Shown piece after piece: positions 1 to 37,845 of a DNA stretch of 37,845 nucleotides. Under the pieces are notes generated by a model that was not told the origin of the DNA, did no database searches, and worked only from the letters and a program-made list of their open reading frames with translations. The stretch comes from Syntrophaceae bacterium CG2_30_58_14. GTDB taxonomy: Bacteria > Desulfobacterota > Syntrophia > Syntrophales > UBA5619. Within the stretch, counting starts at the first letter, position 1, and the number at the start of each line of letters is the position of its first letter. The position numbers and the translations under genes are program-made. The stretch is from NCBI GenBank assembly GCA_001873745.1, contig MNZQ01000087.1, positions 1 to 37,845 of the forward strand, written 5' to 3'.

Positions 1-240
1 GGTTAAATCATCCCGGTTATTTCCCAGCATGCTGTGATAAGTAGCCCGTTTGATAATGTTGCTGACCTGGATCGCATTGCTGACGGCATCTTCCCGAAAA
101 AGGGAGGTCAGGAAATAGATGTTGACATAGATAACAATCCCGAAAGAAAGAATCAGCAAGAAAATCAGTAAAACAAAGAACTTTACCCCGATAGAATGGC
201 CAATACGAACCATGCGATTAAACATCATCGGATATCTCAT
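1..240 (-). CDS. N-terminus of a membrane sensor protein (histidine kinase or chemoreceptor type), truncated by window edge
   Basis: Not in the ORF track. Reading the minus strand from an ATG at 240 gives 80 codons with no stop up to base 1. The translation has a short basic start (MRYPMMFNRMVRIGHS), one strong membrane helix (about residues 18-40, VKFFVLLIFLLILSFGIVIY), then a probable extracytoplasmic stretch ending NAIQVSNIIKRATYHSML. That layout, and the I(I)KRATxxxML pattern after the first helix, resemble periplasmic sensor regions of deltaproteobacterial sensor kinases. The kinase or signalling domain lies outside the window, so the class is inference. There is no good Shine-Dalgarno site before 240; ATGs at 228, 225 and 213 are alternative starts. 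Confidence 0.6.
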   Translation of the reverse strand, partial: MRYPMMFNRMVRIGHSIGVKFFVLLIFLLILSFGIVIYVNIYFLTSLFREDAVSNAIQVSNIIKRATYHSMLGNNRDDLT

Positions 241-517
241 AACTTGTGAGCTAAAGTAACGTTGCCGTGACATTACATCCGCTGAAACCCTTGTTCACTC
301 GAAATGAAAAAACAAAAAATCAGTCTATTTTTTAATAGGATAAATCAGTTTCAAACTAATTACAAGAGATATTTGTTTGAAGAGATCATAAATCGTGATA
401 GAAGACGAACCACTGCGCTGGTCGGGTCGTTTGAAGAGATCAAGAATAGCCCAACATCCGGCAATCATCGTTGTTATACGAGGAAAAACATCTGCGCAGA
501 TTCAGGATATTTAAGAA
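241..517. other. AT-rich intergenic spacer with an imperfect inverted repeat and a duplicated 14-mer
   Basis: This gap is clearly more AT-rich than the genes around it. It contains an imperfect inverted repeat (GTAACGT at 256-262 and ACATTAC at 270-276, one mismatch) just upstream of the minus-strand sensor gene, which could be an operator. The 14-mer GTTTGAAGAGATCA occurs twice, at 375-388 and 429-442, 54 bases apart. The 74-aa ORF at 304-528 has no recognisable family, no clear ribosome binding site and low-complexity composition, so I do not call it a gene. Confidence 0.5.
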
Positions 518-724
518 ATGCACTGTAGGATTCATCCTGTTCGGGAGGCCTTGGCCGTCTGTCAGAAGCACGAAACAGGCTTTTGCAGGGAGTGTTGCGA
601 ATGTCTGAATATCGATCATTGTTGTGAATGCATGGACCCAAAGTTATACTGCAAATTCAGAAGCCAGTGTGTGATCTGGGAAATGTCTCGCGACCGGAGG
701 AAGAAAGACGCGCGGGACGGGTAG
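518..724 (+). CDS. Small cysteine-rich, B-box-like zinc-binding protein (68 aa)
   Basis: The 68-aa product has eleven cysteines and several histidines, spaced like tandem zinc ligands: CRIH near residue 3, CQKH near residue 15, then CRECCEC and HCCEC. The CxxH...CxxH...CxxC pattern resembles a B-box-type zinc finger followed by a further Cys cluster and a basic tail (RDRRKKDARDG). An AGGA motif lies about 10 nt upstream of the ATG. The gene ends 50 nt before the CooC-type ATPase and points the same way, so the two are probably co-transcribed. A metal-handling accessory role for that ATPase is inference; the family's function is unknown to me. The dense and regular Cys/His pattern argues against a random ORF. 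Confidence 0.65.
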   Translation: MHCRIHPVREALAVCQKHETGFCRECCECLNIDHCCECMDPKLYCKFRSQCVIWEMSRDRRKKDARDG

Positions 725-774
725 GAAGAACGGTGTTTTTTGCCCTTCTCCACGGGGCGGGGAGGAAATCGGAT

Positions 775-1515
775 ATGAAGCTTGCGATTGCGGGAAAAGG
801 CGGGGTAGGGAAAACATCGCTGACGGTCTGGATCGGCGATTATCTGGCCCGTCAGGGGGAAGAGGTCTGGCTCCTCGATGCGGATACGGCGCTTTCCCTG
901 GGGCAGGCGCTCGGCCTTTCGGAAAACGACATTCCTTTGCCTCTGATCCAGGAAAAGGAACTGATTCGAGAACGGGTCGGGGAAGGATTCATCCATTTAA
1001 ATCCCGCTGTTGAAGACCTGCCGGAACGACTTTCCAAAAGGGTGGGCAATCTCAAACTGCTGGTGATGGGTACCATTGCCGGCGCCGGAGGCGGTTGCGC
1101 CTGTTCGCCGAACGCCCTGGTCAAGGCATTGCTCGCCCACCTGATCATGGAAAATCGGCAATGGGTGATCGTGGATCTGGAGGCTGGCGTGGAACATCTG
1201 GGACGCGGCACCGTCCAGTCTGTGGATGGGCTCGTCGTCGTGAGCGAGCCCAGCATGAGAAGCCTGCAGACGGCCTCCCGCATCAGTGTGCTGGCCCGGG
1301 AAATGGGACTCCCCCGTCAGGCGTTGATCATCAATCGCGCCCCCGACGATTTCCGCTTGCCGGATATGGAAGGTCTCCCTCCGTTGACAGCAACCATTCC
1401 ACTCCTGCCCTCCCTTGCGTCCCGGCAGCTTGCATCCTCTTCCGTGCTTGATCTTGCGGAGCGGGAACAGCTCGATCGGATTGCCGCCAAGATTATCTCC
1501 GCTTTAAAGTCTTGA
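775..1515 (+). CDS. CooC/AcsF-type nickel-insertion ATPase (MinD/ParA-like P-loop)
   Basis: The 246-aa cytoplasmic protein opens with a deviant Walker A motif (KGGVGKTSL, about residues 8-16) and has LLDADTA at 33-39, as in the SIMIBI ATPases of the MinD/NifH group. The motif GGCACSPNALVKALL carries a Cys-x-Cys pair (C108, C110), which in CooC bridges the dimer and binds metal. CooC and AcsF load nickel into carbon monoxide dehydrogenase or acetyl-CoA synthase. The ORF track starts at 628, but the ATG at 775 has a GGAGG site 9 nt upstream and puts the P-loop at the N-terminus as in the family. No CODH gene is in the window, so the client is unknown. A Cys-rich small protein is encoded just upstream. 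Confidence 0.85.
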   Translation: MKLAIAGKGGVGKTSLTVWIGDYLARQGEEVWLLDADTALSLGQALGLSENDIPLPLIQEKELIRERVGEGFIHLNPAVEDLPERLSKRVGNLKLLVMGTIAGAGGGCACSPNALVKALLAHLIMENRQWVIVDLEAGVEHLGRGTVQSVDGLVVVSEPSMRSLQTASRISVLAREMGLPRQALIINRAPDDFRLPDMEGLPPLTATIPLLPSLASRQLASSSVLDLAEREQLDRIAAKIISALKS

Positions 1516-1588
1516 CGGCTTCGGAATCAAGGGATACGGCCTCTGTCTCTTTTCCGCAATATCGGGACGGCCTTTGCCGATATTTTTC

Positions 1589-1616
1589 TTGACAAAATCG
1601 GTAAAAAATTTATTAT
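1589..1616 (+). promoter_or_regulatory. Sigma-70-like promoter of the 13-heme cytochrome operon
   Basis: A perfect -35 box TTGACA (1589-1594), a 16-bp spacer and a -10 box TATTAT (1611-1616) lie between the CooC-type gene and the cytochrome gene. Transcription would begin near 1623. The promoter lies inside the N-terminal part of the ORF as listed in the track (TTG at 1574), so translation must start further downstream. Confidence 0.75.
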
Positions 1617-1645
1617 GCCTCCGCGTTGATGATCTCTCTTGTTCG

Positions 1646-3325
1646 ATGCGGAGTATTATGCCGATTCTTGTCATCATCTTTCTGATCCTGAGTTCCCCCG
1701 TCTGGGCCGCCGTCCCATCGGACGAATGTCTCAATTGCCACGAAGATTTCAAAAAAAGGACCTTTCACAAAAGCATTGCCTGTACGGACTGCCACATCGG
1801 CATCAAAGAGATCCCTCACGAGGAGAAACTCGCACGTCCCGCATGCAATGCCTGCCACAAAAAGACCGTTGAGCGCTACGCGGCCGGCATCCACAAATCC
1901 AAGGGCCTTGCCTGCAATCAATGCCATCAGATCCATGGGGAAAAAAAGGGAACGGGGGCGGATTGCGCTTCCTGTCACCCCAACGTCGCCCACAAGGCGC
2001 TGCCTTCCAAGGCCAAACACCTTGCCACGCTGAATTGTGTCGCCTGCCACGGCAAACTGGATAAAAGCGGGATTACGGCGACGGTTACGCTGCCCAAGGG
2101 GGCGACCCTGGAGAGGAAGGTTGTTGACCGGGATGGCAACGGTTTTGCCGACCCGGCCGAGTGGCATGCCTTTGAGGCCCTGCTTGATCAGAAGTTTAAG
2201 GGCTATAAGCTGGAGAAGCAATACTGGGCCTATGGCGATCACCACGAGATCATGCCCAAGGCCGCAGACTGCGGCGAGTGTCATGAGAAAAGGACCCGCT
2301 TTGCCAGCGCGGTGGGAAGGATCACCGACGTGACGAGCTACAGCGTACAGGTCACGCCCTCGGTTTTCATCCCTGAATTCCCGTCCCTCCGCGAGTTCCC
2401 CAAGACCGTGCACGGACAGAAAGGGGTCCGGTGCACCGACTGCCACACTTCCCAGGAAAAGATCACCGACAAGGTCTGCGTTCGCTGCCACGAGCAGGCC
2501 TATCATACCTATGAAGAATCCATTCATGCCAAGAAGGGGGCCACCTCCTGCACCGATTGCCATAACCCTCACTTGATCAAGGCGTATAAGGAGTTCAACG
2601 CCAAGGAACGGATCGCGATCTGCTCCCGCTGCCACAAGGACTACATCACCCGGCACGAATGGCTGCCAAACACCACGCTCCATTTCGACTACCTCGAGTG
2701 TACGACCTGCCATAGCCCGGGCTCGGAAAAGAGCATGGTCTTCTTCTTTGCGGATAAAAAGGGTAATAAGAAAAACACTCTGCAATACGAAGCTCTCGAA
2801 CGGGTCTTCGGCCAAGACGTACATCTCAAGTCGGTCATTAACGCCTACGCGGAGAACATGGTCAAGGGCGAAGAGATCGGCCGTTTCGTCGTTGACCTGA
2901 AGAAAAAGATGGGGAAAGGGATCTTCATCGATGCGGAAATAATCGTTACGAAGGTGCATCACGACTACTCGGTCACGAGGCTCAAGGAGAGGAACTGCGT
3001 CACCTGTCACTCGCCCCAGGCCCATTTCTACAATTCCATGTACCTTATTCTGCCTGAAAAGGACCGGCACATCTATGTCCCGGTCAAAGGCACGCTGCTC
3101 TCCGCCTACCCGATCGGAATGGCGTTGGATATCTACCTCCTCGGGGAAGAAAAAATCACGAAGGACGACATCTACGCCCTGCTCGACAAAGCGCCGGGGG
3201 GGGCAATCGCTTACGCCAAGAGCCTCGGTTTCAAGTTGATCGACCTTGTCGGGGTGATCCTGGTGATCCTGGTGATTCTCTCGCTCCTGGCGCACGCGCT
3301 GCTGCGGATACTGGTGAAACGATGA
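1646..3325 (+). CDS. Membrane-anchored multiheme cytochrome c (13 CxxCH motifs)
   Basis: From the ATG at 1646 the protein is 559 aa. It has a signal peptide (MRSIMPILVIIFLILSSPVWA), 13 CxxCH haem c sites (for example CLNCH, CTDCH, CNACH, CNQCH, CASCH, CVACH, CGECH, CVRCH, CSRCH, CTTCH, CVTCH), and one C-terminal membrane helix (LVGVILVILVILSLLAHALL), so it should be periplasmic and anchored in the inner membrane. Six haems sit near the N-terminus and six in the middle. The thirteenth follows a haem-free stretch of roughly 100 residues. Between haems 6 and 7 lies an EF-hand-like loop, DRDGNGFADPAE. The stop overlaps the start of a cytochrome b gene (ATGA), so a quinone-linked electron transfer complex is likely; its redox partner is unknown. 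ATG 1658 is an alternative start with CGGAG four nt upstream, but 1646 gives the signal peptide a positive residue. Confidence 0.9.
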   Translation: MRSIMPILVIIFLILSSPVWAAVPSDECLNCHEDFKKRTFHKSIACTDCHIGIKEIPHEEKLARPACNACHKKTVERYAAGIHKSKGLACNQCHQIHGEKKGTGADCASCHPNVAHKALPSKAKHLATLNCVACHGKLDKSGITATVTLPKGATLERKVVDRDGNGFADPAEWHAFEALLDQKFKGYKLEKQYWAYGDHHEIMPKAADCGECHEKRTRFASAVGRITDVTSYSVQVTPSVFIPEFPSLREFPKTVHGQKGVRCTDCHTSQEKITDKVCVRCHEQAYHTYEESIHAKKGATSCTDCHNPHLIKAYKEFNAKERIAICSRCHKDYITRHEWLPNTTLHFDYLECTTCHSPGSEKSMVFFFADKKGNKKNTLQYEALERVFGQDVHLKSVINAYAENMVKGEEIGRFVVDLKKKMGKGIFIDAEIIVTKVHHDYSVTRLKERNCVTCHSPQAHFYNSMYLILPEKDRHIYVPVKGTLLSAYPIGMALDIYLLGEEKITKDDIYALLDKAPGGAIAYAKSLGFKLIDLVGVILVILVILSLLAHALLRILVKR

Positions 3326-3978
3326 AAAAGGTTTTCCTCCATACGCTGACCATCCGAATATGGCACTGGATCAATGCGCTGATCGTCATCGCGCTGATGA
3401 TTACCGGCATCCAGCTCCGGGCGCCAGGGATCGAAGGGATCGCCCGCAAGATGGCCGTCTGGATCCCCGAATACAGTATGGCCGTCCTGATCCATAAGTA
3501 CATCGGTTATGCGATGGCCCTCTCCTTCCTCTTCTGGTTGATCTATATCATTGCGAGCGGCAGCTTCCGGACCCATTACATCCTGCGACCGGCGGATCTC
3601 CCAACCTTGGTGAAGCAGGCACTCTACTACATCTTTGGCGTATTCCAGGGGAGTGAAAATCCTTTTACTCCCACTGCGGAAGGGAAGTTCAACCCTTTGC
3701 AGAAGATCGCCTACGGCTCGGTCATGCTCGTGATTACCCCATTGATTGTCGTCACGGGCATCCTCTTCAGCGACATCTTCCTCTTCCGCGGCGTGATCGA
3801 CTGGCTGGGCGGAATCCGACTGCTCGATGCGCTGCATGTTTTGGCAAGCTACCTGTTTCTGTTAAATTTGATTGTCCATCTGTACATGTGTACGATGGGA
3901 CACCACATCTTCGACCATGTCAAGGCCATGATCCTGGGCTTTGAAGAGATGCCGGACGAGTCCCCTTTGAACCATTGA
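3322..3978 (+). CDS. Four-helix cytochrome b subunit (cytochrome b561 / Ni,Fe-hydrogenase b-type)
   Basis: The 218-aa integral membrane protein has about four hydrophobic helices (near residues 13-33, 58-80, 135-155 and 170-195). Histidines are placed to ligate b haems: HW at the first helix, LIHKYIGY at the second, and LHVLASYLFLLNLIVHLYM in the last. This is the arrangement of the di-haem cytochrome b subunits of hydrogenases, formate dehydrogenase and thiosulfate reductase, which pass electrons between the quinone pool and a periplasmic partner. The ATG overlaps the stop of the 13-haem cytochrome, so the two are translationally coupled and probably form one complex. No catalytic molybdo- or Ni-Fe subunit is nearby, so the direction of electron flow cannot be read from the sequence. 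Confidence 0.85.
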   Translation: MKKVFLHTLTIRIWHWINALIVIALMITGIQLRAPGIEGIARKMAVWIPEYSMAVLIHKYIGYAMALSFLFWLIYIIASGSFRTHYILRPADLPTLVKQALYYIFGVFQGSENPFTPTAEGKFNPLQKIAYGSVMLVITPLIVVTGILFSDIFLFRGVIDWLGGIRLLDALHVLASYLFLLNLIVHLYMCTMGHHIFDHVKAMILGFEEMPDESPLNH

Positions 3979-4091
3979 GCCCTCTCTTTTACGCCCCCCA
4001 ATCCCGCCTGCCGGCGAAATTGAAAATCGGCGCTATCGGTTTCTTGACCGGCATTCGGGCCCCGAACCACCATCGATTGTCTCAAACTTAA

Positions 4092-4120
4092 TTGTAATTT
4101 TACGGCTAATGATTTATAAG
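4092..4120 (+). promoter_or_regulatory. Probable promoter of ruvX-mltG
   Basis: TTGTAA (4092-4097), a 17-bp spacer and TATAAG (4115-4120) lie 27 nt before the ruvX start codon, in an AT-rich part of the 168-nt gap after the cytochrome b gene. Four of six -35 bases and five of six -10 bases match the sigma-70 consensus. Confidence 0.5.
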
Positions 4121-4146
4121 CGCACGATATATCGAAGGGATGGAAG

Positions 4147-4587
4147 ATGAGGGTGCTGGGGTTGGATTATGGCGATCGGAGGATCGGCGTTGCAATCTGC
4201 GACGAGCTGGGGATGACCGCCCAAGGGGTCGCCACCGTCGTCCGGAAGAACCGCGATGCGGATCTCGCGGCGATCGCCGGGTTCGTCGAGCGCTTCGGGG
4301 TCGAAAGGATCGTTATCGGTTATCCGCTCCGCCTCGACGGCAGCGAGGGAATCCAGTGCGATAAGGTCAACCGGTTCGCCCGGCGGCTGGAGGCCCGTTT
4401 GTCCATGCCCGTGATCCGCCGGGATGAAACCCTCTCCACCCAAGAGGCGGAAGAACTCCTCCGAGAAACCGGCGTGCGCCGGGAGAAGAAAAGGGCGGTC
4501 GTCGACCGGCTGGCCGCCTGCATTATCCTTCAAGGCTATCTCGATGCCCTGGCCGATGAAGGGGGAAACGGACGGACCGCCCCATGA
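4147..4587 (+). CDS. ruvX: RuvX/YqgF family Holliday junction resolvase-like nuclease
   Basis: The 146-aa protein has the RNase H-fold signature of the YqgF family: MRVLGLDYGDRRIGVAICDE at the N-terminus (first catalytic Asp at D7), IVIGYPLRLDGSEG near residue 57, and the C-terminal DETLST and DRLAACIILQGYL segments holding the remaining acidic residues. Length is normal. Members have been linked to Holliday junction resolution and to 16S rRNA 5'-end processing, so the exact role is not settled by sequence. GAAGGGA lies seven nt before the ATG. The stop overlaps the start of mltG (ATGA), a pairing common in bacteria. Confidence 0.93.
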   Translation: MRVLGLDYGDRRIGVAICDELGMTAQGVATVVRKNRDADLAAIAGFVERFGVERIVIGYPLRLDGSEGIQCDKVNRFARRLEARLSMPVIRRDETLSTQEAEELLRETGVRREKKRAVVDRLAACIILQGYLDALADEGGNGRTAP

Positions 4588-5636
4588 ACATGCCCGCATG
4601 GATTAAAAAGAGACTGGGAATAACATGGGATCCTCGGCGAAAGAGGGCGCTCCTGTTGCTTCTGGTCCTTTTCCTGACCGGAGCGGCTTTCTACCGTTAC
4701 GCAACAACCCCTGTCCATTCCATCACCATCGCCCGGACGGTCGATATTCCGAAGGGATCCGGTTTCTTCCGGATTACGGAGATTCTCGACCATGCCGGCT
4801 TGGTACATAATCGTCCTTTCTTCTGGGTGCTGGCCCTGGGTAAAAAGGCAGCGAGACACATCCGGGCGGGTGAATATGAACTCAACGGCGCCATGTCGCC
4901 TTCGGCGATCCTCGATAAACTGGTCCGGGGGGAGATCAAGGTTTATCCGGTGACGCTGCCCGAGGACATCACCGTGACCGATGTGGCCCGGCGACTTTCC
5001 GCCTTTAAACTGGTCAATGAAAAGGAATTCATGACGTTGGCGACCGACCGCTCTTTTCTGGCCTCTCTCGACATCGAGGCCGACAGCATCGAGGGATACC
5101 TCTACCCCGACACCTACCGGTTCGACCGCTCCATGACGATCAAAGAAATCATCCGGATCCTTGTTGGGCAGTTCTGGAGGAAAGTGACGCCGGAGATGCG
5201 GAAGCGCGCACAGGAGATCGGCCTGACACTCCCCCAGTGGGTGACCCTTGCCTCGATCATCGGCAAGGAATCTGGAAACAGCGCCGAAAAACCGCTGATC
5301 TCCGCCGTCTTTCACAACCGTCTGGAAAGGGGAATGAAACTGCAGAGCGACCCGACGGCCATCTACAACTTACAACAGGAAGGCGGTCACGTGAAAACCG
5401 TCCTGCTGAGACACCTGAAATCGGACACGCCCCACAACACCTATCGGATCAGCGGGCTGCCGCCGAGTCCCATCGCCAACCCCGGCATCGATTCCCTTCG
5501 GGCAGCCCTCTACCCCGCCAAAGTCGATTACCTCTACTTTGTGGCCAAGAACGACGGGTCACACCGGTTTTCCAACAACCTCGCCAGCCACAACCAGGCC
5601 GTTTTAAAATACCAGATTAACAGGCAAAAAAAGTAA
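4584..5636 (+). CDS. mltG: Endolytic murein transglycosylase MltG (YceG-like)
   Basis: The 350-aa protein has a basic N-terminus, one membrane anchor (about residues 20-38, RALLLLLVLFLTGAAFYRYA) and a periplasmic YceG domain. The catalytic glutamate lies in ASIIGKESG (about E229, corresponding to E218 of E. coli). Family features YPDTYRF, HNRLERGMKLQSDPTAIYN and the C-terminal YLYFVAKNDGSHRFS are present. MltG cleaves nascent glycan strands within the chain and so helps to set glycan length at sites of PBP activity, which fits its place directly before the dcw operon. It is translationally coupled to ruvX. The mraZ promoter begins 10 nt after its stop. Confidence 0.95.
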   Translation: MNMPAWIKKRLGITWDPRRKRALLLLLVLFLTGAAFYRYATTPVHSITIARTVDIPKGSGFFRITEILDHAGLVHNRPFFWVLALGKKAARHIRAGEYELNGAMSPSAILDKLVRGEIKVYPVTLPEDITVTDVARRLSAFKLVNEKEFMTLATDRSFLASLDIEADSIEGYLYPDTYRFDRSMTIKEIIRILVGQFWRKVTPEMRKRAQEIGLTLPQWVTLASIIGKESGNSAEKPLISAVFHNRLERGMKLQSDPTAIYNLQQEGGHVKTVLLRHLKSDTPHNTYRISGLPPSPIANPGIDSLRAALYPAKVDYLYFVAKNDGSHRFSNNLASHNQAVLKYQINRQKK

Positions 5637-5645
5637 AAATATTTC

Positions 5646-5674
5646 TTGACAAAGGCAAAATCCTCCTCTATCTT
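5646..5674 (+). promoter_or_regulatory. Main dcw promoter upstream of mraZ
   Basis: TTGACA (5646-5651), a 17-bp spacer and TATCTT (5669-5674). The predicted start of transcription is about 5681, which is exactly where the MraZ operator repeats begin. The -35 box is perfect and the -10 box matches four of six consensus bases. Confidence 0.75.
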
Positions 5675-5680
5675 AAGCCA

Positions 5681-5710
5681 AAAGTGGGGCAAAGTGGATT
5701 ATTGTGGAGG
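5681..5710 (+). promoter_or_regulatory. MraZ operator: three 10-bp direct repeats
   Basis: Three abutting 10-mers, AAAGTGGGGC, AAAGTGGATT and ATTGTGGAGG, place a GTGG core every 10 bp (one helical turn). MraZ is known to bind short repeats of this type (TGGG-N5 periodicity in E. coli, AAAGTG repeats in Mollicutes) and to repress its own operon. Here the array runs from the predicted +1 into the Shine-Dalgarno sequence of mraZ, so bound MraZ would block the promoter-proximal region. Assignment to MraZ is inference from known boxes and position. Confidence 0.8.
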
Positions 5711-5721
5711 AAAAGCCTTCA

Positions 5722-6168
5722 ATGTCCGTCTTCAGGGGGCAGTATTACCACACCATCGACGACAAAGGGAGAGTCATTTTCCCTTCGCGACTCCGTGAGG
5801 TATTCGCCGAGAAATACGACAACCGTCTCGTTATTACGAACTGGGACGGCTATCTGATGATTTTTCCTTACGATGAGTGGCGCATCATCGAGGAAAAGGT
5901 CTCTCACCAATCCCTGCTGCGGAAAGAGGTCCGCGCGTTTCAGCGGTTTTTCATGTCCGGGGCGGTTGATTGCACCCTGGATGGCCAGGGAAGGATCCTC
6001 ATCCCCCCAAATCTCCGAGAATTTGCGAAGTTGGAAAAGGAGATTGTCCTCGCCGGCATGATCAAGGTGATCGAGATCTGGGGCAAGGAGAGGTTCGAAG
6101 CCGAGATGAAAAAAAGTGGGGACAACCTGGACGGCTTCAGCGACTATATGGCGGATCTCGGGATATAG
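5722..6168 (+). CDS. mraZ: Transcriptional regulator MraZ
   Basis: The 148-aa protein has two SpoVT/AbrB-like repeats. The first begins [23 protein letters not shown]; the second is [22 protein letters not shown] near residue 80. MraZ forms ring oligomers that bind repeats upstream of mraZ and repress the dcw operon. The track start (GTG at 5704) would use the operator and Shine-Dalgarno bases as codons. The ATG at 5722, preceded by TGGAGG about 11 nt upstream, gives the usual MSVFRG start. The gene is first in the dcw operon and lies 49 nt before rsmH. Confidence 0.95.
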
Positions 6169-6217
6169 AAGACCCCCAAACGGGCGGCTCCCGAATTCGT
6201 TGCGAAAGCGCCACGAG

Positions 6218-7171
6218 ATGGACGTCTTCCACAAACCGGTTTTGGTTGCAGAGGTTATGGCATCCCTTCAATGCCGAACCGGGGCCGTCTATCTGGATGG
6301 CACGGTGGGGGGCGGGGGACACGCCTTTGAAATCTTGCAAAAGTCGGCGCCGAACGGCCGACTGATCGGCATCGACACCGATGCGGAGGCGCTCCGGGAA
6401 GCGAAGAGGCGTCTGGCGCCTTTCGGCGACCGGGCGCTCCTGTTGAAGGGAAATTTCGCCGCGATGGAAACCATTCTGGCCGGGATGAACATCGGGAAGG
6501 TGGAGGGAATCCTCCTCGATCTGGGGGTTTCCTTCCATCAATTAGACACGGCGGAACGGGGCTTCAGCTTCGCGCTGAATGCCCCTCTGGACATGCGGAT
6601 GGACCAGGAGGACCATGGTCCCTGCGCGTACGATCTCATCCACACCCTGTCCCGGGACGAATTGGAAAAAATCATCCGGAATTACGGGGAGGAGAGAATG
6701 GCGGGAAGAATCGCCCGGGCCATTGCGGAGAGGCGGGCTCATTCTCCCATCCGAACGACGGCCGATCTCGCCGGAATTGTGGCCGGGGCATTGCCCAGGG
6801 CCCGGGGACCCGCACGGATCCACCCGGCCACCCGGACCTTCCAGGCCCTCCGAATCGCCGTCAACGACGAACTCGCCAGCCTGCGGCAGGCTTTGGCGGA
6901 CGGAATGGGGCGTCTCCATGATGGCGGGCGCTTCTGTGTGATCTCTTTCCATTCGCTGGAAGACCGAATCGTGAAGAACGCCTTCCACGCGGAAGAGAAA
7001 GGTTGCATCTGCCCTTCCGATCTTCCCCTCTGCGCCTGCGGTCGGAAACCGACAATGAAGGTCCTGACACGGAAACCGGTGGTTCCCGGCGAGGCAGAGG
7101 TTCACGACAACCCGCGGGCCAGAAGCGCAAAGCTGAGAGTCGCAGAGAGGATCGGATCATGCAGGCCGTAG
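6218..7171 (+). CDS. rsmH: 16S rRNA m4C1402 methyltransferase RsmH (MraW)
   Basis: The 317-aa protein starts MDVFHKPVLVAEVMASL as in the family. The SAM-binding loop DGTVGGGGHAFEIL is near residue 27, followed by GILLDLGVSFHQLDTAERGFSF and, later, ISFHSLEDRIVKNAF and the Cys-containing CICPSDLPLCACGRKP segment. RsmH N4-methylates C1402 of 16S rRNA in the decoding centre. The track start at 6116 adds 34 residues that overlap mraZ in another frame and do not look like RsmH, so ATG 6218 is preferred, although its ribosome binding site is weak. The 3' end overlaps ftsL by 13 nt. Confidence 0.95.
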   Translation: MDVFHKPVLVAEVMASLQCRTGAVYLDGTVGGGGHAFEILQKSAPNGRLIGIDTDAEALREAKRRLAPFGDRALLLKGNFAAMETILAGMNIGKVEGILLDLGVSFHQLDTAERGFSFALNAPLDMRMDQEDHGPCAYDLIHTLSRDELEKIIRNYGEERMAGRIARAIAERRAHSPIRTTADLAGIVAGALPRARGPARIHPATRTFQALRIAVNDELASLRQALADGMGRLHDGGRFCVISFHSLEDRIVKNAFHAEEKGCICPSDLPLCACGRKPTMKVLTRKPVVPGEAEVHDNPRARSAKLRVAERIGSCRP

Positions 7172-7479
7172 AGGTTCTCAAACAGACGGTTCGCCCGCAG
7201 GAGGATGCGTCCGGCCGCATCGGATATTCGACCTGGATCTTCATCGCCTCCGTGCTGATGGCGGTCGCCCTCCTCTATGTATGGAGCCATATCCACATGA
7301 CGGAGTTGGAGTACCAGATCGCCCGGGAACTGAGCAGCCGGGAACAGATCACGGAAGAGCAGACGAAGCTGAAGGTCGAACTCGCCACGCTGAAATCACC
7401 CCAACGGATCGAAACCATCGCCCGGGAAAGACTGCAGATGACGTATCCGGAAAGGGAACAGGTGATCATGCTGAAATGA
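7159..7479 (+). CDS. ftsL: Cell division protein FtsL
   Basis: The 106-aa bitopic protein has a short cytoplasmic N-terminus, one membrane helix (about residues 24-42, STWIFIASVLMAVALLYVW) and a periplasmic heptad-rich region (ELEYQIARELSSREQITEEQTKLKVELATL) typical of FtsL/DivIC coiled coils. It ends with the IETIARERLQMTYPEREQVI segment seen in FtsL. FtsL works with FtsB and FtsQ to activate FtsW and FtsI at the septum. The real start is the ATG at 7159 inside the rsmH end. The stop overlaps the ftsI start (ATGA). Position between rsmH and ftsI is the main support, since FtsL sequences diverge strongly. Confidence 0.9.
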   Translation: MQAVEVLKQTVRPQEDASGRIGYSTWIFIASVLMAVALLYVWSHIHMTELEYQIARELSSREQITEEQTKLKVELATLKSPQRIETIARERLQMTYPEREQVIMLK

Positions 7480-9485
7480 CAGGCGAATCCAGAAAGTGGA
7501 TGAAATTCCGAATTGCGACGTTGCTGGCTATCTTCCTGGTGCTTTTCATCGCCCTCGCCTCGCGCGCCTTTCAACTGCAGATCCTGTCCGGCAAGGCGCT
7601 GAAGGCCCTTGCCCAAAAGCAGCATACGCAGATCCTTCTGCTGCAGCCGGAAAGGGGGATCATCTTCGACCGGAACGGCGAAAAGATGGCCGCCACCATC
7701 ATGGCCGATTCCGTCTTCACCGATCCGTCCAAGATCGACAACCCCGGCGAGGTGGCCGGGCGGCTCGCCGCCATTCTCCAGACAGACAGGGAAGTCCTTC
7801 AGAAGAAACTGTCCGGCGCGAAGAATTTCCGCTGGCTCGCCCGGGGAATCACCCCCGAACAGGCCAGTCTCGTGCAGGGGATGGGCGTCGACGGAATCTT
7901 CAGCATCAAGGAACCCAAACGTTACTATCCCAGCGGCGAACTGGCCGGCCATCTGATCGGCTTTGTCGGCAGCGACTCCACCGGTCTTGAAGGGCTTGAG
8001 CTGCGCTATGACCGCTACCTGAAGGGCGCCCCCGAAAAGCTGATCTGGACGAGGGACGCCAAGGGGAAGCGGCTCTATCCCCGCGTGGAGAGACCTGAAA
8101 CCGCCCAGAAGGAGAATTACAATCTCGTTCTGACCATCGATAACCGCATTCAGCACTTGGTGGAATCCCATCTGAAAGCCGCCGTAAAGGACAAAGGCGC
8201 CAAGGGGGGATTCGCCATCGTCATGGATCCCCGGACGGGAGAAATCCTGGCCCTGGCCAACGAGTTGGGATTCGACCCCAACCATTTCTCCGCGGTCAAC
8301 CCCGCCACCGGGAAAAACAAGGCGATCACCGATAGTTTTGATCCCGGGTCCACCTTCAAGCCGTTTCTGGTGGCAGCCGCCCTTGAAGAGGGGGCCGTCA
8401 AGGAAACGGATGTGCTCAACTGCGAAAACGGCCGTTATGCGATCGCCGACCGGGTGTTCCACGAGGCGAACCACAAGCGTCATGGCGCGCTCAGCGTACA
8501 CGACATCCTCAAATATTCAAGCAACATCGGCGCGGTCAAGATCTCCGAGAAACTCGGCAAGGAGAAATTCTACCAATACATCCGCAAGTTCGGGTTCGGC
8601 GCCAAAACCGGAATTGATCTTCCGGGCGAGGTAAGCGGGCTCCTCCGGCCGGTGGAGAAATGGACCCGCGTGGACGCGGCAACCGTCGCCTTTGGCCAGG
8701 GGATCTCCGTCACGGCCATCCAACTCATCACCGCCCTCTCCAGCGTCGCCAACCAGGGGGTCCTGATGAAGCCTTTCATCGTCCGCGGGCTCATGGACCG
8801 GAAGGGAAACCTCGTTCAGACCTATCATGCCAGCCCGGTCCGCCGGGTCATCTCCCCCGAGACGGCAAAGCGTCTCACCGCCATCCTGACCGACGTGGTC
8901 GGCATGGAAGACGGAACCGGCAAGCGTGCCCGCATCGTAAACGTCGCCGTCGCCGGGAAGACGGGCACGTCGCAGAAATTCGATTTTGCCCGGCGCGCCT
9001 ACTCCTCGGAGAGGGTCAGGACCTCCTTCATGGGGTTCTTTCCGTCGGAGGACCCGCAGATTGCGATCCTGGTCGTTCTCGACGAACCGCAACGGGACCG
9101 GTGGGGCGGCGTGGCCGCGGCCCCGGTCTTCAAGAATATCGGGGAACAGCTTCTGACCCGCTTCAAAACGAACATCCGGGAGAACCCCCTTGGGGACACC
9201 TTGCCGCAAGGTGTCCCCAAGGAAAAGCCGGTCATCGACGACCTGAAGGTCCGGCTTGCATCCGTCCCGGCGCCGCCTACAGACCGGTCGGAGACGGAGA
9301 CCGACGAGACCGCCGTGCCGAACTTCCGGGGAATGACGATCCGCGAGGTCGTCAGGAAATCGAAAGAAAAAGGGATCGAGGTACGTGTCATCGGAAGCGG
9401 TTGGGCGATCGCTCAGCAGCCGGCAGCCGGGATGCCCGCGCCGGAGGACCGCCTCTGCACCGTTACCTTCGGGATGGGTTCTTAA
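7476..9485 (+). CDS. ftsI: Septal peptidoglycan transpeptidase FtsI (PBP3) with C-terminal PASTA domain
   Basis: The 669-aa class B penicillin-binding protein has an N-terminal membrane helix (FRIATLLAIFLVLFIALASRAF) and a PBP dimerisation domain. Its transpeptidase domain carries SxxK in PGSTFKPF (S292, K295), SSN (348-350) and KTGT (495-498). Residues about 613-669 (AVPNFRGMTIREVV...) form a single PASTA repeat, absent from E. coli FtsI but found in SpoVD and many deltaproteobacterial homologues. It cross-links septal peptidoglycan made by FtsW. The ATG at 7476 overlaps the ftsL stop; the track start at 7281 lies within ftsL and is rejected. The linker before PASTA contains a perfect 16-bp inverted repeat that is translated in frame. 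Confidence 0.96.
   Translation: MTGESRKWMKFRIATLLAIFLVLFIALASRAFQLQILSGKALKALAQKQHTQILLLQPERGIIFDRNGEKMAATIMADSVFTDPSKIDNPGEVAGRLAAILQTDREVLQKKLSGAKNFRWLARGITPEQASLVQGMGVDGIFSIKEPKRYYPSGELAGHLIGFVGSDSTGLEGLELRYDRYLKGAPEKLIWTRDAKGKRLYPRVERPETAQKENYNLVLTIDNRIQHLVESHLKAAVKDKGAKGGFAIVMDPRTGEILALANELGFDPNHFSAVNPATGKNKAITDSFDPGSTFKPFLVAAALEEGAVKETDVLNCENGRYAIADRVFHEANHKRHGALSVHDILKYSSNIGAVKISEKLGKEKFYQYIRKFGFGAKTGIDLPGEVSGLLRPVEKWTRVDAATVAFGQGISVTAIQLITALSSVANQGVLMKPFIVRGLMDRKGNLVQTYHASPVRRVISPETAKRLTAILTDVVGMEDGTGKRARIVNVAVAGKTGTSQKFDFARRAYSSERVRTSFMGFFPSEDPQIAILVVLDEPQRDRWGGVAAAPVFKNIGEQLLTRFKTNIRENPLGDTLPQGVPKEKPVIDDLKVRLASVPAPPTDRSETETDETAVPNFRGMTIREVVRKSKEKGIEVRVIGSGWAIAQQPAAGMPAPEDRLCTVTFGMGS
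9188..9222. repeat. Perfect palindrome (16-bp arms, 3-nt loop) inside ftsI
   Basis: CCTTGGGGACACCTTG (9188-9203), loop CCG, then the exact reverse complement (9207-9222). It encodes PLGDTLPQGVPK in the linker between the transpeptidase and PASTA domains. Its GGGGACA/TGTCCCC outer segments match those of the three palindromes at 17.3, 24.7 and 31.4 kb, but the inner sequence differs. It is not followed by a T run, so it does not look like an intrinsic terminator. Confidence 0.85.
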
Positions 9486-9494
9486 AGGTGTCCG

Positions 9495-11027
9495 ATGCGA
9501 CTTCCGCAGTTGATGAAGGGAATCGAAACCATCGGGATCACGGGAGATCCGGACGGGGAAGTGCGCTCCGTCCGTTACGACTCACGCCGGTGTGAAAAGA
9601 ACAGTCTCTTTGTCGCGATCGCCGGCCTCAAGACGGACGGCCATCAATTCATCGGCGACGCCCTGGCCCACGGCGCCCGTTTTATCATCCATGAGCGGGA
9701 CTTCACCCCGCCCGCCGACGTTACGGCCATCCGTGTCCGCAACAGCCGTCAGGTTCTCGGCCGCCTGGGAAGGAATTTCTTCGGCCACCCCTCCGCTTCT
9801 CTCTGTCTGATTGCGGTGGTGGGAACGAACGGAAAGACCACCATCACCTACCTTCTGGAGGCGATCCTCCGGGCCGCGGGCCATTTGGTTGGCATCCTGG
9901 GAACGGTCAACTACCGATACGGCGACAAGAGTTTCCCCGCGCCAAACACCACACCCGAATCCTTCGAGATGCAGCGGATTCTCCGGGAGATGACCGATCA
10001 CGGGGTCACCCACTGCGTGGCCGAGGTTTCCTCCCACGCGATCGACCTTGGCAGGGTCGATGAGTGCGCGTTCGACCTGGGGATCTTCACCAATCTCACA
10101 CAGGACCACCTCGATTACCACCGAACCATGGAAAACTACTTCCAGGCCAAAAAGCGCTTTTTTTCCGAGATTCTCCCCGGCGGTGGGAAAAACCGCCCCC
10201 GGCGGATGATCGTCAACGGCGACGATCCCTTTGGGCAGCGGATCATCCGGGAAGTCGGAGGCGGCTGCATCACGTACGGTCTCGACAACCCCTGCGATGT
10301 CCATCCAAAACCCTTTCATCTCTCCCTCGGGGGGATCGACGCGAAGCTGAACTTCGGGGACGAAGCGCTCAATATCACATCCCCCCTGATGGGAAGATTC
10401 AATCTCTACAACATCCTTGCCGCGGCGGCGGCGGCCCGCGCCATCGGGATCCCCGGACGGGCCATCCGGAGCGGGATCGCCGGTCTGACCCAGGTCCCGG
10501 GACGGCTTGAAAAAGTGAGCGCGGCGGGGCAGCCCACCGTTTTTGTCGATTACGCCCACACGGAGGACGCCCTGAAGCGGGTCCTCCAGAATCTGACCCT
10601 CTTCCGGACGGAAAGAATCATCACCGTTTTCGGGTGCGGCGGGGATCGGGACCGCGGGAAGAGACCGCTCATGGGCCAGGCCGCTGCGACTTACAGCGAT
10701 CTGACCATCGTAACCTCGGATAACCCGCGGACGGAAGATCCCATCGAGATCATCCGGGAGATCGAAACGGGCATCCGGGCGCCGAAATTCACCGATATCC
10801 AGGAATCCCGACGAATTCCGGCGCCAAGAGGCTACCTTGTCCTCCCCGACCGGAGAGCGGCCATCGCCGCAGCCATCGGTCTCGCCGGGCCTGCGGACAT
10901 CGTCCTCATCGCCGGAAAGGGCCACGAGGATTACCAGATCGTCGGCAGCCGGAAGTTTCCCTTCGACGATCGGTCGATCGCACGGGAGGAACTGAGGCTT
11001 TGGCAAACCGGGAGGGAAGGATCATGA
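9495..11027 (+). CDS. murE: UDP-MurNAc-L-Ala-D-Glu:meso-diaminopimelate ligase MurE
   Basis: The 510-aa cytoplasmic ligase has the Mur ATP-binding loop VGTNGKTT (about 109-116) and the DNPR motif (409-412), which marks meso-diaminopimelate rather than lysine as the added amino acid. Other family segments are the N-terminal DSRRCEKNSLFVAIAG, the central TNLTQDHLDYHRTMENY, and the C-terminal IAGKGHEDYQI. It adds the third residue of the stem peptide. AAAGGTG precedes the ATG, 9 nt after ftsI. The stop overlaps the murF start (ATGA). The DNPR motif supports a Gram-negative-type DAP wall. Confidence 0.97.
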   Translation: MRLPQLMKGIETIGITGDPDGEVRSVRYDSRRCEKNSLFVAIAGLKTDGHQFIGDALAHGARFIIHERDFTPPADVTAIRVRNSRQVLGRLGRNFFGHPSASLCLIAVVGTNGKTTITYLLEAILRAAGHLVGILGTVNYRYGDKSFPAPNTTPESFEMQRILREMTDHGVTHCVAEVSSHAIDLGRVDECAFDLGIFTNLTQDHLDYHRTMENYFQAKKRFFSEILPGGGKNRPRRMIVNGDDPFGQRIIREVGGGCITYGLDNPCDVHPKPFHLSLGGIDAKLNFGDEALNITSPLMGRFNLYNILAAAAAARAIGIPGRAIRSGIAGLTQVPGRLEKVSAAGQPTVFVDYAHTEDALKRVLQNLTLFRTERIITVFGCGGDRDRGKRPLMGQAAATYSDLTIVTSDNPRTEDPIEIIREIETGIRAPKFTDIQESRRIPAPRGYLVLPDRRAAIAAAIGLAGPADIVLIAGKGHEDYQIVGSRKFPFDDRSIAREELRLWQTGREGS

Positions 11028-12454
11028 CGGACGCGGCGCCAATCCTTTCCGCCGGGGAGATTCTGAAGGCCACGGGGGGCGCCCCGCTTCGGGGCGGGCG
11101 CGGCTGGTCCTGCAGAGGGATCTCCACGGACACGCGAACCTTGGCCGCAGGGGACCTTTTCATTGCCCTTGCCGGGGAAAATTTCGACGGCCACGATTGT
11201 CTGGCCAAGGCCGCCAAACGCGGCGCCGCCGGGCTCCTGATCCGTGCGGATGCGGCGAAGAAACTTGCCATCACGCCGGGAGAGCTCCCGGTGATCGTCG
11301 TTTCGGACACGCTGACGGCGCTGGGGGCCATCGCCCGCGACTGGCGGTTGCGATTCCCGATCCCGGTGGTTGCGATCACCGGAAGCTCCGGGAAGACCAC
11401 GACGAAGGAGATGATCGCGACGATCGCCTCCCGCACGCGGAACACCCTGAAGACGGAAGGCAACCTGAACAACCAAATCGGCCTGCCGCTGACCCTGCTC
11501 CGACTGCGGAAGAGTCACGAACTCGCCATCGTCGAAATGGGGACGAACAGCCCGGGAGAGATCGCGCTGCTTGCGGCCATCGCCGTACCGGACGTTGGTC
11601 TGATCACAAACATCGGTCCCGCCCACATCGAGGGATTGGGTTCCCTTGAGGCGATCCGGGAGGAGAAGGGATCTCTTTTTGAGTTCATGGCCGGACAGGG
11701 CTGGGCGATCCTCAACTACGACGATCCGGAGATCGGCCTCCTTGCGGGGCGCCGGCAGGGGAAACGGGTGACCTTCGGCCTCGGCCCGGGCGCCACAATC
11801 ACCGCCCGGAGGATCGAAACGGCCGGACCGGAGGGGGTGCGTTTCGACCTCGTCATCGACGGAATCGGCGCCCCGGTTTTCCTGGCCGCCGCCGGGGAAC
11901 ATAACGTCAGAAACGCCTTGGCCGCCGCCGCCGCCGCGTGGGCGCTCGGCTTCCACTTTAGCGAGATCGCGGCGGGACTTGCCGCTTTTTGTCCGGTCCC
12001 GGGGAGGACCGAGATCCGGCAACTCGGAAACGGCGCCTACCTGATCATCGATACCTACAACGCCAATCCCGCCTCGGTGCGGGAGGCGCTCTTGACCCTG
12101 CAGGGGCTTCGGGGAAACGGAAAAGCCTTCGTGATCCTGGGCGATATGCTGGAGTTGGGAGAACGGTCGGCGGAATGGCATGGGAAAATCGGAGCGCTCC
12201 TTGCGGATACAGACATTCAGGATCTGTTTCTCAAAGGATCGCTGACGAAAGCCCTGGCGGCCGGGGCGATCCGCATGGGGTTTCCGGCGGAGCGGATTGC
12301 GTTTTTCGACGACCCGCAACCGGTTGTCTCTTCCCTCCGCTCCCGGCTGAAAAAGGGCGACTGGGTTCTGATCAAGGGATCCCGAAAGATGAAGATGGAA
12401 GCGGTAGCGGAAAAGTTGATTGCGGAATTTGACCGGAAACCGCAAACGGTGTAG
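11024..12454 (+). CDS. murF: UDP-MurNAc-tripeptide:D-Ala-D-Ala ligase MurF
   Basis: The 476-aa protein has the N-terminal MurF substrate domain (GISTDTRTLAAGDLFIALAGENFDGH), the ATP loop GSSGKTTTKEM (about 120-130), TNIGPAHIEGLGS, and the C-terminal YNANPASVREAL and LGDMLELGERS motifs. It adds D-Ala-D-Ala to complete the UDP-MurNAc-pentapeptide. The ATG at 11024, with GGGAGGGAAGG just upstream and overlapping the murE stop, is preferred to the TTG at 11000. No ddl gene for making D-Ala-D-Ala is in this cluster, so it must be encoded elsewhere. Confidence 0.96.
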   Translation: MTDAAPILSAGEILKATGGAPLRGGRGWSCRGISTDTRTLAAGDLFIALAGENFDGHDCLAKAAKRGAAGLLIRADAAKKLAITPGELPVIVVSDTLTALGAIARDWRLRFPIPVVAITGSSGKTTTKEMIATIASRTRNTLKTEGNLNNQIGLPLTLLRLRKSHELAIVEMGTNSPGEIALLAAIAVPDVGLITNIGPAHIEGLGSLEAIREEKGSLFEFMAGQGWAILNYDDPEIGLLAGRRQGKRVTFGLGPGATITARRIETAGPEGVRFDLVIDGIGAPVFLAAAGEHNVRNALAAAAAAWALGFHFSEIAAGLAAFCPVPGRTEIRQLGNGAYLIIDTYNANPASVREALLTLQGLRGNGKAFVILGDMLELGERSAEWHGKIGALLADTDIQDLFLKGSLTKALAAGAIRMGFPAERIAFFDDPQPVVSSLRSRLKKGDWVLIKGSRKMKMEAVAEKLIAEFDRKPQTV

Positions 12455-12502
12455 GGTGCGCCGCTTGAAAAAACAACGGATGCATCAGGAAGGCTTCAAG
12501 AA

Positions 12503-13582
12503 ATGATTTTTCATCTTTTATATCCGCTACATGTCACATACTCATTTTTTAATGTCTTCCGGTACATCACCTTCCGGACGATCTATGCGGCGATCACCGC
12601 CCTCGTGATCTGTTTTGTTGTCGGTCCCTGGCTCATCCGCAAGCTGCAGGAACTCCAGATCGGCCAGACGATCCGCGAGGATGGACCGAACTCGCATCTT
12701 GCGAAAAAAGGGACGCCGACCATGGGCGGCATCCTGATCATCTTTGCCGTCGCCATCTCCACGCTCCTCTGGGCAAACCTGACCGTCGGCTATATCTGGC
12801 TCGTGATCATGGTCATGGTCGGATTCGGTCTCATCGGTTTCCTCGACGACTACCGGAAGATCACCCGGCAGGACAGCCGGGGCTTGCCGGGAAAGGTCCG
12901 GCTGGCCGCGGAGATCGTGATCGCACTGTTCGTCAGCATCATCCTTTATATCAAACCGGGGTTCAACCCGAACGTAACCATCCCTTTTTTCAAGACGGTC
13001 CTGCCAAACCTGGGATGGGGCTACATCGTGCTTACGACCTTCATCATCGTGGGCGCCGCAAACGCGGTCAATCTGACCGACGGCCTGGACGGTCTCGCCA
13101 TCGGCCCGGCGATCACCTGCTTCATGACCTACCTCCTGTTCGCCTATTTTGCCGGCAACGTCAAGATCGCGGCGTATCTGCAGATCCCCTACGTGGCGGG
13201 AACCGGTGAGCTGGCGATCTTCTGCGGCGCGGTCGTCGGCGCCGGGATCGGCTTCCTCTGGTACAACGCCTATCCCGCGGAGGTCTTCATGGGGGACGTC
13301 GGCTCCCTCTCGCTGGGCGGCGCCCTGGGCGCCCTCGCCATCCTGACGAAGCAGGAGATCCTCTTGGCCATCGTCGGCGGGATTTTCGTCTTGGAGACCT
13401 TCTCGGTCATCTTTCAGGTTGGCTGGTTCAAACTCTCCGGCGGACGGAGGATCTTCCGGATGGCCCCGATCCACCACCATTTCGAGCTCAGGGGGTGGCC
13501 CGAGCCCAAGGTGATCGTCCGCTTCTGGATTATCTCCGTGCTGCTGGCGCTCGTAGCCATCAGCACGTTGAAATTGAGGTAA
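12503..13582 (+). CDS. mraY: Phospho-MurNAc-pentapeptide translocase MraY
   Basis: The 359-aa polytopic membrane protein (about ten helices) transfers phospho-MurNAc-pentapeptide to undecaprenyl phosphate to form lipid I. Signatures are [12 protein letters not shown] (near 68), [16 protein letters not shown] (near 113), [13 protein letters not shown] (190-202), [18 protein letters not shown], and the histidine cluster [11 protein letters not shown] near the C-terminus. Length is normal. It follows murF after 48 nt and precedes murD by 10 nt. Confidence 0.97.
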
Positions 13583-13592
13583 AGGGAACGCG

Positions 13593-14945
13593 ATGGATCT
13601 GAAAGCAAAAAAAGTGGCGGTCATTGGCGTCGGGAAAACGGGGCTCGCAACGGCCCGTTTCCTTGCGGGCCGGGAAGCCCGGATCGCGGTGACCGACTTA
13701 AAGCCCCGATCTGCCTGGGGAGAAGCCTCGGCCGCGCTGGAGAGTCTGCACGCGGCGCTGACCGTCGCCCCCTACGGACCGGAGATCCTGACCGATGCCG
13801 ATCTCGTCGTCCCCTCGCCGGGGGTTTATCCGGACAATCCGATCCTGGCCGAGGCGGTCCGGCGGGGGATCCCCGTGCTGAGCGAGATTGAACTCGCCTG
13901 GCGATTTCTCAAGACCCCGCTTGTCGCCATCACCGGCACGAACGGCAAGACGACGGTCACCTCTCTGATCGGCGAGATCCTCCGCGGGGCGGGGAAAAAG
14001 GTTTTTGTCGGCGGGAACATCGGCGCCCCGCTGATCGGCTACGTTGACGGGCCGCAGGGCGCGGACTGGGCGGTGGTGGAGGTAAGCAGTTTCCAGCTCC
14101 AGTGGGCGCAGACGTTTCATCCCCGGATCGCCGTGCTTTTGAACGTCACCACCGACCATATCGACTACCACGGGAGCTTCCATGCGTACCGGAAGATCAA
14201 GGAGGGGATCTTTGCCCGCCAGAACGCCTCAGACCTCGCAATCCTGAATGCGGACGAAGAAACCACGGCATCGTTGCGCGAGCGTCTGACCGCCCGGACG
14301 GAGCTCTTCAGCTCCTCCGACGCCGTTGACCACGGGATGTTCCTCTCTGGAGAGACCCTCGTTCACCTCCTCCCCGCGGGGGAGAAAGAGGAATATCCGC
14401 TGGCCATGATTCATCTTCCCGGACGACACAACTGCGAAAACGTGATGGCGGCGATCCTCGCGGCCCGGGCTTGCGGCTGCCCCCCCCGGGTGATCATCCG
14501 GGGGGTTGGCGGCTTCCGGGGGATCGCCCACCGGATCGAATACGCCGGGGAGAAAAACGGCGTCCTCTTCTACGACGATTCCAAGGGGACCAACGTCGGC
14601 GCCGTCATGCGGGCGCTTTTGAGCTTCTCTCAACCGGTCGTCCTCCTGCTCGGGGGGAGGGACAAGGAGGGGGATTTTCAGACCCTGGCCCCACTGATCC
14701 GCCGGGGGGTGAAGGAGATGGTTCTCTTCGGCGAGGCGAGGGAGAAGATCAACGGCCTGGTCGGCGGCGTGGTCAAGACAACCCTCGCACCGACGATGAA
14801 AGAGGCGATGGAAAAGGCCTACAGCTCCGCATCGGCCGGCGACGTCGTCCTCCTCTCGCCGGGGTGCGCCAGCTTCGACGAATTCAAGGACTACAAGGAG
14901 CGGGGCGACCGTTTCCAGGAATGGGTCAGGCAGCCAAAGGGATGA
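13593..14945 (+). CDS. murD: UDP-MurNAc-L-alanine:D-glutamate ligase MurD
   Basis: The 450-aa cytoplasmic ligase starts with a Rossmann-like UDP-binding domain (KKVAVIGVGKTGLATARFL) and has the ATP loop TGTNGKTT (about 114-121), NVTTDHIDYHGSFHAYRKIK, the HRIEY segment with YDDSKGTN, and LLLGGRDKEGDF near the C-terminus. It adds D-Glu to UDP-MurNAc-L-Ala. AAAGGGAAC lies upstream of the ATG. The stop overlaps the ftsW start (ATGA), which indicates coupling. Confidence 0.97.
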   Translation: MDLKAKKVAVIGVGKTGLATARFLAGREARIAVTDLKPRSAWGEASAALESLHAALTVAPYGPEILTDADLVVPSPGVYPDNPILAEAVRRGIPVLSEIELAWRFLKTPLVAITGTNGKTTVTSLIGEILRGAGKKVFVGGNIGAPLIGYVDGPQGADWAVVEVSSFQLQWAQTFHPRIAVLLNVTTDHIDYHGSFHAYRKIKEGIFARQNASDLAILNADEETTASLRERLTARTELFSSSDAVDHGMFLSGETLVHLLPAGEKEEYPLAMIHLPGRHNCENVMAAILAARACGCPPRVIIRGVGGFRGIAHRIEYAGEKNGVLFYDDSKGTNVGAVMRALLSFSQPVVLLLGGRDKEGDFQTLAPLIRRGVKEMVLFGEAREKINGLVGGVVKTTLAPTMKEAMEKAYSSASAGDVVLLSPGCASFDEFKDYKERGDRFQEWVRQPKG

Positions 14946-16048
14946 AAAGGCGAGCCGAAAACGAAAAGAAACCGGATCTGATCCTGCTTTTGGTCACGCT
15001 GCTCCTCGTGACCGTCGGGACGGTGATGATTTACAGCTCCAGCTCCATCCTCGCGATGGAACGGTTCCGCGACGGTCAGTTCTTTCTCAAAAAGCAGCTT
15101 TTCTTCCTCTGTCTCGGCCTGGGAGTGATGGCGCTCGCAACCCGCGTTTCCTATTACAAGCTTCGGAAACTGGCCTGGCCCGGCATCATCCTGTCGGCCT
15201 TTTTCCTGCTTTTGATCTGGGTTCCCCATCTGGGGATCCGTGCCGGCGGCGCCGTGCGCTGGCTCAACCTCGGGCTCTTCTCCTTTCAGGTCTCCGAAAT
15301 GGTCAAGGTCGCGCTGATCCTCTTCCTCGCCCATTTTCTGACGGAGAAGGTCAACCATATCCGCGAATTCCGCGAGGGGATGCTGATCCCCCTCGGCATC
15401 ACGGGAACCCTGGTCGGCCTGATCCTGCTCCAGCCGGATTTCGGCACGACGTTCATCCTCGCGCTCATCACCTTTCTGATGATCTTTCTGGCCGGCGGCC
15501 GGATCGTCCACATAGCGGGCCTGGCCGCGCTCTCTCTCCCCGTCGCCCTCTGGCTCCTCCTCCACAAGAGCTACCGCCTGGCCCGCCTGACGGCGTTTCT
15601 CGACCCCTGGAAGGACCCCCGCCATTCGGGGTTTCAGATCATCCAGTCGCTGATCTCCTTCGGATCCGGCGGCGCTTTCGGCGTGGGGATCGGGGACGGA
15701 ATGCAGAAACTCTTCTATCTCCCGGAACCCCATACGGATTTTATCCTCTCGGTGATTGCCGAGGAGAGCGGCTTCATCGGCGTTGGGCTGATTCTGCTGC
15801 TCTACATCATCCTGATCGTCCGCGGTTTCCGGATTTCGCTGAAGGCCCCGGATCGGTTCGGAAACCTGCTGGCCGCGGGGCTCACGATGATGCTTGCGCT
15901 GGAGGCATTCATCAACATCGCGGGCGTGATGGGGCTCATCCCGCTGAAGGGGCTCGCCCTCCCGTTTCTCAGTTACGGGGGCACCTCCTTGATGATGTCC
16001 CTTGCGGGGGTGGGGATATTGTTGAATATATCCTCTTATGAGTCATGA
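14942..16048 (+). CDS. ftsW: Septal peptidoglycan glycosyltransferase FtsW (SEDS family)
   Basis: The 368-aa SEDS protein has about ten membrane helices. Family motifs include VTVGTVMIYSSSS in the first helix, AGGAVRWLNLGLFSFQVSEMVKVALILFLA, LLQPDFGTTFILALI, GLGDG-type GVGIGDGMQKLFYLPEPHTDFI, and LKGLALPFLSYGGTSLMMSLAGVG near the end. It polymerises lipid II at the septum with FtsI. The ATG at 14942 overlaps the murD stop; the track start at 14471 runs through murD in another frame and is rejected. The catalytic Asp of the SEDS family probably corresponds to the PDFGT aspartate or its neighbour. Confidence 0.95.
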   Translation: MKRRAENEKKPDLILLLVTLLLVTVGTVMIYSSSSILAMERFRDGQFFLKKQLFFLCLGLGVMALATRVSYYKLRKLAWPGIILSAFFLLLIWVPHLGIRAGGAVRWLNLGLFSFQVSEMVKVALILFLAHFLTEKVNHIREFREGMLIPLGITGTLVGLILLQPDFGTTFILALITFLMIFLAGGRIVHIAGLAALSLPVALWLLLHKSYRLARLTAFLDPWKDPRHSGFQIIQSLISFGSGGAFGVGIGDGMQKLFYLPEPHTDFILSVIAEESGFIGVGLILLLYIILIVRGFRISLKAPDRFGNLLAAGLTMMLALEAFINIAGVMGLIPLKGLALPFLSYGGTSLMMSLAGVGILLNISSYES

Positions 16049-16075
16049 CGACGCCGTTTTGGATTTTTTAAAAAT

Positions 16076-17311
16076 ATGGATGAGAGAAGAGTCGAAAAAC
16101 AGAATCCCGGCGATCCGCTAACGGCGGCGCCCGCACCCCGACGGAAGGGGGCCGGGGCGGAGGAAAAGCCCTGCGGCCCATCTTCGGATCGCCGCGGCGT
16201 CGGGATGATCATCGCCGGCGGCGGGACGGGCGGCCACCTCTTCCCGGGTATCGCGATCGCCGAGGAGTTCCTGCGGAGAGATCCGGCCAACCGCGTCCTG
16301 TTCATCGGCACAAAACGGGGGCTGGAGCAGAAGATCCTGGGCGGACTCGGTTTCCCCCTCCGGACGCTCAAGGTGGAAGGCCTGAAGGGGCGGGGTCCGG
16401 TTCGGATTCTAAGCTCCCTCCTCAAAATCCCGGGCAGCCTGATCGCCTCCTTCCAAATCCTCCGCGCGTTTCAACCCGCCGTCGTCGTCGGCGTGGGCGG
16501 GTACGCCTCGGGACCGGCGGTCCTCGCCGCCCGGCTGTTGGGTTTGAAAACGGCGATTGCCGAGCAGAACGCCTTTCCGGGCCTGACCAACCGGATCCTC
16601 GGTCACTTCGTCCACCGGATCTTCGTGAGTTTCCAGGTGTCGTCGCGCTGGTTTCCTGCCGATCGAACCCAGGTCACCGGGAACCCAATCCGTTCGGCCT
16701 TCCTCGCGGATCAAATGAAGACCGGAGAACGCGATCCGCGTTTCACCCTGCTGATCTTCGGCGGAAGCCAGGGGTCGCACGCGATCAACCGGATCGCCAT
16801 GGACGCCCTCGACAGCCTCGGTGAGCTGAAGGAGCGGCTCCGCTTTGTCCATCAGGCGGGGGAGAAGGATCGGGAGACGGTCGAAGATGGCTACCGGAAA
16901 CGGGGCTTCGCGGCAGAGGTGACCCCGTTCATCGTGGACATGGCCGCGGCTTACCGGACGGCGGACCTGCTGCTGTGCCGGGCCGGCGCGACCTCCATCG
17001 CGGAGATCACCGCCGGCGGGAAGGCGGCCATTCTGATCCCCTTCCCCTTCGCCGTGAACGACCATCAGACAAAGAATGCCGAGATCCTCGTCCGTGCCGG
17101 CGCGGCGGAGATGATCCCGGAGAAGGAACTGAACGGCCGGCGACTGGCGGCGGCGATCGCAAGGCTCTGCCGCCATCCGGAGGAGATCCAAAAAATGGAA
17201 AAGGCTTCCGCCTCCCTGGGCAACATCCACGCGGCGGCGACCATCGTCGGCGCCTGTCTGGGGCTCATCGAAGACCGGCAGCCCGCGGAATGCCGCGGAG
17301 GTGCAAAATGA
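16076..17311 (+). CDS. murG: Lipid II synthase MurG (UDP-GlcNAc transferase)
   Basis: This GT28 glycosyltransferase transfers GlcNAc to lipid I on the inner membrane face to make lipid II. Motifs seen are [21 protein letters not shown] (from about residue 46), [53 protein letters not shown] and the UDP-GlcNAc site [26 protein letters not shown]. As called from ATG 16076 it has 411 aa, with a charged, proline-rich 43-residue extension that MurG normally lacks and no good ribosome binding site. A start near 16205 ([11 protein letters not shown]) would give the usual length of about 368 aa. I keep the longer form with that caution. Confidence 0.93.
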
Positions 17312-17343
17312 AAGCGGGTTTCGCCCCCTTTTCCACAGTTTCC

Positions 17344-17368
17344 GGGAACAGATTTCAAATCTGTCCCC
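17344..17368. repeat. REP-like palindrome, degenerate copy, in the murG-murC gap
   Basis: GGGAACAGATTT, centre C, AAATCTGTCCCC: 12-bp arms with one mismatch (A17347). It is the same element as at 24733 and 31436. It sits in the 70-nt spacer between murG and murC, while most junctions in this operon are overlaps. The murC ribosome binding site GAGGG follows five nt after it, so a hairpin here could influence murC translation. Confidence 0.8.
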
Positions 17369-17381
17369 TTGCGAGGGTGTC

Positions 17382-18787
<1,406 letters not shown>

Positions 18788-18791
<4 letters not shown>

Positions 18792-19708
18792 TCGGGAATG
18801 AGACCTTCCGCGGGGAGCTCCGGCAGCTTTTGTCCGGGGAGATCCTCTTCGACGAACCGGCCGAACGTCACACCGCGATCGGCGTCGGCGGGGGAATCGA
18901 CGCCCTGCTCTTTCCGGAAGATGAGGGGGAGCTCACGAATGTCATCGGTTATCTCCGGAGACGGCGGTTCCCCTTTCTCCCGGTGGGCAACTGGACCAAC
19001 CTGATTGTCCGGGACGGCGGTTTCCGGGGCGCCCTGGTTTCGCTGGCGCGCCTGCGAGACCTATGCCTCCGGGATGAAGGAAAGGGCAACGTTCTTCTGG
19101 TCGCGGGGGCCGGCTGCCCGCTCGCCGAACTGGTAAACCTTGCGATGCGCGAAGCGCTCACGGGAATGGAGTTCTGCGCCGGCATCCCCGGCAGCGTGGG
19201 CGGCGCCATCCGGATGAACGCCGGGGCCTACGGAGGGGAGATCAAGGATATCGTTGAATCGGTCCATCTTCTCGACGCTTCGGGAGCCATCCGCGCCGCC
19301 CAGCGGGATGAACTCCCATTTGCATACAGAACCCTTGACTTGCCGGCGGAAACGATTATCATCCGCGCAGCGATCCGCCTGCGGCGGGGAGAGACGGAGA
19401 AAATCGCCGGACGCGTCCGGGAAATCATGAGGATGAGAAAGGAAAAACACCCTCTCGAATTCCCGAGTGCCGGTTCCGTCTTCAAGAACCCGCGGGATTG
19501 TCCGGCAGGCAGGCTCATCGAAGAGGCGGGGCTGAAGGGGGTCCGGATCGGTGACGCCCAGGTCTCCGAAAAACATGCGAATTTCATCGTCAACCGGGGG
19601 CATGCGACCGCGGCGGACATCCTCCGCCTCGTGGCCCTGATTCAGCAGCGTGTTCTTGAAAAGAAGGGCCGCACCCTCGAAACCGAGGTACAGATCATCG
19701 GGGAGTAA
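18788..19708 (+). CDS. murB: UDP-N-acetylenolpyruvoylglucosamine reductase MurB
   Basis: The 306-aa FAD-dependent reductase converts UDP-GlcNAc-enolpyruvate to UDP-MurNAc with NADPH. Seen are the FAD-binding start ([22 protein letters not shown]), the pyrophosphate loop [38 protein letters not shown], the catalytic serine in [10 protein letters not shown] (about S230) and the C-terminal ETEVQIIGE with the acidic catalytic residue. The absence of the type I loop and the SAGSVFKNP form indicate type II MurB. The FAD loop has NWTN where most homologues read GxGSN. It is coupled to murC by ATGA and followed by ftsQ with no ddl between. Confidence 0.95.
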
Positions 19709-19717
19709 GCTTTACCC

Positions 19718-20572
19718 ATGAAGAAGCCTTTTCGTCTGCAATTAGAAGTGAAAAAAAACCGGCTGAGACGCTGCGCCGGGGAGGCGCTGCGGGAAATCGG
19801 CGGGGTGATTTTTTTGACCGGGGCCATCGTCTTCGTAACCGCGACGCTGCTGATCGGCTACGACCAGATCCTCCTTTCCCCCCATCTACGCATCCGGGAA
19901 ACCGTCGTCAAGGGGTGCAAGGAGTTGACCGAAAAAGATATCCTCTCCCTGGCCGCCGTTCGCTCCCCGGCAAACCTGCTGACGATCAACCGGGACGCCG
20001 TCGCCCGCCGGATCCGGACCAATCCCTGGGTCCAGGAGGTGTTCGTGGGGCGCGAATTTCCTGACCGGCTGGTCATCTGGATCCGGGAAAGAAAGGCGGT
20101 CGCCTTGATCGAGAAGGAAAACGGGCTTTACTTGGTTGACGGCGAGGGGGCGCCCTTCAAAAGGCTGGAGACGGGCGAGGAATCGGACCTTCCCGTGCTG
20201 ACGGGCTTCATCCGGGAGGGGATCGTCGATGAAGGGCTGGTGAAGAAATCCCTTACCCTGCTGGGCGATATCAAAGGGATAAAGGGCGGTCCCGAGATCG
20301 GAATGGTGTCGGAGATCCACGGGAACGAGACCTTCGGGCTCTCCCTGTTCACCGACGCCGGCCTCTGCCTGCAACTCGGCTTCGACGGCTATGAGAACAA
20401 ACTGAAACGGCTGACCCCCGTCATGGCGGATCTGGACCGAAAGAATCTGAAAACGGGTTTTCTGCTCATCGACTTGAACGATCCGGCGAAGATCAATGTC
20501 CAGCGACGCGACATCCTGGAACCGGTGGGACCAAAGAGACCGGCAGGCGCCGGAAAGGGATTCCGGATGTGA
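19718..20572 (+). CDS. ftsQ: Cell division protein FtsQ
   Basis: The 284-aa bitopic protein has a basic cytoplasmic segment (MKKPFRLQLEVKKNRLRR), one membrane helix (about 29-48, GGVIFLTGAIVFVTATLLIG), a POTRA domain starting LRIRETVVKGCKELTEKDIL (about 57), and an FtsQ/DivIB beta domain including NPWVQEVFVGREFPDRLVIWIRERKAVALI, NGLYLVDGEGAPF and the closing LIDLNDPAKINVQ. It recruits and regulates FtsL/B and FtsWI at the septum. GGGGAG lies some 13 nt upstream, a rather long spacing. Position between murB and ftsA supports the call. Confidence 0.94.
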   Translation: MKKPFRLQLEVKKNRLRRCAGEALREIGGVIFLTGAIVFVTATLLIGYDQILLSPHLRIRETVVKGCKELTEKDILSLAAVRSPANLLTINRDAVARRIRTNPWVQEVFVGREFPDRLVIWIRERKAVALIEKENGLYLVDGEGAPFKRLETGEESDLPVLTGFIREGIVDEGLVKKSLTLLGDIKGIKGGPEIGMVSEIHGNETFGLSLFTDAGLCLQLGFDGYENKLKRLTPVMADLDRKNLKTGFLLIDLNDPAKINVQRRDILEPVGPKRPAGAGKGFRM

Positions 20573-20644
20573 TGAAAAATGGTAGCTACTCAGAATTACA
20601 GAAGCTTCTCTCCTGAGCCGTTGTGAAAAAAGTCTGGAGGATCG

Positions 20645-21871
20645 ATGGGGAAAAAAGAAAACGTGATTGTCGGTCTGGACATCGGGACGACAAAAACCTG
20701 CGCGATTGTCGCTGAGATTCGGGAAACGGGAATTGATATCATCGGCATCGGCTCCCACCCCTCGGAGGGATTGAGAAAAGGGGTCGTGGTCAATATCGAA
20801 AGCACCGTGGAATCGATCAAGCGGGCGGTCGAAGAGGCGGAGCGAACCTCCGGTTGTGAGATCCGCTCCGTTTACACCGGAATCGCGGGCGGTCACATCC
20901 GGGGTCAGAACAGCCTGGGCATCGTGGCCGTGAAGAGCCGCGAGGTGGAGGAGGAAGACGTCGAACGGGCGATCGACGCAGCCAGGGCCATCGCGATCCC
21001 GCTGGACCGGCAGATCATCCACACCCTGCCCCAATACTATGTGGTTGACGAACAGGATGGCATCCGGGATCCGGTGGGAATGGCGGGCGTCCGGCTGGAG
21101 GCGAAGGTCCATATCGTCACCGGCGCCGTCACCTCCATCCAGAACATCGTGAAGTCGGTCAACCGCGTGGGCCTCGACATCAACGACATCGTCCTGGAAC
21201 AGATCGCCGCCAGCGAGGCGGTCTTGAGCAGTGATGAAAAGGACCTGGGCGTGGCCCTGATCGATATCGGCGGCGGCACAACGGATATTGCGATCTTCTC
21301 GGAAGGGAGCATCAAACACACGGCGGTCCTGCCGGTCGGCGGCCAATATGTCACCAGCGACATCGCCACGGGCTTGAGAACCCCCCTCGCCGAGGCGGAG
21401 AGGATCAAGATCAAATATGGCTGCGCCTTCATGCCGCTGATCTCCAAGGACGAAATCATCGAGGTCCCCAGCGTCGGGGGGAGGGAGCCGCGGGAGGTTT
21501 CCCGGCAGATCCTCGGTCGGATCATCGAGCCCCGGATGGACGAGATCCTCGGCATGGCCTACAAGGAGATCACCCGTTCCGGCTGCGAGGACATCCTTGC
21601 CGCGGGGGTGGTGCTGACCGGGGGAGCATCCATCCTCGATGGGATTCCCGAACTGGCGGAACAGATCTTCAACATGCCGGTCCGGCGGGGCTCCCCGATG
21701 GGCATCGGAGGGCTCACGGACGTCGTCAACAGCCCGCTGTATGCCACCGGCGTGGGCTTGGTGCTCTTCGGGAGCCGGAACATCGCCCGGGAGAAGCTGA
21801 GCCGGGCAGAAGGTCATTTCATCACTCGTCTCTTCAAGAGGCTTAAACAATGGGTTCTTGAATTCTTTTAA
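20645..21871 (+). CDS. ftsA: Cell division protein FtsA (actin-like Z-ring anchor)
   Basis: The 408-aa actin-fold ATPase has phosphate loop 1 VGLDIGTTKTCAIVAEI, the SHS2/1C region (EAERTSGCEIRSVYTGIAGGHI), ALIDIGGGTTDIAIFSEGS as phosphate 2, and AAGVVLTGGASILDGIPELAEQ as the adenosine motif. The C-terminus, FITRLFKRLKQWVLEFF, is an amphipathic membrane-targeting helix. FtsA tethers FtsZ filaments to the inner membrane. GGAGG is four nt before the ATG. It lies 72 nt after ftsQ and 14 nt before ftsZ. Confidence 0.97.
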   Translation: MGKKENVIVGLDIGTTKTCAIVAEIRETGIDIIGIGSHPSEGLRKGVVVNIESTVESIKRAVEEAERTSGCEIRSVYTGIAGGHIRGQNSLGIVAVKSREVEEEDVERAIDAARAIAIPLDRQIIHTLPQYYVVDEQDGIRDPVGMAGVRLEAKVHIVTGAVTSIQNIVKSVNRVGLDINDIVLEQIAASEAVLSSDEKDLGVALIDIGGGTTDIAIFSEGSIKHTAVLPVGGQYVTSDIATGLRTPLAEAERIKIKYGCAFMPLISKDEIIEVPSVGGREPREVSRQILGRIIEPRMDEILGMAYKEITRSGCEDILAAGVVLTGGASILDGIPELAEQIFNMPVRRGSPMGIGGLTDVVNSPLYATGVGLVLFGSRNIAREKLSRAEGHFITRLFKRLKQWVLEFF

Positions 21872-21885
21872 AGTGGGGAGGCATT

Positions 21886-23037
21886 ATGTTCGAATTGTCG
21901 GATAGGGATTTGGTGAGTGCGGCGAAGATCAAGGTGATCGGTATCGGCGGCGCCGGTGGGAATGCGGTGAACACGATGATCTCCTACAACCTGCGGGGGG
22001 TGGATTTCATCACGGCCAACACCGATGCGCAGGCGCTGGGGGCGTCCGCTTCGGCGGTCAAGATCCAGTTGGGCGCCGAGGTCACCAAAGGGCTGGGCGC
22101 CGGTTCAGACCCCGACATCGGCCGGCAGGCCGCCCTCGAAACCCGCGAGATGCTGCGCGAAAGTCTCCAAGGATCCGATATGGTCTTCATCACCGCCGGC
22201 CTCGGCGGCGGCACGGGAACGGGTGGGGCGCCGATCGCGGCGGAGATCGCCCGGGAAATGGGCGCCCTGACCGTGGCCGTCGTGACGAAGCCCTTCCAGT
22301 TTGAGGGGAAGAAGCGCAACGGACAGGCGGAGGCGGGGATCGCCGAATTAAGAAAAATGGTTGACACCCTGATCATCGTCCCCAACCAACGACTCCTCAG
22401 CCTCGGGGGGAGGGAAATCTCCCTGCTCGACGCCTTCCGGAAGGCCGACGACATCCTTTACCATGCCGTCAAGGGGATCTCCGACCTGATCATGGTTCCA
22501 GGGCTCATCAACCTCGACTTCGCCGATGTGAAGAAAATCATGTCGCATATGGGACTCGCGCTGATGGGGACCGGAACGGCCGGCGGCGAAAACCGGGCCG
22601 TAGAGGCGGCGCAGAAGGCGATCTCCTCGCCGCTCCTCGAGGACAACACGATCCAGGGCGCACGCGGCGTCCTGTTAAACATCACCGGCGGACCGAACAT
22701 GACCCTCCACGAGATCAACGAGGCCTCTTCGATGATTCAGGCGGAGGTGCACGAAGATGCAAACATCATCTTTGGCACGGTCGTCGACGAATCGATGGGG
22801 GATGAGATCCGGATCACGGTGATCGCCACCGGATTTGAAAGCGCCGAGTCCGCCGTTAGGGCAGACGTCGCCTCGCTCGGCGGTTTCCGGCGGACGCAGG
22901 GCAATATCGCCGTTCCCACCTTCATCCGGAACGAAAAGCCCGCCGACGCCCTCCCCCCGCTGAAGACGGATACAGATGAAGACGACAGCCGTCCGGATCT
23001 GGAAATCCCCACTTTTCTCCGACGGCAGGCGGATTAG
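21886..23037 (+). CDS. ftsZ: Cell division GTPase FtsZ
   Basis: The 383-aa tubulin homologue carries IKVIGIGGAGGNAVNTM, the GTP signature GGGTGTG (107-113), KPFQFEGKKR, and the T7 synergy loop NLDFADVKK (209-217) that completes the neighbour's active site. After a short variable linker, the conserved C-terminal peptide RPDLEIPTFLRRQAD is complete and would bind FtsA and other partners. TGGGGAGG precedes the ATG. It is the last division gene of the cluster; a radical SAM gene starts almost immediately after it. Confidence 0.98.
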   Translation: MFELSDRDLVSAAKIKVIGIGGAGGNAVNTMISYNLRGVDFITANTDAQALGASASAVKIQLGAEVTKGLGAGSDPDIGRQAALETREMLRESLQGSDMVFITAGLGGGTGTGGAPIAAEIAREMGALTVAVVTKPFQFEGKKRNGQAEAGIAELRKMVDTLIIVPNQRLLSLGGREISLLDAFRKADDILYHAVKGISDLIMVPGLINLDFADVKKIMSHMGLALMGTGTAGGENRAVEAAQKAISSPLLEDNTIQGARGVLLNITGGPNMTLHEINEASSMIQAEVHEDANIIFGTVVDESMGDEIRITVIATGFESAESAVRADVASLGGFRRTQGNIAVPTFIRNEKPADALPPLKTDTDEDDSRPDLEIPTFLRRQAD

Positions 23038-23044
23038 TGATTTC

Positions 23045-24766
23045 ATGACATGGAAACAAAAAAAGAGATGCCTCGATCTTCTCGCCGGCGAGGAAGGCTG
23101 GTCCCGGAAAGTCTGGGGGGAAACGCTTTCGGTCTGCCTCGCCTATCCGAACCTTTACCGGACGGGGATGTCCAACCTCGGGTTTCAGGCCGTTTACGCC
23201 CTCATTAACCGCCACCCCGCCTCTCTGTGCGAACGGGTCTTTCTCCCCGAACCCGGCGATGAGGCGCTTTATGCCGACGGCGCCCCCCTGATCAGCATCG
23301 AGTCACAGCGGCCCCTCGCCGACTTCGATATCATCGCCTTTTCCCTCTCCTTTGAAAACGATTATCCCCAGGTCCTCCGGATCCTGGAGATGGCGGGAAT
23401 CCCCGTCGAAACCACGGCCCGGGGGGAAAGGGATCCCCTCGTCATCGGCGGCGGCATCGCCGTCACCCTGAACCCCGAACCCCTCGCCGATTTCTTCGAT
23501 CTCTTCCTCCTCGGCGAAGGCGAAGTGGTTCTCCCCGGATTTCTCGATCTGGCGGCCTCCCTCCGGCGGGATCTCCCGCGGGAAGCCTTCCTCGCGCGGA
23601 TCCAGAAGGAGGTCGCGGGGGCCTACGTCCCGCGGTTTTACCAGGTGACCACCGGGGAGGACGGCCGCATCACTGCCCGTGAACCGGTCAATCCCGCCTT
23701 TCCCCGGCGGATCGTCCGGCCGTGGGCCGCCGATCTCGACGCCTTTCCGACCGAGCAGGGCATTACTACCGCGGATACCGAGTTCGGCGGCATGTTCGTT
23801 ACGGAGGTCAGCCGGGGCTGCTTGCGGGGCTGCCGTTTCTGCGCCGCCGGTTTCGTCTGCCGGCCGGCGCGTTTCCGGAGCGCCGCGGTCCTCTTGGCCT
23901 CTTTCCGGCGGGGACTGGAAAAACGAAAGACGATCGGCCTCTTAGGCACGGCCGTCTCCGACCACCCCGCCCTCATCCCGCTGTGCCGCTCGATCATAGA
24001 CGCGGGCGGGTCGTTGGCGGTCGGCTCCCTCCGTATGGACCGGTTCAGCGCCGAAATGGCGGCGCTCCTGAAGGAAACCGGGGTGGAAACCGTCGCGCTT
24101 GCCCCCGAGGCAGGCTCCCAGCGTCTCCGGGATGTGATCCGCAAGGGGATCTCCGAAGGGGATATTTTTTCTGCAGTGGAAAAACTCATGGATTGTGATA
24201 TGGTTCAGGCGAGGCTCTATTTCATGGTGGGCCTCCCAACGGAGACGGACGAGGATATGGATGCCATCGTCCAGTTGGTCAAGGGGATGGAGCACCACGC
24301 ACGCCGGTATTCGAAAGGCAGGAAAGGGTTCCGGCGGCTGACGCTCAGCATCAACCAGTTCATCCCCAAACCCGGCACCCCGTTCCAATGGCGCCCGCTT
24401 ACGGATACGGCGGTCGTCAAGCGGAGGATCCGCCGGATCACCGACGCCCTGCGTGGCGAGAAGGCGGTCCGGGTCATCCACGACGTCCCGAAGTGGAATT
24501 ACATCCAGGCCCTGCTCTCGCTGGGCGACCGAGCGGTGGGCAGACTCCTGCTGGCGGTTCATCGCCTCGGCGGAAACTGGGCCCGCGCGTTTCGCGAGGT
24601 GAACGTAAACGCCGATTTCTACGTTTACCGGCGGAAGGAAACCGATGAGATCCTGCCTTGGGATTTCATCGACCACGGCGCCGAAAAAACCGTTCTCATC
24701 AGCGAATACCGGAAGGCCCTGTCCGGGTCACCGGGGACAGATTTAAAATCTGTCCCCATAAACTAA
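23045..24766 (+). CDS. Radical SAM protein with N-terminal B12-binding-like domain
   Basis: The protein is 573 aa from ATG 23045. Residues about 30-190 look like the Rossmann-type B12-binding-like domain found before uncharacterised radical SAM enzymes (VCLAYPNLYRTGMSNLGFQ, DPLVIGGGIAVTLNPEPLADFFD, LGEGE). The radical SAM core follows, with the 4Fe-4S motif CLRGCRFC in TEVSRGCLRGCRFCAAGF, then VGLPTETDEDMDAIV. It matches the first part of the fused rSAM family seen next to ftsZ in Geobacter-like genomes; the reaction is unknown. The last residues, GTDLKSVP, are translated from a REP-like palindrome, so the native C-terminus was probably altered by that element. The track start at 22976 overlaps ftsZ and is less likely, though the chosen start has only a weak ribosome binding site. 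Confidence 0.88.
   Translation: MTWKQKKRCLDLLAGEEGWSRKVWGETLSVCLAYPNLYRTGMSNLGFQAVYALINRHPASLCERVFLPEPGDEALYADGAPLISIESQRPLADFDIIAFSLSFENDYPQVLRILEMAGIPVETTARGERDPLVIGGGIAVTLNPEPLADFFDLFLLGEGEVVLPGFLDLAASLRRDLPREAFLARIQKEVAGAYVPRFYQVTTGEDGRITAREPVNPAFPRRIVRPWAADLDAFPTEQGITTADTEFGGMFVTEVSRGCLRGCRFCAAGFVCRPARFRSAAVLLASFRRGLEKRKTIGLLGTAVSDHPALIPLCRSIIDAGGSLAVGSLRMDRFSAEMAALLKETGVETVALAPEAGSQRLRDVIRKGISEGDIFSAVEKLMDCDMVQARLYFMVGLPTETDEDMDAIVQLVKGMEHHARRYSKGRKGFRRLTLSINQFIPKPGTPFQWRPLTDTAVVKRRIRRITDALRGEKAVRVIHDVPKWNYIQALLSLGDRAVGRLLLAVHRLGGNWARAFREVNVNADFYVYRRKETDEILPWDFIDHGAEKTVLISEYRKALSGSPGTDLKSVPIN
24733..24757. repeat. REP-like palindrome, perfect copy, forming the 3' end of the radical SAM gene
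   Basis: GGGGACAGATTT, centre A, AAATCTGTCCCC: perfect 12-bp arms. It lies inside the reading frame, encodes most of GTDLKSVP and is followed two codons later by TAA. The AAGGAG ribosome binding site of the next gene overlaps the stop. Confidence 0.9.
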
Positions 24767-24778
24767 GGAGACAAAATC

Positions 24779-27523
24779 ATGACCATCCTCCGCACACCCC
24801 AGACCCAAGTCAGACAGATGAAAGGGGTCATCCTCTTCGTCGCCGTACTGGTTCTGTTCATGATCCTGATGCAAATCATCGGCCTGATCACCGAGTGGTT
24901 CTGGTTCCAGGAGGTCGGTTATCAGACGATCTTCACCGTGACCCTCCTGACCAAGATCAAAACCGGCGCCCTCTTCGGGGCGGGCTTCTTCCTGATTCTC
25001 TACGGCAGCCTGCTGATCGCGCTTCGCCTGTCACGGAAGCCCCTTTTCGGCGATCAAGCGGGAGGGGTCGGCCTCTCCTTCCGGGAGATGGCGCCGGGCG
25101 CCCTCAATCTCCTGATCCTCATGGGCTCCATCCTTCTGGGTCTTTTCGCCGCCGCGAACGGCTCCGCCCAGTGGGAAAACCTCCTGCTCTTCCTGAATCC
25201 ATCCCCCTTTGGCGTCTCCGACCCGCTCTTCCAGAAGGATGTCGCCTTCTACGTCTTCCAGCTCCCGTTTTTGCTCCATATCTATGGCTGGCTGAAGTTT
25301 GTCCTGATGGTGACGGTGGCGGCCACGGGGTTCATCTATCTGATCCGGAGATCATTTCTGTTCATCCCGCCCAAGATCTGGAAGATTGCCCCGGCGGCGC
25401 GCGTTCATCTCGCGCTTCTCGTCGCCCTCTTCTTTTTCTGGGGCGTCTTCGGCGCCTGGCTTGACCTTAACGATCTCCTCTTTACGAAACGGGGGGTGGT
25501 TTTCGGCCCGGGTTACACCGACGTGACCACCCAGTTGTGGATCCTGAAACTGATGATGGGGCTTTACGCCCTCGCTGGGCTCGCCGCGATCTTCTATGCC
25601 TTCCGCCCGGACTGGCGGGTTCCGGCGGCGGCGGTTTTCCTTCTCGTCGCCGTGTCCATCCTCGGCAGGGGGATCTACCCATCCCTGATCCAGAAATTTC
25701 AGGTCATTCCGAACGAGATCGTCGCCGAGACGCCTTACTTGGAGAAGAACATCCGCTATACGCGCCTCGCCTACGGGCTGACCCAGATCGAAGAGAAGGA
25801 GTTCCCGACGGAGGATAATCTGACGGCAAAGGACCTGGAGAGGAACAACCTGACCGTGAAGAACATCCGGCTCTGGAACCATGCGCCGCTCTTGCAGACA
25901 TACAGCCAGCTCCAGGAGATGCGGACCTACTACAAGTTCACCGGCGTTGACAACGACCGCTACACGATCAACGGCGAATACCGGCAGGTGATGCTCTCAC
26001 CGCGGGAGATCTCCTATCCGGCGCTGCCGTCCCGAACTTGGGTCAACGAACATCTCGCCTACACGCACGGCTACGGCGTCGTCATGGGCCCCGTGAACCG
26101 CATCTCCCCCGAGGGGCTCCCGGAATTCTTCATCAAGGACATCCCTCCCGTCTCGACGACGCCCATCAAAGTCATCCGCCCGGAGATCTACTTCGGGGAG
26201 AACTCCAACGAATATGTCTTCGTCAAGACCAAAATGCCGGAGTTCGACTACCCCGTGGGCGACAAGAACGTTTACTCCCGCTACGAGGGAAAGGGGGGCG
26301 TTCCCCTCTCCTTCTGGAGGAAACTGATCTTTGCGGCCCGTTTCGGTTCCATTACCCTCCTGCTGTCCGACGACATCACCGCCGAGAGCCGGGTGATGTA
26401 CCATCGCAATGTCCGCGAACGGGTCTCCATGATCGCCCCCTTTGCACGCCTGGACAATGACCCCTATCTCGTCATCTCGCCGGAGGGGCGCCTGCTCTGG
26501 TTTATTGACGGCTACACGATCACGGATCGCTTCCCCTATTCGGAACCGACCCCGGAAATGGGCAACTATATCCGCAACACGTTGAAGGCGGTGGTCGATG
26601 CCTATGACGGAACGGTTCAGCTCTACGTCAGCGATCCGACCGATCCCATCATGCAGACCTACAGCAGAATCTTTCCCGGCGTCTTCAAGCCCCTGGAGGA
26701 GATGCCGGAGGCGCTTAGGAGCCATGTCCGCTATCCGCCGGGGTTCATGGCGATCCAGGCGCGGATGTACCGGGCGTACCACATGCAGGACCCACGGGTC
26801 TTCTACAACAAGGAAGATCTCTGGTCCATCCCCGGAAAACAGGTCGCCGGGGGTCAGCAGGCCATGGACCCCTACTACACGATCATGAAGCTCCCCGGGG
26901 CCGAGAAGGAGGAGTTCATCCTGCTTTCCCCCTTCACCCCCAGCATGAAGGACAACATGTCGGCCTGGATGGCCGCCCGCTGCGACGGTCCCCATTACGG
27001 GAAGGTGATCGTCTATAAATTCCCCAAGCAGAAACTGGTTTACGGACCACGCCAGATCGAGGCGCGGATCGACCAGGATACGATCATCTCCCAGCAGCTC
27101 TCGCTCTGGCACCAGCGCGGATCGAACGTGATCCGGGGGAGTTTGCTCGCGATCCCGATCGAGCAGTCGATCCTCTACGTCGAATCCCTCTACCTCGCCG
27201 CCGAGAACGGCCAGCTCCCCGAGCTCAAAAGGGTGATCGTGGCCTACGGGAACAACATCGCGATGGAGGAGACGCTCGACCTCGCACTCCAGAAAATCTT
27301 CGGCGGGGGAGCGATGAAGGACCGCGAACCGCAGGCCGGCGTAAAGCAGCCGGCGGCCGGCGTTGAACTCAGCGACCGCCGGACTGCCATCGAAGCCCTC
27401 GGCCATTTCCGGAAGGCGCAGGAATTTCTCCGGCAGGGGAACTGGGGCGCCTTCGGAGAGGAGCTCAAGAAGACGGGGGAGATCCTGCTGACCCTGGAAA
27501 AGAAAGGGGGAAAGACCAAATGA
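24779..27523 (+). CDS. UPF0182 family (COG1615) large membrane protein
   Basis: The 914-aa protein has about seven hydrophobic helices in the first 300 residues (for example GVILFVAVLVLFMILMQIIGLI, GALNLLILMGSILLGLFAA), then a large soluble, probably extracytoplasmic, region. Segments such as ITEWFWFQEVGYQTIFTVTL, VDNDRYTINGEYRQVMLSPREI and YFGENSNEYVFVKTKMPEFDYP are characteristic of UPF0182, a conserved family of unknown function. The C-terminus has a charged helical tail (HFRKAQEFLRQGNWGAFGEELKKTGEIL). TAAGGAG precedes the ATG. A lipoprotein gene follows directly, suggesting that the two act together in the envelope. Confidence 0.93.
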   Translation: MTILRTPQTQVRQMKGVILFVAVLVLFMILMQIIGLITEWFWFQEVGYQTIFTVTLLTKIKTGALFGAGFFLILYGSLLIALRLSRKPLFGDQAGGVGLSFREMAPGALNLLILMGSILLGLFAAANGSAQWENLLLFLNPSPFGVSDPLFQKDVAFYVFQLPFLLHIYGWLKFVLMVTVAATGFIYLIRRSFLFIPPKIWKIAPAARVHLALLVALFFFWGVFGAWLDLNDLLFTKRGVVFGPGYTDVTTQLWILKLMMGLYALAGLAAIFYAFRPDWRVPAAAVFLLVAVSILGRGIYPSLIQKFQVIPNEIVAETPYLEKNIRYTRLAYGLTQIEEKEFPTEDNLTAKDLERNNLTVKNIRLWNHAPLLQTYSQLQEMRTYYKFTGVDNDRYTINGEYRQVMLSPREISYPALPSRTWVNEHLAYTHGYGVVMGPVNRISPEGLPEFFIKDIPPVSTTPIKVIRPEIYFGENSNEYVFVKTKMPEFDYPVGDKNVYSRYEGKGGVPLSFWRKLIFAARFGSITLLLSDDITAESRVMYHRNVRERVSMIAPFARLDNDPYLVISPEGRLLWFIDGYTITDRFPYSEPTPEMGNYIRNTLKAVVDAYDGTVQLYVSDPTDPIMQTYSRIFPGVFKPLEEMPEALRSHVRYPPGFMAIQARMYRAYHMQDPRVFYNKEDLWSIPGKQVAGGQQAMDPYYTIMKLPGAEKEEFILLSPFTPSMKDNMSAWMAARCDGPHYGKVIVYKFPKQKLVYGPRQIEARIDQDTIISQQLSLWHQRGSNVIRGSLLAIPIEQSILYVESLYLAAENGQLPELKRVIVAYGNNIAMEETLDLALQKIFGGGAMKDREPQAGVKQPAAGVELSDRRTAIEALGHFRKAQEFLRQGNWGAFGEELKKTGEILLTLEKKGGKTK

Positions 27524-27549
27524 AACGGATTTTCAAGGAGGTCGTTGTC

Positions 27550-28269
27550 ATGATTGCTAACAGCGTTGCGGCCACCGTGGCCGCAGCCGGGAAAAACGGC
27601 AAATTGGCCGCGCTGCGGCACGCCGGGATGCTCGTCTGCCTTTTGCTGCTCGTTTCGACGATGGGCTGCGCGCCCAAGATCTACAACGTGAACATGCGGT
27701 ATCAGCCGACGAAGGTGATCCGGCCGGCCGTGACCGACGGCCGGAAATTCAGCCTTACCGTGGCGGCCTTCATCGACCGCCGGAAGATGGACGATACGCT
27801 CCTGATCGGCAGGGTCATCCATTCCGACGGCTCTTCCATCCCGATCCTGCCGAGTTACGTCAAAGCCCCGGATGCCGTGGCCGCAGCCCTCCGCGAACTT
27901 CTGATCCAGTCGGGATACGGGGTTTCCCCGGAGAAAGCGGCCTGGGATCTTCAGGAAGGCACGATCCGGCCGGATTGGGGAAGGATCCTCGTCGGCGGCG
28001 CCATCGAGGAGCTCGACGTGACCTGTCTCGATGCGATCCCGAGAAAGCATTACAGCGCCAAGGCGAAGGTGACGCTGGTCTTCGCCGACGTCCAGAAGAA
28101 GAGGATCTTCTACCGAATCGCCTCGGAGAGCAGCTCCACGCTGGACCACATCGTTTTCTCGGAGGAAAAATTGGAGAGTCAGATCAACGGCGTTCTCTCG
28201 GAGGCGATGGAAAAGGCCGTCGCGGGGCCGGAGACGGCTAGACAGATCCGGGAGGCGCTGAAGGATTAG
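27550..28269 (+). CDS. Putative lipoprotein, unrecognised family
   Basis: From ATG 27550 the protein is 239 aa with an unusually long N-region, a hydrophobic stretch (AGMLVCLLLLVSTMGC) and a cysteine that could be lipidated, although TMGC is a weak lipobox. The mature part (PKIYNVNMRYQPTKVIRPAV...) shows alternating hydrophobic strands and resembles envelope lipoproteins that combine a fragment like FSLTVAAFIDRRKMDD with a C-terminal helix; I do not recognise the family. An ATG at 27520 overlaps the UPF0182 stop (ATGA), but AAGGAGGT at 27535-27542, seven nt before 27550, makes the internal start more convincing. Convergent with the YitT gene 17 nt away. Confidence 0.75.
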   Translation: MIANSVAATVAAAGKNGKLAALRHAGMLVCLLLLVSTMGCAPKIYNVNMRYQPTKVIRPAVTDGRKFSLTVAAFIDRRKMDDTLLIGRVIHSDGSSIPILPSYVKAPDAVAAALRELLIQSGYGVSPEKAAWDLQEGTIRPDWGRILVGGAIEELDVTCLDAIPRKHYSAKAKVTLVFADVQKKRIFYRIASESSSTLDHIVFSEEKLESQINGVLSEAMEKAVAGPETARQIREALKD

Positions 28270-28286
28270 CGCCCCCGGAGCAGCCG

Positions 28287-29165
28287 TCACCAGTGGGGCT
28301 GGTTCCCGATCCGGTGCCCCATCACCTCCGTGGTGTCGGAGATGACGACGAACGCCGCCGGATCCTCGCTGCGGACGATCTGCTTGAGGGTCGCCACTTC
28401 CCGAAAGGTCAACACCGTATAGAGGATCTGCTGCTCCCGCTGCGAATAGGCCCCCTGCCCGCGGAGGATGGTCACGCCGCGGTGGATTTCGGTGAGAATC
28501 CGGGGAGAGATCCTTTCCCACTGAGGCGAGATGATGAAGACCGCCTTTCGCTGGCTCAGACCCGTGACCACGAGATCCACGATCTGTGCGGAGACGTAGA
28601 GGTAGATGAGCGTATAGAGGGCGTCCTCGATGGAGAAGAGCAGGGCTGCCGCCGCCAGGACCAGGATGTTGAAGGCGAGCCGGGTCGTCCCCAGGCGGAT
28701 GGAGAAATGCTGGAGGAGGATCACCGACAGGATGTCGGTCCCGCCCGCCGACCCCAGCGACTTCAGGATGATTCCCGACCCTGTTCCCAGGACGATGCCG
28801 GCCAGGATGGCGGCCAGAAGCGGGTCCTTAACCGGAATGGCGCCGGGATCCACCCAGGCAATGGCGCTGGAAAAGATGATCATCCCGACGATGCTGTAGA
28901 GGAAGAACCGGCGGCTGATGAAGAACCAGCCGGCCAGAAAAAGCGGCACATTCGCAACGGCGTAGATTACGGCGACGGAGAGGACCGGCACGAGATAATG
29001 GAGGAGGAGCGCAAGCCCCGTCACCCCGCCGCTGACGAAGCGGTGGGGGATCAGGAGTCCGTTGATCCCCACAGCGGTCACGACGCTTCCCGCGCACAAC
29101 AGGAACAGGTTCCCGCCGATCTCCTTCAGAACCGACCAGCCGCCCCATTGGGAAACACCCTTCAT
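28287..29165 (-). CDS. YitT family membrane protein with C-terminal DUF2179 domain
   Basis: The 292-aa protein has five or six membrane helices (GGNLFLLCAGSVVTAVGINGLLIP, YLVPVLSVAVIYAVANVPLFLAGWFFI and others) and the family motifs PHRFVSGGVTGLALLLHY and GTGSGIILKSLGSAGGTDIL. It ends with a soluble domain of about 85 residues (VFIISPQWERISPRILTEIHRGVTIL...RGQGAYSQREQQILYTVL) of the DUF2179 type. YitT proteins are widespread inner membrane proteins of unknown substrate. GGGAGGT lies 8 nt before the ATG on the minus strand. It is transcribed alone, divergent from the EamA gene. Confidence 0.9.
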   Translation of the reverse strand: MKGVSQWGGWSVLKEIGGNLFLLCAGSVVTAVGINGLLIPHRFVSGGVTGLALLLHYLVPVLSVAVIYAVANVPLFLAGWFFISRRFFLYSIVGMIIFSSAIAWVDPGAIPVKDPLLAAILAGIVLGTGSGIILKSLGSAGGTDILSVILLQHFSIRLGTTRLAFNILVLAAAALLFSIEDALYTLIYLYVSAQIVDLVVTGLSQRKAVFIISPQWERISPRILTEIHRGVTILRGQGAYSQREQQILYTVLTFREVATLKQIVRSEDPAAFVVISDTTEVMGHRIGNQPHW

Positions 29166-29474
29166 TTTCTGTTACCTCCCACACCCGAACTTTTTTCCGG
29201 CGGACCCCAAAGGGGATCCGCATCCGCGTTGATCCAGGGCGTTCTCGTTCGTCTTCGCGATACAGTCCATTTTCATGATACAGGGATCAACGGAAAAAGT
29301 ACATGGAGAATGCCTTTTCGCTTCCCTTTTTTCTTGACAGGCCAGACGATTTCATGAAGAGTCGCCGACCTGTGGCCTAAGAAGGCTTCGAGCCGATCAG
29401 GTCGATACATGATCCCGTTTGTATCCCCGGGGGAAAAGATCCCGGAGACGATTTTCTCAAGGACAGGAATTTTC
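29166..29474. other. Divergent intergenic region between the YitT and EamA genes
   Basis: This 309-nt stretch should hold the promoters of both divergent genes. A TTGACA occurs at 29334-29339 on the plus strand, but no good -10 box is correctly spaced from it. A short palindrome-like CCCAAAGGGG lies near 29207. A 69-aa minus-strand ORF (29273-29482) has no recognisable family and overlaps the EamA start, so I do not call it. Confidence 0.4.
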
Positions 29475-30347
29475 ATGGTCATCTACCTCAAGCTCTTCCT
29501 GACCGCGATCTTCTGGGGCGGCACCTTCGTGGCGGCCAGGGTTGTCGCCCAAGACGTGGGTCCCTTCTCCGCATCGTTTCTGCGGTTTTTCACGGCATCC
29601 CTTTTCCTGATCGTCATCATCATCATGAAAGAGGGGCGGGTCCCTCGCCTGCAGCGGCATCAGATCATCCCGGCGGTTCTTCTTGGCATGACGGGGGTCT
29701 TCGCTTACAACGTCTTCTTCTTTCTCGGGATGAAGACGATCCCCGCCGGCCGGGCCTCCCTGATCGTGGCCACCAACCCGGTCTTCATTTCGCTGTTGTC
29801 CGCCCTCTTCTTCGGGCAACGGCTGGATGCCAAAAAGGGGATGGGCATCTTCCTCTGTCTGACCGGCGCGACCCTCGTCATCTCCCGGGGAGATCCCCTT
29901 TCGATCTTCACCGGAGGCGTGGGATGGGGAGACGTTTACCTCCTCGGCAGTGTCGCGAGCTGGGTCGCCTACTCGCTGATCGGCAAGGTCATCATGAAGG
30001 ACTTCTCGCCGCTCGCCGCAGTCACCTACTCCTGCATCATCGGCGCCGCCGCGCTGCTTGTCCCGGCCTGCATGGAGGGTCTCCCCGGCCGGATCGGCAA
30101 CTTTTACCCGGGGGATTGGATCGGCATCCTCTATCTCGGCTTTTTCGGAACGGTCCTCGGCTTTTTCTGGTATTATGAGGGGATCCGTGCAATCGGCCCC
30201 TCCCGGGCATCGGTCTTCATCAATTTCGTTCCGGTGAGCGGCGTCTTTTTCGGCTGGCTGATGCTGGACGAGGCCGTCAACCTCTCCCTGATTGCGGGCG
30301 CGGCCTTGGTCATGGCCGGCGTCTATCTGACCAATCGCCCCAGTTGA
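29475..30347 (+). CDS. EamA/DMT-family transporter
   Basis: From ATG 29475 the protein is 290 aa with about ten membrane helices arranged as two EamA repeats. The first begins YLKLFLTAIFWGGTFVAARV and has LRFFTASLFLIVIII and GRASLIVATNPVFISLLSALFFGQRL. The second has GDVYLLGSVASWVAYSLIGKVIM and the typical PSRASVFINFVPVSGVFFGWLMLDEAV. DMT proteins of this type usually export amino acids or other small metabolites; the substrate is not readable here. The track start at 29409 adds 22 polar residues; 29475 places the first helix at the N-terminus and has AAGGACAGGA upstream. Confidence 0.92.
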   Translation: MVIYLKLFLTAIFWGGTFVAARVVAQDVGPFSASFLRFFTASLFLIVIIIMKEGRVPRLQRHQIIPAVLLGMTGVFAYNVFFFLGMKTIPAGRASLIVATNPVFISLLSALFFGQRLDAKKGMGIFLCLTGATLVISRGDPLSIFTGGVGWGDVYLLGSVASWVAYSLIGKVIMKDFSPLAAVTYSCIIGAAALLVPACMEGLPGRIGNFYPGDWIGILYLGFFGTVLGFFWYYEGIRAIGPSRASVFINFVPVSGVFFGWLMLDEAVNLSLIAGAALVMAGVYLTNRPS

Positions 30348-30368
30348 CGGGTTTTGGCAGAAATTCCA

Positions 30369-30395
30369 TTGACACTCTCCGCGAAGGCGTATAAA
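30369..30395 (+). promoter_or_regulatory. Promoter and strong ribosome binding site of the 275-aa unknown gene
   Basis: A perfect TTGACA (30369-30374) is followed by TATAAA (30390-30395, 15-bp spacer) or TAAAAA (30392-30397, 17-bp spacer). A near-perfect Shine-Dalgarno AAGGAGGT at 30415-30422 lies 9 nt before the ATG. Both suggest high expression. Confidence 0.65.
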
Positions 30396-30431
30396 AATCG
30401 ATCCACCATTAAATAAGGAGGTCAGAAAATC

Positions 30432-31259
30432 ATGCAGGCTTTGTTTACATTAACGTCGTCGGAATCCAAGAGGCTCCTCGGCAAGGCCGTCGCGGCGATG
30501 CCCGAGGTGCAGCAGGCGAAGAACAACGGGTATCTGGTCGTCGGGCGGGGTTCAACCAACGCCTTCATCTTGGAAGAGCTGATGAACAGCCGGATGGAAA
30601 AGGAGAAGTATGTGGCCGGTCAGATCATCAAAGGGGTGTTTTGCGTGCTCGGGCCGGGGCAGAGGACAAAACCGATCACCTTCCACAAGGGCGAGATCCT
30701 GAATGTGGACCCAGGCGCCGTCATCGACAAGCTGACCCCCGGCGATATCATGATCAAAGGGGCCAATGCGGTCGATCCGTTCGGGAATGTCGGCGTCGTC
30801 ATGGCGGGTCCGAGCGGCGGGACGATGGGCCAGTTCTACATGGCCCTGAAAGCGCAGGGAGTCGCGTCCCTCTATGTGGTTGGTCTCGAAAAGCTGATCC
30901 CTTCCGTAGAAGAAGCGGCCCGGTACGGCGGGAAGCTGATGTTGAAACGGACCATCGGCTGCCGCACGGGGATGGCCTGCATCGCAGACGGCCGGATTGT
31001 GACGGAGATCGAGGCCATCGAAACCCTCTTCGGCCTGAAGGCCATTCATTACGCCTCCGGCGGCTGGGGGGGAGCGGAAGGTTCCGTCACGCTGATCGTC
31101 GAAGGGGAAGAGGACGAGGTAAACCGCTGCCTCGACCTCATCGAGGGGATCAAGGGCGAGCCGCCCCTGCCCGCCGTCAAGGACGCCTGCAAGGGCTGCG
31201 GCGCCCCGTGCAGTTTCAGCGGCAAGGACGTGCAGGAACTGCCGGCCTATCTGCGATAG
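30432..31259 (+). CDS. Unrecognised conserved-looking 275-aa protein with C-terminal CxxCxxxC motif
   Basis: I do not recognise this soluble protein, but the composition and codon pattern are those of a real gene. Near residue 33 it has GYLVVGRGSTNAFILEEL, which resembles the phosphosugar-binding GxGST loop of the ISOCOT fold (ribose-5-phosphate isomerase A, DeoR effector domains). Glycine-rich segments MIKGANAVDPFGNVGVVMAGPSGGTMGQF (about 108-136) and HYASGGWGGAEGSVTLIVEG follow. The C-terminus, ACKGCGAPCSF, has a Cys cluster that could bind zinc or an Fe-S centre; further cysteines lie in IGCRTGMACIADG. An ISOCOT-like metabolite-binding role is inference. It is monocistronic with its own promoter and is followed by a repeat-rich gap. 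Confidence 0.85.
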   Translation: MQALFTLTSSESKRLLGKAVAAMPEVQQAKNNGYLVVGRGSTNAFILEELMNSRMEKEKYVAGQIIKGVFCVLGPGQRTKPITFHKGEILNVDPGAVIDKLTPGDIMIKGANAVDPFGNVGVVMAGPSGGTMGQFYMALKAQGVASLYVVGLEKLIPSVEEAARYGGKLMLKRTIGCRTGMACIADGRIVTEIEAIETLFGLKAIHYASGGWGGAEGSVTLIVEGEEDEVNRCLDLIEGIKGEPPLPAVKDACKGCGAPCSFSGKDVQELPAYLR

Positions 31260-31410
31260 AAACGATAGCGAGGATGCCGGGCGATGGGAATCTTCCGGGA
31301 GGCGAAACCGTACAACGGCGCGGCGGTCAAAAGCCTCCCGGAAACCGCCGGAGGTTCGGGAGGTCGGCGCCGCCGCGTCGATCCTGCGCTTCGAAAGAGA
31401 CCCCCACTTT

Positions 31411-31496
31411 GTCCTTCCCGTAAAAGCGGAAACTTGGGGACAGATTTCAAATCTGTCCCCAAAAAAGGACTGGATTCCTGCTTGCGCGAAATGACG
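31411..31496. repeat. Degenerate inverted-repeat element split by a REP-like palindrome
   Basis: The left half (31411-31435, GTCCTTCCCGTAAAAGCGGAA) and the right half (31467-31496, CTGGATTCCTGCTTGCGCGA and following) are imperfect inverted copies. They resemble the widespread bacterial repeat whose consensus is close to GTCATTCCCGCGAAAGCGGGAATCCAG. Between them lies the GGGGACAGATTT palindrome. The resemblance to that repeat is from memory and not verified by search. Confidence 0.6.
31434..31462. repeat. REP-like palindrome, perfect copy with 14-bp arms
   Basis: TTGGGGACAGATTT, centre C, AAATCTGTCCCCAA, followed by AAAA. This is the longest perfect copy of the element. It lies in non-coding DNA, inside a second, degenerate inverted repeat. 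Confidence 0.9.
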
Positions 31497-31575
31497 ATTT
31501 ATCGAGTTCCAGGCGAAATTCAAGGTCTCCATACGATCCTCCGGAGCGGTTTCGCCGGCGGATTAGGAAGCCTCC

Positions 31576-32133
31576 ATGAATGATCCGGACATTCGGAAAA
31601 TGAATGACGAGCTCGCCCGGAAATTCGGGAAGATCGAGGCGGATCTTGTCGCCTGCCGGGGAATCGGGATACTCTTCGAGAAGCTGCTTTCGGGGAGCGG
31701 GGAGGCGTTCGGCATCCCCTTTGTCTGGCTCTCCATTCTCCGCAACCCGGAGACGGAAACCCTCCTCCGGATCCTGAACGATTCTGAACTTTTGCGAAAC
31801 CGCCTGAACGTGATTGAACCGTCGTCCTTTCTGGAGGTCTGTCCCAACAGCCCCTCCTCCGTGATCGCCTCCGGGGATCTCCGGCCCTTCTTCCGCCTGA
31901 TGCCGCCCAACGTAAAATATTTCATCCGCTCCCTCGCCGTCGCCCCCCTCGCGCTCCATGGGCGCCTGATCGGCAGCCTGAACCACGGCGACGCCTCTCC
32001 GGAACGATACAAATCCGGCATGGGCACAACGCTGCTGGACCATCTGGCGGCGACGGTTTCCAGGCGCCTTTCCGATCTTCTCACGCCCGAGGGAAACAGC
32101 CCCGCCGGTCCGGAGGGAAAACATGAGGCTTGA
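31576..32133 (+). CDS. GAF-like protein of DUF484 type
   Basis: The 185-aa cytoplasmic protein starts with a short charged helix (DPDIRKMNDELARKFGKIEADL) and continues with a GAF-like domain. The C-terminal part, FIRSLAVAPLALHGRLIGSLNHGDASPERYKSGMGTTLLDHLAATVSRRLSDLL, closely follows the DUF484 pattern (RSLAxxPL...GxLxxGSxDPxRFxxGMGTxFLxxL). The ligand and role of DUF484 proteins are unknown. TTAGGAAG lies about 9 nt before the ATG. The stop (TGA) overlaps a TTG codon in the frame of the helicase gene, so the two may be co-transcribed. Confidence 0.82.
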   Translation: MNDPDIRKMNDELARKFGKIEADLVACRGIGILFEKLLSGSGEAFGIPFVWLSILRNPETETLLRILNDSELLRNRLNVIEPSSFLEVCPNSPSSVIASGDLRPFFRLMPPNVKYFIRSLAVAPLALHGRLIGSLNHGDASPERYKSGMGTTLLDHLAATVSRRLSDLLTPEGNSPAGPEGKHEA

Positions 32134-32219
32134 GGCGCCCTTCACGCCCCATCTCACCACCGTGCTTCGATAACCTTCATCCTGTACGCAACGGCGGTTC
32201 TATGGTAGGAAGCCCCATC

Positions 32220-34322
32220 ATGCATGAAGCGAATCTCAGAAAAAAATCACACGGAAAAATCGAAAGACCGCACGGGAGGCAACCGGCGGGGAAAGCCCGC
32301 CGGGGAAGAGATAAACGGCCCCATCTCCGGATGAAACCGGAGGCGGAACCGTCGTTGAAGCCGGTCTTCGCGAAGATCGGGAAGCCCGCGGCCGCGACGT
32401 TCCGGCCGGACCCCTTTCAACGGGACGCCCTCGAAGCCGTCCGTAAGGAAGACTGCCTGGTCATGGCCCCCACCGGCTCCGGGAAAACCTGGATCGCCGA
32501 GGAGGCAATCCGCTCCGTCTTCAAGAACGGGGGGCGCTGCTGGTACGCCTCTCCCCTCAAGGCCCTGACCAATGCCAAATGGGTCGAATTCGGCAACCAT
32601 TTCGACCCCGCCAACGTCGGCATCGTGACCGGGGATACGAAGGAAAACACCGACGCCCCCATCCTCGTCGGAACGACCGAGATCCTCCGGAATCAGCTCT
32701 ACGACGCGATGCACAGCGGTCGAAACCTGAACTGCGACCTCGTTATCCTCGATGAGGCCCATTTCCTGGGGGACCGCGACCGGGGGGTCGTCTGGGAGGA
32801 GATCATGATTTACCTCCCCGTCCGGATCAACCTGCTGCTGTTGTCGGCGACGATCGGCAACGGCGAAGAGATCGCCGCCTGGCTCGCCTCGATCCGGGGC
32901 AAGCCGTGCCGGGTCATCCAGGAAGAGAACAGACCGGTCCCGCTTTTCCCTCTGTTCCTCCACCCCTCCGGCCGCCTGATGCCGCTGGTCGAAAAGAGCC
33001 GGCTCTTCGGAAAGATCGACGATTTCATCGGTCGGCGGCCGCACGGCCGTCCGGAACGCGGTCTCCCGCCGTTCGGAGAGATAATAGCGGTCCTTGACCA
33101 TTTCACCCTCCTCCCGGCGATCTTTTTCCTCAAATCCCGCTCCGAATGCGACGCGGCCCTCGGGATGTGCGGCGCTCCGGCCGATACCGAGGCGGATGAG
33201 GCTTTCCTTCCGGATTTGGAGACGCTCCTGGAGCGCTTCCCCTACCTCCGGAACCACCGACAGCTCCATGACCTCCGGACGGCCCGCGTCGCCGCCCACC
33301 ACGGCGGACAGCTTCCCGCCTGGAAATTCCTCGTGGAGACGATGATGAAGCAGGGGCGCCTCAAGGCGATCTTCGCCACCTCCACCGTCGCCGCCGGGGT
33401 CAATTTCCCCGCCCGGACGATTGTGCTGATGAATTCCGACCTCTTCAACGGCCACGAGTTCTCACCGCTTTCCGGCACGGAATTCCACCAGATGACGGGA
33501 CGGGCGGGCCGACGGGGGCAGGACCGGGTGGGGTTCATGCTGACCGTTCCGGGGCGCTTCATGGATCTTATCCACGTCCGGAAGCTCCTCACCCGGAAGC
33601 CGGAGGCGATCACAAGCCGGATCCGGAGTGATTTTTCGATGGTCCTGAACCTGCTCCTCTCGCAGACCCCGGAGGACATCCGGGAGATCTTCGAGAAATC
33701 CCTGGCCGCCTATCAACAGCGCCATGGCGGAACGCAGGGGCAGGCGGAAGAACAGACGGATCTCTGGATGGATTTTCAACGCCACCTCCGCCTGCTTCGG
33801 GAGGAGGGCTTTGTCGGCATGGACGACCGGCTGACGGAAAACGGGGCCTGGGCCTCCAAACTTCGCCTGGACCAACCCCTCCTGATCGCGGAATGCCTGC
33901 GGAAGGGGGTCTTTCCACGGGGGGATGAAAAACTTCTTGCCGCGGTGATCGCCCCCTTCGTCTATGACGGGGATCAGGATCCGGCCGTGATCCGGAAAGA
34001 ACTTCCCGGCCGGCTGACCCGCGCCTACGACCGCGTGATTAAAACCCTCTCGCCGCTGGCGGGGCGTCTGAAGGCGGGGGGATTCCCGGTCGCCTCACTC
34101 TTTCTCTGGCCGGCCGTCGTGATTTATGAGTGGGCGGCGGGAGGCGACTGGGATCGGATCATACGGAAGGCGGGGATCGCCGACGGCGATATGGCCATGC
34201 TGATCATGCGGACGGCGGACAACCTCCGGCAGATCATGTCTCTCCGGGAGACGCACCCTGAAATGGCGGCGATGGCGACGGAGGCCCGGGGGGCGATTCT
34301 CCGCGAGCCCGTTGTTTTCTAA
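32220..34322 (+). CDS. Ski2-like DExH-box helicase
   Basis: The protein is 700 aa from ATG 32220. A basic, disordered N-terminus is followed by FRPDPFQRDALEAV (Q-like motif), Walker A MAPTGSGKT (about 82-90), SPLKALTNAKW, LVGTTEILRNQLYD, motif II LVILDEAHFLGDRDRG, motif III LLSATIGN, then FATSTVAAGVNFPARTIV and motif VI FHQMTGRAGRRGQDRVGF. The GRAGRRGxD form and the C-terminal helical region (RTADNLRQIMSLRETHPEM) place it in the Ski2/Mtr4/Hel308 superfamily, as RNA or DNA helicase; which one cannot be told. Candidate starts are TTG 32130 (overlapping the DUF484 stop), ATG 32202 and ATG 32220; the last has TAGGAAG nine nt upstream, and the residues before it look non-coding. Confidence 0.9.
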   Translation: MHEANLRKKSHGKIERPHGRQPAGKARRGRDKRPHLRMKPEAEPSLKPVFAKIGKPAAATFRPDPFQRDALEAVRKEDCLVMAPTGSGKTWIAEEAIRSVFKNGGRCWYASPLKALTNAKWVEFGNHFDPANVGIVTGDTKENTDAPILVGTTEILRNQLYDAMHSGRNLNCDLVILDEAHFLGDRDRGVVWEEIMIYLPVRINLLLLSATIGNGEEIAAWLASIRGKPCRVIQEENRPVPLFPLFLHPSGRLMPLVEKSRLFGKIDDFIGRRPHGRPERGLPPFGEIIAVLDHFTLLPAIFFLKSRSECDAALGMCGAPADTEADEAFLPDLETLLERFPYLRNHRQLHDLRTARVAAHHGGQLPAWKFLVETMMKQGRLKAIFATSTVAAGVNFPARTIVLMNSDLFNGHEFSPLSGTEFHQMTGRAGRRGQDRVGFMLTVPGRFMDLIHVRKLLTRKPEAITSRIRSDFSMVLNLLLSQTPEDIREIFEKSLAAYQQRHGGTQGQAEEQTDLWMDFQRHLRLLREEGFVGMDDRLTENGAWASKLRLDQPLLIAECLRKGVFPRGDEKLLAAVIAPFVYDGDQDPAVIRKELPGRLTRAYDRVIKTLSPLAGRLKAGGFPVASLFLWPAVVIYEWAAGGDWDRIIRKAGIADGDMAMLIMRTADNLRQIMSLRETHPEMAAMATEARGAILREPVVF

Positions 34323-34412
34323 GATGACCTGGGAATGATATTTGTTGTTCAGAAACCCCGTAGCGGCGATTCCGAAAGGCTGCATCGATTTTTCGGACTC
34401 CCCATTTGTCGC

Positions 34413-34440
34413 TTGACATGGCCACGGACAACGTTATATA
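34413..34440 (+). promoter_or_regulatory. Promoter of tRNA-Glu with GC-rich discriminator
   Basis: A perfect TTGACA (34413-34418), 16-bp spacer and TATATA (34435-34440), or TATAAG two bases further on. The next bases, AGCCCCGC, form a GC-rich discriminator of the kind seen at stringently controlled stable RNA promoters. The start would be near 34447, giving a leader of about 55 nt before the mature tRNA. Confidence 0.75.
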
Positions 34441-34502
34441 AGCCCCGCTTTCCGAGGGATGTTCAATGGCTGCATCATCCTCTCCATTGAACGCTTACAG
34501 AT

Positions 34503-34578
34503 GTCCCCATCGTCTAGTGGCCTAGGACACTGGCCTTTCACGCCGGCGACCGGGGTTCGAATCCCCGTGGGGACGCCA
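34503..34578 (+). tRNA. tRNA-Glu (anticodon UUC), CCA encoded
   Basis: The 76-nt cloverleaf is complete. The acceptor stem pairs GTCCCCA (34503-34509) with TGGGGAC (34568-34574), with discriminator G and CCA encoded at 34576-34578. The anticodon loop CTTTCAC (34535-34541) gives TTC at 34537-34539, and the T arm is CGGGG-TTCGAAT-CCCCG. The single gene has its own promoter and terminator. Confidence 0.97.
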
Positions 34579-34586
34579 ATAATATC

Positions 34587-34620
34587 AAGGGACCGGGTTT
34601 GGCTATCGGGTCCCTTTTTT
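34587..34620 (+). terminator. Rho-independent terminator of tRNA-Glu
   Basis: AAGGGACC (34587-34594) pairs with GGTCCCTT (34609-34616) around a 14-nt loop and runs into a T tract (34615-34620). It begins 8 nt after the tRNA CCA. Confidence 0.88.
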
Positions 34621-34726
34621 CATGACCCCGGATCATTCTTTTGACGGCAAACCCGCTTCCCGCCGTCTCCGGCTGCGGATGGATGGACCGTTCAGCCATC
34701 CCGGCATGGAACCGGACGATTGTCGG

Positions 34727-35284
34727 TCATGAGAATGTTCGCTCGAACAACTCCGCAATGGCCTTTTTGCCGTTCTCCTGGAGAAATCTCGTCCCCGTCC
34801 CCGCAAAATGCGGTTGGCTGATGACCGGTTCGTTCCCTCTCTCCCGTTCAACCCAGTCCGACTGACTCCACCAGAACCACGCATTGCGCTTTTGATCGAA
34901 CACGAACAGCGGCTTGTTGCAAATTTTGGCGAACTCCGCGCCCCATCCCGTACCGCCTTTCACGGTCCTGTCCGTCAGGATTTCCCCGACCACGTAAATC
35001 CCTTGCCCACGGTTGATCTGATACCAGATGCTCTGCAGGACTTTGCGCAATGTAGGGCTTTCCGTATAGCGACGATTCATCAATTTCGAAACGTATTCCA
35101 AGCTAACGTCGCCATTTTTCAGTTCTTCGTGATTCAGGATGCGCACACCCCGCTGACGGCCCCGGGCGTGTCCCTCAAACGTGAAGTTCACCTCCTCAAT
35201 CCCAAAACGCTCCGCATTCGCACCAAACTCCGCTTCAGCCCCTTCAGCGCCGCCGCTGAAAAGAATTACATTGTCCTTTTTCAC
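34727..35284 (-). CDS. SLOG-like (Rossmann) nucleotide-binding protein
   Basis: From a GTG at 35284 the protein is 185 aa. The N-terminal VILFSGGAEGAEAEFGANAERFG fits the SGGxxGAxxxxxxxA loop of the SLOG superfamily (YspA, LOG, DprA-like proteins that bind nucleotides or nucleoside derivatives). A later acidic/glycine segment, GIYVVGEIL...GGTGWGAEFAKICNKPLFVFD, fits the second half of that fold. The C-terminus is rich in aromatics (NAWFWWSQSDW). AGGAAAGGAA lies about 8 nt before the GTG, while ATG 35314 in the track has no ribosome binding site. It stands alone between tRNA-Glu and the NADH dehydrogenase gene, convergent to the former. The substrate is unknown. Confidence 0.75.
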   Translation of the reverse strand: MKKDNVILFSGGAEGAEAEFGANAERFGIEEVNFTFEGHARGRQRGVRILNHEELKNGDVSLEYVSKLMNRRYTESPTLRKVLQSIWYQINRGQGIYVVGEILTDRTVKGGTGWGAEFAKICNKPLFVFDQKRNAWFWWSQSDWVERERGNEPVISQPHFAGTGTRFLQENGKKAIAELFERTFS

Positions 35285-35504
35285 GCCCGTTCCTTTCCTG
35301 AATGCCGCTATCATTATTGATGCACTGCATGAAGCTTAAGAACAAAACCCCATACAAACACGCCTAACCGTATTCTATCACGACAGGGCGGATTCTTGAA
35401 AGGACTTTTCTTGAAGGGCTCCGTGCGAAATTTCCATTGGCAATCCAAATCCGTTGCGTGTAGTATCCCTCCAGACCAAGTGAAAAAATAAAAAAGGTTT
35501 TTAT

Positions 35505-36866
35505 ATGTTGCCCGACACCGAACTGAAACCGGGTTCCAAAGGGCCAATGAGCCATGGCGCAAGGCCGAGGGTAGCCATTATCGGCGCGGGCTTTGGCGGG
35601 CTCTGGGCCGCCAGGAACCTGGCGAAAAAACCGGTCGCTGTCCTTGTTGTCGATCGGAACAATTACCACACCTTCCTGGCTCTCCTCTACCAGGTCGCCG
35701 CAGCCGAATTGGAAGCGGAGGATATCGCCTATCCCGTGCGCAACATCCTCTGCAGAGATCCCAACATCGACTTTGCTTTGGCCCATGCCCGGCGGATTGA
35801 CATGAAAAACCGTGTGATCGAGACCGATGGCGAGGCGATTTCCTACGATTACCTGATTCTGGCCACGGGAAGCATCTCTCATACGTTCGGCGTGCCGGGG
35901 GTGGAAGCCCATGCCTATTTTCTGGAGACCCTCGAAGAGGCCGTGGTCCTGAAAAACCACATCATCTGCTGTTTTGAAAGGGCGGCCCGGGAGACGGACG
36001 CGGTTAGACGGAGAAGCCTTCTCACATTTGTCATCGTGGGCGGCGGCGCCACAGGCGTGGAGTATGCGGGCGCGCTCAGCGAGCTGGTCCATGGTCCCTT
36101 GGTCCAGGACTACCGGACGATCGATTTTGGCGCCGTCCGGATCATCCTGTTGGAGGCGGCGGACACTCTGATCCCCGGCATGCCGGAGTCCGTGCGCCGT
36201 TACACGTTTGAGAGGCTTGGCAAGATGGGCGTTCTGGTGCGATTGGGGGCGCATGTCGCGGAAGTAACCCCGGACCGTGTGATCCTGGGCGACCTGGATG
36301 AGATTGAAACCCAGACCATTGTCTGGACCGCCGGTGTCAAGGGCGAACCCATCGCCGGTCTCTCCGGACTCCCCACGGAAAGGAACGGGCGTGTCTCCGT
36401 CCTGCCGACGCTGCAAGCGCCCGGCCACCCGGAAATCTATGTGGCCGGCGATCTGGCTTCGATCCAAGAGAACGGTCGCGTCCTGCCGATGGTGGCGCAG
36501 GTGGCTATCCAATCCGGGATGGCTGCTGCAAAAAACATCTTGCGACAAATTGAGGGCCAACCGCCGCAGCCTTTTCGTTATCGCGATCGGGGCTCGATGG
36601 TCACCATTGGCCGCAATACCGCGGGAGCGGCCATCGGTTCCGCCACCTACACCGGTTTCTTCGCCTGGCTCCTCTGGCTCGGCATCCACCTCTTCAATCT
36701 GATCGGTTTCCGCAACCGGATCATGGTGCTCATCAACTGGGCATGGGACTATCTGCTCTACGAACGGGCCGTCCGCTTTGTCTTTCCTGCGGAAACGCCC
36801 TCCCTTTCCAAGTCATCCTCGTGCGCCTGCGGGACCCGGCGTGACGATGATTCCCCCAATGGATGA
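35505..36866 (+). CDS. Type II NADH dehydrogenase (NDH-2) / FAD-dependent pyridine nucleotide oxidoreductase
   Basis: The 453-aa flavoprotein has the FAD-binding motif VAIIGAGFGGLWAARNL (about 23-39), NNYHTFLALLYQVAAAELEAEDIAYPVR as in NDH-2, YDYLILATGS, the NAD(P)-binding FVIVGGGATGVEYAGAL (about 178-194), and the second FAD motif HPEIYVAGDLASI. A C-terminal hydrophobic region (GFFAWLLWLGIHLFNLIGFRNRIMVLINWAWDYLLYERAVRF) matches the membrane-association segment of NDH-2. It would pass electrons from NADH to quinone without pumping protons. A Cys pair lies in the tail (SSSCACGTRR). The ATG at 35505 has AAAAAGG about 8 nt upstream. Convergent with the YgbA-like gene, 30 nt apart. Confidence 0.9.
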   Translation: MLPDTELKPGSKGPMSHGARPRVAIIGAGFGGLWAARNLAKKPVAVLVVDRNNYHTFLALLYQVAAAELEAEDIAYPVRNILCRDPNIDFALAHARRIDMKNRVIETDGEAISYDYLILATGSISHTFGVPGVEAHAYFLETLEEAVVLKNHIICCFERAARETDAVRRRSLLTFVIVGGGATGVEYAGALSELVHGPLVQDYRTIDFGAVRIILLEAADTLIPGMPESVRRYTFERLGKMGVLVRLGAHVAEVTPDRVILGDLDEIETQTIVWTAGVKGEPIAGLSGLPTERNGRVSVLPTLQAPGHPEIYVAGDLASIQENGRVLPMVAQVAIQSGMAAAKNILRQIEGQPPQPFRYRDRGSMVTIGRNTAGAAIGSATYTGFFAWLLWLGIHLFNLIGFRNRIMVLINWAWDYLLYERAVRFVFPAETPSLSKSSSCACGTRRDDDSPNG

Positions 36867-36896
36867 TCCGTTGCATCACGATCTGCGCCGCCGGCT

Positions 36897-37190
36897 TCAT
36901 CGGCCGAAAAGATGGCGGACGGCCAGGAGCGGATGCCGCCATGTCATCCTCGGTCCCGCGAATCGCATCACCTCCCGGATCCGCGCCTTCATCTCCGGCT
37001 TGTAACAGTGGATCGTGCAGCGGCCGCAGGCCGGCTTCTCTTCCCCGAAGGGGCACTTCCCGATCCGCCGTTCCGCGTAGGCGGCCAACTCCCGGCAGTT
37101 CGCGCAGGGCCCCTTTACGCCGTGATGGCGCCGGCAGTAGAGGTCGATCATGAGTCGGACGGTCCGGACTTCCCTCTCCAACCGTTTCAT
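36897..37190 (-). CDS. ygbA: YgbA-like protein (nitrous oxide-stimulated promoter family)
   Basis: The 97-aa protein matches the YgbA family: REVRTVRLMIDLYCRRHHG at the start, then CANCRELAAYAERRIGKCPFGEEKPACGRCTIHCYKPEMKARIREVMRFAGPRM. Seven cysteines in CxxC and CGRCxxxC arrangements suggest a metal or Fe-S site. In enteric bacteria ygbA belongs to the NsrR regulon of nitrosative stress genes; whether that holds here is not visible. It starts 4 nt after the stop of the upstream Nudix gene on the same strand, so the two form an operon. Confidence 0.88.
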   Translation of the reverse strand: MKRLEREVRTVRLMIDLYCRRHHGVKGPCANCRELAAYAERRIGKCPFGEEKPACGRCTIHCYKPEMKARIREVMRFAGPRMTWRHPLLAVRHLFGR

Positions 37191-37194
37191 CCGT

Positions 37195-37641
37195 TCACCA
37201 GAAGCCCCTTTCCATGCAATTCCCGATGAACTCGAGGGATCTCCGGGGCTTGGTCGTCAGGCAGTCGAAGAGCTTCCTTCCCACATCCGGATAAAGAGGC
37301 GTTCCCGCCAATTTTTCAATCGGCGCCCAGGCAATGTCGAGGGAGTGGGTGTTGTCCGGCCGGATTTTGGGGGTCCCGCGGATCTCGAGGGCCTCGAAGA
37401 TGATGTGCAGGGTCTGGGGATGCCGTTTGGTGGCGGGCGCCTCGCCGATCATGATGACAGCGCCGACTTCGAGTTTGACGCCGAGCTCGTCCCGCCACTC
37501 GTTCACAATCGCCTCCCGGAGGGGAGTGTCCTGATCCACGCCGCCGCCTGGCAGGGCAAAGATCTCCTTGCCGCCGTAGATGTACTTCATACAGAGGATC
37601 TCCCCTTCCCTTTCGAATACCGCTGATACCCTTACCCGCAT
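37195..37641 (-). CDS. Nudix hydrolase with degenerate Nudix box
   Basis: The 148-aa protein starts MRVRVSAVFEREGEILCMKY and has FALPGGGVDQDTPLREAIVNEWRDELGVKLEVG, which aligns with the Nudix box Gx5Ex7REUxEExGU. The box is altered: the first E reads T, RE reads NE and EE reads DE. Several acidic ligands remain, so activity is possible but the substrate cannot be read. Nudix enzymes hydrolyse nucleoside diphosphates linked to other groups. The track start at 37668 is replaced by ATG 37641, which has AAAGGAGGC directly upstream. Upstream of a YgbA-like gene in one operon; its promoter region abuts a MITE-like repeat. Confidence 0.88.
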   Translation of the reverse strand: MRVRVSAVFEREGEILCMKYIYGGKEIFALPGGGVDQDTPLREAIVNEWRDELGVKLEVGAVIMIGEAPATKRHPQTLHIIFEALEIRGTPKIRPDNTHSLDIAWAPIEKLAGTPLYPDVGRKLFDCLTTKPRRSLEFIGNCMERGFW

Positions 37642-37671
37642 TTTGCCTCCTTTCACTCGAAAATGCACCTC

Positions 37672-37750
37672 AAATCCCCCTCAATCCCCCTTTGTTAGAG
37701 GGGGACTTTATTATTCCCCTCTTTGGCAAAGAGGGGTTAGGGGAGATTTT
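37672..37750. repeat. MITE-like element with two inner hairpins and imperfect terminal inverted repeats
   Basis: The left end AAATCCCCCTCAATCCCCC and the reverse complement of the right end, AAATCTCCCCTAACCCCTC, are similar, forming imperfect terminal inverted repeats of about 23 bp. Inside are hairpins TCCCCCTTTGTTAGAGGGGG (about 37685-37705) and CCCCTCTTTG-G-CAAAGAGGGG (37716-37736, perfect 10-bp arms). Read in one frame it gives NPPQSPFVRGGLYYSPLWQR, a hallmark of a widely dispersed bacterial repeat. It has no coding capacity of its own. Confidence 0.75.
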
Positions 37751-37845
37751 CATTGTCCTTTGTGACGGCAGGCCGTCATGAGCGTTTCTAATATTCCCCG
37801 TTCAGCGGCGCTCCGCATGAAAGGCTGCGCCCTTAACCGCCGCTT
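37750..37845 (-). CDS. Possible C-terminus of a gene cut by the window edge
   Basis: On the minus strand from the window edge (37845) an open frame of 31 codons ends in TGA at 37752-37750, giving ...FMRSAAERGILETLMTACRHKGQ. Its length proves nothing, but the composition is protein-like, and the MITE-like repeat begins exactly at the stop, as expected for insertion behind a gene. No family is recognised. A small palindrome (TGACGGC-AG-GCCGTCA, 37763-37778) lies inside it. Confidence 0.3.
   Translation of the reverse strand, partial: KRRLRAQPFMRSAAERGILETLMTACRHKGQ

Follow-up and report, generated by a model that had tools for sequence, protein, structure and literature searches.

Electron disposal from acyl-CoA oxidation in syntrophic acid-degrading bacteria is an open question. 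A stand-alone cytochrome unit leading from quinol to the periplasm, linked to ETF:menaquinone electron flow in one relative, is a candidate exit other than formate or hydrogen. The window analysed here, a 37,845 nt stretch of contig MNZQ01000087.1 of Syntrophaceae bacterium CG2_30_58_14, carries a cytochrome gene pair of this kind, and the locus raises the question of what complex the pair encodes, how its c subunit came to hold 13 haems and in which direction its electrons run.

Both genes lie on the forward strand and overlap, as described in a first-pass annotation of this DNA. The c-type cytochrome gene is located at 1646-3325 (559 aa from ATG 1646) and the b gene at 3322-3978 (218 aa), with the b start overlapping the c stop by 4 nt in an ATGA junction. 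ATG 1658 is a likelier c start than ATG 1646; a GCGGAG Shine-Dalgarno-like site lies just 5' of it, and the equivalent codon is the start of the c gene in the related locus L006. Upstream of the pair on the same strand, at 1589-1616, is a promoter-like site (TTGACA-16-TATTAT) that agrees with the consensus at 11 of 12 positions, a consensus match only; hexamers and spacing are identical in assemblies L002-L005. In those assemblies the pair is kept at 84-93% identity with the genes for RuvX, MltG and MraZ downstream. Because it is conserved with the same downstream genes, the pair is neither chance nor contamination, and the equal synteny rules out misassembly as well. The pair is a real, conserved two-gene unit.

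The c protein (1658-3325, or from the earlier start 1646) contains 13 CXXCH motifs between residues 28 and 455, a signal peptide (hydrophobic residues 4-22) and a single C-terminal helix at 531-549, in agreement with its earlier description as a periplasmic 13-haem protein with a C-terminal membrane anchor. Twenty periplasmic His residues outside the CXXCH motifs are enough to supply second ligands for all 13 haems. Pfam matches are to PF14522 and PF14537. The b protein, likewise annotated correctly as a four-helix cytochrome, is of b561/HydC type and CbcB-like, with four predicted helices and a PF01292 match at 6.5e-23. His58, 172 and 186 are present in 80/80 aligned b proteins and His15 in 79/80 (one gap), i.e. 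four conserved His as expected for two bis-His b haems.

The first-pass annotation recognised no named complex with this layout. That does not hold, since Geobacter CbcBA (GSU0593/0594; Cbc5 cluster), a menaquinol oxidase, consists of a b561-type PF01292 b subunit and a membrane-bound heptahaem c subunit (PMC7726332, PMC10470525), and both subunits encoded in the window align with a CbcBA-like pair of Geomonas. The comparison with GSU0593/0594 runs through the Geomonas pair, which can be taken as CbcBA from its haem count, anchor, PF01292 partner and adjacent 12-haem gene together with the published descriptions of cbcA-cbcB-cbcC (PMC7726332, PMC10470525). The order of genes, c and then b, is the same in Geomonas as here. 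The b protein is 39% identical to the Geomonas CbcB-like protein. In a profile alignment the C half of the c protein (haems 7-13 and anchor) matches residues 45-352 of the 362 of the Geomonas heptahaem protein, a presumed CbcA by the above reasoning, at E 2.6e-30 with 32% identity, C-terminal anchor included. The pair differs from Geobacter CbcBA in haem number (13 CXXCH via a second CbcA-type module, against seven haems in CbcA) and in surroundings, with a CooC-like ATPase and RuvX in place of cbcC, cbcD and cbcE. CbcL of Geobacter, a proposed quinol oxidase in which a multihaem c is joined to a HydC/FdnI-like b domain (PMC6295460), resembles the pair in that combination; however, in CbcL a single fused polypeptide carries nine haems and six helices, whereas here there are two reading frames and a different haem domain.

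The haem number can be accounted for by tandem duplication of the CbcA-type module. The N half (haems 1-7; 1709-2317, forward strand) aligns with the Geomonas CbcA-like heptahaem protein at E 1.4e-19 and with the C half of its own protein (2255-3322, forward strand) at E 2.7e-23. Since each half aligns with the CbcA-like protein and with the other, 13 would equal 7 + 7 - 1, a tandem duplication with haem 7 common to both modules. Judged by these alignments, the 13-haem protein is a tandem-duplicated, fused CbcA-type module sharing one haem. Multihaem proteins might in principle align through their CXXCH motifs alone, and on such a reading the N half would be an unrelated multihaem domain rather than a second CbcA copy. 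Haem spacing does differ between the halves (18,21,23,17,24,78 in N; 54,15,24,24,26,99 in C), the N-half sequences form a long branch and the predicted structures are of low confidence (mean pLDDT 51 for the N half, 49 for nearly the whole c protein). Yet when the sequence was shuffled with all Cys and His left in place, the observed scores were not attained once (0/500), and a chance, CXXCH-driven alignment was rejected on this ground; in a control with an octahaem protein from the same genome but not related to it, shuffles attained the score in 41/500 and 24/500. Similarity also extends beyond the haem motifs. A non-haem motif around HxxLPxxxxH is common to the aligned CbcA-type halves, and at equal places, between haems six and seven of each half, lies an insert that aligns with an EF-hand-like stretch of the Geomonas protein; the EF-hand-like loop of the N module, between haems 6 and 7, is DRDGNGFADPAEW. 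Finally, the N unit matches that of another set of 13-haem proteins, plainly of CbcA type, at 3.2e-29. An unrelated N half is thus very unlikely. The nearest solved structure is PDB 28pb, a 278-residue protein that matches c residues 281-474 at E 1.7e-22 and the Geomonas heptahaem protein at 1.3e-86.

The other set, proteins of 660-670 aa at L149:6037-8734, L150:6250-8924 and L151:7255-9872, has 13 haems, two intact inserts of ~100 residues and the same b gene following the c gene; in these sequences the doubling of the CbcA-type module is plainer than in the window's own protein. Profile scores, i.e. the above N-to-N match and a C-to-C match at 1.5e-58, favour a single origin of the two doublings, but AU tests do not discriminate on this point (p 0.44 and 0.38). 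Two loci show departures from the 13-haem pattern. At L010:3937-5250 the c protein has only 11 haems, and the stretch around haems 6-7 with its insert is seemingly missing. At L005:1207-2946 the sixth haem site is SVACH in place of CVACH, which may reflect a genuine loss of the site or an error in the sequence.

Among 84,980 species genomes scanned, relatives of the b protein were present at 80 loci, most with a multihaem c gene directly before the b gene or fused to it. Haem number across these loci tracks lineage: 13 in the window's group; 7 in the c partners of Geomonas, Tharpella and Bacteroidota, and also in Desulfomonile and Anaerolineae, where c is fused to b; 9, 13 or 17 in Pseudomonadota and Nitrospirota/Nitrospinota. 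The b-protein tree sorts by partner type, with 8 changes, the minimum possible for nine groups, and the order c then b is kept in all 13-haem loci read. Pairs with 13- or 17-haem c proteins in Nitrospirota (L015-L018, L020, L021, L025) have the same CbcA-type C-terminal core and the same b family as the pair in the window, but differ in having no second CbcA module; in Nitrospirota and other lineages, the 9-, 13- and 17-haem proteins have their extra haems spaced in a four-haem pattern. The count of 13 has therefore been reached by two different routes. The first-pass annotation had proposed a search for the pair across the phylum, and its distribution is patchy, i.e. a few genomes of its own order and a second family of the phylum. 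Within the order, the 13-haem protein is found in 6/151 genomes (E <= 1e-40), comprising 5 of the 11 genomes in the window's genus and one from elsewhere in the family; near relatives of the host genome are labelled Syntrophaceae or Syntrophales. Within the phylum, 19/395 genomes, host included, give matches at E <= 1e-30. Eight of the 19 belong to one other family and match over near full length at 40-47% identity; the seven of these that were read all have 13 haems, and the eighth is on a contig equal in length to the contig of L011, likewise a 13-haem locus.

No catalytic subunit adjoins the pair in the window or in the other 13-haem loci read, molybdopterin and hydrogenase subunits included, and this part of the first-pass annotation stands. 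Neighbours in the 13-haem loci were identified by the order of the genes and the N-terminal parts of their products, and at selected loci also by Pfam. The pair could nevertheless handle electron transfer for a catalytic oxidoreductase and have its catalytic subunit encoded at another place in the genome, as PF01292 proteins often serve dehydrogenases and hydrogenases. The b561-type subunits of formate dehydrogenase, hydrogenase and thiosulfate reductase have the same fold and haem ligands, and the closest relatives of the b protein that do not belong to the 13-haem group (about 45% identical; L012:4084-7988 and L013:7078-10841) are flanked by genes for a 4Fe-4S ferredoxin-like protein and for an aldehyde:ferredoxin oxidoreductase (AFOR). 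Unlike those enzyme subunits, however, the b protein has no catalytic gene adjacent to it, and NCBIfam dehydrogenase-subunit models reach at best 114.5 bits on it, far under the 204-bit cut-off. Multihaem c is absent from the L012 and L013 loci, so multihaem c and AFOR-type partners replace each other. A catalytic partner encoded at a distance is accordingly most improbable. The arrangement in L012 and L013 points to the b part as an exchangeable quinone module, for which other partners are possible.

Neighbouring genes differ among relatives. In its own genus the pair is flanked by a CooC-like ATPase gene and RuvX-MltG-MraZ genes; in the window the CooC/MinD-like ATPase, with a GGGCAC motif, is at 775-1515 and RuvX is downstream. 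The ATPase gene precedes the pair only in the window's genus and in L148, and a conserved promoter-like site stands in front of the pair itself; the ATPase was therefore treated as a neighbour. In other relatives the surroundings of the pair are not those of the genus. At L006:449-8696 (and in the near-identical L007), the genes of the 13-haem pair are immediately preceded by those for an OYE, EtfA, an EMO-like membrane protein and EtfB. The membrane protein has Nitrate_red_gam and CCG domains, which fits EMO, and in Syntrophus EMO passes electrons from ETF to methylmenaquinone (PMC8805022). The arrangement in L006 thus links the pair to ETF/menaquinone electron flow.

The earlier proposal that a stand-alone b and c unit exchanges electrons between quinone and periplasm is supported by the lack of an adjacent catalytic subunit in the 13-haem loci read, though the layout has a name, CbcBA. 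The pair is likely a CbcBA-like quinone:periplasmic-cytochrome oxidoreductase with a lengthened haem wire, and it probably serves electron transfer between quinone pool and periplasm. In this scheme the b subunit, an inner-membrane protein carrying two b haems, would exchange electrons with menaquinol, the presumed quinone substrate, and pass them to the anchored c subunit. The 13 haems would form a wire of two heptahaem CbcA-type modules in tandem with one haem in common, of which the membrane-proximal module would do the job of CbcA, and the added outer module would lengthen the wire and present it to small periplasmic cytochromes, putatively e.g. PpcA-like trihaem proteins. Extracellular or interspecies electron partners are possible. 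Doubling CbcA would be a simple route to a longer haem wire, through haem sharing. On this reading the pair is an electron exit of known kind in a new form, not a new kind of machine, differing from CbcBA in the doubled c subunit; no 13-haem CbcA-type protein was found in the open literature.

Net flow would most likely run from quinol to periplasm. The same complex could also run in reverse, with periplasmic cytochromes, reduced by a partner cell or by periplasmic formate or hydrogen oxidation, feeding menaquinone and in turn ETF-linked enoyl-CoA reduction or another cytoplasmic sink. A reverse role of this sort has been proposed for CbcBA in Seep-SRB2 (PMC10553843). In Syntrophus, enoyl-CoA can be respired via menaquinone, EMO and ETF (PMC8805022), and the L006 operon joins ETF and an EMO-like gene to a reductase of the OYE type. 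Against this, CbcBA of Geobacter is described as a quinol oxidase (PMC12307469), one that works without a catalytic subunit (PMC12307469, PMC10470525), and no gene for a periplasmic electron-donating enzyme is beside the pair in the loci read. Reverse operation is considered unlikely, and quinol oxidation is the preferred direction. A broader suggestion, itself doubtful and put forward tentatively, is that CbcA-type wires have been extended in two ways, by whole-module tandem duplication with a common junction haem and by the addition of haems in tetrahaem steps. The outcome would be a graded family of 7, 9, 13 and 17 haems tuned to reach different partners, in which the 13-haem form would allow syntrophs of the Syntrophales type to pass electrons from ETF, by way of menaquinol, on to carriers in the periplasm or at the cell surface, as an alternative or a complement to making formate or hydrogen.

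The gene set of the host (3.04 Mb) is in keeping with a periplasmic electron network linked to quinone, in an organism that lacks sulfate respiration of the Dsr type. Menaquinone synthesis genes are present (PF02621), as are genes for two PpcA-like trihaem cytochromes. The host genome yielded partial homologues of EMO, but no true EMO. With dsrA absent from the genome a sulfate-respiration context for the pair was rejected, and with no MtrB-type porin (PF11854) encoded there an MtrB-type conduit was rejected. At L105:403-10237 of the host genome, CcsBA-like genes cluster with genes for FeS proteins, for cytochromes with 4, 8 and 16 haems and for two membrane proteins of NrfD type; the cluster probably encodes a separate respiratory complex. 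The host also encodes a c-b fusion of CbcL layout (L106:4654-7458; 934 aa, 19 CXXCH, PF01292 domain). Proteins with 19 haems and of a length similar to this fusion are found in Bacteroidota (L051, L058, L069 and L073), beside pairs of a 7-haem c and a b protein.
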